Positions 1 through 37,352 of a stretch of 37,352 nucleotides of DNA are shown piece after piece. The stretch is taken from IMG/VR virus record IMGVR_UViG_3300042507_002077, positions 1-37,352 of that record; one strand, given 5' to 3'. The position numbers were made by a program, and so were the translations under genes. Origin of the DNA: a virus. Under the pieces are notes generated by a model, which saw only the letters and a list, made by a program, of their open reading frames with translations, did not search any database and was not told the DNA's origin. How positions within the stretch are numbered: position 1 is the stretch's first letter; every line of letters starts with the position of its first letter.

Positions 1-247
1 CGTATTGCATTGTCCGTGACGACCTTCGTGTCGGGAAACAACCTGCGATTCTTCTACGGCTTCAACGGCGGTACGGCTACTGCGGGCGATTCGTTCTATC
101 TGTGGGGGGTACAAATTGAACAGCAGTCCTTCGCCTCCTCCTACATCCCGACCACGACCGCCACGGTTGCGCGTGGAGCGGACAACGCCTTGATGACGGG
201 CACTAACTTCTCGTCTTGGTACAACCAAGCGGAAGGGACGATCTATG
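1..247. repeat. Terminal overlap, left copy (contig circularises)
   Basis: Bases 1-247 repeat at 37106-37352 with one difference seen by eye: A at 120 against G at 37225, a silent GAA/GAG change. The fibre reading frame continues exactly across the join, because 37106 is a codon start in the frame opened at 35936. This fits a circular or circularly permuted phage genome of about 37,105 bp with assembly overlap. The mismatch may be strain variation or a base error. A true short terminal repeat is possible but unlikely, since the repeat lies in the middle of a gene. Confidence 0.9.
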
Positions 248-660
248 CAGAGACATTGGTGACTTCCACATTAGGCGGTGGACAACTTGCGGCTTCCGTG
301 TATCAAAACAGCAGCACTTATCTTGACATTGGGCAAGGAACGGCGACTTCCGCATCAGGCACAACGCGGTTCTACATCAGAACGGGCGGTGTCGATCAAG
401 CGGTGTTGGATCGAATACTGTCTCCGTTGACTTTGTATGCAAGCGCAAGAATGGCGGGTGCATATCGAACCAATGATGCCGCGTACACCCTGAACGGACT
501 GTCCGTGGTGACGGACGCAACCGTGACGCTTCCTTCGGCACCCATAGAGTTGCGCTTGGGGCAGCAGCAGGCTGTTACGACTTCTTCGCGCCTGATTCGA
601 CGCCTCGTCTATTGGCCCACCCGCCTGCCGGACGCAACCCTTCAGGTTCTCACCACATGA
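1..660 (+). CDS. Phage fibre/adhesin-like protein, 3' part (joins 35936-37352)
   Basis: This is the C-terminal 219 residues of a 609-aa protein whose 5' part lies at 35936-37105; the gene is split only by the window edge. The visible part holds one copy of the beta-rich fibre unit ending in W-G-x-Q-x-E and S-Y-I-P-T-T. A lectin-like C-terminal domain follows and closes with RLVYWPTRLPDATLQVLTT. The fibre at 13453-15306 ends in the same way (RLQYWNTSLSDSNMTTLTT). Such domains are typical of phage fibres that bind cell-surface sugars. The position between a late virion protein and the capsid protease places this copy in the head module, so a head fibre is possible. The stop overlaps the next start (ATGA at 657-660). 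Confidence 0.7.
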   Translation, partial: RIALSVTTFVSGNNLRFFYGFNGGTATAGDSFYLWGVQIEQQSFASSYIPTTTATVARGADNALMTGTNFSSWYNQAEGTIYAETLVTSTLGGGQLAASVYQNSSTYLDIGQGTATSASGTTRFYIRTGGVDQAVLDRILSPLTLYASARMAGAYRTNDAAYTLNGLSVVTDATVTLPSAPIELRLGQQQAVTTSSRLIRRLVYWPTRLPDATLQVLTT

Positions 661-980
661 GCGACTACTACCTCCGGGCAACCGATGAAGCCGCGATGAA
701 CGCCGCGCTCAACGCAGCCGCCGTCATCGACAGCGAGGGCAACCCGTTCCCCGGCATGGAACTTTCGGTCATCGGCGGGATCGTCAAGGACGGGCAGGCG
801 CTCCCCGGTTGGCACGCCAACCTGAGAACCACGGTGGAACTCTTGGATTCGCAGATTGACGAACTCCCGGTCATCAACACGCCCAAGCACCCCGTTCGGG
901 TGTGGTTTGACGATGTTCCGACGATGGGAGTCATTGAGACAACCCCTATCGTGGAAGATGCCGCGCAATTTGGTTCTTGA
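657..980 (+). CDS. Small fibre-associated protein (paralogue of 15310-15564)
   Basis: A 107-aa protein starting at the ATG inside the ATGA overlap with the fibre stop. It is clearly related to the 84-aa product of 15310-15564. Both begin with YYL-x-x-T-D, then have A-L-x-A-A, D-x-x-GNP, a glycine-rich middle, H-x-N-L, and close with L-P-x(4)-P-x-x-P-V-x-V-W. Both lie directly downstream of a long fibre gene, so a role as fibre chaperone or fibre-tip partner is the natural inference. I do not recognise a named family. This copy has about 20 extra residues at the C-terminus. Confidence 0.7.
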   Translation: MSDYYLRATDEAAMNAALNAAAVIDSEGNPFPGMELSVIGGIVKDGQALPGWHANLRTTVELLDSQIDELPVINTPKHPVRVWFDDVPTMGVIETTPIVEDAAQFGS

Positions 981-1011
981 CACCTTGATGCCGTTGCCAA
1001 ATACTTCAAGC

Positions 1012-2193
1012 ATGAACACGCCTTCGCACAGCGTTACCGAGAACGGCAAGACCGTGACGATTCACGGCTTGGAGGTGTTCTGTGCGTATGACCCCGCCCT
1101 AGATGGGGACCACGATGCCGAACTCAAGAAGTTCGACAACGGGCGCGTGCGCGACATCGTGGAGTCCACGCGGCGCTACATGGAGAAGGGTTCGTTCCCC
1201 CGGCTCGTGGTCATGCACGAGAAGGACGGCAATGAGCCGAAGTCATCCGTGGGCCGTTTCACGAGCCTGCGCTACGAGGAGCGGGACGGCGTGGGCTTCA
1301 TCGTGGGCGACTGCGAGGTTGAGCGCCCTGTGTTTGACCGCCTGCTCGCCACGAACGCCTTTCCGCGCCGCAGCGCGGAGATTTGGGCCGATCAGAACCA
1401 TCTGTCGGAAGTTGCCCTGCTTGGGCGGGAAACCCCGCGCAGGCCGCTTCCTGACACGCACTTTGGGCGCACGGGCGAACCCGTGCGCTTTGCACGCTCA
1501 CTCCGCTTCGACATGGGGACGGTCGGTGGCGGGCTTTCATCGTTCGTCCCCGGCACAAAGGACACCAACATGGCGATGGACTACGAGAAGGAGATCGCTG
1601 CGATGAAGTGCGACATGGACGAGATCAAGTCCATGATGAAGAAGCACTTTGGCGAGGGCGAAGCGGAGGAGAAGAAGGAGGAGATGGCCGCCGACGATAT
1701 GCTCACCGAGCAGTTCGCGGAGGAGTCCGATGAGGGTGACGGCATCCACATCGACATCGACTCGCACGGCGAGGAGTCGGAGGAGGAGGAGGACGCTATG
1801 TTCCCCGCCTCGCGTCCCGGCAAGGCCGACACCTTCGCGCTGCGCCGCGAGAACGCGACCCTTCGTCGTGAACTCAACGCGATCAAGAGCGAGATGCGCC
1901 GCGAGAAGTTCAGCCGCGAGATCGACCTCATGGAGCATGAGGGCTACCGCATCCCCGCCGCGCAGCGTCCCCGCCTGATTGCGGAACTTGAGGCTTCGTC
2001 CGACCCGGTTTCGACCGTTGAGGGTTGGCGCGAACTCTTTACCCGCGACCCGATGGGCGTGCGCATCGACATGAGCCGTTCGTCCACGGGCGGCGGCGAC
2101 ATCGACGCGAAGGAAGTGGCTTCGCTTGTCCGCGAGTTTGCGGGCAAGCCTGAGGAATTCAAGAAGGCAATCAATAGCCGCATCAAGCGGTAA
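1012..2193 (+). CDS. Prohead protease-scaffold fusion (Mu gpI-like)
   Basis: A 393-aa protein. Residues 1-165 look like a gpI-type capsid maturation protease: V-V-M-H69-E-K-D, then V-G-R-x-x-S-L-R, a G-D-C-E-V strand and F-P-R-R-S121-A-E-I. H69 and S121 are the likely catalytic pair. Residues 190-262 are charged, ending in a run of acidic residues. A266-S-R-P-G-K-A follows, then a coiled-coil/scaffold segment (about 275-330) and a C-terminal tail. A protease fused to a scaffold just before decoration and capsid genes is the standard arrangement, as in Mu I/Z and lambda C/Nu3. An in-frame start at 1570 with a strong Shine-Dalgarno site probably makes scaffold alone. The start is uncertain: ATG 988 is also in frame and neither has a good ribosome site. 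Confidence 0.75.
   Translation: MNTPSHSVTENGKTVTIHGLEVFCAYDPALDGDHDAELKKFDNGRVRDIVESTRRYMEKGSFPRLVVMHEKDGNEPKSSVGRFTSLRYEERDGVGFIVGDCEVERPVFDRLLATNAFPRRSAEIWADQNHLSEVALLGRETPRRPLPDTHFGRTGEPVRFARSLRFDMGTVGGGLSSFVPGTKDTNMAMDYEKEIAAMKCDMDEIKSMMKKHFGEGEAEEKKEEMAADDMLTEQFAEESDEGDGIHIDIDSHGEESEEEEDAMFPASRPGKADTFALRRENATLRRELNAIKSEMRREKFSREIDLMEHEGYRIPAAQRPRLIAELEASSDPVSTVEGWRELFTRDPMGVRIDMSRSSTGGGDIDAKEVASLVREFAGKPEEFKKAINSRIKR
1570..2193 (+). CDS. Internal in-frame scaffold protein
   Basis: ATG 1570 is codon 187 of the protease-scaffold frame. It is preceded by AAAGGACACCAAC, which puts AGGA 7 nt before the start, far better than anything upstream of the full-length start. Translation from here gives a 207-aa acidic, coiled-coil protein without the protease domain. 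This is how lambda Nu3 and Mu Z scaffolds are made inside C and I. The product would form the internal core on which capsid protein assembles, then be degraded or cut. The S-R-P-G-K sequence falls at residues 81-85 of this product. Confidence 0.6.
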   Translation: MAMDYEKEIAAMKCDMDEIKSMMKKHFGEGEAEEKKEEMAADDMLTEQFAEESDEGDGIHIDIDSHGEESEEEEDAMFPASRPGKADTFALRRENATLRRELNAIKSEMRREKFSREIDLMEHEGYRIPAAQRPRLIAELEASSDPVSTVEGWRELFTRDPMGVRIDMSRSSTGGGDIDAKEVASLVREFAGKPEEFKKAINSRIKR

Positions 2194-2212
2194 GCAAGGA
2201 AAGGACACTCAA

Positions 2213-2599
2213 ATGGCAGAATTCGGATTCATTCCCAATCTCGTCGCTTCGGGCGACATCAACCCGTTCCGCTTCGTGGAACTCTCGGGCGCTTGGAGCG
2301 GTTCGCAGGCCAACGCCGCTTCGGACAACATCATCGGCGTGACCGATGGCAGCGTCCGGCGGTTTGACGCGACTCTCAACGCGAGCAGCGGCGACCCGAT
2401 CAACTTTCAGCCGAGCAACACCGTTCAGGTGGAACTCGGCACGGGTGGTTGCACCGCAGGCAACCTCCTGACCTCGGACGCGAACGGAAAGGCCGTTGCC
2501 GGGGCGTCTACGAATGTGTGCTACTACATCGCTCTTGAAACGGGCGCTGCGGGCGAGATCGTCCGTGCGTTCCGCATCGGCACTCGCATCGTTCCGTAA
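2213..2599 (+). CDS. Capsid decoration/cement protein (DUF2190-like)
   Basis: A 128-aa beta-rich protein between scaffold and major capsid gene, the usual place for head decoration proteins. It opens with MAEFGFIPNLVASGDINPF and has the family-like pattern of an N-terminal strand, I-x-G-V-T-D, and then L-L-T-S-D-A-N-G-K-A-V. Length and pattern resemble DUF2190/cement proteins, which bind capsid capsomers from outside. Start chosen at ATG 2213 because AAGGA lies just upstream. No signal or membrane segment is present. Confidence 0.6.
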   Translation: MAEFGFIPNLVASGDINPFRFVELSGAWSGSQANAASDNIIGVTDGSVRRFDATLNASSGDPINFQPSNTVQVELGTGGCTAGNLLTSDANGKAVAGASTNVCYYIALETGAAGEIVRAFRIGTRIVP

Positions 2600-2628
2600 G
2601 CCATCACCCAACTAAGGAGGACTGAATC

Positions 2629-3663
2629 ATGGCTTTTACTGTTGCAGGTGGTGGACTTTCGACCTATGTCCCTTCCACCAATGATCTTGCCACGGGTGCG
2701 CTTCAGGTGGAGTTCACGCGCACCGTCAATTCGTTCGCGCTGTCGCGCTACGCTCAGATCGTCCCCACTTCCAAGATGACGGGTTACTATCTCCGTCAGG
2801 ATGTGCCGGACAATGTGCGCGTGACCGACACGAAGGAGTTTTCTTGGGCGCTCGGGACTGACCGTCCCACGGGCAAGCAGAACTCGTTTGACTTCGTGTC
2901 CTACAGCACGGAGCGTTTCGCTTACCCGTTCTACATTCCGCAGGAGACTGCGAATCAGGCGGCGTGGGATGTCGTGGCGCAGCACGCTCGCAGCAAGGCT
3001 CAGTTGGCGATGACGGCCCGCACGATCCGTGCGGCAAGCGTCCTTTCCACCTCGGGCAATTGGGGCGGCAACTATGTTGCGACCCCGGCCACTAGCCCGA
3101 TCAGCGCGGGTTCGTGGACGGCGAGCAGCGTTGCAAACGCCTACATTCAGAAGACGATTCAGGCCGTGATGCGTCAGGTGAGCCTGTCTTCGGGTGGCGC
3201 GGTTGCTCCCAACCAACTCATCATGGTCATTTCCCCGACCATCGCTCAGGTGGTTTCGCAGGCTCCTGAGACTAAGGAGTATGTGAAGAACTACCCCGCC
3301 GCCCTGTCGTTCTATCAGGGCAGCGACACCTTCTCGCGGTGGGGCATCCCGCCCACCCTGTTCGGCCTTGGCGATGTCGTGGTCGATGACTCGGTGAAGG
3401 TGACGAGCAAGAAGGGCGCTTCTTCGCTCACCTCGGCCTATGTCTACGGCAACGGCGCGTACTTCCTGTCGCGTCCGGGCGGGCTCGTCGGGGTGGAGGG
3501 CGCTGCGTCCTTCTCCACGATGCAGATTTTCGCCTACGAGGACATGACCGTTGAGCAGTTCAACGACCCGATGAACCGCCGCCTTGAGGGGCGCGTCATC
3601 GACAACAGCGTTGCCGCTGTCGTGGCCCCGGTCGGTGGCTACGCCATCGGTGATGTGTCGTAA
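2629..3663 (+). CDS. Major capsid protein
   Basis: A 344-aa protein with the best ribosome-binding site in the region (AAGGAGG, 9 nt before ATG), as expected for the most abundant virion protein. It follows protease-scaffold and decoration genes and precedes a gp36-like connector gene. Features consistent with an HK97-fold capsid protein are Q-E-T-A-N-Q-A-A-W in a long helix, a central domain around residues 170-215, and a C-terminal strand region with A-Y-E-D-M-T-V-E-Q-F. I identify it from position and length more than sequence. It contains F-L-S-R-P-G-G near residue 280, which shares SRPG with the motif proteins but not the lysines. Confidence 0.8.
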   Translation: MAFTVAGGGLSTYVPSTNDLATGALQVEFTRTVNSFALSRYAQIVPTSKMTGYYLRQDVPDNVRVTDTKEFSWALGTDRPTGKQNSFDFVSYSTERFAYPFYIPQETANQAAWDVVAQHARSKAQLAMTARTIRAASVLSTSGNWGGNYVATPATSPISAGSWTASSVANAYIQKTIQAVMRQVSLSSGGAVAPNQLIMVISPTIAQVVSQAPETKEYVKNYPAALSFYQGSDTFSRWGIPPTLFGLGDVVVDDSVKVTSKKGASSLTSAYVYGNGAYFLSRPGGLVGVEGAASFSTMQIFAYEDMTVEQFNDPMNRRLEGRVIDNSVAAVVAPVGGYAIGDVS

Positions 3664-3682
3664 GGTGGTTTGAGCCACGCGA

Positions 3683-3712
3683 GGGGGGGCAGGGCTTCGG
3701 CCCTGTCCCCCC
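3683..3712 (+). terminator. Strong hairpin with UUCG loop after capsid gene
   Basis: G7-C-A-GGG-C (3683-3695) pairs with G-CCC-T-G-T-C6 (3700-3712) around a C(UUCG)G tetraloop: 13 pairs including one G-U. No T run follows, so it may stabilise the capsid mRNA 3' end or only partly terminate, lowering downstream expression. Confidence 0.6.
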
Positions 3713-3733
3713 CGTTCGCGTAAAGGAGGCGGC

Positions 3734-4219
3734 ATGGCATACGCAAACTATGCGGACATGGAAGCCGCTTTGGATCAGCAGATCATCGCGCAGTTGTGCG
3801 GCGATGCGGGTACGCCGATGCCGGGGCCGAACCCGGCCACGGACGCGGCGCTTGACCGCGCTACGAGCCTGATCCGTTCGTATGTCCGGGTGGGCGGCAT
3901 TTACACGGAGGCGGAACTCGCGGCGCTTGACGCGGCGAACGATCCCCTGCTCGTAACGATGTGCGTGGACTTGGCTACGGAATTCCTGTTTCAGCGCCGG
4001 GGCGCGAAACTCACCCCGGCGATTGAGCAGCGCATCAAGCAGACCTACACGATGCTTGAGGGCTTGCGGGACGGCAAGATGCTGTTCGGTTCCGTGGAGT
4101 CGAATGTGACCGCCGGAACCCCGGTGGTGAAGGCTGTCCCGTCCGCGAACCTGACTTGGTACAACGCCGTGAGCAATTCGGGATTCTTCCCGATGCGGCG
4201 CGGATCGACCTACCCGTGA
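3734..4219 (+). CDS. Head-tail connector, gp36/DUF1320-like
   Basis: A 161-aa mostly helical protein with the gp36 pattern: MAYANYADMEAALDQQIIAQL at the N-terminus, A-L-D-R-A-T-S-L-I-R-S-Y, then a segment on D-L-A-T-E-F-L-F-Q-R-R-G and E-x-R-I-K-Q-x-Y. In Mu-like phages this protein follows the capsid gene and forms part of the adaptor ring between portal and tail. The start has AAAGGAGG just upstream. It overlaps the next gene's GTG start. Confidence 0.7.
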   Translation: MAYANYADMEAALDQQIIAQLCGDAGTPMPGPNPATDAALDRATSLIRSYVRVGGIYTEAELAALDAANDPLLVTMCVDLATEFLFQRRGAKLTPAIEQRIKQTYTMLEGLRDGKMLFGSVESNVTAGTPVVKAVPSANLTWYNAVSNSGFFPMRRGSTYP

Positions 4220-4851
4220 AGCCGATCCGCGACCGGGTGAAGGCGGCGCTAGCGTCCCCTCCGGTGGCGAAAGGCATCGCGCAAGCGTTCGTGGGGATCA
4301 TGCGCGACCACATTGACGAGTCCTACGGGCGTGCGCCGGGTGGGGGCCGGGTGACGCACAAGCCCCTGAAAGACCTGTTCGGGCGGGCGTGGAAGCGCAA
4401 GCCGGACGGCGGGCGCGTCATCCGTACCCGCACCGTTGGCAAGAAGAAGAAGCGCACGGAATACCTCGTGGAAGTGCCGTCCTACCGCAATGGGGGGCAT
4501 CCGCTGAAGAACAAAGGCGATATGTGGCGCTCGCTGCACGCACAGGCCGCGACAGCCGGGGAAGGCTTGCGCGTGACCCTGCAAGGACTTGCCCATGCCG
4601 CGTATCAGGACAAGGGCTTCAGCACCAACCCGCCGAAGGGCAATTTCATCCCGCTGACGAAGAAAGGCGCACGCCACGCAAAGGGTGCGAACCCGAAGGA
4701 GGAGGGGATGAAGCGCGGCAAGGACTACTTCATGGCGCGGCGGGGCGTGACCGTCCCGGCGCGTCCGTTCCTGCTTCCGACCCGTGAGGACATGGGAATC
4801 ATTGGACGCAGCATCGCAATCGGATTACGATCCGTCTTACGAGGAATTTGA
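4216..4851 (+). CDS. Neck/virion morphogenesis protein (gpG/HK97 gp10-like)
   Basis: A 211-aa basic protein. It has a basic region around K-K-K-K-R-T-E-Y, P-L-K-N-K-G-D-M-W-R-S-L near the middle, and V-P-A-R-P-F-L-L-P near the C-terminus. The P-A-R-P-F-L signature is typical of phage virion morphogenesis/tail completion proteins. The family acts at head-tail joining. I place the start at GTG 4216 inside the GTGA overlap with the previous stop. An open frame upstream overlaps the previous gene and is unlikely to be used. Confidence 0.65.
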   Translation: MKPIRDRVKAALASPPVAKGIAQAFVGIMRDHIDESYGRAPGGGRVTHKPLKDLFGRAWKRKPDGGRVIRTRTVGKKKKRTEYLVEVPSYRNGGHPLKNKGDMWRSLHAQAATAGEGLRVTLQGLAHAAYQDKGFSTNPPKGNFIPLTKKGARHAKGANPKEEGMKRGKDYFMARRGVTVPARPFLLPTREDMGIIGRSIAIGLRSVLRGI

Positions 4852-4854
4852 ACT

Positions 4855-5352
4855 ATGCCAATGGCTATCTATGTCCCCGGCCCGACGATCATCAATGTCG
4901 CCACCACGGCAGGCACTTATGTTCCGCTCGGGTACTCCGACAACGACAACCTTCCGTCGATTCAGTTCACGGAGCATCTGCACGAAGTCAAGACGGTGAC
5001 GAGCGGCGCTTCCCCGGAGGAGATGGTCGCGCAGAACATCGAAGCGAGCGTGACGGTTTCGCTCGTCAAGTGGGATGACACGATCCTGAACAACATCCTC
5101 GTGGATCAGCGCGGCGCGGCCTACAACAACACGGTGGGGCGCAGGCTCGTGAGCAACAACGCCTTCTTCGGGCTTCAGATCCGCAGCGTGGCGGCGACGC
5201 AGCCGGGATACACCTTCACGCACGCCTTCCTGCGCCCGGACAGCGTGGGCGACTCGCAATGGGGCAACCGGGAGCGGGTGCTGACGCTCAATTTCCGCTG
5301 CATCCCGAACCCGTCCGACAACATCCTCTGCACCTTCGCGGCGGTTCCCTGA
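4855..5352 (+). CDS. Probable tail tube (major tail) protein
   Basis: A 165-aa beta-rich protein immediately before the frameshifting chaperone genes, where siphovirus tail tube genes usually sit. It has a compact fold without signal or membrane segments and an alternating polar/hydrophobic pattern. I recognise no exact signature, so the call rests on position, length and composition. Two in-frame ATGs (4855, 4861) are possible; the first has GAGG upstream. A tail terminator or completion role is the main alternative. Confidence 0.55.
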   Translation: MPMAIYVPGPTIINVATTAGTYVPLGYSDNDNLPSIQFTEHLHEVKTVTSGASPEEMVAQNIEASVTVSLVKWDDTILNNILVDQRGAAYNNTVGRRLVSNNAFFGLQIRSVAATQPGYTFTHAFLRPDSVGDSQWGNRERVLTLNFRCIPNPSDNILCTFAAVP

Positions 5353-5354
5353 CC

Positions 5355-5621
5355 ATGCCTATTGAACTCACCGAAGCAGACGATCCGATGTTGTTCGCCG
5401 TGTGCATTCCGGCGGGACGGCTCGTGTTTCAGTTCAACGAAGTCACGGCGACCCTTCAGGCCATGTCCCCCCCGCAGGGGCAGGCCGGGGTTCCCGAGAT
5501 GGCCCGCGCCATGCGCGAGGCTTCGCGCACCCCGAACATCGCCGTGCAGGCCACGGACGCGCAGTTGTTCGCCGCGTATGCCCGCGCCGCGAAGGCGGTG
5601 GAGCAGTCGGGAAACGGCTAA
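5355..5621 (+). CDS. Tail assembly chaperone, short form (lambda G-like)
   Basis: An 88-aa protein between tail tube and tape measure. The last sense codons are TCG-GGA-AAC-GGC-TAA, which contain the slippery heptamer G-GGA-AAC in the correct phase. Most ribosomes would stop here and make the short chaperone; a fraction slip and make the fusion described next. Chaperones of this type coat the tape measure during tail assembly and are absent from the virion. Sequence similarity to lambda G is not visible; the family is defined by position and frameshift. Confidence 0.75.
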   Translation: MPIELTEADDPMLFAVCIPAGRLVFQFNEVTATLQAMSPPQGQAGVPEMARAMREASRTPNIAVQATDAQLFAAYARAAKAVEQSGNG

Positions 5622-5866
5622 GGGCAGTCGCTAGGTTCCTCGCGGCCTACGGGCGACTGCCATCGGAATTCGACAAGGAGATGGCATTGGGCCTGACCGC
5701 CAACATCCCGCGCATCGAAGCCTCGCAGTCGCTCGTGTTCGCACGGGCCATCGGCATCGCGTTCGGTGACTCAAAGGCGCTCGCCGCCGCCATCTACGAG
5801 GCGACCGGAAACGGTCGCTTGGCGCAGCGTGTGGAGATCGACGGCATGAGGGGGAAAAATGCCTAA
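5355..5866 (+). CDS. Tail assembly chaperone, -1 frameshift fusion (GT-like)
   Basis: A -1 slip at GGGAAAC (5609-5615) moves ribosomes into the frame reading CGG-CTA-AGG from 5615, which stays open to TAA 5864-5866. The fusion is 170 aa: 87 from the short chaperone plus 83. The extension contains V-A-R-F-L-A-A-Y-G and E-A-S-Q-S-L-V-F-A-R-A-I. The second frame has no good start or ribosome site of its own between 5621 and 5690, which supports expression by frameshifting. Its end overlaps the next gene (ATG 5859). Confidence 0.75.
5609..5661 (+). promoter_or_regulatory. Programmed -1 frameshift signal
   Basis: Slippery G-GGA-AAC at 5609-5615, a 7-nt spacer (5616-5622), then a perfect 9-bp stem: GGCAGTCGC (5623-5631) with GCGACTGCC (5653-5661), loop 21 nt. 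Slip site in phase, spacer of 5-9 nt and a stable stem are the three standard parts of a -1 signal. The lambda site is GGGAAAG. Confidence 0.85.
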
Positions 5867-6314
5867 CACGGGGCAGATCCTCACGACGATGCGCGACGAA
5901 CTCGCGGATTGGATGGTTCGGCTCGGCTACGGGTCGAATGTCTACATCGCGGAAGCGCCGATTGACGAGGTTACAACGCAGTACGCGATTCAGTTGGTTC
6001 CCGGCCCGGACACGGCGGCGCACCCCAACAGCGGCGTGGGGCTCGTGCGCTCGTCCATCGACATCGTGGTGTGGTGGCGCGGGATGCAGGACCCCGTGAT
6101 GCGCGGCACCTACCGGATCGCGGGTGAGGACGGCATTCAGCCGTTCGTGGATGTGCTGCGGGAGTGGCTTGTGCAGCGCGACTTCGACTTGATGACGGTG
6201 GCGCTCACCTTCCGCAACGGCGGAAAGGTGCAGGCGGTCGCGGAGTTGGAAGGGTGGCTCACGCTGACCGACACTTACGAGTACGCCTATGAGATGGATT
6301 GGACGGTGAAGTAG
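5859..6314 (+). CDS. Tail terminator/minor tail protein, probable
   Basis: A 151-aa protein with an alpha/beta pattern resembling tail terminator proteins: N-terminal helix T-T-M-R-D-E-L-A-D-W, then strands I-D-I-V-V-W-W-R and a C-terminal W-L-T-L-T-D-T-Y-E-Y. Tail terminators cap the tube when it reaches the tape-measure length. The position after the chaperones is unusual for a terminator, which more often precedes the tube gene, so another minor tail role is possible. The start overlaps the chaperone fusion stop and has GAGGGGG just upstream. Confidence 0.45.
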   Translation: MPNTGQILTTMRDELADWMVRLGYGSNVYIAEAPIDEVTTQYAIQLVPGPDTAAHPNSGVGLVRSSIDIVVWWRGMQDPVMRGTYRIAGEDGIQPFVDVLREWLVQRDFDLMTVALTFRNGGKVQAVAELEGWLTLTDTYEYAYEMDWTVK

Positions 6315-6316
6315 CC

Positions 6317-7366
6317 GTGGAGGATCTTGGAAACATCAACATCACGATCCGTGACGGCGCAGGCGGCGGGGGCGGCGGCGGTAGTGGTGGCGTGGGCGGT
6401 GGCCCGAATGCGTTGGCGCAGCGGTCGATGGTGCTTGCCAATCAGCCGATCAGGATTGCGCAGGCGGTCATTCGGATCGATCAAGCCGTCATCTCGCAGT
6501 TCGGGGAGTCAATGCAGCGGTCGATTTCCGGGGCGGTGGCACGGGCGACAACGCAGGCAGCGCCATCGGCAACAGCCGTGACCCCGTTTGGGCGATTGGC
6601 GCGCTTTCAGGAATTGCAGTCGGAATTGATGGCGTTCGGGCAGCGGCCCACGCTCGGGAGCGCCCTGTCGCTCGTGCGGTCGAACACGGCGACCTCGCAG
6701 GCCATCGCGGGCATGGGCAGGGCGGCGATGGGCGTTAGTACGGCCCTCGTCGCGGTGGGCGCGGTGGGTGGCACGCTTGCGCTTGCGCTTGCAGGCTTGC
6801 AGATGGCATCGGCGCACGCCGCGTCCCGCATTGAGGAAGTGTGGCGGTTCTCATCGGCCACGACCGGGGCGATGGCGGAACAGCAAGTTGCACGGTTCGT
6901 CAATCAGATCAAGGAGGCTTCCGCCAACGGCGCGGTGTATGCGCGTGCGATCCGGGCGCAGACCGAAAGCCTTGATGCCTACGGCAAGATGCAGATTGAA
7001 CTCGGCAAGACCACGGCAGAGTTGGACATCATGTTCTCCCGTTTCAAGACATCGTTCTTTGAGGTGGCTACGGGCCTGCTGAAGTTCTCCGAAACCATGC
7101 GGACGCTTGCGGGCTACACCCCGGTCGGTTGGATCACCGACATCTTCCGGGACATTGATGCAGGCAATCAGAAACTCGGCATTTCGATGTGGCAGAGTTT
7201 CCAAGTGTTCATCACCGACCTGATCGGCGGCAGGGAAGCATCCGACAAGTTGTTGCAGTCCTACATGGCAGAGATTGCGCGCAACACCGACACGGACGCG
7301 GGTGGAGATGCGGCAAACGAATGGTTCCAAGCCGACATCAAGGCGATGACGGGGCTTCCTTACTGA
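6317..7366 (+). CDS. Tape measure protein (short)
   Basis: A 349-aa protein from GTG 6317, two bases after the previous stop; ATG 6299 would add six residues. It has a polyglycine stretch near residues 15-30, a long helical body, a hydrophobic segment V-S-T-A-L-V-A-V-G-A-V-G-G-T-L (about 138-164), and a helical C-terminal half. Position after the chaperones and the composition fit a tape measure. At roughly 1.5 angstroms per helical residue it would specify a tail near 50 nm, short for a siphovirus. The hydrophobic segment may enter the host membrane during DNA delivery. Confidence 0.65.
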   Translation: MEDLGNINITIRDGAGGGGGGGSGGVGGGPNALAQRSMVLANQPIRIAQAVIRIDQAVISQFGESMQRSISGAVARATTQAAPSATAVTPFGRLARFQELQSELMAFGQRPTLGSALSLVRSNTATSQAIAGMGRAAMGVSTALVAVGAVGGTLALALAGLQMASAHAASRIEEVWRFSSATTGAMAEQQVARFVNQIKEASANGAVYARAIRAQTESLDAYGKMQIELGKTTAELDIMFSRFKTSFFEVATGLLKFSETMRTLAGYTPVGWITDIFRDIDAGNQKLGISMWQSFQVFITDLIGGREASDKLLQSYMAEIARNTDTDAGGDAANEWFQADIKAMTGLPY

Positions 7367-7377
7367 ACGGATGAACG

Positions 7378-9234
7378 ATGGCAGCGACCCTTTCCATCAC
7401 CCTGAACACGGGCGGCACGGCGACCTTCGACAATGTGTTCGTGGATGCGTACAATTGCGAACCGCAGTACGCCGGGGACACCACGACCGTATACGCGCAG
7501 AAGATCACCGTGCGCGGCACGGCCATCATCTCGGCGGGCGCGTCGAATTACTCCACCTTCCTTGACGGCCTGAAGAACGGTTCAGGGCGCTGCAACGCGA
7601 TCACCCTCACGGCGGGCGGTCAGACGCTCGTGACCGCCACGGGCGGCGCGACCCCGACCGATACCCGTGGGTGGCCGACCGCGAGCATCGAAGCAACGGA
7701 GATCGTCGGGACGCAAACGGCGCTCCTGCGCTTTGAGGTGACGCACCATCAAGCGTTCAACGCGACCAACACCGTGTCGGCGCACAGGTGGCGGCAGTCG
7801 ATGAGCGTCGATCCGGCGGGCAAGGTGACGCGATCCACGAACGGCGTGCTGCACATCAACCGTGCGACCACGGGCACGGGCACGACCGTTGCGACGAACG
7901 CTTCGTGGTCGGGCAAGGCGGCATACGCAGACCTGTTCCGCAACGCCATCATCCCGGCGGTTCCGGGCGAGGGGTGGCGGCGCGAGTCGCAGGAATTCGC
8001 CGTGGACGAGCAGGGAACGATGCTCACCTACTCCTTCGTGGACAAGCGGCACACGCACGACCTACCGGATGGCGTTCTCGTCGGAAACACGAATTGCACC
8101 TACGAGCGCACGGCGCAGCAAAACGGGTTTGCGATGGTGACATTCACCGCAGACTTGGAGGGAAGCCAAGACCTGAAGAATGTCACGACCACGATTACGG
8201 GCAACCGGAAGTTGGTGTTGGCGGCGGTGCAGTTGGCTAAGACGCGCATCGACCTGTCGTACAAGAAGTCTTGGGTGCAGCGCATCCGGGTTGAGGAGCG
8301 CGACATCATGTCGGGCTACGCAATCCGCTTTGAGTTGGAGGCGATGGTGCAGGCGAAGGCTTCCGATGCCGGGAGCGGCACGAGCATCCTTCCCATCGCC
8401 TACATGGTGGGCAACGAATTCACCGTGACGCGGACGGAGACTCGGGCGGCGAAGGCGTATGGCAACGCCATCAATGTCGGCGCAAATCCCACGCAGTACG
8501 GGATGATGCCGACCTACATCAGCAACCTCGTGGACGGCATGAGTACCACGGGCGGCAGCAGCGCCATGCCCGTGGCGAGTCTGTTCACGATCACGGACGC
8601 GAATGCCTACGGCAGCGTTGTGGTCGCGGTCATCAGCAACGCGAACGGCGTTGCATTGATGAACACCGACCTCGGTGGGCGCTTTGAGACTTCGCAGGAG
8701 CAGCCCACGGCAGACGGTGACGGCTATGCCCGGATGGTGATGAATTCATCGTCGTTCACGGTGAGCCGATACGACTCGGGGTTGGTGAAGATGTCCCCGA
8801 TGTATGTCGATGCCTCGGAACTCGTGTTTCAGACGCGCAAGCCCGTGGTCGAAGTGCGGGAGCGGACGGAGACTGCGCGCATGAACCAAGCGCCGCCGAA
8901 GTCGATGCGCCCGATGCCTGCTGATTCGTATGTGGTCGGTGAGGATTGGCGCGTGTCGTTCGGCAAGTTCGACGCGCAGGGCAACCGCAACATGAGCGGC
9001 GTGTTTGAGCGCGAGTTGGCGATGTACGACGATGGCACTTCGTCGGGCGGCTACACGACCGAAACCATCGGCGGAATTTCGATTCGCAAGTGGAATGCGC
9101 CTAATGCGTATGTCATGCCCACGCTGTCCCCGGTTGCGACCACGGCATCGCAGCAGACTGCCGGGAGCGTGTTTGCAAACCCATCGGACACCAAGCAGGC
9201 GTTCTCCGTGCCCACGCAGAACTTCCTCGCATGA
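7378..9234 (+). CDS. Large distal tail protein (unrecognised family)
   Basis: A 618-aa beta-rich protein directly after the tape measure, where distal tail/baseplate hub genes normally start. The N-terminal half has V-Y-A-Q-K-I-T-V-R-G-T-A and the middle a K-R-H-T-H-D-L-P-D-G stretch, with a possible second beta domain around residues 390-500. No peptidase, lysozyme or carbohydrate-enzyme motif is visible. I cannot assign a family; distal tail (Dit-like) or hub protein is inferred from position. The stop overlaps the next start (ATGA at 9231-9234). Confidence 0.55.
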   Translation: MAATLSITLNTGGTATFDNVFVDAYNCEPQYAGDTTTVYAQKITVRGTAIISAGASNYSTFLDGLKNGSGRCNAITLTAGGQTLVTATGGATPTDTRGWPTASIEATEIVGTQTALLRFEVTHHQAFNATNTVSAHRWRQSMSVDPAGKVTRSTNGVLHINRATTGTGTTVATNASWSGKAAYADLFRNAIIPAVPGEGWRRESQEFAVDEQGTMLTYSFVDKRHTHDLPDGVLVGNTNCTYERTAQQNGFAMVTFTADLEGSQDLKNVTTTITGNRKLVLAAVQLAKTRIDLSYKKSWVQRIRVEERDIMSGYAIRFELEAMVQAKASDAGSGTSILPIAYMVGNEFTVTRTETRAAKAYGNAINVGANPTQYGMMPTYISNLVDGMSTTGGSSAMPVASLFTITDANAYGSVVVAVISNANGVALMNTDLGGRFETSQEQPTADGDGYARMVMNSSSFTVSRYDSGLVKMSPMYVDASELVFQTRKPVVEVRERTETARMNQAPPKSMRPMPADSYVVGEDWRVSFGKFDAQGNRNMSGVFERELAMYDDGTSSGGYTTETIGGISIRKWNAPNAYVMPTLSPVATTASQQTAGSVFANPSDTKQAFSVPTQNFLA

Positions 9235-11069
9235 TCCAAGCCTTCTTCCGAACCTCAGAAGGAGTGTTTATCCCGGCGCTCGTGCCGGATGGCGATGTGC
9301 TTGACCTCGCAAGGACGATGGGGCTGTCGGAGTCCGACCTGTTCCGCATCGACATCCCTTCCGGCGCTACGCGGCCTGCGCGGATCACCGTGTTGGTGAA
9401 GCAATCGGATCTTCCCGACCTGTACGCAAGCGTTTCGGACGGAGCGAACCCGAGCGCGGAATTCCGGTGGCGCGAGAACACATTGGTTTCGGTGAGATCG
9501 CTTGATGTGTGGCTCCTGCCGCCGCGTCCCCTCTACATGGTCGCGGGCGGGGCCGGGGTGTGCATCGTGGAGGCGGTGGATGCCCGGTATTGGTGGGCGC
9601 AGTCGCAGGCGAACGCTTTGAGCCAAACGCCGCTGTTGGGCAACATTCAGTCAAGCGATGGTCGGTGGAAGGTGGCGGACTCGGGAAGCGCAACGCCGCT
9701 GCTGCTCTTGAATGCCCTGAAAGCCGCGATTGCCACGGCGGGGCTTCCGGGCGACTTCACCATCCCGGCTTCCTACGCGCCGAATGCGGCGCTGCTAGAC
9801 CGCGTTACGGATCACCTGTTCACGCCGGAATGCTCCCTTGCGATGGCGATTGACCTTGTGCTAGCGGGCACGGGTTGGATGCTGCAATGGGAACACGCTA
9901 CGAACGCTTACACGCTCGCTCCGGTGGGCGATGACGCGGTGGCTCTTGACACTTGGATGAAGGCGACAAAGCGTGCGTATGTCGGTGGCCTGACTGCTCC
10001 CGGCGGTGGCACGCTGCCGACTGATCCGCTGCTTTCCCTGTGGTACGGGCAGACGGCGATGCAGCGCAACGCCATGCCGGATTCGGTCAATGTCTCCTTC
10101 CCCTACCGCACGGTGGAGGGCAAGACCCGGTACGGCAACACGACCACGGACACTTCGACGCTCATGTTCGCGTCCGAAAAAGAATTCGGATGGGAGCAGG
10201 CGATCAGCACGAGCCGACCCCGTGCGACCTACGGCATCAGGACGCTCAAGGAGCCGCGTCCCCTCGTGGCAAGCGCAACGCCGGGGCTTACCCCGTCTAC
10301 CCCGGCCTCGGCCATCCTCGGCACGACCGCGCCTTCGTGGGATTACAACGCTTACCGCACGCAAGTCGGCACGCTGCTTCAGAACCGGGCCACCGTCATG
10401 TTTGGCCGGGTGGGGTGGATGGGGTGGGCGAATCTCCCGCTTGGATCGTTCCGCTGCACGATGCTGCGCTACACCCTTGCGCGGCGGGATGGGGAAATTG
10501 TCCCCATCACGATCACGGACTGCGAGGTTGGGGAGTGGCTTGTCGGCCCGGACGGGATGATGGCAAGCGACCCGAAGGACATCACGCTGTCGAAGGGCAT
10601 GGCGCACACGCGCCGCCTGTGGTCAGGCGCGACCCTCACGGATGTTGCGCCGCCGAATTGCCGCGTCTTTCCCGCAATCATCACGGCGTTCGACGCGGGA
10701 GGTGCGGGGTGCAATGCGTGGCAATGGGTCTACTCTTTCTCGGAGGTTGAGCCGAACCCGTCCGCGCCCTGCCCAATGTCGGTCGGCATTGGATCGTTTG
10801 CGCGCAGCGGCACGGCCCGCAACCTGATCGAAAGCACGAACAACCCGGCTACCGGGTACATCGCTCCCGGCGTGTTGCAGGCCAACTATCCCAACGCGAC
10901 CATCTCGGCTTTGTCGATCCCGGTCGGTACGCTCGTGCAGATGGTTGAGCAGTTCCCGACTTCCTACACCACGGGCACGCCGCCGCCGCACGCGCCGCAG
11001 TATTGGTTCGTGCTGCCCAACGCCGTGCTTGTCGAATGCGTGGAAGAATTTGCGGCACTACCTTCGTAA
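9231..11069 (+). CDS. Tail hub/tail-associated protein, probable
   Basis: A 612-aa protein overlapping the preceding gene by four bases. It has aromatic-rich segments typical of tail structural proteins (D-A-R-Y-W-W-A-Q; V-G-W-M-G-W-A-N-L). The middle region (residues about 200-330) resembles hub-domain beta structure by pattern only. Two large proteins in a row after a tape measure usually correspond to distal tail and tail-associated (Tal) proteins forming the tip from which DNA leaves. I see no catalytic motif. The family is not recognised. Confidence 0.5.
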   Translation: MIQAFFRTSEGVFIPALVPDGDVLDLARTMGLSESDLFRIDIPSGATRPARITVLVKQSDLPDLYASVSDGANPSAEFRWRENTLVSVRSLDVWLLPPRPLYMVAGGAGVCIVEAVDARYWWAQSQANALSQTPLLGNIQSSDGRWKVADSGSATPLLLLNALKAAIATAGLPGDFTIPASYAPNAALLDRVTDHLFTPECSLAMAIDLVLAGTGWMLQWEHATNAYTLAPVGDDAVALDTWMKATKRAYVGGLTAPGGGTLPTDPLLSLWYGQTAMQRNAMPDSVNVSFPYRTVEGKTRYGNTTTDTSTLMFASEKEFGWEQAISTSRPRATYGIRTLKEPRPLVASATPGLTPSTPASAILGTTAPSWDYNAYRTQVGTLLQNRATVMFGRVGWMGWANLPLGSFRCTMLRYTLARRDGEIVPITITDCEVGEWLVGPDGMMASDPKDITLSKGMAHTRRLWSGATLTDVAPPNCRVFPAIITAFDAGGAGCNAWQWVYSFSEVEPNPSAPCPMSVGIGSFARSGTARNLIESTNNPATGYIAPGVLQANYPNATISALSIPVGTLVQMVEQFPTSYTTGTPPPHAPQYWFVLPNAVLVECVEEFAALPS

Positions 11070-11081
11070 GCAAGGCGCATC

Positions 11082-11414
11082 ATGGCTAATTGGAACATCA
11101 TCATCAATCGTGAGGCGACCTATCAGGTGACGCTTACCATGTCGGGCGTTGCGGACATTGCGCTTGCTACGGAGTGGAGGCTCACGCTTGCCATGCCGAA
11201 CGCCGCGCCGTTCCTGACGGCGACCACGGCGAACGGCCTGTTCCTTCCGGGTACTTCCTCGGCGCAGAAGATCCTCGTGATTCCTGCCGCCACGACCACG
11301 ACGATGCCCCTCGGCAACGGGCGGTATGACTTCGACATCCTGTGGGCGGGCGGGGTGGTGCGGCGGTACATCGCAAACGGCTACCTTCAGGTGAATCCGA
11401 AGGCGGGTGCGTGA
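11082..11414 (+). CDS. Small tail protein upstream of fibre, probable fibre adaptor
   Basis: A 110-aa beta-rich protein with N-I-I-I-N-R-E-A-T-Y-Q-V-T-L and G-R-Y-D-F-D-I-L-W-A-G-G-V-V-R-R-Y-I near the end, a pattern I associate with small baseplate/fibre-attachment proteins. Its stop overlaps the start of the long fibre by one base (TGATG), so the two are likely co-translated. I infer an adaptor between tail tip and fibre; no biochemical motif is visible. Confidence 0.5.
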   Translation: MANWNIIINREATYQVTLTMSGVADIALATEWRLTLAMPNAAPFLTATTANGLFLPGTSSAQKILVIPAATTTTMPLGNGRYDFDILWAGGVVRRYIANGYLQVNPKAGA

Positions 11415-13453
11415 TGCCTGCTTCCGTCACCATCACGGAACTCGTAACGACCCTGACGGTCAACGGCACGGATGTCACGATCACGGTCAATCAGGGACAG
11501 CCGGGTGTCGGCGTTCCTGCGGGCGGCACGACCGGGCAGTCGCTTGTCAAGGCGAGCAACGCCAACTACGACACCACATGGTCGAACGCCGGAAGCGGCA
11601 CGGTCACGAGCATCACCCCCGCAGCCGACAACGGCAGCGGCACGGCGATCACGGGCGCGGGCACGATCAGCGTGCTTGGCACGGCGAACGAAGTCACCAC
11701 ATCGGTCACGGGCACGGCGATCACGGTCGGACTGCCCAACGAAGTGACGGTCATCGACCTGAACACGGAGCGGATCGACTTCGACACGACCCCGACCACG
11801 CCGACCGATGCCATCGGGCGCGAGTATTGGGACGCGACCTACAACACGCTTACGCTCGGCCTGAGCGCGAATGTCAACCTGAAGGAAGGGCAGGCGCTCT
11901 ACAAGCGCGGTCGAAACATCAGCAACACCACGGCGATCCCGAAGGGCGCGGTGGTTTATGTCGCCGGATCGCACGCCGGAACGGAGTTGATGATCGGCCT
12001 TGCGGACGCGGACTTTGAGGCGACGAGCGCGGACACCATTGGCGTTGCTGCGGAATCCATCGCGGCCAACAGCACGGGATTCGTTCAGGTGTTCGGCTAC
12101 CTGACCGGGATCGCGACAAACGGGTATTCAGGAGCGGAAGGTACGGCGCTTTACCTTTCGTCCACGCCGGGAGAGATGCAGTCCACCCCTCCCACGCAGC
12201 CCAAGCACGGCGTTCGGGTGGCCTTTCTCGTCAAGAAGGCAGGCGCAGGCGCGGGCAGCATCTTCGTCAACATTCAGAACTATCAGGAGTTGGATGAACT
12301 TTCCGATGTCCTGATTTCCGGGCCGCTGACGGGCGACCTTCTGCGATGGAACGGCACGCTTGGGGTGTGGCAGAACGCCACGCTCGGCACGATCCTTGAC
12401 GGCGACAAGGGCGACATCACGGTTTCCGGCACGGGCGCGACTTGGACGATTGACAACGGGGTTGTCACCTACGCCAAGATTCAGAATGTCAGCACGACCG
12501 ACCGCATCCTCGGGCGGCAGTCGGCAGGCGCGGGAAGCGTTGAGGAGATCACTTGCACGGCGGCGGGGCGCGCCCTGATTGACGATGTGGACGCGGCGGC
12601 GCAGCGCACGACCCTCGGTCTTGGTGCGGTCGCAACACAGGGGGACGGCGACAAAGGCGACATCACCGTTTCGGGCACGGGCGGCACTTGGACGATTGAC
12701 AATCAGGCCGTCACCTACGCCAAGATTCAGAATGTGACGGCAACGGATCGCCTGCTCGGGCGAAGCACGGCAGGCGCGGGCACGGTGGAGGAGATCACTT
12801 GTACGGCGGCGGGGCGCACCTTGCTTGACGATGTGGACGCGGCGGCGCAGCGCACCACGCTCGGCTTGGGGTCGCTTGCAACGCAGGGCGATGGGGGCAA
12901 GGGCAACATCACCGTATCCGGATCGGGAAGCACTTGGACGATTGACAGCGGCGTTGTGCTGCCGTCGAACTTGTCCACGGGCGCTCCGTCTTGGACGGGT
13001 GGCGGAGATGTCACGACCGTTGGCGACATCATCATCGGCGGCAACGACATCAAGGACGCGGGAGCAAACACGGCGATCAGCCTGTCCGGTGCCGATGTGT
13101 CGATGCAGGGCAACACCGCGACGAAGGGCGTTACGGAAGGCGTTGTTGCGCTTGGCACGGTCACGACTTCCGCGACCATCTCGCTGACGAACGGCACGAT
13201 CATCACGGCGACCCTGACGGCATCGACGGCCTGCACCTTCACGATGCCGACCGCCACGGCGGGCAAGTCATTTACGCTCCTGCTTAGGCAGGCGGCGACC
13301 ACGGGCAACGGCACGGCAACCTTTACCGGGGTGAAATGGCCTAGCACGGGCGCGCCGACGATCACGGCCACGGCGGGACGCATGGACATCCTCGCGTTTG
13401 TCGCGGACGGCACGAATTGGTACGGCACCACGGTTCAGGGGTACACGCCGTAA
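11414..13453 (+). CDS. Tail fibre with tandem repeats
   Basis: A 679-aa protein rich in Gly, Thr and Ala. The N-terminal part includes Q-P-G-V-G-V-P-A-G-G-T-T-G-Q, a collagen-like fibre entry. Residues about 330-515 hold two and a partial third copy of an 82-aa repeat containing G-D-K-G-D-I-T-V-S-G-T-G and T-A-G-A-G-T-V-E-E-I-T-C-T-A-A-G-R. A compact beta domain ends the protein. Repeats of this sort form trimeric shafts in phage fibres. The true start is ATG 11414 in the TGATG overlap. It is probably the shaft of the receptor-binding apparatus. Confidence 0.75.
   Translation: MPASVTITELVTTLTVNGTDVTITVNQGQPGVGVPAGGTTGQSLVKASNANYDTTWSNAGSGTVTSITPAADNGSGTAITGAGTISVLGTANEVTTSVTGTAITVGLPNEVTVIDLNTERIDFDTTPTTPTDAIGREYWDATYNTLTLGLSANVNLKEGQALYKRGRNISNTTAIPKGAVVYVAGSHAGTELMIGLADADFEATSADTIGVAAESIAANSTGFVQVFGYLTGIATNGYSGAEGTALYLSSTPGEMQSTPPTQPKHGVRVAFLVKKAGAGAGSIFVNIQNYQELDELSDVLISGPLTGDLLRWNGTLGVWQNATLGTILDGDKGDITVSGTGATWTIDNGVVTYAKIQNVSTTDRILGRQSAGAGSVEEITCTAAGRALIDDVDAAAQRTTLGLGAVATQGDGDKGDITVSGTGGTWTIDNQAVTYAKIQNVTATDRLLGRSTAGAGTVEEITCTAAGRTLLDDVDAAAQRTTLGLGSLATQGDGGKGNITVSGSGSTWTIDSGVVLPSNLSTGAPSWTGGGDVTTVGDIIIGGNDIKDAGANTAISLSGADVSMQGNTATKGVTEGVVALGTVTTSATISLTNGTIITATLTASTACTFTMPTATAGKSFTLLLRQAATTGNGTATFTGVKWPSTGAPTITATAGRMDILAFVADGTNWYGTTVQGYTP
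12401..12960 (+). repeat. 246-bp tandem repeat in fibre gene
   Basis: Copies begin at 12401 and 12647, and a truncated third at 12893, each 246 bases (82 codons) apart. They differ at many third positions, so they are not a recent perfect duplication, but protein sequence is strongly kept. Confidence 0.8.
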
Positions 13454-15306
13454 TGCTTGCGGCTCGTCGATTCCTGTTCATCGCAACGGTCGGCGCTATT
13501 CCTGCCGCGACCTACGACTGCGATTTCACCACGCTGACCACGCTCGCGGACTTGACGAGCAAGGGGTGGACTTTCGACCGCAATGGCGTTGCCACCTACA
13601 TCAATGCGTCCGGCACGGTGCTTTACAACCCGCACAATCTTTTGCAGCGCAGTCAAGAGTTCAACATCACTTGGTCGCGCAATCAAGCAACGGTAACAAA
13701 TCCGGTGGCGGGGCAAACAGCGCCCAATGGATCATCGACCGTCAATCGCATCAACGAAGACACAAATCCCGGTTCAATCCACGGCGTTTCGCAGGGAATT
13801 TCCCCTGCCGGAATTCGGGATTATGTGTGCGTTGCAAGCGTGTATCTCAAGGAGGACACGGGATCTTCCCCGGCTCGTCCAACCGTTGTTCTTTCGCTTT
13901 CAGCCGGATCGTCTATGGCGATCAGCATGGCGTTCGACATTCGCAATGGGGTGACGCTTGGCTCTCCATCACTCCGGGCCGGATCTCTTTACACCGATTA
14001 CGGCATCACAAGTGCAGGAAACGGATGGTATCGGTGTTGGGTGCGGGTGCAGGCGACTCACCTTGCGGCGGGAAGCCTGCTGAGTTTCGGCATCAACGGA
14101 AGCGACACGGCGGCAGGAGTGCCGCCGACATTGCCACCCAACGGCGGTTCGCCGCAATACAACGGCGCAGGCGCTACGGCAGGATGGTTTGCATGGGGAG
14201 CGCAGTTGGAAGTCTCCAATGCGCCCCGGACTTATATCCCAACAACTAGTTCTATTGTGTATTGGCCGCGCCTTGACTCCACAAAGGGGTTGCTAATTGA
14301 GGCAGGGACCATCAACTCCCTGAATTGGTCTGAGACATTTGCCACCACGGGCGGTTCCGTGATGAATTGGGTCTACACATCGCTGTCCACTTCGACGGGA
14401 TCTATCTCTCCGAACGGCATAGCGAACGCGCTGAAGTTTACGCACACCGGAGCGGGTCCGCAGGGCATCGTGGCCGCAAGCGGCCCGGTAGGCACGACGA
14501 ACAATCGCGCATTGTCGTTTTGGGCGCGCCGCGTGACGGGCACAGGCACCGTGTGGTATTCGATCAACAACGGGATCGGGCAGATCCCGCTGACCGGACT
14601 TACGACCTCATGGCAGCGTTATGAGTTTGTCTACAGCAACGCCAACCATCAAGTCGCGCTCGGCCTAAACACGGCGGGGGATGAGGTGGAGTTTTGGGGC
14701 ATCCAACTAGAGACATCCGGTTGGCCGACTGCATACATTCACACGGCAAATACGACCGTCAGCAAGGCAACAGATACGATTGAAATGCGTGCGGCGCAAG
14801 CAACCTTCCTGAACGCTTCGGCGGGTTCTTTGGTGTCCGATTACGCGATTCCGTGGGCAGGCTCGGCAGGCTCGGCGGTATCGCAATTTGTTCGTGTCGG
14901 TCAAGGCGGCGCATCATCGTGGTATGCGTTGGGAGCCTTTACGGTTGGCGGAACATCCGCCGGGGCGCGGGAAACAGAAGGTTGGAATCCTTTGTGGCAC
15001 TTCACGACCTCCAACTACACCAACCTCCTCATTTCGTGGAACACATCGACCTACCGCAAGGCGGGGTTCAACTACACGCTCGGCTCGGCGTTCAAGGGAT
15101 TCTTGTCCGGAACAGGATCGGCAACTCTGACGCCTTCCGCAAGCATGACCACGCTGAATAAAATTGATCTTGCTTGCAATCGACTTGGTGCATCCGGCAC
15201 AGTTCCCGTCACGGGAACGGCGCGGGTCTGTGGTATGTGGATCAAGCGCCTTCAGTATTGGAACACTTCGCTGTCCGACTCAAACATGACCACGCTCACG
15301 ACCTGA
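13453..15306 (+). CDS. Tail fibre/adhesin with lectin-like units (paralogue of the 35936-660 fibre)
   Basis: A 617-aa protein from ATG 13453 (TAATG overlap). It has two repeats of a beta unit starting with N-L-L-Q-R-S-Q-E-F-N or S-L-N-W-S-E-T-F and ending in W-G-x-Q-L-E. A C-terminal lectin-like domain of about 170 residues follows, closing with R-L-Q-Y-W-N-T-S-L-S-D-S. The paralogue spanning the contig join has the same units (N-L-V-T-R-S-Q-D-L; W-G-A-Q) and the same kind of ending. This is likely the tail-side receptor-binding fibre. The N-terminal hydrophobic stretch F-L-F-I-A-T-V-G-A-I looks like an attachment segment, not a secretion signal. Confidence 0.65.
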   Translation: MLAARRFLFIATVGAIPAATYDCDFTTLTTLADLTSKGWTFDRNGVATYINASGTVLYNPHNLLQRSQEFNITWSRNQATVTNPVAGQTAPNGSSTVNRINEDTNPGSIHGVSQGISPAGIRDYVCVASVYLKEDTGSSPARPTVVLSLSAGSSMAISMAFDIRNGVTLGSPSLRAGSLYTDYGITSAGNGWYRCWVRVQATHLAAGSLLSFGINGSDTAAGVPPTLPPNGGSPQYNGAGATAGWFAWGAQLEVSNAPRTYIPTTSSIVYWPRLDSTKGLLIEAGTINSLNWSETFATTGGSVMNWVYTSLSTSTGSISPNGIANALKFTHTGAGPQGIVAASGPVGTTNNRALSFWARRVTGTGTVWYSINNGIGQIPLTGLTTSWQRYEFVYSNANHQVALGLNTAGDEVEFWGIQLETSGWPTAYIHTANTTVSKATDTIEMRAAQATFLNASAGSLVSDYAIPWAGSAGSAVSQFVRVGQGGASSWYALGAFTVGGTSAGARETEGWNPLWHFTTSNYTNLLISWNTSTYRKAGFNYTLGSAFKGFLSGTGSATLTPSASMTTLNKIDLACNRLGASGTVPVTGTARVCGMWIKRLQYWNTSLSDSNMTTLTT

Positions 15307-15309
15307 CCC

Positions 15310-15564
15310 ATGCGGCAGTCCTACTACCTACAGACCGACACGCAGCAGTCCACCATTGACGCGCTGACGGCGGCGGGCTTGATGGACGCAGGGGGCAATC
15401 CCATCGGGTGCGACATCGCTTGGCTCGGTCCGCTGTTCTTCGCGGACGGGACGAGCGACCCGCGCTACCACACCAACCTCCTGACCGCCGACCCGCTGAC
15501 CCCTGAGCAGGAAGGCGTTCTTCCCCTCGTGTATCCGGCAAACCCGGTATGCGTTTGGTCTTGA
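15310..15564 (+). CDS. Small fibre-associated protein (paralogue of 657-980)
   Basis: An 84-aa protein three bases after the fibre stop. It shares Y-Y-L-x-x-T-D, A-L-x-A-A-G, D-x-x-G-N-P, H-x-N-L and P-x-x-P-V-x-V-W with the protein after the other fibre. The repeated pairing of fibre plus small protein supports a partner or chaperone role. It is shorter at the C-terminus than its paralogue. Confidence 0.65.
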   Translation: MRQSYYLQTDTQQSTIDALTAAGLMDAGGNPIGCDIAWLGPLFFADGTSDPRYHTNLLTADPLTPEQEGVLPLVYPANPVCVWS

Positions 15565-15595
15565 CCTTTGCAGGAACTTTCCGTGAGATAACGAC

Positions 15596-15862
15596 ATGGC
15601 CGAGATGCAGACCACGACCCCGACAAGGCTTTGGCTTGAGAAGGCGCAGTTGCTTCTGACGATCAGCCTCATCATCGGCTCGCTCGTCTACATCGGCAGG
15701 CGGTCGGAGTCGGACGAGGCGCAGGGCCGGATGCTCATGGAGATCGCTTCCGACATCAAGGTGATGAAGGAGCGGTACGCGGACGCGAACACGCAAATCC
15801 GCGTCATCGGGGAGCGGGTGGCAATGCTTGAAAAGCGGTTGGAGCGGATGGAGTCCAAGTGA
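15596..15862 (+). CDS. Membrane-anchored coiled-coil protein (candidate inner-membrane spanin)
   Basis: An 88-aa protein with one membrane segment, L-L-L-T-I-S-L-I-I-G-S-L-V-Y-I-G (about 18-34), then a charged heptad coiled coil to the end (I-R-V-I-G-E-R-V-A-M-L-E-K-R-L). This shape fits an inner-membrane spanin or a small phage membrane scaffold. The next gene, a predicted lipoprotein, overlaps its stop by four bases, much as Rz/Rz1 pairs are linked. Spanins join inner and outer membranes at the last step of lysis of Gram-negative hosts. Function is inferred from topology only. Confidence 0.5.
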   Translation: MAEMQTTTPTRLWLEKAQLLLTISLIIGSLVYIGRRSESDEAQGRMLMEIASDIKVMKERYADANTQIRVIGERVAMLEKRLERMESK

Positions 15863-16356
15863 GGGCTCTTGCGGCGGCGGCGCTCCTGCTTGCCGCCGGG
15901 TGCAGCCCGACCGCCCGGATTGCCGCAAGCGCGAACGACATTCGATCCGAAGCCGCGTTGCTCGTGGAGCATGGCGAGGCGACCGGAGACAAGGTGACGG
16001 TGGCTCATGCGAAACGCATCGAAGAACTTGCGGCGACGATCCACGAAGAACTCCCCGGCACGGCAGACCGAATCCCCGCGTGGATGTCCGTCCTCGCGTG
16101 GTGCGCCGGGGCGGTGGTCGCGGTGGCTGTCGTGGTTGTCCTTTGGCAGACAGGGATCGGCAACGCCATCCGTGTTTCATTGGGGTGGATTCCCCGCCGA
16201 AAGCAAGCAACGGCGGAACTCGCCGTCGATATGCTCAACCCCGACCGCCCCGAAGGGGAGCGGGAATTCATCGCGGCGCTCAGGGCGCAGGACGAAGGTT
16301 TCGACCTTGCCTACCGCCGCGCCAAAGCACGCAAGCAAGACAAGGAGAAAGCATGA
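15859..16356 (+). CDS. Predicted lipoprotein with internal membrane segment (candidate spanin partner)
   Basis: A 165-aa protein starting at GTG 15859 (GTGA overlap). The N-terminus is a lipoprotein signal with lipobox L-A-A-G-C15. Residues about 75-96 (W-M-S-V-L-A-W-C-A-G-A-V-V-A-V-A) form a clear membrane segment, followed by a basic tail. A lipid anchor plus an internal membrane helix recalls unimolecular spanins such as T1 gp11, but the 57-residue span between them is short and the tail after the helix long. It could instead be a two-membrane connector working with the coiled-coil protein upstream. Confidence 0.5.
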   Translation: MRALAAAALLLAAGCSPTARIAASANDIRSEAALLVEHGEATGDKVTVAHAKRIEELAATIHEELPGTADRIPAWMSVLAWCAGAVVAVAVVVVLWQTGIGNAIRVSLGWIPRRKQATAELAVDMLNPDRPEGEREFIAALRAQDEGFDLAYRRAKARKQDKEKA

Positions 16357-16469
16357 CCCCGATTCTCGCTGACGCTCTCGGAACCTTCTTCTACACCGCG
16401 CTCGTGGCGCTCGTCGCCTTCGGCGCGGGTTGGTTCGTTCACGGCAAGTACGGTCATCGCTTCAAGTGA
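16353..16469 (+). CDS. Small single-pass membrane protein (candidate holin)
   Basis: A 38-aa protein from ATG 16353 in an ATGA overlap. Nearly all of it is one membrane helix (F-F-Y-T-A-L-V-A-L-V-A-F-G-A-G-W-F-V) with a basic tail H-G-K-Y-G-H-R-F-K. AAGGAG lies upstream. Size, topology and clustering with spanin-like genes suggest a small holin or lysis helper. Many phage mini-membrane proteins have other roles, so this is tentative. Confidence 0.5.
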   Translation: MTPILADALGTFFYTALVALVAFGAGWFVHGKYGHRFK

Positions 16470-18298
16470 GCGCGATCCCGGCGTACTCCTGCTGTTGCGG
16501 CGGGGAGCCGTGGCCCCCCGAATACTATGTATTCACGCCGTGCGCGGCTACGCCATGCTGCGACCTTGAATGCGATGGAGCGCCGCAAGTCAAGTGGTGC
16601 CCGTCCTACGCCGCATCGCAGGGCTTGATCGTCCCGATGGTGGTGAACCCATCGGTGTGCCTGCTGATGAAGCGGGACTGCTGCACCTATGTATTCACGA
16701 ATGTCGTGTCGAATCCGGGCGGGGTGTGTCCGACCGGGGCAGGCCCGTGGAACGAAGGCACGGTCATCGGCACGCGCAGCATCGGCCCCGGCGAATTCTG
16801 CTGCGACTACGAGGAGATCGAACCGCCCGACAATTGCGTGACGCAGGATGCGTACCCGGAAGGATCGCCGCTTGCGCCGTCCTTCTGCGATGCGTATGTC
16901 TTTGAGCCGTATACAAACGCCGATATGTGGGGAATCGTCCCGTCCAAGCCCGTCACGGTGAGATCAACGCTCACCTACTGCTACCCGACATTTGGCAAGA
17001 ATTGGGACGAGAATTGCGACAATTGCCCGCGCATCGACCACGCGCAGTCCGCGATCACGCACGCGCAGCAGATCGGGTACTGCATCCCGACCGACCCGCT
17101 TTCGGAATGTCCGGGGCAGCGCACCTACACGCAGACGGTGATGCTCACTTGCGCGGAGTGCAACCCGTGCGGCCCGTGCTGCGGGATTGACCCGTGCGAT
17201 GGCGTTGATCCCAACGCCGATTGGTGCGAAGATCCGGCGCGCACCTACTCGGTCAAGACTTGCTACTCCGTGTCGCCGTGCTTGGACGAGGAGGACGAGG
17301 AGACATTCTTTGAGCAGGATGTCTTAACCGTCACCTACGACTTCTGCGCCACGACCATCGACCCCGACGATCCGAACGCGCTTGCGTTGCTCACGGCGTT
17401 GTTCACGGGCGGTTCCCCGGTGCGAAGTTGGGACCCGCTGACGGCATACCCATACGACCCCGGCATTGCCCTGTACCTGTGTCCGGCGGCGGGATTGTTC
17501 TCAAACCCTGCCGTGTATGTGTTCAGCGGGGACGCGAAGGACATCGCCAACGCCATCAACTCGCTGTCGGTGAACTTCCCGTGGCTGTCGGCGCAGGCCG
17601 ACGAGCAATGGGGGGAGTGCTTTTGGTTCGGCACGCGGCAGACTTGCAACCGTTGCCCCGGCGACGATCCGAGCCTGCGCCCTGCCTACGGATCGTCGGG
17701 CGAGCCTGCGGACGAACTTGTGTTTGACCGCGTGGAGATCGTCGGCACGACATCGTTCCGGGCCATTTTCCGAGGGCGGTCGAAGAAGTATTACGCCTGT
17801 GCAGCGCAGACGCTTTCGTCGGTGCATTCGGTCACGCCGGGATGCATCTACTCCGATACCGATGTCGTGAACCTTGCGGTGTCTGCGACCGGGGATGCGG
17901 AGAACGGCTACGCACTTGATTGCCTGTCGCCTGCGGAGTACGCCTGCGGGGATCGGTATTCGATGCGGCAGATCGAACAGGACTATTGCCCCGTGGAAAT
18001 CTGCACGGTAAAGAACCCGGCGCAGGAAGTCATCGGGTGCGATGCGGTGACGGGCTACCCCTTGCTTGATGTCATCGTGTCGGGGGTGACGATCCTGAAG
18101 GGGTGGGTGTCCCTGTGCGGCGGCGGCGCATTCGGCGGGATGCCCTACAGCCCGCAGATCCGTTGTCGCTCCTACCCGTGGCTGTACGAAGTGACCCCGT
18201 GCGGCGATGAACCCCCGGCGGGAACTTGCAGCCCCGGCGTGTACCAAAGCCCTGCGGCGTACTGCGAGACTGACGCGACCCCGATCACGGTGACTTGA
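16466..18298 (+). CDS. Cysteine-rich protein of unknown function
   Basis: A 610-aa protein from GTG 16466 (GTGA overlap) with about 47 cysteines, many in CC or C-x-x-C pairs (S-C-C-C-G-G, T-P-C-C-D-L-E-C, N-P-C-G-P-C-C-G, C-D-N-C). Many are flanked by Pro, Asp or Tyr. There is no signal peptide or membrane helix. The Cys spacing looks like repeated metal-binding knuckles or disulphide-bonded extracellular modules, not one enzyme domain. It is followed by a small Cys-motif protein and a metallophosphoesterase, all overlapping, so they probably act together. Being in the late block, a virion or surface role is plausible. I do not recognise the family. Confidence 0.7.
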   Translation: MSAIPAYSCCCGGEPWPPEYYVFTPCAATPCCDLECDGAPQVKWCPSYAASQGLIVPMVVNPSVCLLMKRDCCTYVFTNVVSNPGGVCPTGAGPWNEGTVIGTRSIGPGEFCCDYEEIEPPDNCVTQDAYPEGSPLAPSFCDAYVFEPYTNADMWGIVPSKPVTVRSTLTYCYPTFGKNWDENCDNCPRIDHAQSAITHAQQIGYCIPTDPLSECPGQRTYTQTVMLTCAECNPCGPCCGIDPCDGVDPNADWCEDPARTYSVKTCYSVSPCLDEEDEETFFEQDVLTVTYDFCATTIDPDDPNALALLTALFTGGSPVRSWDPLTAYPYDPGIALYLCPAAGLFSNPAVYVFSGDAKDIANAINSLSVNFPWLSAQADEQWGECFWFGTRQTCNRCPGDDPSLRPAYGSSGEPADELVFDRVEIVGTTSFRAIFRGRSKKYYACAAQTLSSVHSVTPGCIYSDTDVVNLAVSATGDAENGYALDCLSPAEYACGDRYSMRQIEQDYCPVEICTVKNPAQEVIGCDAVTGYPLLDVIVSGVTILKGWVSLCGGGAFGGMPYSPQIRCRSYPWLYEVTPCGDEPPAGTCSPGVYQSPAAYCETDATPITVT

Positions 18299-18678
18299 TG
18301 GACACGCCGCTTTACATCGGCAAGATCGCGTTGGGCAAGATCGAATTGCCCATCGTGGACTGCACGGGGTGGTATGCGGTTGGCACGGGTGCGCGGTGCC
18401 GCAAGGGGCTTGATGTCGCCGGATGCCCGTCCTGCCCGCAGCGCACGACCCGCAACGGCAACCTGAAGGAGCCTCCCGTCTACGGCAAGGGTGGGGAAAG
18501 GACACGAGATCCGATCCCGGTCACGCCGCCGCAGGCCCCGCCACCAAAACCGATGCGCGGATTAGGTGATGCAATCAGCCGGGTAACGGGCAAACTAGGG
18601 ATCAAGGAATGCGGCGGGTGCGCCAAGCGGCGTGCGCTGCTCAACAAAGTTGTCCCGTTCGGGAAAGGCGAGGCATGA
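18298..18678 (+). CDS. Small Cys-motif protein (zinc-knuckle-like)
   Basis: A 126-aa protein from ATG 18298 overlapping the previous stop. It has two Cys clusters: D-C22-T-G-W-Y with C34-R-K-G and C43-P-S-C46, and C105-G-G-C108 in G-I-K-E-C-G-G-C-A-K-R-R-A-L-L-N. A proline-rich linker (P-P-Q-A-P-P-P-K-P) separates them. C-x-x-C pairs next to basic residues suggest a small zinc-binding domain. The C-terminal C-G-G-C-x-K-R-x-x-L-N pattern is one I recall in other phage late proteins, unverified. It is likely a partner of the Cys-rich protein. Confidence 0.65.
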   Translation: MDTPLYIGKIALGKIELPIVDCTGWYAVGTGARCRKGLDVAGCPSCPQRTTRNGNLKEPPVYGKGGERTRDPIPVTPPQAPPPKPMRGLGDAISRVTGKLGIKECGGCAKRRALLNKVVPFGKGEA

Positions 18679-19613
18679 AGGCGGCAAAGTCCAAAGCAAC
18701 CAAGCGCCCGTGGTCGGTGACGCACTACGGGCAGAATGTCCATGTCATCAAGTGCGACCGTGCTCCCGCGACCGGGTGGGAACAATGGATCTACTTGCGC
18801 TCGGACGCGCACACGGACGGCAGCAAGTCCGATCACGCAACAGAGATCGCGCACCTGAAGGAAGCGGTGAAGCGCAACGCCATCATCATCGACTGCGGCG
18901 ACACGCTTGACTTGATGCAGGGCAAGGGCGACAGGCGGCAATGCAAGTCGCAGTTGCGTTCGTCGCAGTTGGCGGCGGCATACTTCGATCAGGTGATTAC
19001 GGAGACTGCGGAGCGCTACGCGCCCTACGCATCGCATTGGGCGGTCTTGGGGCAGGGCAACCATGAGTCCGCGTGGCTCAAGCACCATGAGTGCGACCCG
19101 ACCGCGCACCTTGTCCGTGCGATCAAGATGCTGAACCCGCAGAGTCCCATCGCCGCAGGCGGATGGGGCGGATGGGTGAAGGTTCAGGTGCAGGCATCGA
19201 ACAACTACATGACTTGGACGCTGCGCTACGCGCACGGCGGGTCGGCGGGCGGCGCAATGACCTTCGGCGTGCTTGACACTCGCCGGATGTATTCGTGGAT
19301 CGAAGGCGCGGACATGATCGCAATGGGGCACACGCACGACTCCAACATCGTTGGGATCAGCCGGGAGTATTGCGAGAGCCGAAACGGTCGGTATGAGGTA
19401 AGAAAAAGACATTGCGATTTCGTACGGATCGGAACGATGAAGGACGATTGGGGAACGGGCGCGGGCGGGTGGGCTGTGGAGAAGAACGGCGGGCCGAAGC
19501 CCACGCGGGCGAAGTGGGTGCGCCTGTTCATCCGCTACGAGATGGAACCCGGCATCAACGCGAAGGGCGTGACCCGTCCCCGCCTGTATTGGGAAGTGTT
19601 CGACGCGCAGTAG
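18675..19613 (+). CDS. Calcineurin-like metallophosphoesterase
   Basis: A 312-aa protein carrying the metallophosphoesterase signatures in order: D44-A-H46 (R-S-D-A-H-T-D-G), G75-D76 (D-C-G-D-T-L), G128-N129-H130-E131, H187 (Y-A-H-G-G) and G218-H219-T-H221. These residues bind two metal ions and hydrolyse phosphoesters. The substrate is unknown; phage members include nucleases and phosphatases. The location among late genes, not replication genes, is notable. It overlaps the previous stop (ATGA at 18675). Confidence 0.85.
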   Translation: MKAAKSKATKRPWSVTHYGQNVHVIKCDRAPATGWEQWIYLRSDAHTDGSKSDHATEIAHLKEAVKRNAIIIDCGDTLDLMQGKGDRRQCKSQLRSSQLAAAYFDQVITETAERYAPYASHWAVLGQGNHESAWLKHHECDPTAHLVRAIKMLNPQSPIAAGGWGGWVKVQVQASNNYMTWTLRYAHGGSAGGAMTFGVLDTRRMYSWIEGADMIAMGHTHDSNIVGISREYCESRNGRYEVRKRHCDFVRIGTMKDDWGTGAGGWAVEKNGGPKPTRAKWVRLFIRYEMEPGINAKGVTRPRLYWEVFDAQ

Positions 19614-19622
19614 GCTTCAGCC

Positions 19623-19901
19623 ATGCGCGTTCGACTCGGCAAGCGTTGGTTTACGGTGCGCGAGTCCAAGCGGCTCGGGGACTGTGGGCAATGCGAGATC
19701 ACCCGGCATCGCAACGGCACGGTCACACGGGAAGTCCGCGTTGCGACATGGCAGACGGAGCAGGATGCGCTTGATACTTGGGTGCATGAAGCCATGCACG
19801 GGATATGGCCGGACAAATCTGAATCCGAGGTCGCGGCGGCTTCGGCGGAACTATCCGCCCTGCTTTGGAGGTTGGGCTACCGCCGGGGCGCGGACGGTTG
19901 A
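19623..19901 (+). CDS. Small HExxH metallopeptidase-like protein
   Basis: A 92-aa protein with H55-E-A-M-H59 in W-V-H-E-A-M-H-G-I-W-P-D-K-S-E-S-E, followed by A-E-L-S-A-L-L-W-R-L-G-Y. HExxH plus a downstream acidic residue (E67 or E69) is the zincin pattern, and the size and ending match small phage metallopeptidases. Substrate unknown. It is the last gene before a 500-base non-coding region, so it closes the late operon. Confidence 0.7.
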   Translation: MRVRLGKRWFTVRESKRLGDCGQCEITRHRNGTVTREVRVATWQTEQDALDTWVHEAMHGIWPDKSESEVAAASAELSALLWRLGYRRGADG

Positions 19902-19940
19902 TCCTGATTGCGGATCGTTAGCCCGTCCGTATGCGTTTTG
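19891..19940 (+). terminator. Possible terminator of the late operon
   Basis: CGGACGG (19891-19897) pairs with CCGTCCG (19923-19929), with an inner GATCC/GGATC stem (19900-19904/19912-19916). A TTTT lies 6 nt later (19936-19939). The structure overlaps the last stop codon. The internal loops make it weaker than the other terminators here. Confidence 0.35.
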
Positions 19941-20258
19941 GCACACGGAAGCCACTCCGTATGCGAAAATCGACGCGCATCGTCGTTTTGCGGATACGGG
20001 ATGGGCGTGTGATGGATTGTCGGGCGTTGGGTGCAAAAGGTGACACTTCCTCACAAGTATGGTGGATTTGATCCACGCCGGGGTATGCTTGCGTTGCGAG
20101 GATGTGGGTCTAGCGCGTTTGATCGCCGTGCGAATCCCACTCGGAACGGCGCAGAAGGCCGCGAGGTACGACCGCCGTTGATATCACCGATGGGGTAATG
20201 CAACCTGTCGCCGGGGCGGGACGGAAGCAGAAAGTGACCGTTGCCGCCCACTTGACCC
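19902..20258. other. Non-coding region between late and early blocks
   Basis: No gene with acceptable start and codon pattern is visible on either strand. It holds a direct repeat TCCGTATGCG (19926-19935 and 19956-19965), a degenerate inverted copy near 19990, and a short palindrome GTGGAT-ttg-ATCCAC (20062-20076) that could be an operator. It may contain an attachment or regulatory site, but there is no integrase to support that. Confidence 0.5.
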
Positions 20259-20286
20259 TTGCGCGTTCCTGATTCGGTGGTAGCAT
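20259..20286 (+). promoter_or_regulatory. Promoter of the replication gene
   Basis: TTGCGC (20259-20264), a 16-nt spacer, and TAGCAT (20281-20286), upstream of a 120-nt leader. Same -35 type and spacing as other promoters here but without the CCCCG/CGGGG palindrome. An overlapping TTGACC at 20252 is too far from the -10. Confidence 0.5.
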
Positions 20287-20292
20287 GGGAGG

Positions 20293-20413
20293 TGCGGGAT
20301 CGTCCCGCATGGGTGAGGCTTGCGGCCAACCCGACATTTCAGAACACCGGGAGTGGGGTGGGGCTATTTGCCGCAAGCCTCGCCCCGCCCCCTCCCGGCT
20401 TTTGGAGCGTGCC
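20293..20413 (+). promoter_or_regulatory. Structured leader, candidate attenuator
   Basis: After a hairpin TGCGGGA-tcg-TCCCGCA (20293-20309) come two stems that cannot coexist. Stem A pairs GAGGCTTGCGGC (20315-20326) with GCCGCAAGCCTC (20370-20381), 12 perfect pairs. Stem B pairs 20347-20364 with 20382-20398, 17 pairs with one bulged T and one G-U. Stem B is followed by CTTTT, so it resembles a terminator with A as antiterminator. The right arm of A ends exactly where that of B begins, leaving no room for both. The signal it would sense is unknown. Confidence 0.55.
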
Positions 20414-21370
20414 ATGAACGCACCGTGGTTTCCCCTGTACGCACCGGAATTTCTCGCTAGCACTATGTCGATGTCCCCGGAGGTGGTGGGTGCCTACATC
20501 CGCCTGCTTTGCTACGCATGGATGAACGGCGGCATTCCCGATGATCTGCCGACCGTGCAACGAATCTCGGGAGGCCTATCCGAATCCGGGTGGGCCGAAA
20601 TCCGCGCCCGTTTGCAGCCTCACGGTGACCGTAGCGGTGACCGTCACGGTGACCGTGTGCAGATGTTGGTGCATCCGCGCATGGAGCGCGAACGGGTACG
20701 AACCGAGTCGATCAGGGAGGCGCGGCGAGTGGCCGCTAATAACACGAATAGGAAGCGGAGGCACGGTGACCGTGACGGTGACCGTAGCGGTGACCGTAGC
20801 GGTGACCGTGACGGTGACCGTAGCGGTCACCGTCTGTATCCACAGTCACAGAATACAAATACCCCCCACCTGTCGGTGGGGGGTTCTAGGGGGGAGGGGG
20901 TGGGAAATCCATCGGAAGGGAACCGACCCAAGCCCGCCGCTTCGACGGCAGGGCGGCTAGAAGGCGCGGAGGCGCGTCCGAGCCGTCAGGACGGGCCGAC
21001 ACCTACCCCCACCCCTCCGAACGCTCCTGAAGGCATCGTGCCGCGTTCCGCGATTTCGCGGATGCGCTCCCCGACCGCCGACGAGATGGCGCGCATAACT
21101 CGTCGGCCCGGTAACGCACGAGTCACCGACGAGACAATCGCGGCGAAGAAGTCCGTGATTGAGAAGATCCTGACCGCGAAGGGGGTGTCACCCGAACTCC
21201 GTGTCGCGGTTTGGGAGGCGGGCATTCGGGAGTGGTCGCACACCGGAACCGATCCCTATGAGTGGTGCAAGGGAACGGTGCTTGCCGATTGGGTGGGAGT
21301 GAGAAATCCGAACGCAATTATTTCGCATCGGCTCGGAATTGCTCTTGACCCCGTTGGAGCGGGGCGCTAG
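20414..21370 (+). CDS. DUF1376 replication protein carrying iteron-like repeats
   Basis: A 318-aa protein. The N-terminus (residues 1-95) has the DUF1376 pattern P-W-F-P-L-Y-A-P-E-F-L-A-S-T, then G-A-Y-I-R-L-L-C-Y-A-W and I-P-D-D. Two low-complexity blocks of [HSD]-G-D-R repeats (near residues 70-82 and 117-140) are encoded by 12-bp DNA repeats. A disordered Pro/Gly region and a conserved C-terminal helical domain (about 240-318) follow. DUF1376 proteins are often found with phage replication genes and are thought to help start replication. Repeats inside an initiator gene recall lambda O. No helicase, primase or polymerase gene is recognisable nearby, so host enzymes would be recruited. Start chosen at ATG 20414 (GGAG upstream). 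Confidence 0.7.
   Translation: MNAPWFPLYAPEFLASTMSMSPEVVGAYIRLLCYAWMNGGIPDDLPTVQRISGGLSESGWAEIRARLQPHGDRSGDRHGDRVQMLVHPRMERERVRTESIREARRVAANNTNRKRRHGDRDGDRSGDRSGDRDGDRSGHRLYPQSQNTNTPHLSVGGSRGEGVGNPSEGNRPKPAASTAGRLEGAEARPSRQDGPTPTPTPPNAPEGIVPRSAISRMRSPTADEMARITRRPGNARVTDETIAAKKSVIEKILTAKGVSPELRVAVWEAGIREWSHTGTDPYEWCKGTVLADWVGVRNPNAIISHRLGIALDPVGAGR
20623..20656 (+). repeat. Iteron-like repeat block 1 (3 copies)
   Basis: CGGTGACCGT at 20623, 20635 and 20647, exactly 12 bp apart. The core is nearly palindromic. It encodes G-D-R repeats in the DUF1376 protein. Confidence 0.75.
20764..20833 (+). repeat. Iteron-like repeat block 2 (6 copies)
   Basis: CGGTGACCGT at 20764, 20776, 20788, 20800 and 20812. 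At 20824 there is CGGTCACCGT, the reverse complement of ACGGTGACCG, so the last copy is inverted. Period 12 bp. With block 1 this is a candidate replication origin. Confidence 0.75.
20861..20884 (+). repeat. GC-rich hairpin beside the iterons
   Basis: ACCCCCCACC (20861-20870) and GGTGGGGGGT (20875-20884) form a perfect 10-bp stem with TGTC loop, 28 bp after the last iteron. A G-rich stretch follows to about 20904. It may be part of an origin or simply a stable mRNA structure. Confidence 0.55.
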
Positions 21371-21373
21371 GAT
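21345..21373 (+). promoter_or_regulatory. Early promoter with CCCCG-N6-CGGGG operator
   Basis: TTGACC (21345-21350), a 17-nt spacer, TAGGAT (21368-21373). The palindrome CCCCG-TTGGAG-CGGGG lies at 21349-21364 in the spacer. The TAG stop of the DUF1376 gene is the start of the -10. Confidence 0.65.
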
Positions 21374-21385
21374 GGGGCAAGCGAA

Positions 21386-21408
21386 CGGCCCGCGATGGCC
21401 GAAGGAGA
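21386..21408 (+). promoter_or_regulatory. Leader hairpin and ribosome site
   Basis: CGGCC (21386-21390) and GGCCG (21397-21401) with loop CGCGAT, then AAGGAGACA before ATG 21414. Same hairpin-SD layout as four other early genes but with a variant loop lacking GGA. Confidence 0.45.
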
Positions 21409-21413
21409 CACGG

Positions 21414-21713
21414 ATGATTTGGACGAGCGACAAGGAACAAATTGAACGCCTTACCGCCGAGCGCGACGAGGCGCGACAACAGGTAGCACGACTGCTTGAT
21501 GTCGAAACCGGGAACCGAATCGCCATCGCCAACATGACCGCCGAGCGCGATGCGTTGCGCCTTGAATTGTGGGACTTGCAGCGCGGGTTCTGCAATGTGG
21601 CAAGCAGCCTCAACAAAGAGATCACCGGAAGCCCGCGAACCCCCATGCAGATCGCACGCGACAAGGGTTGGAAGTGCTTTGAAGACGAGGCGTACGGCCC
21701 ATTAGAGGACTGA
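21414..21713 (+). CDS. Coiled-coil early protein, unknown
   Basis: A 99-aa protein from ATG 21414 just after the AAGGAGACA site. It is dominated by heptad helices (E-Q-I-E-R-L-T-A-E-R-D-E-A-R-Q-Q-V-A-R-L-L; A-E-R-D-A-L-R-L-E-L) and ends with K-G-W-K-C-F-E-D-E-A-Y. It is the first gene of the operon starting at the 21345 promoter. Small coiled-coil proteins of this kind are common in phage early regions; no function can be given. Confidence 0.65.
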   Translation: MIWTSDKEQIERLTAERDEARQQVARLLDVETGNRIAIANMTAERDALRLELWDLQRGFCNVASSLNKEITGSPRTPMQIARDKGWKCFEDEAYGPLED

Positions 21714-21743
21714 CGAACAAACACGCTGTTCAGGGAGGAACAC

Positions 21744-22031
21744 ATGGCACGCGAAGAACTGATCGCACGGATGCGGACAAGCGCCACGCACATACGAACC
21801 ACGCTTGACGCGCTGCCCTACGGCGCGTGGAGCCGGGAGGAGGATGCAAGCATCGCAGCCTTGCTAGACGAGGCGGCGAACGCGCTGCAACTCGTGGACG
21901 CGGAGATCACCGCCGTCCTGACCCGCAACATGAGGTTGGTGGACGAGTTGGACGATTACGCACGGCAAGTGCGTGCGCTGAAGGCGCGCAACCGCCTGAT
22001 CGCCGACAAGATGCTCAGGGAGAACGCATGA
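21744..22031 (+). CDS. Small helical early protein, unknown
   Basis: A 95-aa, highly helical and charged protein with AGGGAGGAACAC before the ATG. Its C-terminal half has heptads (V-D-E-L-D-D-Y-A-R-Q-V-R-A-L-K-A-R-N-R-L). Its stop overlaps the next start (ATGA, 22028). No family recognised; it belongs to a run of small coiled-coil proteins. Confidence 0.65.
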   Translation: MAREELIARMRTSATHIRTTLDALPYGAWSREEDASIAALLDEAANALQLVDAEITAVLTRNMRLVDELDDYARQVRALKARNRLIADKMLRENA

Positions 22032-22228
22032 TCGACATTGTGAAAGGCTTGCGCCTGTCTGCCGAGATTCAGAAGGCTATGAACATCCCCGGCCCAAGCG
22101 ATGCCGAGGTTGCCGCCGACGAGATCGAACGCCTGCGGAAGCGCATTGCGGAATTGGAGGCGATTCTGTCCCGCGAGGAGCATGAGCGACAGGCACGGCT
22201 CGCCTACTACAAGCAGGCGTTGGAATGA
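22028..22228 (+). CDS. Small phage protein with AADEIERLR helix
   Basis: A 66-aa protein from ATG 22028. The sequence A-A-D-E-I-E-R-L-R-K-R-I-A-E-L-E-A is a pattern found in many small phage proteins of unknown role. It overlaps both neighbours by four bases, so it is part of a translationally coupled set. Confidence 0.65.
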   Translation: MIDIVKGLRLSAEIQKAMNIPGPSDAEVAADEIERLRKRIAELEAILSREEHERQARLAYYKQALE

Positions 22229-22596
22229 GCAGGCAAGGAATCGACACCGAATGGGATTTCGTGGACGCAACCGACGAGGACATCGCGCTGATCGCCGAGC
22301 AGCAGATCGACGCAAGCCCCGGCGAACTCGTGGTCGGGGTGCAGACGCACGCGGCGTTCACCATCCGTCAGGAGGAGGACGAAGACCCGGAGCATCGTTG
22401 GCTCCTGACCGCACGGCTTGTCCTGAAGGACACGCGATGCGACCTGATCCGCGCCGCAGAATTCCGCGCAGATGTCCCATGCACGGGCGCGCTGACCTTG
22501 ATCGAAGCAAAGGCGAAGTGGACGCAAGTGCTGTCCACCTACCTGATGAACGAATGGATACCGCGCTACGCGCAGGAAGGTTGTGATGAGGAATGA
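22225..22596 (+). CDS. Acidic early protein, unknown
   Basis: A 123-aa acidic protein starting in the ATGA overlap at 22225. It has a beta-like middle (L-V-V-G-V-Q-T-H-A-A-F-T-I; W-L-L-T-A-R-L-V-L-K-D) and a helical end. No catalytic or nucleic-acid motif is apparent. Small acidic phage proteins are sometimes host-enzyme inhibitors or DNA mimics, but nothing here proves it. Confidence 0.6.
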   Translation: MSRQGIDTEWDFVDATDEDIALIAEQQIDASPGELVVGVQTHAAFTIRQEEDEDPEHRWLLTARLVLKDTRCDLIRAAEFRADVPCTGALTLIEAKAKWTQVLSTYLMNEWIPRYAQEGCDEE

Positions 22597-22813
22597 CATC
22601 GGCAAACTCGTGGTCACGCTCACGAGCGGCGACGATGGCGAGGTGCTTTCCCTCCTCGCACATACCCCGCAGGGTGCGGTTCCGGTCTACTTTGAGGTTA
22701 TGCAGGCAAAGGGCTGTCGGTGCGGCGGGAGCAACAAGCGCGTCCGCGTCCGATTCGTCGGCCCCAAGTCGGTGAGGGTTGGCCGGATGCCGAAGAAGGA
22801 AATACCGCATTGA
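22586..22813 (+). CDS. Small basic early protein, unknown
   Basis: A 75-aa protein with AGGAAGG five bases before ATG 22586; GTG 22583 is an alternative start. It contains A-K-G-C-R-C-G-G-S-N-K-R-V-R-V-R-F-V-G, a basic stretch with a C-x-C that could bind nucleic acid or metal. It overlaps the end of the preceding gene by 11 bases. Confidence 0.55.
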   Translation: MRNDIGKLVVTLTSGDDGEVLSLLAHTPQGAVPVYFEVMQAKGCRCGGSNKRVRVRFVGPKSVRVGRMPKKEIPH

Positions 22814-22839
22814 CCGAGCGACCGCTACGCTCGTGCGCG

Positions 22840-23046
22840 ATGAGGAAGCCGCAGAACATCCTTCAGCGCGAACGGCGCAGGCACGAGATGGCGATATCCG
22901 CCGTGCTTGAGTCGATTGAGCGCGGCGAATGCGATGCGGAGACAGGCACCGAGGCGTTGTTCACGCTGTCGGATTGGTACGAAGTGACGGGCATGAGCAT
23001 TCAACGGGCGATCCCGAAGTGGATGTGGAACACAAAGGAGAAATGA
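22840..23046 (+). CDS. Small early protein, unknown
   Basis: A 68-aa protein from ATG 22840, 26 bases after the previous stop; TTG 22810 is a less likely earlier start. Mostly helical with a basic N-terminus (I-L-Q-R-E-R-R-R-H-E) and a Trp-rich end (P-K-W-M-W-N). No family recognised. The weak ribosome site lowers certainty. Confidence 0.5.
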   Translation: MRKPQNILQRERRRHEMAISAVLESIERGECDAETGTEALFTLSDWYEVTGMSIQRAIPKWMWNTKEK

Positions 23047-23047
23047 G

Positions 23048-23305
23048 ATGGTCAGAAAGTCTTGGGCACAGAAGATGCAGTCGATGGCAACCCTCCTCCG
23101 TGGCTACGGGTTCGTCGTGAACCCCACGAACACCGGGTTCGTCGGTTGCCACGCGGACGGGCACACGGTGACTTGCAACGAAAAGCGCCTGAAGTGGGAA
23201 AGCGTCGATCCGACCGTCGAAGGTTTCGGCGCGGTCACGCAGGCCCGCATCGTCCCGCCGTGCGCGGAAATGCTCGCCACGAAGTGTCAGGCGACATTCG
23301 GATGA
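23048..23305 (+). CDS. Small early protein, unknown
   Basis: An 85-aa protein starting one base after the preceding stop. It reads as one compact domain with a basic N-terminus (M-V-R-K-S-W-A-Q-K) and four Cys/His positions (G-C-H-A-D-G-H-T-V-T-C; P-P-C-A-E-M). No function can be assigned; metal binding is possible. Confidence 0.55.
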   Translation: MVRKSWAQKMQSMATLLRGYGFVVNPTNTGFVGCHADGHTVTCNEKRLKWESVDPTVEGFGAVTQARIVPPCAEMLATKCQATFG

Positions 23306-23475
23306 CGGACAGCGCCGCACAACTGCGCGACCGCATCCTCGCGCTTGAATCGCAATTGGCGATGATGCGTGCCCACCGGGACGCGCTCCTCATCCAAGCC
23401 GACAAGTTGCGCGACGAGATTGACACGCTGCGCCGTGCGTCGATTGAGAAAGCGATGTACGAGGGCGCGGGATGA
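23302..23475 (+). CDS. Mini coiled-coil protein
   Basis: A 57-aa protein from ATG 23302 in an ATGA overlap. It is a single amphipathic helix pair (L-R-D-R-I-L-A-L-E-S-Q-L-A; L-R-D-E-I-D-T-L-R). It sits between two small genes and before a mini membrane protein. Function unknown. Confidence 0.55.
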   Translation: MTDSAAQLRDRILALESQLAMMRAHRDALLIQADKLRDEIDTLRRASIEKAMYEGAG

Positions 23476-23576
23476 AGCCGTGCGAGATCGCGTCCGCGAT
23501 GGCGTTCCTTGCCGTGGCCCTGTCCGTGTCAAGCATGATCCTTGTCGGCATCGCCGCGTGGAAGAAACATGACTGA
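23472..23576 (+). CDS. Mini membrane protein (34 aa)
   Basis: ATG 23472 overlaps the previous stop and the frame ends at TGA 23574-23576, overlapping the RusA start. The product is one membrane helix (A-F-L-A-V-A-L-S-V-S-S-M-I-L-V-G-I-A-A-W) with a basic K-K-H-D end. Tight overlaps on both sides argue that it is real. It could be an antiholin or early membrane factor. Confidence 0.5.
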   Translation: MKPCEIASAMAFLAVALSVSSMILVGIAAWKKHD

Positions 23577-24033
23577 ACCAACGGTCATATGGGTGGACGG
23601 CGACCCTGCGGCGCAGGGTTCCAAGAAACTCGTGCGGCTCAAGACGGGCCGCACGATCATGTTGGAGAACAGCCGCAAGGTGAAGCCGTGGCGCGCTGCG
23701 GTCGCGGACGCGGCGCGTGAAGCGAACTGCCCGATGCACATGGGCGATGTCGCCGTCTACGCCGTGGTGCGCTTCGTGCGTCCCAAGAGCCACTACAAGG
23801 CAGACGGCACGCTCCGCACGGGCAGGCAGGCGCGTCCCGGCTACGCCGACTGCGACAAGTTGGCGCGGGCGATCTGCGATGGGCTTGCCGGGATCGCGTA
23901 CCCGAATGACCGACAGGTTGCGATCCTTGCCATCGAACGGGTATGGGCAAGCCCCGGCACGGGGTCGGGCGCGATAATTCAGATCGGCCCCGCGCCTGCG
24001 GCGGGGAAGTTTGAATACTGCCACGCAGACTGA
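23569..24033 (+). CDS. RusA-like Holliday junction resolvase
   Basis: A 154-aa protein with the RusA pattern: P-A-A-Q-G-S-K-K near the N-terminus, W-R-A-A-V, V-V-R-F-V-R-P, and the acidic catalytic segment Y-A-D-C-D-K-L-A-R-A-I-C-D-G-L followed by N-D-R-Q-V. RusA cuts four-way DNA junctions; phages use it to resolve recombination or replication intermediates before packaging. With the ERF and nuclease genes nearby it forms a recombination set. The start overlaps the mini membrane gene. Confidence 0.85.
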   Translation: MTEPTVIWVDGDPAAQGSKKLVRLKTGRTIMLENSRKVKPWRAAVADAAREANCPMHMGDVAVYAVVRFVRPKSHYKADGTLRTGRQARPGYADCDKLARAICDGLAGIAYPNDRQVAILAIERVWASPGTGSGAIIQIGPAPAAGKFEYCHAD

Positions 24034-24065
24034 AGCCGGGAGCGCATCGTGCCGATGAAGGGATC

Positions 24066-24461
24066 ATGCTTACCTACCTGCCCATCCTGCTTGCCGTTGC
24101 CGTCGATGCGCCCGCCAACTTCAACGCACGCCCGATCCTTGATGCGATCCGCGAGAAGGAGACAGGCGGCGAAGCCGACCCCGCCAACGCCATCGGTGAC
24201 GGCGGCAGGGCCATCGGCCCGTATCAGATCCACCGCGTGTATTGGCAAGATGCCATTGAGCATGAGCCGAGCATCGGCGGTCGCTACGAGGACTGCCGGG
24301 ACGCGGCGTATGCCGAGCGCGTCATCCTCGCGTATTGGGATCGGTACGCGCCGGATTGGCGGCACGAGACACTTGCGCGGGTTCACAACGGCGGGCCGAA
24401 GGGACACCGCAAGACGGCGACCGTTTCGTATTGGATTGATGTCCGGGCGAACCTCCGCTAG
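24066..24461 (+). CDS. Exported lysozyme-like endolysin
   Basis: A 131-aa protein. The first about 17 residues (M-L-T-Y-L-P-I-L-L-A-V-A-V-D-A-P-A) look like a secretion or signal-anchor sequence. The body has the lysozyme/transglycosylase pattern R-E-K-E32-T-G-G, D-P-x-N-A-I-G-D-G-G-R-A-I-G-P-Y-Q-I and H-N-G-G-P-K-G, with E32 the likely catalytic acid. It would cut peptidoglycan after export through the host Sec system, which fits a phage with only a small holin candidate. It sits far from the lysis-like genes at 15.6-16.5 kb and directly before a terminator. Confidence 0.75.
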   Translation: MLTYLPILLAVAVDAPANFNARPILDAIREKETGGEADPANAIGDGGRAIGPYQIHRVYWQDAIEHEPSIGGRYEDCRDAAYAERVILAYWDRYAPDWRHETLARVHNGGPKGHRKTATVSYWIDVRANLR

Positions 24462-24486
24462 ACTCACGCAACTGATCCCCCGGAAG

Positions 24487-24530
24487 TCCCCCCGGCAGCG
24501 CCTCTAGGCCACCGGGGGGATTTCGTTTTT
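24487..24530 (+). terminator. Intrinsic terminator
   Basis: TCCCCCCGG (24487-24495) pairs with CCGGGGGGA (24512-24520), nine bp, followed by TTTCGTTTTT. It ends the operon that closes with the lysozyme gene. Confidence 0.85.
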
Positions 24531-24560
24531 ACGCACACTCATCACCAAAGGGAGATTGCC

Positions 24561-24977
24561 ATGCGACCGATCTACGAACGCGCAAGCGACCGCACGCGGC
24601 AGGAGGAGATCATGCGTGCGTTCTGCGACCGCTATGGATGCGATGCCGTGGAGATGCCCGCGCTGTGCGCGTGGGACTACGAGATCCGCTACTGCGGGGA
24701 GATCGTCGCCGTGGCCGAGATCAAGACCCGGAGCAAGCCTGCTGCGCTGTACCCGGACTTCATGGTGTCGGAGCGCAAGGTGCTGCGCTTGCGCGAGGAA
24801 GCCGAGCGCCGGGAGATCGCGCCGCTGCTCGTGGTGGATCACCCGGATCTTCGCGGGTGGGTGCGCTTGGATACGGTCGGCTACACGGTGGGGATAGGGG
24901 GCCGCAAGGACAGGAGCGACCCCGCCGACATGGAAACCGTGGCGCGCATCCTGATGGCGGAATTCACCCCGTTCTAG
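24561..24977 (+). CDS. PD-(D/E)xK nuclease-like protein
   Basis: A 138-aa protein with the core D39-Y-E-I-R-Y-C-G-E-I-V-A-V-A-E53-I-K55, where D39, E53 and K55 form the PD-(D/E)xK active site. Further helices carry E-R-K-V-L-R-L-R-E-E-A-E. Similar small phage proteins of the VRR-NUC type cut branched or damaged DNA. A recombination or host-DNA degradation role is likely given RusA and ERF nearby. The gene is preceded by AAAGGGAGA. Confidence 0.7.
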   Translation: MRPIYERASDRTRQEEIMRAFCDRYGCDAVEMPALCAWDYEIRYCGEIVAVAEIKTRSKPAALYPDFMVSERKVLRLREEAERREIAPLLVVDHPDLRGWVRLDTVGYTVGIGGRKDRSDPADMETVARILMAEFTPF

Positions 24978-24995
24978 GAACTTATCCGGCCCTAT

Positions 24996-25018
24996 CAGAT
25001 TTTCAAATAAATCCACCC
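24996..25018 (+). repeat. Upstream element, copy 1
   Basis: A 23-bp AT-rich sequence beginning CAGATTTTCAAATAAATC, identical to 27921-27943. It ends 18 bp before the -35 box of the DUF932 promoter, the same distance as in the other copy. Likely an activator site or UP element. Confidence 0.7.
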
Positions 25019-25036
25019 GGATTCGACCTTTCACCC

Positions 25037-25064
25037 TTGCGCCCCGATGGAACGGGGTTACAGT
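25037..25064 (+). promoter_or_regulatory. Early promoter with CCCCG-N6-CGGGG operator (DUF932)
   Basis: TTGCGC (25037-25042), 16-nt spacer, TACAGT (25059-25064). The palindrome CCCCG-ATGGAA-CGGGG occupies 25042-25057. Confidence 0.75.
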
Positions 25065-25070
25065 ATGTGC

Positions 25071-25117
25071 GTGGGCAATCCGCCCACACCGATCCCGCCG
25101 GATGCGGGAGCAGGAGA
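25071..25117 (+). promoter_or_regulatory. Leader with tandem hairpins and GGA-loop before SD
   Basis: Hairpin 1 GTGGGC-aatcc-GCCCAC (25071-25087). Hairpin 2 TCCCGC-cggat-GCGGGA (25093-25109) with GGA in the loop (25100-25102). Then AGGAGA, GGA 25113-25115, 13 nt after the loop GGA. CsrA-type target layout. Confidence 0.6.
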
Positions 25118-25124
25118 CACGCAA

Positions 25125-26141
25125 ATGGCACACGAGATTCACGACAACGATGGCTTGGCGATGGCGAACACGGGCGCTTGGCACGGACTCGGCAAGGTTG
25201 TGGAAGGAGCCATGAACCCCTTTGCCGCCCTGCGGATGGCCGGATTGGATTGGGAGGTGTTGGAGTCGGACGCGCTCACCGGGATCTTCAACGCGGGCAG
25301 CGGCGACGAGAAGCGCGTCAGCACCGACCGCAGCAAGATGCTTGTGCGCTCGGACGATCACAGCGTGCTTGGCGTGGTCGGCGCGGACTTCACCCCGGTT
25401 CAGAACGCGACCCTTGCCGAACTCGCTTTCGCACTCCGCGCCGCCGGATCTGACAAGGGTGTCGAAGTTGAAACCGCCTTGTCCATCAAGGGCGGGAAGC
25501 GGGTCGGGATGCTCCTCCGCGCCCCGAGCGTGGACATGACGGGCAAGGGCGACGAAGCCCGCCCGTACCTGTTCCTCGCCAACGGGCACGATGGAACCCT
25601 CGCCCTGCGCGTCAAGCCGACGAGCGTTCGCGTGGTGTGCGCCAACACCTTCGGCGCGGCGCTGTCCGACCGGGGAGCGTCTTGGTCGCACCGCCACACG
25701 CAGGGGATCACGGGGCGCGTCGAAGAACTCGCCACCGACATCAAGCGATGGTTCGCCGCGATTGAGGATGGTCAGGAAACCGCCCGCGCACTTGCCTCGC
25801 GGCAGATGAACCGGGACGCGATCCGCGACCTGTGGGCCGATGTTCTCCTGCGCATCGACGGGCCGACCCCGACCACGATCAAGACGAAGTGGGACGAGAA
25901 CCGGGTAGAGAAGGCGACCGCCTTCCTCGCGCACGCCGCGCAAGTGTTCGACTCCGAATCGACCCGGTACGGCGCGAACCTGTGGGTTGCCGCCAACGCC
26001 GCCACGAACGCGATTCAGCACCTTCGCGCCGGGTGGTCGGTGCGGACGAAGGACGCGCAGACGCGGGCCTACGCGGCGTGGGACGGCAGCACCGCCGATG
26101 CCACGCAGGAAGCCTTCCGCGCCGCAATGGCGATGGCTTGA
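25125..26141 (+). CDS. DUF932 family protein
   Basis: A 338-aa protein from ATG 25125. It has the DUF932/phage-plasmid pattern: N-T-G-A-W-H-G-L-G near residue 16, V-G-A-D-F-T-P-V-Q-N, G-G-K-R-V-G-M-L-L, V-R-V-V-C-A-N-T-F and helices to the end. The family is common in phages and plasmids, often near recombination genes; its biochemical function is not established. First gene after a regulated promoter, so probably expressed early and highly. Confidence 0.75.
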   Translation: MAHEIHDNDGLAMANTGAWHGLGKVVEGAMNPFAALRMAGLDWEVLESDALTGIFNAGSGDEKRVSTDRSKMLVRSDDHSVLGVVGADFTPVQNATLAELAFALRAAGSDKGVEVETALSIKGGKRVGMLLRAPSVDMTGKGDEARPYLFLANGHDGTLALRVKPTSVRVVCANTFGAALSDRGASWSHRHTQGITGRVEELATDIKRWFAAIEDGQETARALASRQMNRDAIRDLWADVLLRIDGPTPTTIKTKWDENRVEKATAFLAHAAQVFDSESTRYGANLWVAANAATNAIQHLRAGWSVRTKDAQTRAYAAWDGSTADATQEAFRAAMAMA

Positions 26142-26171
26142 CGAAATGTGGGGGCGATGCGACCGCCCCAC

Positions 26172-26200
26172 TTGCAACCCCGCCGAAGCGGGGGTATGAT
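26172..26200 (+). promoter_or_regulatory. Early promoter with CCCCG-N6-CGGGG operator (ERF)
   Basis: TTGCAA (26172-26177), 17-nt spacer, TATGAT (26195-26200). The palindrome CCCCG-CCGAAG-CGGGG occupies 26178-26193. The -10 is the closest to consensus of this set. Confidence 0.75.
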
Positions 26201-26206
26201 GAACCC

Positions 26207-26250
26207 GGCGCACAACGCGCCAACCGTGCCGCCCGGATGGCAGCAAAGGA
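26207..26250 (+). promoter_or_regulatory. Leader with hairpins and GGA-loop before SD
   Basis: GGCGC-acaac-GCGCC (26207-26221). Then a stem of GCCGCC with GGCAGC (one C-A mismatch) around loop CGGAT (26234-26238). AAAGGAGACACC follows; loop GGA 26235 and SD GGA 26248 are 13 nt apart. Confidence 0.5.
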
Positions 26251-26256
26251 GACACC

Positions 26257-27018
26257 ATGAACCGCAGCGAATCAATCGCAAGCCTCGCCGCAGCATTGGC
26301 GAAGGCAAACTTGGAACTGTCGAACCCCGGCTTCGACAAGAAGAACTCGCACTTCAACAACGGGTACGCATCACTTGCCGCCGTGCTAAACGCGATCCGG
26401 CAACCGCTTGCCAAGCAGGGGCTATCGCTGATCCAAACGATCAGCACCGAGCCGGGGAGCGTCACCATCACCACGAGCCTGATCCACGCATCGGGGGAGT
26501 GGCTTGCGGCGGATGTGTCGGTTGCGGTCGCGCCCAACGCGAACGCGCAGGCGGTCGGCAGCGCCACGACATACATGAGGCGCTACAGCGCGCTGTCGAT
26601 GTGCGGAATCGCCGGGGACGATGACGATGCCGAGGAGGATCGCCGCGACCGCGAGGAGCGCAGGCCGATGGCAGCGCCCACCAAGCGGTCCAATTCCACC
26701 CCCCCTCCTCCGGTCAAGCCCAACGGCAATCAGCCGGGGAACCCGCTTGACAAGTTCCCGGATGACTTTGACGGCGAAGTGACGGTCAAGCGCGTCACGA
26801 AGCGAGATACCGCATGGGCCGTTCAGGTCGAACACGCCGAGTACGGCAGCGCGTGGGTAAAGACGAATGTGGAGGATTACGCCAACGCCCTGTCCGAGGC
26901 CGTGGGGCAGGCGCGAGTCTTGGGGCTGTTCCGAAACGGGCCTGCGCTTGAACTGACGCACATCAAGAACCCCAAGCCCATCATGCAGAAGGAGGAAGCC
27001 GATGCACTCCCCTTCTAA
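26257..27018 (+). CDS. erf: ERF-family single-strand annealing protein
   Basis: A 253-aa protein. Residues 1-130 carry the ERF pattern: A-L-A-K-A-N-L-E-L, N-N-G-Y-A-S-L-A-A-V-L, G-L-S-L-I-Q-T-I, L-I-H-A-S-G-E-W-L, and A-T-T-Y-M-R-R-Y-S-A-L followed by an acidic D-D-D-D. A proline-rich linker and a C-terminal domain follow. ERF proteins pair complementary single strands and promote phage recombination and circularisation. Preceded by AAAGGAGACACC and under its own regulated promoter. Confidence 0.85.
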   Translation: MNRSESIASLAAALAKANLELSNPGFDKKNSHFNNGYASLAAVLNAIRQPLAKQGLSLIQTISTEPGSVTITTSLIHASGEWLAADVSVAVAPNANAQAVGSATTYMRRYSALSMCGIAGDDDDAEEDRRDREERRPMAAPTKRSNSTPPPPVKPNGNQPGNPLDKFPDDFDGEVTVKRVTKRDTAWAVQVEHAEYGSAWVKTNVEDYANALSEAVGQARVLGLFRNGPALELTHIKNPKPIMQKEEADALPF

Positions 27019-27319
27019 CCTGTTCGACCGCGCCGAAGCCGAGCGCCGCAAGGAGTCCGGCATGGCCCGCGCACGCACCGCCCGATCCGGCATCCTCGCC
27101 ATCGCGCAGCGCATCGCCGCGCAAATCTGCGACGAGTACGGCACCGTGACTTCCGACGATGTGGCGATGCGGATGGAGAAGATCGGCTTGACCTACTCCG
27201 GGTTGGGCAACGCAAGCGGAAGCGTGTTCCGCAACGGGTTTGAGTGGACGGGCCAAGTCACCAAGTCGAAGCGCCCATCGACGCATGGCCGGATGATCCG
27301 GGTTTGGAGGAAGGCATGA
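27002..27319 (+). CDS. Small phage protein with HGR-W end (possible winged helix)
   Basis: A 105-aa basic protein overlapping the end of the ERF gene by 17 bases. The pattern A-x-R-I-A-A-Q-I, T-S-D-D-V-A-M-R-M, G-S-V-F-R-N-G-F-E-W-T-G and T-H-G-R-M-I-R-V-W is common in small phage proteins beside recombination genes. A winged-helix DNA-binding fold is suggested by helix spacing, not proven. Confidence 0.6.
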   Translation: MHSPSNLFDRAEAERRKESGMARARTARSGILAIAQRIAAQICDEYGTVTSDDVAMRMEKIGLTYSGLGNASGSVFRNGFEWTGQVTKSKRPSTHGRMIRVWRKA

Positions 27320-27819
27320 GCCTGTACGCAATCACGAGCGAGATGCAAGCGATCCTTGATGCGATGCTTGACGGCGGGGCCGACAGCCCCGAAGCGATGG
27401 AGGCGCTAGATGCCGCGCTCACCGACTTGGACGGCGCGCTTGAGCAGAAAGCGGAGTCCTACGCGGGCCTGATCCGCGAGTTGGAGATGCGTTCGCAGAT
27501 GCGAACGGAGGAGATGAAGCGCATCCGTGCGCTTGCGGACGCGGACGCGACCCTTGCCGAACGCCTGAAGGAACGGTTGCGGGACGCAATGACCTCCACG
27601 GGCAAGACCCGGATCGAAACCGCACGGTTCAAGTTGTCGGTGGTCGGCAACGGTGGGCGGCAACCCCTGTCGATTGCCGACCCGGACGCGCTGCCGGAGG
27701 CGTACACGCGCACGATCAGGGAGCCGGACACGAACGCGATCCGCGCCGCTTTGGATGGTGGCGTACCCGTCCCCGGCTGTACGCTGCTCCCGAGAGGGTC
27801 GCGCCTGTCGATCAAGTAG
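27316..27819 (+). CDS. Siphovirus Gp157-like protein
   Basis: A 167-aa protein overlapping the previous stop (ATGA). N-terminal helices (L-D-A-A-L-T-D-L-D-G-A-L-E-Q-K), a region A-E-R-L-K-E-R-L-R-D-A-M, then T-R-I-E-T-A-R-F-K-L-S-V and P-D-T-N-A-I-R-A-A-L-D-G-G, match the Gp157 family. These proteins occur with phage recombination genes; resistance to phage has been linked to one member, function otherwise unclear. Last gene before a terminator. Confidence 0.75.
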   Translation: MSLYAITSEMQAILDAMLDGGADSPEAMEALDAALTDLDGALEQKAESYAGLIRELEMRSQMRTEEMKRIRALADADATLAERLKERLRDAMTSTGKTRIETARFKLSVVGNGGRQPLSIADPDALPEAYTRTIREPDTNAIRAALDGGVPVPGCTLLPRGSRLSIK

Positions 27820-27863
27820 CACCCCACAATCCATCCTGCATGGCCCGTATGGGCCGTGTCTCC

Positions 27864-27910
27864 CCCCCTAGTTCGGCCCGCAGGACGCGGTAGCCCGCTA
27901 GGGGGTTTTA
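27864..27910 (+). terminator. Intrinsic terminator
   Basis: CCCCCTAG (27864-27871) pairs with CTAGGGGG (27898-27905), followed by TTTTATT. It ends the ERF-Gp157 transcript. Confidence 0.75.
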
Positions 27911-27920
27911 TTGCCCGGTG

Positions 27921-27943
27921 CAGATTTTCAAATAAATCCACCC
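27921..27943 (+). repeat. Upstream element, copy 2
   Basis: Identical over 23 bp to 24996-25018 and again 18 bp before a -35 box. Confidence 0.7.
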
Positions 27944-27961
27944 AAATTGCCTTCTACCCCC

Positions 27962-27989
27962 TTGCACCCCGCCGGATCGGGGTTACAGT
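27962..27989 (+). promoter_or_regulatory. Early promoter with CCCCG-N6-CGGGG operator
   Basis: TTGCAC (27962-27967), 16-nt spacer, TACAGT (27984-27989). The palindrome CCCCG-CCGGAT-CGGGG occupies 27967-27982. Confidence 0.75.
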
Positions 27990-27997
27990 ACGGGTGT

Positions 27998-28044
27998 TGA
28001 GCAAGTCGCTCACGCCGACCCCGCCGGACGCGGGACGCAGGAGA
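27998..28044 (+). promoter_or_regulatory. Leader with tandem hairpins and GGA-loop before SD
   Basis: TGAGC-aagtc-GCTCA (27998-28012), then CCCGC-cggac-GCGGG (28020-28034) with loop GGA 28026-28028 and SD GGA 28040-28042, 14 nt apart. Same design as the DUF932 leader. Confidence 0.6.
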
Positions 28045-28049
28045 CACAG

Positions 28050-28388
28050 ATGACCAAGACCACGACCACGACCACGACCACGATCAACCCTGCTTGCGCT
28101 ACCAAGATTGAGAAGTCTTACGCAGGAGCATCCGGGAAGTGCTGCTGCGGTTGCGCGGGCAAGTACAGCGAGAACCCCCGCACCATCAAGGCGGCAATGA
28201 CCCGAGCGAACAAGATGCTTGCGAATGGAGGCGAACTTTCAATCGGCTCCTGCTACATCGCGGTCGATCTTGATAGCCGCGTCACGATCCTGTATTTCGA
28301 TGAAGCACACTTCACCGCGACGATGCATGACGGCTCGGTCACAATCGAACACCGTTTCGGGAAGTACGGTGTGGACAAGAACAAGTAA
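28050..28388 (+). CDS. Thr-repeat/Cys-cluster protein, unknown
   Basis: A 112-aa protein. Residues 4-11 are eight threonines encoded by four ACCACG repeats, a small microsatellite. A Cys cluster follows (C16; G-K-C31-C-C-G-C-A-G-K), then a basic helix T-I-K-A-A-M-T-R-A-N-K and a beta-rich C-terminal half. The cluster may bind metal. It is first in its operon under a strong regulated promoter, so abundant early expression is likely; the role is unknown. Confidence 0.65.
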   Translation: MTKTTTTTTTTINPACATKIEKSYAGASGKCCCGCAGKYSENPRTIKAAMTRANKMLANGGELSIGSCYIAVDLDSRVTILYFDEAHFTATMHDGSVTIEHRFGKYGVDKNK

Positions 28389-28410
28389 GCCCCCGGATGG
28401 GGCAAAAGGA
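28389..28410 (+). promoter_or_regulatory. Intergenic GGA-loop hairpin before SD
   Basis: GCCCC-cggat-GGGGC (28389-28403), loop GGA 28395-28397. AAAAGGAGACAC follows with SD GGA at 28408-28410, 13 nt later. Same element as in the promoter-proximal leaders but internal to an operon. Confidence 0.55.
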
Positions 28411-28419
28411 GACACAGCC

Positions 28420-28632
28420 ATGCGAAACATCACCCTGACCGACTCCACCGGAAACCCCCTGCACTCGCGCCGCGTGTCGAACGCGGTGTGGGCCGCGACC
28501 GCCTTTGCGAAGGTTGCCGGGAACCGCATCACCGCCCTGTATTCCGACGAGTGCAAATTGCCGCGCAGCCGCGAAGGCGTCCACCGCGTTTCGCAGGGCG
28601 TCATTCGCCTTGCCGCCAAGCAACCCGCGTAA
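28420..28632 (+). CDS. Small basic early protein, unknown
   Basis: A 70-aa protein from ATG 28420 with AAAAGGAGACACAGCC before it. It reads as one small alpha/beta domain (N-I-T-L-T-D-S-T-G-N-P-L; A-N near the middle replaced by V-A-G-N-R-I-T-A-L-Y) with a basic end. No family recognised. Last gene before the 28664 terminator. Confidence 0.6.
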   Translation: MRNITLTDSTGNPLHSRRVSNAVWAATAFAKVAGNRITALYSDECKLPRSREGVHRVSQGVIRLAAKQPA

Positions 28633-28663
28633 CCCAATCTGACGGGGCCAAGCGGGAAACGGA

Positions 28664-28700
28664 AGGGCAGGCAGGCTAAACCCCTGTCTGCCCTTTGTTC
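28664..28700 (+). terminator. Intrinsic terminator
   Basis: A 12-bp stem, AGGGCAGGCAGG (28664-28675) with CCTGTCTGCCCT (28683-28694), including one G-U, followed by TTGTTC. It separates the early operon from the regulator promoter. Confidence 0.8.
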
Positions 28701-28728
28701 TTGCACCCAAGCACATCGGGGCTACAAT
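28701..28728 (+). promoter_or_regulatory. Promoter of HTH regulator (half operator)
   Basis: TTGCAC (28701-28706), 16-nt spacer, TACAAT (28723-28728). Only the right half CGGGG of the early palindrome is present (28717-28721). The predicted start of transcription is the A of ATG 28735. Confidence 0.7.
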
Positions 28729-28734
28729 CCACCC

Positions 28735-28977
28735 ATGCAACTTGCCATCGCCAAGCCGCAGGATGTACGCGGCGCGATCCTGACCGCGCTAGAAGCGCAG
28801 GGTCGCTCCCGGTATGCCTTCGCCAAGACCATCGCGGATCGCGGGATCGTGCAGATGCACACCGTCGATTCCATCCTCGCGCCGCCCGAAGCGGCGACCG
28901 CGACCACGCCCACCCTGTCCACGGCCATCCGCCTGCTGCACGAAGCCGGGTATGACCTGATCGCCGTGCGTAGGTAA
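28735..28977 (+). CDS. Small HTH regulator, candidate early repressor (leaderless mRNA)
   Basis: An 80-aa protein with a helix-turn-helix-like middle: S-R-Y-A-F-A-K-T-I-A-D-R-G, H-T-V-D-S-I-L, then P-T-L-S-T-A-I-R-L-L-H-E-A-G-Y-D-L. This matches small XRE-like phage regulators. The -10 box ends 6 nt before ATG, so the mRNA should begin at the start codon, as with lambda cI from PRM; no Shine-Dalgarno site precedes it. It lies next to early promoters that share a palindrome and has only half of that site itself. A repressor of those promoters with weak autoregulation is the inference. An activator of late genes is the alternative. Confidence 0.65.
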   Translation: MQLAIAKPQDVRGAILTALEAQGRSRYAFAKTIADRGIVQMHTVDSILAPPEAATATTPTLSTAIRLLHEAGYDLIAVRR

Positions 28978-29018
28978 GCGATGAGCCGCAACGGCGTTAC
29001 ACTCATGCGGGAGGGCCG

Positions 29019-29423
29019 ATGACCAACGAAGAAAAAGACGCGGGGGTAAAGGGGGACTATGACCCCGTGGCACGCGCCGAAAATCGGCGGCATCTTCGCG
29101 TCATCGAAGAAGCCGTGTACGGCGGGTGGGATCTGCCGGAAGGCGTATCGCAGGCCATCCCGATCACCCTGAAGGGGATCATGGATGACCCGAACGCATC
29201 CGTGCGTGACCGCATTCGCGCTTCGGAATGCCTCGTCGCGCTGCGCCGGGATCGCATGGAAGCCGCGATCCAACTTGACCGCATCCGGCGCTTGGATCAG
29301 GGCACGGCAACCGACCGCGTAGAAATCCTCAAGGGGCTATCCGACGATGCCCTACGCGCCGTGGCCGAAGTCCTGAACCCGCCATGCCCAAAGCCCGAAG
29401 CCCCGAAGCGCAAGCGAAAGTGA
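29019..29423 (+). CDS. Terminase small subunit, probable
   Basis: A 134-aa protein directly upstream of the large terminase, with GGGAGG before ATG. Mostly helical with A-S-V-R-D-R-I-R-A-S-E-C-L-V-A-L-R-R-D in the centre and a basic end K-R-K-R-K. Small terminases bind the packaging site and feed DNA to the large subunit. The identification is from position, size and helical pattern. It overlaps the large subunit by up to 40 bases. Confidence 0.65.
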   Translation: MTNEEKDAGVKGDYDPVARAENRRHLRVIEEAVYGGWDLPEGVSQAIPITLKGIMDDPNASVRDRIRASECLVALRRDRMEAAIQLDRIRRLDQGTATDRVEILKGLSDDALRAVAEVLNPPCPKPEAPKRKRK

Positions 29424-30856
29424 CCCCGGAGCAAGCGGTACAAGCCGCACGGGAGAACCCCGCCGCCTTCATCGGCCTGTGCATCGGCAAGCCCATAAGC
29501 GGCTTGCAGCGGGAGATGATTCACCATGCGCTTGTCCACCGGGAGTGGTACGCGGAGATCCCCCGTGGCCACGCCAAGACAAGCACCTACGCTTACCTCG
29601 CAGCGTGGTGGCTCGGCATCCGACCGGATGCCCGGTTCAAGATCGTTTCACAGAACGATGAAACGGCATCGGCTACCTCGCGCTTTATCCGCGACATCAT
29701 CCGTAGCCCCGCGTACCGCGCCTGTTTCCCTGCCGTCACCCTGAAGCCGGGTGAGGACACCGTAACCGCATGGAGCGTCTTAGCGCCCGGTCTAGGCCCG
29801 CGCCGCGATCCCTCCGTGCAGGCTTCCGGCGTGTTCGGTCGCACGGGCGGACGCGCCGATGTGATTTGGTTCGATGACCTGTGCGACCTACGCAACTCGG
29901 TTCTGCAACCCGCCCTGCGTGAGCAAGTGAAGGAAGCCGTATCGAATGTGTGGCTCCCGATGCTTGACCCATCCGGGCCGCACCCCTCTCGCGTATGGCG
30001 CAGCGCGACCCCCTTCCATGTCGATGACCTGACGGCAGATTGGCGGAAGGAATGCGAGGAGGCAGGCACGCTCCTGCGCCGCCCATGCTTGGGCACAAAC
30101 AGCCCGTGGCCGGAAGTGTTCACGGCGGAAATCCTCGCAGCCCGCCGCAAGGCGATGGGGCCGATGGGGTACGCCCGCGCCTACGAACTCGTCCCCCTCT
30201 CCTCCGACCTGTTGGTGTTCCGCCCGGAGTGGTTGGGGTACTACAGGGCTAGCGAACTTCCCAAGGTGACGCGCACCGTTGCGGCGCTTGATTGGGGCTA
30301 CGGCAAGAAGGCGCAGGAACGCGACGATCCCGACTACTCGGTATGCCTCGTGGGTGAAGTAGATAGTTCCCGCCGCCTGTACCTCACCGACATTTTGCGC
30401 GTGCGCGAGGCGTTCCCCGTGTTCGCAAAGCAGGCCGCAGCCCTGCTAGCCCGCCGGGGAGTGTCCGTGGTCTTGGCCGAAGCGAACGGACCGCAGAAGG
30501 GCATCTTCGACCAATTCCGCGAGATGACTTCGCAGCCGATGGTGTCCGTGGAGCGCACCACGGACAAGCACCTACGCGCAGCGGGGGCGCAGCCGTTCGT
30601 TGAGCAGGGGCGACTCCTGTTCCCGACCGACGATGCCGGGAAGATTCTCCCCGCCTTCCAAGCCGTCACGGATGAACTCCTCGCCTTCCCCGCAGGCTCC
30701 CACGATGACACCGTGGACGCGGTGGTCGACCTGTGCGGCGAAGCCGTGCGCGGCACGCTCACGCGGGACGAGAAGGCCGCGAAGCGCATCGAACGCCCGG
30801 ATGCCATCGGTCGGATGTTCGATCAGCGCAGCCCCAAGCGACCCTTCTTCGCTTGA
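29384..30856 (+). CDS. terL: Terminase large subunit
   Basis: A 490-aa packaging motor. N-terminal ATPase: Walker A-like P-R-G-H-A-K-T-S (residues 60-67) and Walker B V-I-W-F-D164-D165. C-terminal nuclease: D303 in A-L-D-W-G-Y-G, E366 in L-A-E-A-N-G-P, and D441/D442 in S-H-D-D-T-V-D-A. These are the motifs of TerL proteins that cut concatemers and drive DNA into the prohead. The start at ATG 29384 overlaps the small subunit; GTG 29420 in a GTGA overlap is an alternative giving 12 fewer residues. Confidence 0.92.
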   Translation: MPKARSPEAQAKVTPEQAVQAARENPAAFIGLCIGKPISGLQREMIHHALVHREWYAEIPRGHAKTSTYAYLAAWWLGIRPDARFKIVSQNDETASATSRFIRDIIRSPAYRACFPAVTLKPGEDTVTAWSVLAPGLGPRRDPSVQASGVFGRTGGRADVIWFDDLCDLRNSVLQPALREQVKEAVSNVWLPMLDPSGPHPSRVWRSATPFHVDDLTADWRKECEEAGTLLRRPCLGTNSPWPEVFTAEILAARRKAMGPMGYARAYELVPLSSDLLVFRPEWLGYYRASELPKVTRTVAALDWGYGKKAQERDDPDYSVCLVGEVDSSRRLYLTDILRVREAFPVFAKQAAALLARRGVSVVLAEANGPQKGIFDQFREMTSQPMVSVERTTDKHLRAAGAQPFVEQGRLLFPTDDAGKILPAFQAVTDELLAFPAGSHDDTVDAVVDLCGEAVRGTLTRDEKAAKRIERPDAIGRMFDQRSPKRPFFA

Positions 30857-30859
30857 TCC

Positions 30860-30887
30860 TTGCTCATGCAATGTGCATCGGTACGAT
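30860..30887 (+). promoter_or_regulatory. Late promoter with ATGCA palindrome
   Basis: TTGCTC (30860-30865), 16-nt spacer, TACGAT (30882-30887). ATGCA-atg-TGCAT (30866-30878) is a palindrome in the spacer, different from the early operator. It precedes the long head and tail block. Confidence 0.6.
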
Positions 30888-30911
30888 TGGAGCATCGGCA
30901 GAAAGGCCACA

Positions 30912-31391
30912 ATGGACAAGAGCGAAACTTACAAGGCCATTGCTTCCCGGCTTGGCATGGCGGCACGCCCCGGCGCGAAGGCGGTGATGAGCAAGGCGAC
31001 CGATGCTCTTGATTACATCAAGTCAAGCATTGCAAGCGGCAAGACCGTGTATGTGCAAGCAGGCTCACGAACGACCAAAATCACTCCGCAGACCTATGCC
31101 AAGTGGGAGGCGGCAGGCAGGCCGCTGTTCAAGATCAGCAACGATGGCGCATTGCTGATGGCAAGCGGTTCTTCGTATGTGCGCCTGACGATGGGCGAAG
31201 AAATGCTTGTGCGGGTTACGGCAATGTCCCGCCCCGGCGCGAAGTCCCGTCACGCCGTCCGCGAAGGCGACAAGGTGAGCGCCGCCGACGATGCCGTGTC
31301 CCGCAAGATCCGCAAGTTGATGGACGAGGGCAAGCCGCAGAAGCAGGCGGTAGCCATCGCTCTTGACCTTGAGCGCCGGGGTGAACTGTGA
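30912..31391 (+). CDS. SRPGAK-motif protein of the head module
   Basis: A 159-aa basic protein between terminase and portal. It carries the motif twice: A18-R-P-G-A-K-A (with A in place of S) and M-S106-R-P-G-A-K-S. The segment between is a compact beta domain (T-V-Y-V-Q-A-G-S-R-T-T-K-I). The C-terminus, K-I-R-K-L-M-D-E-G-K-P-Q-K-Q-A-V-A-I-A-L, resembles a K-Q-A-V-A-I-A-L segment I recall from other phage proteins. The N-terminus (Y-K-A-I-A-S-R-L-G-M-A) resembles that of the 454-aa motif protein (R-K-S-I-A-E-R-L-G-S-A). It is the first late gene, so probably abundant. A head-internal or processed protein is inferred. Confidence 0.75.
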   Translation: MDKSETYKAIASRLGMAARPGAKAVMSKATDALDYIKSSIASGKTVYVQAGSRTTKITPQTYAKWEAAGRPLFKISNDGALLMASGSSYVRLTMGEEMLVRVTAMSRPGAKSRHAVREGDKVSAADDAVSRKIRKLMDEGKPQKQAVAIALDLERRGEL

Positions 31392-32851
31392 CCCAACTTC
31401 CGCAGCCGGGATCGAACCCGATGGCGAACGGCGTGCCCCCCGAGAAGCGGGTACGCAAGCCCCTGCCCGCGCCCGTTGAGCGCGGCATCACGCACCCTCT
31501 CGCAACCCCGGTGGAGGTGCAGCGGTCTTTCTTCACGACCGCAGACAAGTTGCTGCGGAACAGCAGCCTCGCGTACAGGCTGAACCCGCAGTATCAGATG
31601 ATGATGCGGGCGGATGCGGACATCGAAGGTGTCCTGCGATCCCTGCAAGTCACGCTTGCAAGCCTTGAGTGGGCCATCGTCCCGGAGGATGACGAGAACG
31701 AACGCCTTGTCGCGCTTGCCGACCGCATCAGCAAGATTTTCGACGCGATGCCCCGGCGCAGCGATTTCGTTCGTTCGATGCATGAAGCGGTGTGGTACGG
31801 CAATTCCGCCGCCAATCTCGTCTACGCCAAGCATCCCGACCTCGGCATCTCGGTGAAAGAGTGGTATCCCTTCCACCCCGACACCATCGCTTACGATCAG
31901 CGCGGGAACCTTGCGATGAAGGTGGGAGCCGCGTACAGCGCGGACGGCCCGTCCTCGCAGAACATCGGCTTCGATGCCCGCGTCCACATCTTCGATGAGC
32001 AGGAGCGCCGCGCCATCGTCCTGCATCGGGTGTTCGTGAACGCGCCCGACTTCAACGACCCCAACAGCACGGAAAGCCTCTACCGGGGCGTGGGCGCACG
32101 CGATGTCTGTTGGTTCATGTGGCTTGCCAAGCAGGAGATCCTGCAAGACGCGATCACCTACGCGGAGCGGTACGCGATGGGCATTCGCGTGGGGTACTAC
32201 CCGCTCGGGCAGGACGCGGGACGCTCCATGATGGAGAATGTCCTAGCCAACCTCACCAACGACAACAGCGTTCTGCTGCCGCAGTCGGGCACGGAGAAGA
32301 TTTACGACATCGACATCAAGGAGCCGAACGCGGGCCGCGCTCAGGTGTTCATGGAGTTGGTCAATTGGTTCAGCGGCAAGATCAAGGAAGCGATCCTCGG
32401 GCAGTCGCTTTCCTCGGAAGCCGCTTCGACCGGGCTAGGCTCGGGTGTCGCAAATCTGCACGCCGACACGCTCTCGCGCATCATCCGCTACCACGCCGAT
32501 GCGCTTGCCGACAGCCTGACCACGGACTTCGTGCGCGTGGTCGCCAAGATGCTTGGCGCGACCGACTCGGAAGTGAACGCGCTGCGCTTCAACTTTGCCC
32601 CGGAGCGCCCCGACCCGAAGGAGCGCTTGGAGGCGGTGGAGAAGTTCGTCGCGATGGGTGGCCGGGTGTCGGAGCGCGAAGTGCGCGACCTCCTCGGCCT
32701 GTCGGAGCCGAAGGAGGATGAGCCCATCCTCGGCACGGCGGCGCAGGGCAACCCCCTTGATGCCATCCTCGGCAACGGCACGGCAGCGCAGGAAGGCACG
32801 CCGCCCGACCCGAACGCGCCCGTCACCTTCACGATGAAGCGTTGGCTGTAG
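31388..32851 (+). CDS. Portal protein, DUF935/Mu gp29-like
   Basis: A 487-aa protein from GTG 31388 (GTGA overlap). It shows the DUF935 pattern: N-P-Q-Y-Q-M-M-M-R-A-D-A-D-I-E-G-V-L, L-A-S-L-E-W-A-I-V-P, then K-Q-E-I-L-Q-D-A-I-T-Y-A-E-R-Y-A-M-G-I and the helical C-terminal wing. Portals form the 12-fold ring through which DNA enters and leaves the head. It follows terminase and precedes the MuF gene as in Mu-like phages. Confidence 0.88.
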   Translation: MTQLPQPGSNPMANGVPPEKRVRKPLPAPVERGITHPLATPVEVQRSFFTTADKLLRNSSLAYRLNPQYQMMMRADADIEGVLRSLQVTLASLEWAIVPEDDENERLVALADRISKIFDAMPRRSDFVRSMHEAVWYGNSAANLVYAKHPDLGISVKEWYPFHPDTIAYDQRGNLAMKVGAAYSADGPSSQNIGFDARVHIFDEQERRAIVLHRVFVNAPDFNDPNSTESLYRGVGARDVCWFMWLAKQEILQDAITYAERYAMGIRVGYYPLGQDAGRSMMENVLANLTNDNSVLLPQSGTEKIYDIDIKEPNAGRAQVFMELVNWFSGKIKEAILGQSLSSEAASTGLGSGVANLHADTLSRIIRYHADALADSLTTDFVRVVAKMLGATDSEVNALRFNFAPERPDPKERLEAVEKFVAMGGRVSEREVRDLLGLSEPKEDEPILGTAAQGNPLDAILGNGTAAQEGTPPDPNAPVTFTMKRWL

Positions 32852-32854
32852 CCG

Positions 32855-33985
32855 ATGGGCGACAGGCGGAAATCGCTTGGCGACCTCGTACGCGCCGTCT
32901 ACGCGGACGGTGCAGCCGCGTACCGTGCCGCCATCGCTGAACAGGTGCGCGGCAAGGGGGGCGTACGGCAATGGGACGCATGGGAGGCGGATACCGCCGC
33001 CCTGCTCCTCATCTCGTGGGCCGCAGGGGCGCACCAAAGCCTCTACACGGCGGGGATCAAGGTGCCCAAGCCCGCCGTGCCTGCCCGGTTCGCCGCCGAC
33101 GATGCGCTGTCGAAGGCGGTCATGCGCTTCGACCCCGGCCCCGCCCGCGAAGCCGTGGAGCGGTTCATCAACCTCCTCCCCATCACCCGCGCCCGGTGGG
33201 ACATCCTCATCGACCGGGCGTTCGACGCCGCAAGCGAACTCCGCAAGGACGAAGCCGCGACAGGGCTAACGAAGTTGCTTGACCGCAGCCCGAAGTTGGC
33301 CGCGCTGATTTACCCCGCGCTGTCGGGGCGACCGCCGCGTTCGGTGCCGGGGCAAGCAGAGAAGGCGCTGCCGGAAGGCGTGAAGCGCGTCCGTACCCCC
33401 GGCGTGCAGGCGGTGGCGCAGGGGGCGTTCTTCGTCACGGGGATGACGGCGGAACAGGCGAAGGCAACCCAAGACCTCTTGGCGAAGGTAATTCGGCAGG
33501 AGGAATCGGTATCGGTCGCCGGGAAGAAACTCAAGACCATCGGCGTAGGAGACTTCATCGAACAGGCCACGCTCGCCACAGGAACCGATTTGACGGCGGC
33601 GCGGCTTGAAACGGTCTACCGGACGAACCTGAACCGCGCAGCCTCGCAGGGGCAATTGGACATCGTGCGGGAGCCGACCGTGCGGAAGTTCGTGCCGCTG
33701 ATGCAATTCAGCGCGACGAAGGACACACGCACGCGGGACACGCATCGGGCGATGGACGGCTATGTGGCGACCGTCGAACAGATCGACTCGCAGGGAATAA
33801 ATACCCCGCTTGGGTTCAATTGCCGATGCGGGTGGAAGCCCGTCCCGGTGGCGAAGGCACAGGCGAACGGGTGGGTAGACGATGAAGGCGTGCCCAACTT
33901 CAAGGCGATTGAGCGGCACAATGGGCGGCGGCAGGGATTGATCGACACGGGCAAGGTGCCCGATCCGGGTTTCGTTTCCGGCTAA
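32855..33985 (+). CDS. MuF-like minor head protein
   Basis: A 376-aa protein four bases after the portal. The C-terminal third has the Mu F signature: E-T-V-Y-R-T-N-L-N-R-A, Q-F-S-A-T-K-D-T-R-T-R-D-T-H-R-A-M-D-G, and F-N-C-R-C-G-W. MuF proteins are bound near the portal and are injected or help exit in some phages. No toxin domain is visible after the MuF motif. Confidence 0.85.
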   Translation: MGDRRKSLGDLVRAVYADGAAAYRAAIAEQVRGKGGVRQWDAWEADTAALLLISWAAGAHQSLYTAGIKVPKPAVPARFAADDALSKAVMRFDPGPAREAVERFINLLPITRARWDILIDRAFDAASELRKDEAATGLTKLLDRSPKLAALIYPALSGRPPRSVPGQAEKALPEGVKRVRTPGVQAVAQGAFFVTGMTAEQAKATQDLLAKVIRQEESVSVAGKKLKTIGVGDFIEQATLATGTDLTAARLETVYRTNLNRAASQGQLDIVREPTVRKFVPLMQFSATKDTRTRDTHRAMDGYVATVEQIDSQGINTPLGFNCRCGWKPVPVAKAQANGWVDDEGVPNFKAIERHNGRRQGLIDTGKVPDPGFVSG

Positions 33986-34014
33986 CACTTGAACGCGCAA
34001 GGAGCGTTACTACG

Positions 34015-35379
34015 ATGCAGGACATGAGCGACCTACGGAAGTCAATTGCGGAGCGTCTTGGCAGCGCGGGCAAGGTGAAGTCTGCGCGCATTGATTCGTC
34101 AATGCTTGACGGTTCCATGCGCGAAGTCCCGATCATCCTGAAGGATGGCAGTCATGCCGTTGCGCGCAAGTCTGCTTCCGGGTGGAAGGTAGACGGACAC
34201 GCGGACATTCCGGCGTTCGCCAAGTTGCGCGATCTTGTGGCGCACATGGACAAGATGGGCTTCTCCCGCCCCGGCGCGAAGGCGAAGTTTGGTTTTGGCG
34301 TGGGCGAAGCCTTTGAGTTTGAGGGCAAGGTGTATGTGGTGAACAGCAACGCTGACACCATTTCCTCCCTGCTCTCCTCGGCCAAGTCCAACAGCGAAAA
34401 GGCGATGATGCTTGCCGCCTATATGCATAAGGGATGGATTTCCTACGAAGGCAAGCGCACCGCTTCCCGCCCCGGCGTGAAGGCGAAGTTTGACCTGTAT
34501 TCAAACCTAAAGGCAAAGCAGGCAAAGTGGATTCGTCAGGCGCAAATTGCGATGCAGAACGACAATGAAGAAGATGAACAGTTTTCTTCTGACATGGCGA
34601 ACGCTTTTGAAGCCGTTAGCGCGGCAATTCGGTCGCAGCCAATGTCGCAAGTAATGCAGTTAGTCAAGACTTTCAGAAGTGAAGCGCAAGCGGAAATTGC
34701 GACTGTGCTGCGTTCTTCTTTCTCCCGCCCCGGCGCGAAGGCAAAGTTTTCCATGCAGTTTGAAGTCGGCAAGACTTACGAACACAGTTTCGCTAATGAC
34801 TCGGATTCCCGCGTTATGTGGAAAGTCATGGCAAGATCGGGTTCGATGCTGACGATCAAGCAAGTCGCATCGGGCTATCGCGTCAAGACCAACGATCCTT
34901 CGGATTACCGACATGGTGTGTCTGCCGTGAATGGTGAAACCAAGCGCGTGAAGATTCACAGCGATGAGCGCGGAGAATATGTGTATCCGATGGGGCGTTA
35001 CAGCATGGCTCCAAGCATCCGCGCTACCGATATTGCACGAGGCTTCTCCCGCCCCGGCGCGAAGGCGAAGATGGGGAAGTGGGAATCGACCCTGACCAAG
35101 AAGGACGGTAAGCCGATGGAGGAATTCACGGCGACCATCCACGGCGAACAGTTCATGATTGAAGTAAAGGAACAGGCAGGGAAGCCCGTTGCCACGCTTT
35201 ACATTTTCTATGAATCTCGCGGGTTCCGCCCAATGGGGCAGGGCACTTTGCAGGCGATGATGAATAAGGCGCAGCGATACGCCGCGCAGGAAGCAAAGGA
35301 TGTGGACGAAATCGGTCGCCGCTTGGGATTTTGGGCCTCCCGCCCCGGCGCGAAGGGGTCTAGCAAGGCGAAGGCGTAA
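34015..35379 (+). CDS. Modular protein with five SRPGAKAK motifs
   Basis: A 454-aa lysine-rich protein after MuF, with AAGGAG upstream. The motif [FA]-S-R-P-G-[AV]-K-A-K-[FM] occurs with its Ser at 84, 151, 237, 345 and, shortened, 442. It splits the chain into units of about 83, 57, 77, 98 and 88 residues that are not related to each other. Unit 3 is a helical coiled coil, unit 4 is beta-rich and ends G-R-Y-S-M-A-P-S-I-R-A, and unit 5 is alpha/beta. This looks like a polyprotein or a set of domains joined by one linker. Since a related S-R-P-G-K lies in the protease-scaffold, cutting by the head protease is possible. Internal core or ejected protein is inferred. Confidence 0.75.
   Translation: MQDMSDLRKSIAERLGSAGKVKSARIDSSMLDGSMREVPIILKDGSHAVARKSASGWKVDGHADIPAFAKLRDLVAHMDKMGFSRPGAKAKFGFGVGEAFEFEGKVYVVNSNADTISSLLSSAKSNSEKAMMLAAYMHKGWISYEGKRTASRPGVKAKFDLYSNLKAKQAKWIRQAQIAMQNDNEEDEQFSSDMANAFEAVSAAIRSQPMSQVMQLVKTFRSEAQAEIATVLRSSFSRPGAKAKFSMQFEVGKTYEHSFANDSDSRVMWKVMARSGSMLTIKQVASGYRVKTNDPSDYRHGVSAVNGETKRVKIHSDERGEYVYPMGRYSMAPSIRATDIARGFSRPGAKAKMGKWESTLTKKDGKPMEEFTATIHGEQFMIEVKEQAGKPVATLYIFYESRGFRPMGQGTLQAMMNKAQRYAAQEAKDVDEIGRRLGFWASRPGAKGSSKAKA
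34261..35350 (+). repeat. Dispersed DNA repeat encoding SRPGAK
   Basis: TCC-CGC-CCC-GGC-GCG-AAG recurs at 34264, 34465 (GTG for GCG), 34723, 35047 and 35338. The copy at 31227 is identical and the one at 30966 begins at CGC. Codons are identical across copies apart from the one GTG, so the repeats are recent, gene-converted or held at DNA level. The protease-scaffold copy (1810) uses other codons (TCG-CGT). Confidence 0.75.
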
Positions 35380-35399
35380 CTCCGAAGGCAGGAAACACA

Positions 35400-35936
35400 A
35401 TGGCACAAGCACAGATCATCACCGTTCAGAGGCAGTACGGGAATGTCACCCTCCCGACCGTCCCCGCCTCTTATCCCGCCATCGCGCCCACCACGACCAA
35501 GCCCGCCGCCGGGGTGCTGCACGATCAGGTGGTCAATGCCATCTCCCCGAGCCTCATGCGCGTCCTGCCGTACTCGGCAGCCACGAGCATCGGCGCGGCC
35601 ACGGGGATGCGCCTCGTCGGGTGGAACATCCGCATTGACTCTAGCACGGGCAACGAAACCTATGTGCCGACCGTGCTAGCGGACTTCTCGCTGTCGTTCT
35701 CCACGGGAACCGTCCCGACTTGGAGCATCGACGGCGCGACTCAGCGACCGTTCGCCGTCATCGCACAGGTGGCGGGAACCCCTGCCGGGAATCTCTACAG
35801 CCCCGGAACGGCAGCGGCGACCAATGTTGAGCCCGCGTCCGCGATGGTGGACATGGCGGGCAGTCAGATGGTGACGGTTCAGTTCCGAGCCGCAAGCGGC
35901 ACGCCGACGATGGGCGTGTTCGTGACCACACTCTGA
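35400..35936 (+). CDS. Probable virion decoration or head-fibre base protein
   Basis: A 178-aa beta-rich protein with no signal or membrane segment (N-terminus M-A-Q-A-Q-I-I-T-V-Q-R-Q-Y-G). The middle has strands L-V-G-W-N-I-R-I and V-L-A-D-F-S-L-S-F. It lies between the modular protein and a fibre gene and overlaps the fibre start by one base (TGATG). Attachment base of a head fibre or a second decoration protein is the inference. Confidence 0.55.
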   Translation: MAQAQIITVQRQYGNVTLPTVPASYPAIAPTTTKPAAGVLHDQVVNAISPSLMRVLPYSAATSIGAATGMRLVGWNIRIDSSTGNETYVPTVLADFSLSFSTGTVPTWSIDGATQRPFAVIAQVAGTPAGNLYSPGTAAATNVEPASAMVDMAGSQMVTVQFRAASGTPTMGVFVTTL

Positions 35937-37352
35937 TGCGCCGCGCAAGGCGACTCAACCGCCCCGGCCTGCCCGGTTCCTCGGAATCGGCGGTGCTGCT
36001 GTCAAACGACTTGCAGGCGGAAGCAACGCTGAACCTTGATTTCCGTTCGGGCGTGCTTGACCCGCGCATCGACTTTCAGCGCACGACCACGGGCACCTAC
36101 TACCGTGGGCCGTTCAATCAGAACTTGGTCACGCGAAGCCAAGACCTTGATTTGTGGTCAACGCTTGATGCTGTTGTGACGGCAAATGCGGCGACAGCCC
36201 CGGATGGGACGATGACGGCGGAACGAATCGTTCCAAATGCTGTCTCCGCACCGCACGGGGTGTATCGCTCAACATCCGTAGTTGGATTGGCGGCATACAC
36301 GCAAAGCGTGTATGTGAAGGCGGATGGCCTGACTTGGTTCTACATGACGGAGGCAAATTCCCTCACGGCAAGTGCGTGGTTCGATGTTGCCAACGGCATT
36401 GTGGGAACGGTGAGCGGAACGGGGAGCCCGTCGGCAAGCATCGAAAATGTCGGCAACGGTTGGTTTCGTTGCGTGATGCGATTCACGACCCTATCCGCGC
36501 AGACTTTGGCAAACATCCAAGTTCGCCCAACGTCAGGTAACGGCGTGTTTTCGTTTGCCGGGGATGGGATCAACGGCTTGCTTGCATGGGGCGCACAAGC
36601 CACCGAAGGCTCCTCGCTGACCCCGTACCTCCCCACGACCACGGCGGCGATCACGCAGGGGCAGATCGCTGCGGCGGGAAGTAATGTGCCGAGGTTTGAG
36701 AACGACCCGATCACCGGGGAGGCCCGTGGTCTGCTGATCGAAGGCGGGGCGACGAACCTGCAACTTTACAGCGCCGACATTACCAACGGTTCAGCACGAA
36801 CCAACATTACGTTTGGGGCCACCAAGATCACCGCCCCTGATGGAACGACATCAGGTGAGTTGGTGTCTGCAACCACGACTGGTGCAACATCGCTTCGCGG
36901 CAGCACTCATACAATTGCCGGAACCAACGCAACGGGCTCGATTTTCATCAAGCAAGGATCGTTGGCTGTCGTGCAATTTTGGATCATTGACAGCACGACA
37001 AGCACGACGATTCTGTCAGGCACATACACATTTGCGACCAAAGCCACCACGGTGGTGTCGGGTACAGGGACGATGACGGCCACGGATGTCGGCAATGGAT
37101 GGGTGCGTATTGCATTGTCCGTGACGACCTTCGTGTCGGGAAACAACCTGCGATTCTTCTACGGCTTCAACGGCGGTACGGCTACTGCGGGCGATTCGTT
37201 CTATCTGTGGGGGGTACAAATTGAGCAGCAGTCCTTCGCCTCCTCCTACATCCCGACCACGACCGCCACGGTTGCGCGTGGAGCGGACAACGCCTTGATG
37301 ACGGGCACTAACTTCTCGTCTTGGTACAACCAAGCGGAAGGGACGATCTATG
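35936..37352 (+). CDS. Phage fibre/adhesin-like protein, 5' part (continues at 1-660)
   Basis: The N-terminal 390 residues plus the overlap of a 609-aa protein that finishes at base 660 on the circle. The N-terminus is basic (M-R-R-A-R-R-L-N-R-P), then L-D-F-R-S-G-V-L-D-P-R-I-D-F-Q-R. Two beta units follow, N-L-V-T-R-S-Q-D-L-D-L-W to W-G-A-Q, and N-L-Q-L-Y-S to W-G-V-Q. It is a paralogue of the 13453-15306 fibre in unit order and ending. Receptor or surface binding is expected; the head-module position suggests a head fibre. Confidence 0.7.
   Translation, partial: MRRARRLNRPGLPGSSESAVLLSNDLQAEATLNLDFRSGVLDPRIDFQRTTTGTYYRGPFNQNLVTRSQDLDLWSTLDAVVTANAATAPDGTMTAERIVPNAVSAPHGVYRSTSVVGLAAYTQSVYVKADGLTWFYMTEANSLTASAWFDVANGIVGTVSGTGSPSASIENVGNGWFRCVMRFTTLSAQTLANIQVRPTSGNGVFSFAGDGINGLLAWGAQATEGSSLTPYLPTTTAAITQGQIAAAGSNVPRFENDPITGEARGLLIEGGATNLQLYSADITNGSARTNITFGATKITAPDGTTSGELVSATTTGATSLRGSTHTIAGTNATGSIFIKQGSLAVVQFWIIDSTTSTTILSGTYTFATKATTVVSGTGTMTATDVGNGWVRIALSVTTFVSGNNLRFFYGFNGGTATAGDSFYLWGVQIEQQSFASSYIPTTTATVARGADNALMTGTNFSSWYNQAEGTIY
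37106..37352. repeat. Terminal overlap, right copy
   Basis: Matches 1-247 except G at 37225 in place of A at 120. Joins the fibre frame to the left end. Confidence 0.9.

Follow-up and report, generated by a model that had tools for sequence, protein, structure and literature searches.

Does the stretch in front of this phage's replication genes carry a regulatory RNA, and which step of gene expression might such an RNA control? The window, an IMG/VR phage record of 37,352 bases, has its identified genes on the + strand, and the window features described below lie on that strand too. Tail-type genes are followed by a gap at about 19,900-20,413, then by a DUF1376/primosomal-type replication gene (20414-21370, 318 aa), and then by genes for an ERF-type annealing protein, Gp157, terminase, portal and head proteins. 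The DUF1376 assignment has a Pfam E value of 1.1e-6, slightly under the gathering score, and the PHROG assignment of the product is a primosomal protein. A Shine-Dalgarno sequence, GGAG, lies at 20404-20407. Within the gene itself, iteron-like 12-nt repeats (GGTGACCGTNRC) at 20622-20834 encode GDR-type repeats, and two relatives (L011 and L060) carry other repeats at the same place; differing repeats at one site suggest an origin of replication inside the DUF1376 gene.

Interleaved stems at the start of the operon

Two long stems occupy the leader. The core of stem A consists of 12 perfect pairs (GAGGCTTGCGGC, 20315-20326, with GCCGCAAGCCTC, 20370-20381), and outward extension by GGGT (20311-20314) and GCCC (20382-20385) brings the total to 16 pairs, one of them G-U; its arms span 20311-20326 and 20370-20385, and the 3' arm sits in the loop of stem B. 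Stem B joins a G-rich 5' arm (20347-20364, with a single bulged T at 20354) to a C-rich 3' arm (20382-20398) through 7 pairs (20347-20353/20392-20398) and 10 pairs (20355-20364/20382-20391), 17 in all. An earlier, sequence-only reading had described stems of 12 and 17 pairs, and both were confirmed. Stems A and B as described are unlikely to have arisen by chance alone: the leader minimum free energy (MFE) had a z score of -3.66, with none of 200 shuffles equally stable, and an interleaved helix pair of equal quality appeared in 4 of 1000 dinucleotide shuffles. A single-stranded linker, GACATTTCAGAACA (20333-20346), approximates RACAWYYC in relatives (alignments A2 and A3). An optional 5'-terminal hairpin, TGCGGGA-TCG-TCCCGCA (20293-20309), has counterparts at the equivalent position in L011, L017 and L341, with other sequences. 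A coding explanation of the leader was rejected; a frame is open from 20285, but the corresponding frames of L011 and L017 contain stops while the helices are kept.

The same reading had proposed that a shared region allows only one stem to form. The arms follow the order A5'-B5'-A3'-B3', which is an interleaved (pseudoknot) order and not one arm common to two stems. In the window only 20382-20385, the outermost four nucleotides of the extended A3' arm and the innermost part of B3', can pair in either stem, and in nearly all relatives the A3' and B3' arms abut with zero overlap. Since 0 nt separate A3' from B3' and 3-8 nt separate B5' from A3', full A (12 bp) and full B should not fit together, and their coexistence in one molecule looks sterically impossible.

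A promoter was predicted at 20259-20286 by consensus match only (TTGCGC, 16 nt, then TGG and TAGCAT as an extended -10), which places the transcription start at about 20293. A -10-like box was present in 28/28 distinct members of the family described below, either 7-10 nt or 22-32 nt upstream of the element, and the longer spacer often contains a small hairpin. With a -10 box just upstream in every distinct member, the element is probably the 5' end of the transcript. No obvious leader peptide had been noted previously, and none is conserved; an upstream ATG was absent from most of the 27 leaders checked (ATG starts only).

The element stands directly 5' of the first gene of the operon, usually DUF1376 and occasionally HNH. 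Among 80 DUF1376 loci, 65 had the element directly upstream, in a set whose query alignment was seeded with element-bearing members. The 15 loci that lacked it were those in which the gene directly follows another reading frame (L304-L311) and distant relatives (L359-L365). Another kind of first gene stands behind the element in the pairs L048/L050 and L151/L158, and it is of HNH type in L048 (4767-5433) and L151 (5488-6277, under the Pfam cut-off), which indicates that the element goes with the operon start. The earlier proposal that the leader controls a replication initiator is thus too narrow. The distance from the end of A3' to the ATG was 28-37 nt in most members (the called start of L112 is probably 12 nt too early), so that stem B ends near the Shine-Dalgarno sequence.

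An RNA family with compensatory changes

The first relatives, phage contigs that included L002, L011 and L017, were reached through the DUF1376 protein and the terminase, and their leaders contained the same two interleaved stems in different sequences. A short motif just upstream of the element (AAGGCCGCRAGGTACG) led to 120 loci in viral contigs, most of which were genuine relatives by profile. A family-blind search for abutting interleaved helix pairs found 125 in phage loci and 8 in 1.84 Mb of control bacterial DNA searched on both strands, the 8 having no common sequence; the phage loci had been preselected for relatedness, and the comparison is a specificity control, not a frequency test. 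A covariance model trained on stem B and a further helix, P0 (see below), gave 45 matches in 89 phage-contig sources, namely the window (E 6e-9) and 44 further loci, and one match (E 0.77) in 432 kb of bacterial control DNA. When 16 phage records were searched in full, 14 carried one strong copy, and one record (G004) had a second, weak match.

A search of 4227 Rfam families returned zero matches in the window and in other sources, namely L089, L080, L131, L152 and L061 (gathering cut-offs) and L341 and L152 (E 0.5). At E values up to 5, positions 19900-20500 matched merely microRNA families, weakly and far under their cut-offs. The window leader had no DNA match among named phages, in which the DUF1376 search recovered one distant protein only, from a Rhizobium phage. 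Partial literature searches found no RNA motif tied to DUF1376, and an earlier description is possible. By these comparisons, stems A and B belong, as two of its arms, to a structured RNA family about 110 nt long that is absent from Rfam and common to dozens of uncultivated phages. Two variants were seen among the members. In L294 (1862-1963) most of the stem B 5' arm is gone and stem A is intact, through true loss or an assembly error, and a clade of L061, L333 and L291 has an extra hairpin, GTCCGC-TACATG-GCGGAC, between stem B and the start codon.

Covariation of both stems in relatives, the check put forward with the earlier reading, was carried out, and both stems covary. Alignment A2, a plain MAFFT alignment of 28 distinct members, was 88.4% paired over A and B with 15 doubly changed pairs, against 44-51% paired when slid by 1-3 columns; its members were chosen for the presence of both helices, so the percentage is partly built in, and the weight lies on the double changes and the sliding control. 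Without a hint, RNAalifold selected stem B together with the third helix, P0, which is GGGT (20311-20314) with ACCC (20329-20332) in the window and GAGC/GCTC in relatives. P0 competes for the outer pairs of stem A on its 5' strand. Its cells were 98-99% paired, and its few double changes come from the window (GGGT/ACCC), L332 and L072. On the alignment made with the P0+B model, P0 and B were 93.7% paired with 13 doubly changed pairs. Stem A, which lies outside that model, was 90.4% paired on the same alignment with 50 double-change cells, and scored 0.251 as compared to 0.014-0.065 when slid. The pair-type count of stem A was no higher than in column shuffles and its outer GAGC pairs hardly vary, so its support comes mainly from the inner pairs. 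The shuffles ignore relatedness, and no probability is attached to them. Together, the alignments show that compensatory changes have preserved P0, A and B in divergent phages, with their order unchanged and directly 5' of the first gene.

A second structured RNA, termed block 1, lies upstream at about 20097-20249; together with a separate -10 box, TATGCT (20084-20089), it spans 20084-20249. Of 133 instances of the leader element, 109 had block 1 upstream on the same strand, 16 gave no match, and 8 had too little sequence. Block 1 has 33 consensus pairs, 23 of them with double changes. Its helices include a closing one (GCGG/CCGC), a long one whose tip is GAAGGCC-GCRA-GGTACG, and a hairpin at the 3' end; in L052, L097 and L152 a hairpin resembles a tRNA T-arm. 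It had no Rfam match and also occurs in phage loci without a detected leader element. A scan of bacterial genomes with a block 1 motif gave at least 119 stretches, and among the matches listed none was a convincing block 1 by profile. Base pairing between block 1 and the leader was considered and rejected: matched pairs were no better than swapped pairs in linker or loops (p 0.27-0.81), and overall complementarity (p 0.04) is confounded by relatedness and not supported. P0, the promoter that places the element at the mRNA 5' end, and block 1 had all been missed by the sequence-only reading.

Predicted folding order and possible control of the first gene

Folding was computed from energy parameters, with pseudoknots ignored. 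For full leaders the predicted minimum contained B and zero A pairs in 28/28 members, and P0 in most. In 27 of 28 members the nascent RNA folded as A while it grew past A3', with B taking over when a median of 11 nt had been added. Most members have no nucleotide common to A and B, which leaves no simple route from A to B by strand displacement. Stem A both covaries and is the predicted nascent fold; that it would exclude B is inferred from geometry and the computed folds.

We favor the reading, at a probability of about 0.5, that the replication-operon mRNA begins with this element, a conserved RNA that acts in cis as a switch, set by folding order or gated by a factor, for translating the first gene. 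Nascent RNA would fold first as A; after the emergence of about 11 nt beyond A3', B is the predicted minimum, accompanied by P0 in most members. In that state the B loop would display A3', and a kissing interaction between A3' and the loop of P0, through the inner A pairs, could still form; such a contact of about 7-8 pairs should fit sterically. With P0 and B formed, the long GC-rich B helix would end a few nucleotides 5' of the Shine-Dalgarno sequence and hinder 30S loading, whereas while A holds, the B 3' strand would be open and the start site more accessible. The switch would be timer-like, set by time alone, or gated by a protein, small RNA or metabolite. Control of translation is a reasoned guess, and a better one than termination, since B is unlikely to be an intrinsic terminator and the usual distance from A to the start codon is 28-37 nt.

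Predicted accessibility of the Shine-Dalgarno sequence was equal in the A and B states (Wilcoxon p = 0.41), while the wider -18 to +3 region was more open in the A state (p = 0.017), partly since it touches the B 3' arm. Masking of the Shine-Dalgarno sequence was discarded as a candidate, as pairing was weak in the window MFE and inconsistent across members. Besides the equal Shine-Dalgarno accessibility, the translational switch has against it the lack of a simple strand-displacement route, the occurrence of the element 5' of non-replication first genes, and L294, which keeps A and has lost most of the B 5' arm. A kinetic precedent exists in the phage MS2 maturation-gene leader, where the phage uses delayed leader folding and a transient early fold in the 5' leader delays a stable structure that hinders ribosome binding (cited in PMC6582335). 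The fold order computed here fits such a timer. MS2 differs in being an RNA phage with another stable fold, whereas the present element has three covarying helices, including an interleaved pair, in tailed-phage-type contigs and is known from computation.

Transcription attenuation, with B as an intrinsic terminator and A as the anti-terminator, is in our view very unlikely. The sequence-only reading had seen attenuator or riboswitch logic in the leader and had pointed to CTTTT after B. Alternative, covarying stems in the leader of a replication gene are indeed present, a likeness to attenuators and riboswitches that use terminator and anti-terminator stems, and B is a strong GC hairpin directly followed by CTTTT in the window (20399-20403). 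In relatives, however, CTTTT is not conserved: the 28 members averaged 3.1 T in the 8 nt after B, only two had 5 T there, and no T run exceeded 4. The terminator scan did not flag stem B, and the start codon lies at a fairly constant distance; unlike in such attenuators, there is no conserved U-tract to complete an intrinsic terminator, and B stands directly 5' of the ribosome binding site. In addition, A precedes B in the nascent RNA and B is the predicted winner, so that transcripts would terminate by default. Equally improbable seems a riboswitch with a metabolite ligand that stabilises A or the P0-B contact. Orphan riboswitches combine conserved loop and linker nucleotides with alternative helices, as does this leader, but it matches no Rfam class, offers few conserved unpaired nucleotides for a pocket, and is confined to phage loci in the DNA searched.

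A stable operator, formed by P0 and B with a loop-loop contact or by a pseudoknot, would make the alternative helix secondary; it would bind a protein of the phage or the host, perhaps an operon product in autogenous repression. In T4, gp32 binds a pseudoknot in its own leader and thereby represses its translation; that leader likewise has interleaved helices 5' of the start codon of a phage replication gene (PMC3014915). The T4 leader consists of two coaxial, coexisting stems and an A+U-rich region bound by gp32 (PMC3014915), whereas here the arms are long and GC-rich and the alternatives compete; the interleaved order is present, the full stems together seem sterically implausible and a partial loop-loop contact seems plausible. 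The conserved linker RACAWYYC and the near-invariant GAGC/GCTC look like more than a pairing constraint. Retention of the element before an HNH-type first gene, however, makes the DUF1376 protein no obvious regulator, and the members keep A paired in full, beyond the inner pairs that a P0-B contact would require; we regard an operator as unlikely. Rather less probable still is a role in processive antitermination, with the element at the head of a long operon. The put RNAs of HK022 are structured antitermination RNAs at the 5' end of phage early transcripts, and the present element shares a position at the very transcript start and is independent of first-gene identity, but its architecture differs, and it has one strong copy per record and not one per operon, compact and fairly constant spacing to the start codon, and three covarying helices with long-range pairing. 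It is most improbable that the element works as DNA or primer, its G-rich and C-rich arms promoting an R-loop or single-strand structure for origin firing beside the initiator gene. The iteron-like repeats inside the DUF1376 gene and the G-rich transcript arm would suit such a role, but the likelier reading is an mRNA leader, given the compensatory changes in long-range helices, a -10 box at a set position on one strand and the presence of the element before HNH-type genes.

A more far-reaching form of the switch is tentative, and we think it unlikely: the element would belong to a new class of phage leader RNAs that set the timing of early-operon expression by folding order alone, first A and then a P0-B loop-loop complex, and in most phages it would be paired with a second structured small RNA upstream which may tune it in trans.

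These results turn a single-sequence observation into an RNA family that is backed by compensatory changes and missing from Rfam. The computed rearrangement from nascent to final fold gives an architecture open to standard probing and reporter assays. To our knowledge, few structured RNAs regulate phage replication genes, the T4 gene 32 leader being the standard case. In many uncultivated phages the family stands, beside a second such RNA, where expression of the replication operon would be controlled.

Follow-up and report, generated by a model that had tools for sequence, protein, structure and literature searches.

Lambda Cro and the Cro/C1-type proteins of phage 434 are small phage helix-turn-helix (HTH) proteins that combine palindromic operators at several early promoters with autoregulation, and the locus described here shares these features, autoregulation as an expectation. 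In the Arc/ant system of phage P22, the repressor site lies between the -35 and -10 hexamers, as it does here; unlike the candidate HTH protein and its set of promoters in our case, Arc is a ribbon-helix-helix protein and acts at one promoter. HipB recognizes operators with the consensus TATCC-N8-GGATA, and the hipBA system has in common with our locus the nearest solved fold, the CC-N8-GG spacing of the half-sites, and the presence of several operators per promoter region (PMC3920265). Cluster A mycobacteriophages, in turn, possess stoperators, asymmetric 13-mers mostly located outside promoters, and resemble the present case in the many copies of one repressor site and in a lineage-specific consensus that tracks the repressor (PMC6550527). 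As regards the transcripts, 5'-terminal mRNA-stabilizing stem-loops have been reviewed, and they resemble the leaders described below in that a hairpin is placed at the 5' end of the mRNA or close to it (PMC7509114). In the open-licence literature on phage spacer operators, we found no description of the module presented in this study.

The DNA considered here, hereafter the window, is an IMG/VR record of 37,352 bases from an uncultivated bacterial virus. Searches with its ERF, 28735, and TerL proteins retrieved many related contigs in IMG/VR, including 126 TerL relatives, and a second scan with a wider 28735 alignment added zero new contigs. The window's clade comprises L005 to L014, L018, L042, and L050, with L017 and L036 being more distant. 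No near DNA relative of the window was found among isolated phages, and the scans of 84,980 GTDB genomes (limited coverage) with the 28735 family and TerL as queries gave no relative. Among the matches listed, the identity to named phages is only 24 to 28% for TerL and at most 43% for ERF; these values are too low for a host assignment, which was dropped.

Spacer palindromes in the window

As the first-pass annotation had proposed, four exact copies of the palindrome CCCCG-N6-CGGGG lie between the -35 and -10 hexamers of plus-strand promoters, at 21349 (CCCCGTTGGAGCGGGG), 25042 (CCCCGATGGAACGGGG), 26178 (CCCCGCCGAAGCGGGG), and 27967 (CCCCGCCGGATCGGGG), and the -35 boxes are of the TTG-A/C type with a spacing of 16 to 17 nt. 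P1 (TTGACC-17-TAGGAT, 21345 to 21373, operator at 21349 to 21364) is the putative promoter of the small-gene operon, P2 (TTGCGC-16-TACAGT, 25037 to 25064, operator at 25042 to 25057) that of the DUF932 gene (25125 to 26141), and P3 (TTGCAA-17-TATGAT, 26172 to 26200, operator at 26178 to 26193) that of the genes for ERF (26257 to 27018) and Sipho_Gp157 (27316 to 27819). P4 (TTGCAC-16-TACAGT, 27962 to 27989, operator at 27967 to 27982) precedes the gene of a Thr/Cys-rich small protein (28050 to 28388), the N terminus of which is a poly-threonine stretch (MTKTTTTTTTT) encoded by an ACCACG repeat (28050 to 28090).

The window contains five exact copies of the palindrome against 0.12 expected, a number reached in 0 of 100 shuffles. 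Many copies in coding regions had been indicated beforehand as evidence against a regulatory role, and the genome-wide search turned out favorably, with a single coding copy, devoid of a promoter, at 33313. Furthermore, when promoter-like matches were defined as TTG[AC]NN-N15-18-TANNNT on both strands of the window, the exact site was found inside 4 of the 11 matches, compared to 0 of 441 in 60 shuffles, and any palindrome with 5-bp arms inside 6 of the 11, compared to 23 of the 441. If two mismatches are allowed, CCCCG-N6-CGGGG occurs 67 times against 63.5 expected; it follows that its meaning is confined to the near-exact copies. The central six bases differ among the four sites (TTGGAG, ATGGAA, CCGAAG, and CCGGAT), but the idea that the arms alone are kept does not hold, as all four read xxGRAx. 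In a scan with the sigma-70 consensus, just two of the window's operator-bearing promoters score as sigma-70 promoters, which corresponds to the chance level; thus, their standing as promoters relies on conservation and on the cassette described below, not on hexamer scores.

The set of four misses a fifth promoter, P5 (TTGCAC-CCAAGCACATCGGGGC-TACAAT, 28701 to 28728), which features a 16-bp spacer with the degenerate operator CCCAA-N6-CGGGG (28706 to 28721) and lies directly before gene 28735 (28735 to 28977, plus strand). Since 28735 is the candidate regulator and its own promoter belongs to the group, the regulon is larger than proposed.

Some further elements could be noticed around these promoters. 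An identical 23-nt sequence, CAGATTTTCAAATAAATCCACCC, is present at 24996 to 25018 and at 27921 to 27943, upstream of P2 and P4; it may be an upstream promoter element rich in A+T, or else the trace of a cassette duplication. Terminator-like hairpins occur immediately upstream of P4 (27858 to 27912) and P5 (28662 to 28695) and would seem to insulate each cassette from the preceding gene. Downstream, two promoter-like sites conserved in near relatives (30860 to 30887 and 33989 to 34016) contain the spacer palindromes ATGCA-N3-TGCAT and AACGC-N7-GCGTT, and in the L009 clade TGCAT-N5-ATGCA is found at the corresponding place after terL; the 30860 and 33989 palindromes possibly represent another class of operators, one serving late genes.

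Conservation of the operator across related phages

Throughout the window's clade, promoters with CCCC..GGGG in the spacer precede early genes and the 28735 homologue. The counterparts of P1 in L009, L010, L011, and L014 keep the arms, in a set picked for intact arms; an earlier conservation count on corresponding promoters, partly circular because it used such sets, was replaced by one on promoters aligned by their -35 and -10 hexamers. In the 21 related promoters aligned in this way, CCC and GGG are invariant and the inner G/C pair is looser; hence, the conservation that had been attributed to the whole arms applies to CCC...GGG(G). The distance between the first base of the -35 hexamer and that of the operator is 4, 5, or 6 bases, and this sliding indicates that the operator is more than a portion of the hexamers.

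Across relatives, the general form CCNN-N8-NNGG is found in the spacer of most early promoters. In particular, L024 presents CCATC-N6-GATGG at four promoters, and, with unchanged geometry, the half-sites outside the clade become CCTGC-N6-GCAGG in L074, CCTTG-N6-CAAGG in L073, CCTA-N8-TAGG in L108, and CCTG-N8-CAGG in L113. The occurrence of the same geometry at corresponding promoters of many related phages gives good support to the proposal of a shared operator heading the early units.

It might be argued that the spacer letters are promoter elements read by the host RNA polymerase, or by a phage-modified one, and that the palindrome is a by-product. In fact, phages with differing inner letters still share CC behind the -35 and GG ahead of the -10, and these letters are also found in L019 to L022, where no 28735 homologue was detected in the parts of the genomes covered, an observation that counts against a repressor as well. 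Moreover, beyond the window's clade, many of the operators are semi-palindromic only, with a common asymmetric centre ..GCCGA.., which is unusual for a simple dimer site and likewise speaks against a repressor. However, the position of the operator relative to the -35 varies between 4 and 6 bases, and the promoter-like sites at 30860 and 33989 do without CCCC..GGGG. In addition, the inner trinucleotides are complementary 170 times, compared to 123.5 when re-paired (0 of 2,000 permutations), a test that is only indicative because it counts overlapping registers and related phages. On the whole, we consider it unlikely that the spacer letters are promoter elements.

Other repeated palindromes were noticed in promoter spacers of more distant phages, namely, ACAC-Y-GTAC-R-GTGT at the L033 promoters at 1998, 4227, and 4685, and CAACT-N6-AGTTG and CAAGT-N6-ACTTG at the minus-strand promoters of L019 and L022 (8398 and 8394). 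Given these cases, operators placed in the spacer may be widespread among phages. L103, a relative without the cassette, presents GGTGCAACCATTGCAC-type repeats at about 7919 to 8010.

A leader hairpin and a portable cassette

At most related promoters, a hairpin with a conserved, mostly ANGYC loop and a covarying stem is located 6 to 9 nt past the -10. Of the 63 perfect hairpins with the loop A[AG]GTC, 36 are located no more than 70 nt away from such a promoter, in most cases at a distance of exactly 8 nt past the -10, and the hairpin is present in 56 of 92 distinct downstream stretches, a set that takes in leaderless and chance promoters, compared to 9.7 when shuffled. In the alignment of 45 cassettes, double-sided changes that keep the pairing were counted in 38 cells against 11.2 in shuffled data, and 83.7% of the cells are paired against at most 48% in slid alignments. 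Since the fold energies of single leaders (z from -2.6 to +1.0) are not decisive, it is this covariation that supports the hairpin. No match to Rfam was obtained in the window at E values up to 1, the leader hairpin included, and the covarying, mostly ANGYC-loop hairpin, which recurs in the 5' leaders of early transcripts of many related phages, may represent a small RNA element of a new kind.

R1, a covariance model built on the promoter together with the hairpin, recognized P4 (27962, E value of 4e-16), P2 (25037, 8e-11), P3 (26172, 4e-9), and P5 (28701, 6e-4, with the hairpin portion matched poorly) above noise, P1 (21345) only weakly (7.8 bits), and nothing else in the window. Across relatives, it gave 81 matches from 69 sources; training sequences are counted among these sources, and some of the records overlap.

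The P2 leader hairpin GTGGGC-AATCC-GCCCAC (25071 to 25087), indicated by covariation, folding, and R1, would be 5'-terminal with respect to the presumed transcription start and is followed by a second hairpin, CCCGC-CGGAT-GCGGG (25094 to 25108, from sequence and folding), by AGGAGACA, and by the start codon. The P3 leader contains GGCGC-ACAAC-GCGCC (26207 to 26221), identified by the loop/hairpin search and by folding. In the P4 leader, TGAGC-AAGTC-GCTCA (27998 to 28012), 8 nt past the -10, is supported by covariation, although it does not form in the minimum-energy fold of that leader alone; a second hairpin, CCCGC-CGGAC-GCGGG, lies at 28020 to 28034 (sequence and folding). No ANGYC hairpin was found downstream of P1, and P5 has no leader hairpin.

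The resulting order is -35, operator, -10, hairpin with an ANGYC-type loop at the presumed 5' end of the mRNA, often a second hairpin, and then AGGAGACA as the ribosome site ahead of the start codon. On the basis of sequence, three of the promoters P1 to P4 and most promoters in the relatives can be regarded as one portable cassette. The same cassette type heads different genes in different relatives, with MNIGFANAANRE behind two cassette versions in L011 and L014 and DUF932 directly behind it in L013; it follows that promoter units and genes reassort. L007 shows a different gene behind the cassette that heads the Thr/Cys gene in the window.

The candidate repressor and its proposed mode of action

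Gene 28735 encodes a protein of 80 amino acids, for which searches at E values up to 1 gave 0 Pfam families and 0 PHROGs, and sequence comparison with the PDB gave chance-level matches only. The AF2 model (13 sequences, pLDDT of 87) presents four helices in a compact domain with the lambda-repressor arrangement, and the nearest PDB structures are operator-bound HipB, ComR, and C.Esp1396I, all of which have Cro/C1-type folds. The structural scores are middling (TM of 0.66, Z of about 7 [7.3], best E value of 0.07, and identity of about 12 to 18% to HipB), and 28735 is thus predicted to be a Cro/HipB-like HTH protein.

The start codon of 28735 lies 7 nt past the -10 of P5, so that its mRNA is probably leaderless, like the lambda cI mRNA transcribed from PRM. 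In L009 to L014, L017, and L050, an operator-bearing promoter ends 7 nt ahead of the start of the homologue, and in L036, such a promoter lies a short distance upstream; in several distant relatives, there is no operator promoter before the HTH gene, which counts against a repressor. A gene of the 28735 family precedes terS/terL in 53 of 72 further loci, which include a few overlapping records of contigs already counted.

The putative recognition helix varies together with the half-sites, T-V-D, the type present in the window, being associated with CCCC and T-[AG]-E with CCT or CCA, with L066 mixed; this pairing mostly follows descent. In the TerL tree, L114 (T-V-D, CCCC), a long branch, falls inside the T-[AG]-E/CCT clade with 98% support, and L036 falls within the T-V-R group, the other members of which show no cassette. 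Within the HTH family, a search of the V-R branch revealed no cassette, which is again an argument against a repressor. L114 and L036 are suggestive of one to two joint changes of helix and half-site, without proving them, and the replacement of an early region could account for such changes as well.

The sites might instead be bound by a host repressor, such as a stress or cell-state regulator, through which the phage would read the state of its host. The binder proposed here is a candidate only, and the GTDB scans gave no host; on the other hand, the half-sites vary by phage lineage and track the phage HTH type, and the site is present at the candidate's own gene, which makes a host protein quite unlikely. 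Activation from the spacer by 28735 or another phage protein, in the MerR fashion, would agree with hexamers that are weak by consensus but is very improbable, because spacer-binding activators of this type correct spacers of 19 to 20 bp, those of 16 to 17 bp found here need no correction, and the operator overlaps the polymerase footprint.

The predicted HTH fold, the operator-bearing promoter of its own gene, and the co-change with the half-site favor 28735 as the operator binder. We infer that the palindromes probably serve as operators for an autoregulated Cro/HipB-like HTH repressor that is encoded by the phage itself, with 28735 as the most likely candidate, and that occludes RNA polymerase. 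At each early promoter, a 28735 dimer would bind the CCNN-N8-NNGG half-sites of the spacer and thereby keep RNA polymerase out. The early genes would be on at entry and would be turned off as the repressor builds up, ahead of the adjoining terminase and late genes; the position of 28735 between the early and terminase genes fits such an early-to-late switch. With the degraded operator of P5 and a leaderless message, the repressor gene would be the last to be turned off, in a negative feedback.

The leader hairpin would most likely serve in the protection of the mRNA 5' end or in protein binding, and its conserved loop favors a bound protein over the guarding of the end. More tentatively, it is possible to hypothesize a portable cassette with two layers, where the HTH operator is combined with an ANGYC loop recognized by an RNA-binding or antitermination factor of phage or host origin; early genes would be shuffled behind ready-made cassettes, and the DNA layer would be respecified in each lineage.

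Comparison with known systems

For a large group of uncultivated phages, the analysis provides a concrete map of regulation and names a testable repressor candidate among unannotated proteins. The natural operator series CCCC, CCAT, CCTG, CCTA, and CCTT, paired with recognition-helix variants, may be useful for a specificity code of small HTH proteins, and, in phages without a known host, early genes can be spotted by the combination of leader hairpin and operator.

Different from lambda Cro and 434, the locus presents at least five tandem promoters, all on one strand, each with a single operator in its spacer; furthermore, we saw no divergent cI/cro switch, and no integrase was found among the proteins scanned. 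Compared to hipBA, no HipA-type partner was seen beside 28735, and the genes concerned are phage early genes, not a toxin-antitoxin operon. Different from the 5'-stabilizing stem-loops, the leader hairpin has a conserved ANGYC loop, is associated with one promoter type, and has no Rfam match, and, compared to the cluster A stoperators, the sites of the window are palindromes inside spacers. Thus, spacer operators and Cro-like repressors are already known, whereas the modular cassette, the lineage-wise respecification of the half-sites, and a leader hairpin outside Rfam set the present module apart.

Follow-up and report, generated by a model that had tools for sequence, protein, structure and literature searches.

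The gene at positions 20414 to 21370 (plus strand) of the window, i.e., the whole 37,352-nt stretch of viral DNA analyzed here, encodes a DUF1376 protein of 318 residues and contains nine near-palindromic sites that are probably the iterons of a replication origin situated within the gene for the initiator itself. An in-gene origin resembling that of phage lambda had been proposed from the DNA letters in the original prediction, and comparative tests, namely the reading frame changes, the joint exchange of domain and sites, and the context of YdaU presented below, support it. We consider it likely that the protein, a proposed replication initiator, works like lambda O, although it is not a lambda O. 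The virus record comprises 37,352 bases, of which the first and last 247 (1 to 247 and 37106 to 37352) form a direct terminal repeat with 246 of 247 positions identical; the record probably corresponds to a complete genome, terminally redundant or circular. The assignment of the repeat-bearing gene to DUF1376 held up, as residues 4 to 69 match PF07120 with 29.4 bits (E = 1.1e-6), slightly under the cut-off of 30.1 bits, and the protein also matches phrog_3992 (“primosomal protein,” E = 2.4e-7). DUF1376 was the sole family found in a Pfam scan (E ≤ 1), in which the lambda O N-terminal family was absent from the window protein, and relatives exceed the PF07120 cut-off (L001, 40.7 bits; L012, 43.5 bits; L015, 36.3 bits). 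No close relatives of the window protein were found in the named phage collection, and L001, 62% identical overall, was the only viral-contig relative recovered with it.

The array comprises nine near-palindromic 11-mers, RCGGT-S-ACCGT, at positions 20622 to 20833, in clusters of three and six with a 12-bp period. Cluster 1 (20622 to 20656, plus strand) consists of three RCGGTGACCGT units spaced at 12 bp and codes for the wing-strand loop (residues 71 to 81), while cluster 2 (20763 to 20833, plus strand) consists of five RCGGTGACCGT units and one GCGGTCACCGT at the same spacing and codes for the beginning of a linker predicted to be disordered (residues 118 to 140). Eight exact copies of CGGTGACCGT start at 20623, 20635, 20647, 20764, 20776, 20788, 20800, and 20812, and the ninth copy, CGGTCACCGT at 20824, has its central base flipped. 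Sites with at most one mismatch on both strands number 20 versus 5.1 expected, a count reached by none of 100 shuffles, and TRF detects both arrays with period 12; the array is not a chance occurrence. Exact matches, shuffles, and TRF thus agree with the predicted three repeats at 20623 to 20656 and six at 20764 to 20833. The exact 12-bp phasing that had been claimed applies inside each cluster only, since the start distance between clusters (20647 to 20764) is 117 bp, which is no multiple of 12. The last copy, described as inverted, does differ from the others, but the unit is an odd-length palindrome except at its center (and variable first base), so that the inversion comes down to a one-base change from GAC to CAC, replacing Asp with His. 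Translation yields eight GDR and one GHR, in line with the [HSD]-G-D-R tetrapeptides foreseen from the repeats. The extent originally given to the feature was too narrow, as the domain in front of the sites and the AT-rich tract and C/G hairpin behind them also belong to it.

The window was compared with L001 per 60 nt. The DNA is 0.93 to 1.0 identical at 20041 to 20280 and 0.92 to 1.0 at 20881 to 21300, versus mostly 0.45 to 0.62 over 20461 to 20880 (0.80 in the start-codon bin). The DUF1376 domain is thus replaced in L001 in one block with the array and the AT-rich tract, and the array found there instead is made of AATGGCAACCC and TTAGGGTGCCC units. The genes of L015 and L040 likewise have a common C-terminus with a different domain and array. 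C-termini sharing 93% and 83% identity with the L015 one occur in L042 and L044, respectively, where they are preceded by an HTH_36/O-like domain (with “replication initiation” family matches in L042, the one scanned) and where the gene contains seven dyads of the GGTGCA-N5-TGCACC type. The C-terminus of YdaU, the DUF1376 protein of the Escherichia coli Rac prophage, is found in enterobacteria behind other domains, namely a phrog_2509 “replication initiation protein” domain with TGTAACGC/GCGTTACA sites in L022 and L030 (L031 alike by sequence) and a phrog_3729 domain with GTCAC sites in L033. Judged from these alignments, the N-terminal domain and the sites change together, as one unit.

The C-terminal helical domain (21077 to 21334, plus strand; residues 222 to 307) is near-identical in L001, whose N-terminal half is replaced. 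In the window protein this domain matched no family, and O-like matches were obtained only for the C-termini of YdaU-type and L011 proteins: residues 112 to 259 of YdaU match phrog_678 (“replication initiation O-like”) with an E value of 2.5e-24, and L011 does so with 1.5e-22. The YdaU C-terminus also aligns with phage proteins annotated as replication protein O, e.g., that of Gifsy-1, and a DnaC-like helicase loader follows in ydaU-type loci, with phrog_50 matched by 10 of 48 scanned downstream ORFs, including those of L019 and L120. The proposed association of DUF1376 with replication is supported by YdaU, which joins this domain to an O-like C-terminus and has a DnaC-like neighbor. No helicase, loader, or polymerase was found among the 54 window ORFs (PHROG, E ≤ 1e-8), and genes for RusA, Erf, a Gam-like protein, and an exonuclease are present. 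The downstream ORFs scanned in the related phage loci L009, L011, and L015 included terminase genes and no loader.

A winged-helix domain, proposed to bind the iterons, was predicted at 20441 to 20761 (plus strand; residues 10 to 116) in an AlphaFold2 model built from 16 sequences. The pLDDT is 63 overall, with blocks of 81 to 94 over residues 11 to 110 except for the loop at 71 to 80 (51). The elements of the model follow the winged-helix order, and cluster 1 corresponds to the loop between two wing strands. Solved structures were matched only weakly (Foldseek E > 0.6; best Z of 5.8, to winged-helix chains), among them winged helices from ORC2, the N-terminal domain of DnaD, and a Rep-DNA complex, so that the fold is suggestive only. 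A profile search of solved structures returned weak matches to DnaT/primosomal protein I chains only (E = 0.06 to 0.85). Directly behind cluster 2 lies a locally AT-rich tract (20834 to 20862, plus strand; 18 of 29 positions A/T), a candidate DNA unwinding element where the AT-richest 40-nt window of the gene is found (0.55 versus a gene mean of 0.36, a modest value in a GC-rich gene). The AT-richest 40 nt fall 0 to 45 residues behind the array peak in 19 of 30 array genes versus 4.8 expected, and in 9 of the 17 array genes that were not picked by repeats versus 2.5 expected. An inverted repeat, ACCCCCCACC-TGTC-GGTGGGGGGT (20861 to 20884), also seen in L001, lies where the exchanged block ends on its downstream side. 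A C5-7...G5-7 pair behind the AT-rich tract was observed in the window group and in ydaU (window, L012, L015, L017, L001, L009, L040, L045, and L018), read as different peptides in different members, and may fold into a hairpin, in DNA or in RNA, where the cassette ends. As a family-wide element, the C5..G5 hairpin was rejected, since it occurs in 3 of 40 unselected DUF1376 genes versus 1 of 109 controls, and is thus a subgroup feature.

Bound by the DUF1376 protein, the array could also be an operator through which the early operon is autoregulated, and not an origin: the winged helix is as similar to regulators of the MarR, ArsR, or Fur type as to initiators, and near-palindromic sites fit a regulator. 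We hold this to be improbable, as the sites lie approximately 210 to 420 bp into the gene with none upstream (GGTNACC occurs nine times in the window, 9/9 inside the array), and the C-terminus fused to the domain is one common to replication initiators, being O-like in the YdaU-type and L011 proteins, with a DnaC-like loader following in YdaU-type loci. Against the origin reading, the GC skew along the window, suggested as a check in the original prediction, has no turning point near 20.7 kb. Also against it count the lack of helicase, loader, and polymerase matches among the 54 window ORFs (PHROG, E ≤ 1e-8), the window C-terminal domain matching no family, the weak structure matches, and the DUF1376 genes in which the array test described next is negative.

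A search for PF07120 across 398 genomes from a single phylum gave 28 positive genomes. The test set consisted of 40 DUF1376 genes not picked by repeats, i.e., genes from the PF07120 search and YdaU relatives, including five Pfam-detected genes that our own profile had missed; redundant copies of a gene, genes shorter than 450 nt, and one gene with a masked stretch were left out. Clusters of 9-mers (at most one mismatch, direct or inverted, within 150 bp) were scored against 40 synonymous-codon shuffles of each gene. All 40 shuffles were exceeded in 20 of the 40 DUF1376 genes versus 12 of 109 other ORFs from the same loci (Fisher p = 1.3e-6), so that by this test the other half of the DUF1376 genes lack an array. 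The 40 include 12 enterobacterial YdaU relatives (8 with an array) that are not independent of one another, and excluding them leaves 12 of 28. The cluster peak was located 0 to 70 residues behind the DUF1376 domain in 25 of the 40 genes versus 9.9 expected, and arrays were present in 19 of 31 genes encoding at least 245 residues versus 1 of 9 below that length. A first comparison (12/35 versus 17/109), which counted direct repeats only and whose controls included at least three DUF1376 genes, is superseded. The units vary by gene (GTTSAAC in enterobacteria, CCAACGG in L055, TGTAACG in L074, ATGCGAACGCA in L048 and L051, CCAATGG in L066, and GGGACA in L071 and L075), several of them repeating at 11 bp. 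Two clusters, one inside the domain and one just behind it, were found in the window, L012, L015, L017, L040, L045, L120, and enterobacterial members.

We asked whether the DNA or the encoded peptide is kept. When viral contigs were scanned strictly for three units of the CGGTSACCG type, 10 stretches were recovered, 6 of which lie in DUF1376 genes; L010, L014, and L016 are outside recognizable DUF1376 genes, and L013 is probably a DUF1376 fragment cut by the contig end, given its likeness to L012. A looser scan for three GGTSACC returned 61 stretches, 9 of which have a spanning ORF scoring E < 1e-3 with our own DUF1376 profile (L098, 0.02), a profile built partly from genes scored with it (L008, L009, L011, L012, L015, and L017); the rest are mostly repetitive or unknown proteins. 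In independent Pfam scans, L008, L009, L012, and L015 were above the cut-off, L011 was below it, and L079 and L104 had no match; L017 is 91% identical to L015. Further GGTSACC arrays were observed in other phage genes, namely in L121 (3929 to 4771), in a gene matching DnaD-like helicase loader and replication initiation families, in L083 (873 to 1841), with a weak match to “DNA binding protein,” and in L095 (3 to 707) and L014 (1900 to 2481), where neither gene matches any family. The GGTSACC sites are read as GDR in the window, L009, L012, L015, and L017, as VTEP in L008, and as RSPx/GSPx in L011, L079, L104, and L120 (L098 probable), and the six sites in one gene of L120 use all three reading frames. 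In the frame where GGTGACC yields the stop codon TGA, all copies carry the flipped center GGTCACC. Units of 10 to 11 bp place copies of one gene in different frames in L055, L029, L024, L025, and L028, as well as in L033, which belongs to another initiator family. Because identical sites occur in different reading frames, the comparison argues decisively that what is conserved is the DNA, with the peptide as a by-product. Where relatives keeping the tetrapeptides and losing the DNA repeats had been envisaged as counterevidence, we found the reverse, as the repeats are kept and the peptide varies with the frame.

These frame changes, together with the 10- to 11-bp periods and the two separated clusters, speak against the idea that the repeats are kept for a GDR linker peptide or arose as neutral tandem duplications. 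In its favor, linkers of low complexity are common, unrelated repetitive proteins (e.g., GDLGGDLG stretches) were also matched when three GGTSACC were searched for, and L015 and L017 differ in copy number by 12-bp units. However, different units occupy a like place in the genes, the arrays exceed synonymous shuffles, and the codons are biased: GGT and CGT each make up 10% of the Gly and Arg codons, respectively, in 12 other ORFs, giving the array codons, for the peptide encoded, a probability of 3e-20 if codons are independent, an assumption that tandem duplication would break. The peptide or neutral explanation, to which we give very little credence, appears already contradicted by the sequences. 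Partition and copy control can likewise rely on iteron arrays, but that this one is a partition, incompatibility, or recombination site is also very improbable, given no ParA/ParB family among the 54 window ORFs (PHROG, E ≤ 1e-8) and arrays within initiator genes of several families.

The in-gene origin that we favor has counterparts in known systems. In lambda, the initiator binds iterons in the middle of gene O that are followed by an AT-rich region, and iteron number varies between phages, lengthening the protein (PMC7466680). Similarly, the window gene has its sites in and behind the proposed DNA-binding domain, with an AT-rich tract following them and a C-terminal domain last. It differs from lambda in that its sites form two clusters, one inside the domain and one between the domains, in its N-terminal DUF1376 domain, and in units of 11 to 12 bp, shorter than the 18-bp lambda iterons; in addition, no loader gene was found among the 54 window ORFs (E ≤ 1e-8), whereas one is present beside ydaU-type genes and that of L120. 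The oriL of SPP1 has direct repeats and an AT-rich element within initiator gene 38, whose product gp38 binds the repeats (PMC6316719). The window also has repeats and an AT-rich element in its proposed initiator gene, but SPP1 also possesses another origin as well as a loader and a helicase of its own, whereas the window has one array and none of these were found. The E. coli Rac prophage has an active origin, oriJ (PMC3945230), and no statement of its position relative to ydaU was found in the literature examined. Rac YdaU resembles the window protein in its DUF1376 domain, has TGTTCAA/TTGAACA sites directly behind that domain and the DnaC-like loader YdaV adjoining, and differs from it in its sites and C-terminus. 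Initiators of the phrog_2509, phrog_3729, and HTH_36 types have C-terminal regions as in DUF1376 relatives and in-gene site arrays of their own, but their N-terminal domains and sites are different.

Taken as an origin, the array would be bound at the GGT-S-ACC sites of both clusters by the DUF1376 winged helix, with about one protein unit per 11- to 12-bp turn. The resulting nucleoprotein complex would strain and open the AT-rich tract (20834 to 20862), after which the C-terminal domain would recruit the host DnaB helicase, directly or through a loader that is phage-coded next door in YdaU-type relatives and presumably the host's in the window phage. Binding, melting, helicase loading, and origin firing are all inferred steps. 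Because the sites sit between the two domains of the initiator, recombination would carry them along with the N-terminal domain and the melting tract in a single cassette, and initiator and origin would thereby stay matched. Extending this, we lean toward the view that the origins of phages move as one cassette lying within a gene, which consists of a winged-helix domain from any of at least four initiator families (DUF1376, HTH_36/O-like, phrog_2509-type, and phrog_3729-type), a site array of its own in the domain and linker, and a melting tract, and which is exchanged in front of a conserved C-terminus. If so, DUF1376 would be a large unrecognized initiator family with the origin sequence legible in each gene, and in the window group even the wing loop would be encoded by binding-site DNA. 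This would give PF07120, of unknown function in Pfam, a role and locate the origins of the phages and prophages carrying it, E. coli Rac included. Protein and cognate sites would be coinherited by their overlap, which would explain origin-specificity swaps without mismatch in mosaic phages, and the prediction is exact as to site, domain, and boundary.

Some members have been named primosomal protein or replication protein O by annotators, so the link to replication had been guessed before. In a literature search covering few subscription journals, no treatment of the function of DUF1376 was found among papers mentioning the domain, no paper was found that brings DUF1376 and iterons together, and no description was found of the in-gene arrays or of their joint exchange with the domain.

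Outside the array, the window has no GGTNACC, a BstEII-type palindrome, although trinucleotide counts predict 10.1 copies (mean of 9.7 and minimum of 3 in 100 under an order-2 Markov model), and the array retains nine copies despite this absence. The avoidance was rejected as a sign of binding and is not used as support, since GGTNACC is also absent from the 24.6-kb sibling G007; as the iterons of G007 differ, restriction avoidance or lineage bias is the better reading of this depletion. As a class, odd palindromes are also low in the window (477 versus 729), and the absence of GGTNACC from the window and G007 suggests host restriction pressure. Rfam and tRNA scans of the window returned nothing. 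A 246-bp tandem repeat of 2.2 copies (83% matches) was seen at 12398 to 12947, inside the ORF at 11342 to 13453. Lastly, the ORF at 24066 to 24461 matches Pfam Destabilase (PF05497, E = 2e-8), a lysozyme-type family, and possibly encodes a lysis enzyme.

Follow-up and report, generated by a model that had tools for sequence, protein, structure and literature searches.

Several described systems come close to the organization reported here. The internal head proteins of phage T4 carry a capsid targeting sequence and are cut by gp21; in the T-even tail fibres, segments are exchanged at short conserved motifs, which are recombination points inside a phage gene; and integron gene cassettes rely on a repeated site and a site-specific recombinase, moving whole genes and giving no fused protein. 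In Rhs proteins, the mark of the exchange point doubles as a cleavage motif. According to the accessible parts of two reports (PMC3150448, PMC3482391), a conserved peptide marks, in the Rhs/CDI polymorphic toxins, the point at which effector modules are exchanged by recombination. Polyvalent proteins, as presented in the accessible portion of Iyer et al. 2017 (PMC5512222), are multidomain proteins of phages and conjugative elements, for which injection alongside the DNA and partial processing by peptidases, among them assemblin-like ones, have been proposed. Lastly, the available text of PMC3945230 describes the Rad52-like phage recombinases, Erf among them, as carrying out relaxed recombination and generating mosaicism over longer or diverged homology (e.g., 700 bp); the Erf protein of phage D3, together with its exonuclease, performs roughly on a par with lambda Red in recombining DNAs that are identical or 78% identical.

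The window, that is, the whole stretch of 37,352 nucleotides analysed (IMG/VR record IMGVR_UViG_3300042507_002077), holds near one end a Mu-type head block, in which a terminase (TerL) match lies upstream of the genes for a 159-aa protein, the portal, the MuF protein and a 454-aa protein, the 159-aa and 454-aa genes flanking the portal and MuF pair (Table 1). The protease-scaffold gene is located near the opposite end of the contig from portal/MuF and joins the same block in relatives. The window contig looks circularly permuted: it stops within an apparently open structural gene (35937-37352), and the protease and capsid genes stand at its start.

We propose, with a probability of roughly 0.7 for the reading as a whole, that the two genes flanking portal and MuF belong to a system of modular arrays combining a joint frozen as DNA, Erf-driven exchange, leader-directed delivery into the head and proposed cutting by the prohead protease. 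The two genes would encode "array" proteins, in which a conserved leader is followed by small modules bounded by a standard joint; an Erf-type annealing protein would recombine DNAs sharing the joint, thereby exchanging modules; the leader would direct the array protein into the prohead, where the prohead protease would cut at or beside the joints and release the modules; and these would be ejected alongside the DNA as host-directed proteins, whose fast turnover suggests a counter-defence role.

Such proteins resemble the T4 internal proteins in having an N-terminal leader (85 of 109 closed proteins), in being accompanied by a head-block protease of the same fold and, on our proposal, in supplying small proteins to the head, but T4 has one protein per gene and one cut, whereas the arrays consist of exchangeable modules. 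As with polyvalent proteins, they are multidomain. They lie in the head block; unlike in polyvalent proteins, their modules have no convincing domain of known function and the proposed peptidase is a separate prohead protease. In the accessible part of the polyvalent protein paper (PMC5512222), a DNA-frozen standard joint is not mentioned and the word "linker" is absent. Rhs/CDI toxins vary in one C-terminal tip, whereas the arrays offer many interchangeable slots with a joint frozen across distant phages, and the Pfam and NCBIfam matches of the array proteins include no Rhs or CDI family. The exchanges in T-even tail fibres are adhesin swaps, whereas the arrays carry a repeated standard joint in a head-block protein. 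With integrons, the arrays share the cassette logic and the repeated site. Relaxed recombination by Rad52-like proteins provides the proposed agent of exchange, a dedicated joint being found, as far as the accessible part of that source extends, only in the arrays. To our knowledge, none of the closest known concepts includes a joint that recurs in frame and is conserved at the DNA level among distant phages, and we found no mention of the joint motif in the open-access library searched (most subscription journals being outside that scope).

Table 1. Features of the head block, the array proteins and the putative protease-scaffold and annealing proteins in the window
Feature	Position	Strand	Remarks
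Prohead protease (putative) fused to scaffold, 393 aa	1012..2193	+	
Joint-like site 1, HFGRTGEPVRFAR, immediately behind protease domain	1459..1497	+	
Joint-like site 2, PASRPGKADTFAL, ahead of coiled coil	1804..1842	+	codons unlike those of the joint
Erf-like single-strand annealing protein	26257..27018	+	phrog_2324, E 1.6e-41
Array protein A, 159 aa, upstream of portal: leader MDKSETYKAIASRLGMA, one module, C-terminal phrog_2423-like domain	30912..31391	+	
Array A joint ARPGAKAV, immediately behind leader	30963..30986	+	
Array A joint SRPGAKSR, preceding C-terminal domain	31227..31250	+	
Array A C-terminal domain	31284..31391	+	phrog_2423, E 6.7e-9, small phage protein family without known function
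Portal, Mu type	31388..32851	+	Portal_Mu, E 3.4e-48
MuF-like minor head protein	32855..33985	+	Phage_Mu_F, E 7.4e-14
Array protein B, 454 aa, downstream of MuF: leader, five modules, five joints	34015..35379	+	
Array B N-terminal leader MQDMSDLRKSIAERLGSAGKVKSAR; first joint expected there, unrecognisable	34015..34089	+	
Array B module 1	34090..34263	+	shared with L068 (100%), L052 (93%), L184 (53%)
Array B joint 1, SRPGAKAKF	34264..34290	+	matches 24-nt consensus exactly
Array B module 2, predicted fold	34288..34464	+	pLDDT ~90 over aa 101-140
Array B joint 2, SRPGVKAKF	34465..34491	+	1 mismatch to 24-nt consensus
Array B module 3, helical by prediction, low confidence	34489..34722	+	
Array B joint 3, SRPGAKAKF	34723..34749	+	1 mismatch to 24-nt consensus
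Array B module 4	34747..35046	+	stand-alone relative in cyanophage PSS2
Array B joint 4, SRPGAKAKM	35047..35073	+	matches 24-nt consensus exactly
Array B module 5, predicted fold	35071..35337	+	pLDDT 85-97
Array B joint 5, SRPGAKGS, C-terminus	35338..35361	+	

The motif had originally been described as five copies of SRPGAKAKF in the 454-aa protein and two in the 159-aa protein. Five SRPG[AV]K copies are indeed present in the former, the exact 9-mer occurring just twice (aa 84 and 237) alongside SRPGVKAKF (aa 151), SRPGAKAKM (aa 345) and SRPGAKGSS (aa 442, at the C-terminus); the latter holds two related copies, ARPGAKAVM and SRPGAKSRH, neither of them exact. The related motif reported in the protease-scaffold is there (ASRPGKADTF, with SRPG at 1810). 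A scan of IMG/VR for DNA encoding RPGAKAKF returned 66 stretches and one for RPGAKAKM 108. In all 66 of the former the motif falls within a readable ORF, 56 of these 66 ORFs having at least two copies (by regular expression), and 64 of the 66 loci match at least one of the TerL, portal, MuF and protease of the window, the exceptions being L005 and L064. On contigs of sufficient length, TerL is followed by portal, MuF, protease and major capsid protein, with one optional motif protein between TerL and portal and another between MuF and protease, so that relatives carry the motif before the portal and/or after MuF, in agreement with the idea of a motif common to a set of head-block proteins.

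All the relatives are metagenome contigs or bins. The first set, 140 distinct motif proteins, included a small number of unrelated ones with a single motif; the final set, free of the unrelated kinds, comprises 149 (147 from IMG/VR and the two of the window). For the family scans, proteins with modules F18, F19, F46 and F47 (a single unrelated motif) and seven repeats were removed, and 111 of the remaining 125 array proteins were covered, those of the portal-recruited loci L166-L241 lying outside the scans. The phage records searched yielded no isolate of the group: the portal matches listed are only 20-29% identical, the protease has none, and relatives of the 454-aa protein occur only in cyanophage PSS2 (three records); plasmids yielded no relative of this protein. 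A 21-nt joint scan of cellular genome contigs gave 17 stretches, of which only L150 encodes head proteins of the group; a cellular origin was rejected. The other 16 matched none of the 15 window proteins used for comparison and look like chance. L150 (OMJK01000020.1) is a phage contig of the group in a Nitrospiraceae bin (portal 40% and protease 52% identical), which is a weak hint about the host. A scan with AGR codons gave four stretches, three encoding an unrelated protein with a single LPNRPGAKAKI and one without a motif ORF.

The comparison of the array proteins indicates that the joint is the standard connector between their small modules. The 149 motif proteins contain 614 modules (median length 77 aa), which, clustered with the leader removed, fall into 107 families and 145 singletons. 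Among the 109 closed proteins with at least two joints, the 85 counted above as having a leader carry, by regular expression, the type M..MSDxRKEIAxRLGxAA ahead of the first joint (104 of 124 by a looser expression); a short expression finds the phrog_2423-like C-terminal domain in 70 of the 109, and in the PHROG scan 64 of 111 array proteins match phrog_2423. Termination within 5 aa of a joint is seen in 23 of the 109. Array protein B, which matches no family of Pfam, PHROGs or NCBIfam at E<=0.001, is predicted as several domains in one chain, with modules 2 and 5 confidently folded, low-confidence stretches in between, and a leader forming a helix over residues 2-18 (pLDDT ~60); in this AlphaFold model, built on only 26 aligned rows, all five joints overlap stretches with pLDDT <50. 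Two joints 11 aa apart with no module in between, resembling an empty slot, were observed in L098, L121 and L144. In L014, L017, L028, L048 and others, an extra domain (GGTAVGVARARDI...) stands ahead of the leader, which is thus internal, at about aa 90-140.

Beyond what had been predicted, the comparative data show that the motif is frozen as DNA, in a single reading frame, and that it marks the breakpoints of module exchange. At the protein level the joint is S-R-P-G-A-K-A-K-[F/M] and at the DNA level TCCCGCCCCGGCGCGAAGGCGAAG. Among 195 joints from 79 loci, collected by amino-acid pattern with the synonymous positions left free in the scan, the commonest codon accounts for.94 of S,.94 of R,.96 of P,.985 of G,.96 of A,.98 of K and.76 of the second A; the corresponding values at invariant portal residues of the same loci are.61,.66,.55,.65,.57 and.96 for S, R, P, G, A and K, so that K is uninformative in this respect. 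The leader residues R, L and G show mixed codons, and the nucleotide logo consists of a conserved island of ~28 nt with nearly bare flanks. The joint stays near the consensus in phages of 49-56% GC and is found letter for letter in L012, whose portal is only ~40% identical to that of the window. All 191 exact 23-mers, overlapping loci being counted repeatedly, are read in the SRPGAKAK frame within open stretches of at least 90 aa. With up to 3 mismatches, the 24-nt joint occurs four times in the window versus none in 100 dinucleotide-preserving shuffles; these shuffles and the codon comparison with the portal rule out a chance repeat or codon bias.

These results are in agreement with those from loci recruited by the portal alone (80 loci, the best of 117 portal relatives; many of these contigs had already come up in the motif scans). 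A DNA joint with up to 4 mismatches is present in 62 of the 80, with 223 copies in sense and none in antisense. When up to 3 mismatches are allowed, the joint is present in 26 of 31 long contigs, in each of them on a single strand, and a backwards-pattern control gave 0; a motif scattered or placed on both strands is hence ruled out. No DNA joint at up to 4 mismatches was found in 18 of the 80: in four of these (L215, L226, L230 and L234) a lineage-specific variant (SRAGAK, SRSGVK, SRSGGK and the like) is repeated, L229 has one ARPGAKSTH only, and the remaining 13, whose contigs are often short, have no ORF with at least three generalised joints in the stretch examined. SRTGAK occurs alongside near-consensus DNA in L207, L210, L211 and L216. 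Agreement at the third residue is higher between joints of the same protein (208 of 318 pairs,.65) than between proteins (.37), which, together with the lineage variants, suggests a protein core S-R-x-G-x-K-x-x-[F/M] undergoing concerted evolution within each lineage. No covariation of the third residue with the scaffold site was seen (joints with P accompany a scaffold R or P), and this residue is thus probably no determinant of specificity.

As for the modules themselves, their order is distinct in 143 of the 149 proteins, and the neighbours vary for all 62 families present in at least three proteins. Of 106 multi-member families, 36 are represented both before the portal and after MuF; the homologue of module 2, for instance, occupies the pre-portal site in L056. 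Even siblings with 98-100% identical portal and/or MuF proteins differ in their modules. We identified 19 distinct stretches at least 93% identical between phages whose portal genes are less than 85% identical, in an analysis limited to pairs whose portals aligned over 600 nt or more, a design cleaner than earlier breakpoint counts on non-independent pairs. The ends of these stretches fall in a joint or leader in 59 of 69 cases, versus 12.7% expected for same-length stretches placed at random, which points to the joint as the exchange point; in L056 and L093, 253 bp are 99.6% identical (portals 69.6%) and joints stand at both ends in both. Taken together, the sequences show that modules are exchanged at the joint, between phages as well as within and between the two gene positions. 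Besides the Erf-like annealing protein, the window encodes a Gam-like protein and has an ORF resembling DNA-repair exonucleases. The Erf family matches in 22 of the 31 long contigs, the window included, with no match in the other nine. The exchange might consist of homologous recombination over the ~25-bp joint by the Erf-type annealing protein of the phage. The exonuclease-like ORF (18609-19613; phrog_7339, E 2.5e-11) is a possible partner of the Erf-like protein.

A further question concerns the use of the joint at the protein level. By its predicted fold, the 1012 gene product resembles the prohead proteases of the gp21/assemblin type. The best VIA-align match is T4 gp21 (119 aligned residues, rmsd 3.5), at a Z of 8.2, which is near the level of chance arrangements; seven herpesvirus rows follow (Z 7.3 to 5.4), the first eight rows all being viral maturation proteases, and unrelated LetB/MlaD chains come next, at Z 5.4 and below. 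Foldseek against BFVD gave 21 matches, several of them annotated as prohead or capsid maturation proteases (one of the latter, from a phage, at E 3e-10), and against the PDB none at E<=0.001. No protease family is among the Pfam matches and there is no PDB sequence match; two of 47 protease relatives match PHROGs annotated "head maturation protease" (one phrog_2976, 2.7e-4; one phrog_976, 0.003).

A profile derived from the joints gives its two best scores among 15 window ORFs to PASRPGKADTFAL (14.3) and HFGRTGEPVRFAR (9.4), both in this gene; the third-best score is 7.7, in the 3734 ORF, and the null has 99% and 99.9% points at 7.9 and 13.4. The pattern [SAT]RxGx4[FM][AG] is found in 39 of 82 protease ORFs (0.9 expected) versus 0 of 604 proteins of 14 other families. 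The two sites share the spacing x-R-x-G-x4-F-A, lie one on each side of the acidic linker and both fall within low-confidence stretches of the model, and the codons of site 2 place its likeness to the joint at the protein level. Of 60 proteases, 58 have a recognisable site 1 (in one, H replaces R, and in several, C replaces F); since this site is part of a long conserved stretch, it may be conserved for a different reason. The joint spacing at site 2 is seen in 31 of the 35 closer proteases and in none of the 25 at tblastn identity of 56% or lower, 18 of which show VIASRSTYALR or the like, the other 7 being unmatched by the expression; in this distant group the joints are the same as elsewhere. 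The protease probably cuts itself at the two joint-like sites. As for the predicted cut site in the array proteins, the gp21-like fold, the two joint-like sites and the low-confidence stretches around the joints give it indirect support, whereas the unchanged joints of phages whose proteases lack site 2, as well as the 23 proteins ending at a joint, where a cut would free nothing, count against it; cutting at or beside the joints, with release of the modules, thus appears to us an evenly balanced proposal. More tentatively, and somewhat short of an even chance, the joint might define a system of "standard parts", in which one in-frame sequence would serve both as recombination joint and as protease cut site and any module would fit any slot in either gene.

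A serious possibility, albeit one we do not favour, is that the joint is a mere recombination seam encoding a harmless flexible linker in an uncut, multidomain array protein. The freezing of the DNA and the breakpoints require nothing further, lineages differ in the third residue, and joints at the C-terminus are frequent. Yet lineages in which the third residue differs still show S-R-x-G-x-K and [FM] (the expression itself fixing R and G); in the codons of R, P, G and K, variation is lower at the first two positions (mean 5.9 of 406 copies) than at the third (mean 17), in a sample partly chosen by protein pattern; and the protease-scaffold carries the same protein pattern in other codons.

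It had also been suggested that the motif is a packaging tag. That the joint peptide is an uncut binding or packaging tag for scaffold, portal or DNA, repeated for avidity, fits the basic character of RPGAKAK and the C-terminal copies in 23 of the 109 closed proteins, but it leaves the DNA freezing, the breakpoints and the protease-scaffold sites unexplained, and targeting would be explained more simply by the conserved N-terminal leader; we regard this role as unlikely for the joint itself, the leader being the better candidate. An integron-like target of a site-specific recombinase or homing element would account for a fixed short site, cassette-like modules and the tandem module-less joints (L098, L121, L144), but no site-specific recombinase was found among the 10 window ORFs scanned and the tolerated lineage variants fit homology-driven exchange better, which makes such a target very improbable. 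Although the relatives are all assemblies and the joint is an exact repeat, a misjoining of metagenome contigs at short repeats is hardly credible, since identical array proteins occur in separate contigs (L029/L042/L055, with different IMG sample numbers, and L074/L105/L127/L130), the repeat is just ~24-28 nt and the modules remain in frame.

The modular-array reading would explain how phages could share a rapidly exchangeable library of small delivered proteins without breakage of the reading frame. What the modules do is suggested by their context: from the gene position, the leader and the fast turnover we infer that they are host-directed proteins delivered with the DNA and candidates for counter-defence, and hence putative effectors; no module has a convincing match of known function. 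In the scan of the 111 array proteins, the Pfam matches were DUF7678 in three proteins and one weak match each to TACC_C and Med9, while NCBIfam gave one SMC match and PHROGs 15 families, none of the latter with a function; PADLOC over the array proteins reached 1.5e-4 at best, and the fold searches, which effectively covered stretches of modules 4 and 5, returned no nameable match. The protein of cyanophage PSS2 resembling module 4 is encoded by its own 249-nt gene. The joint may thus serve as a handle for finding proteins that may act in counter-defence or host takeover, the 149 proteins together offering 252 module families and singletons, and the substrate rule of the 1012 prohead protease becomes directly testable.

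Concerning the remainder of the window, a 690-aa antisense ORF (24504-26576, minus strand), without a PHROG match, overlaps the phrog_1221 gene (25047-26141, plus strand) and is probably a high-GC shadow ORF.
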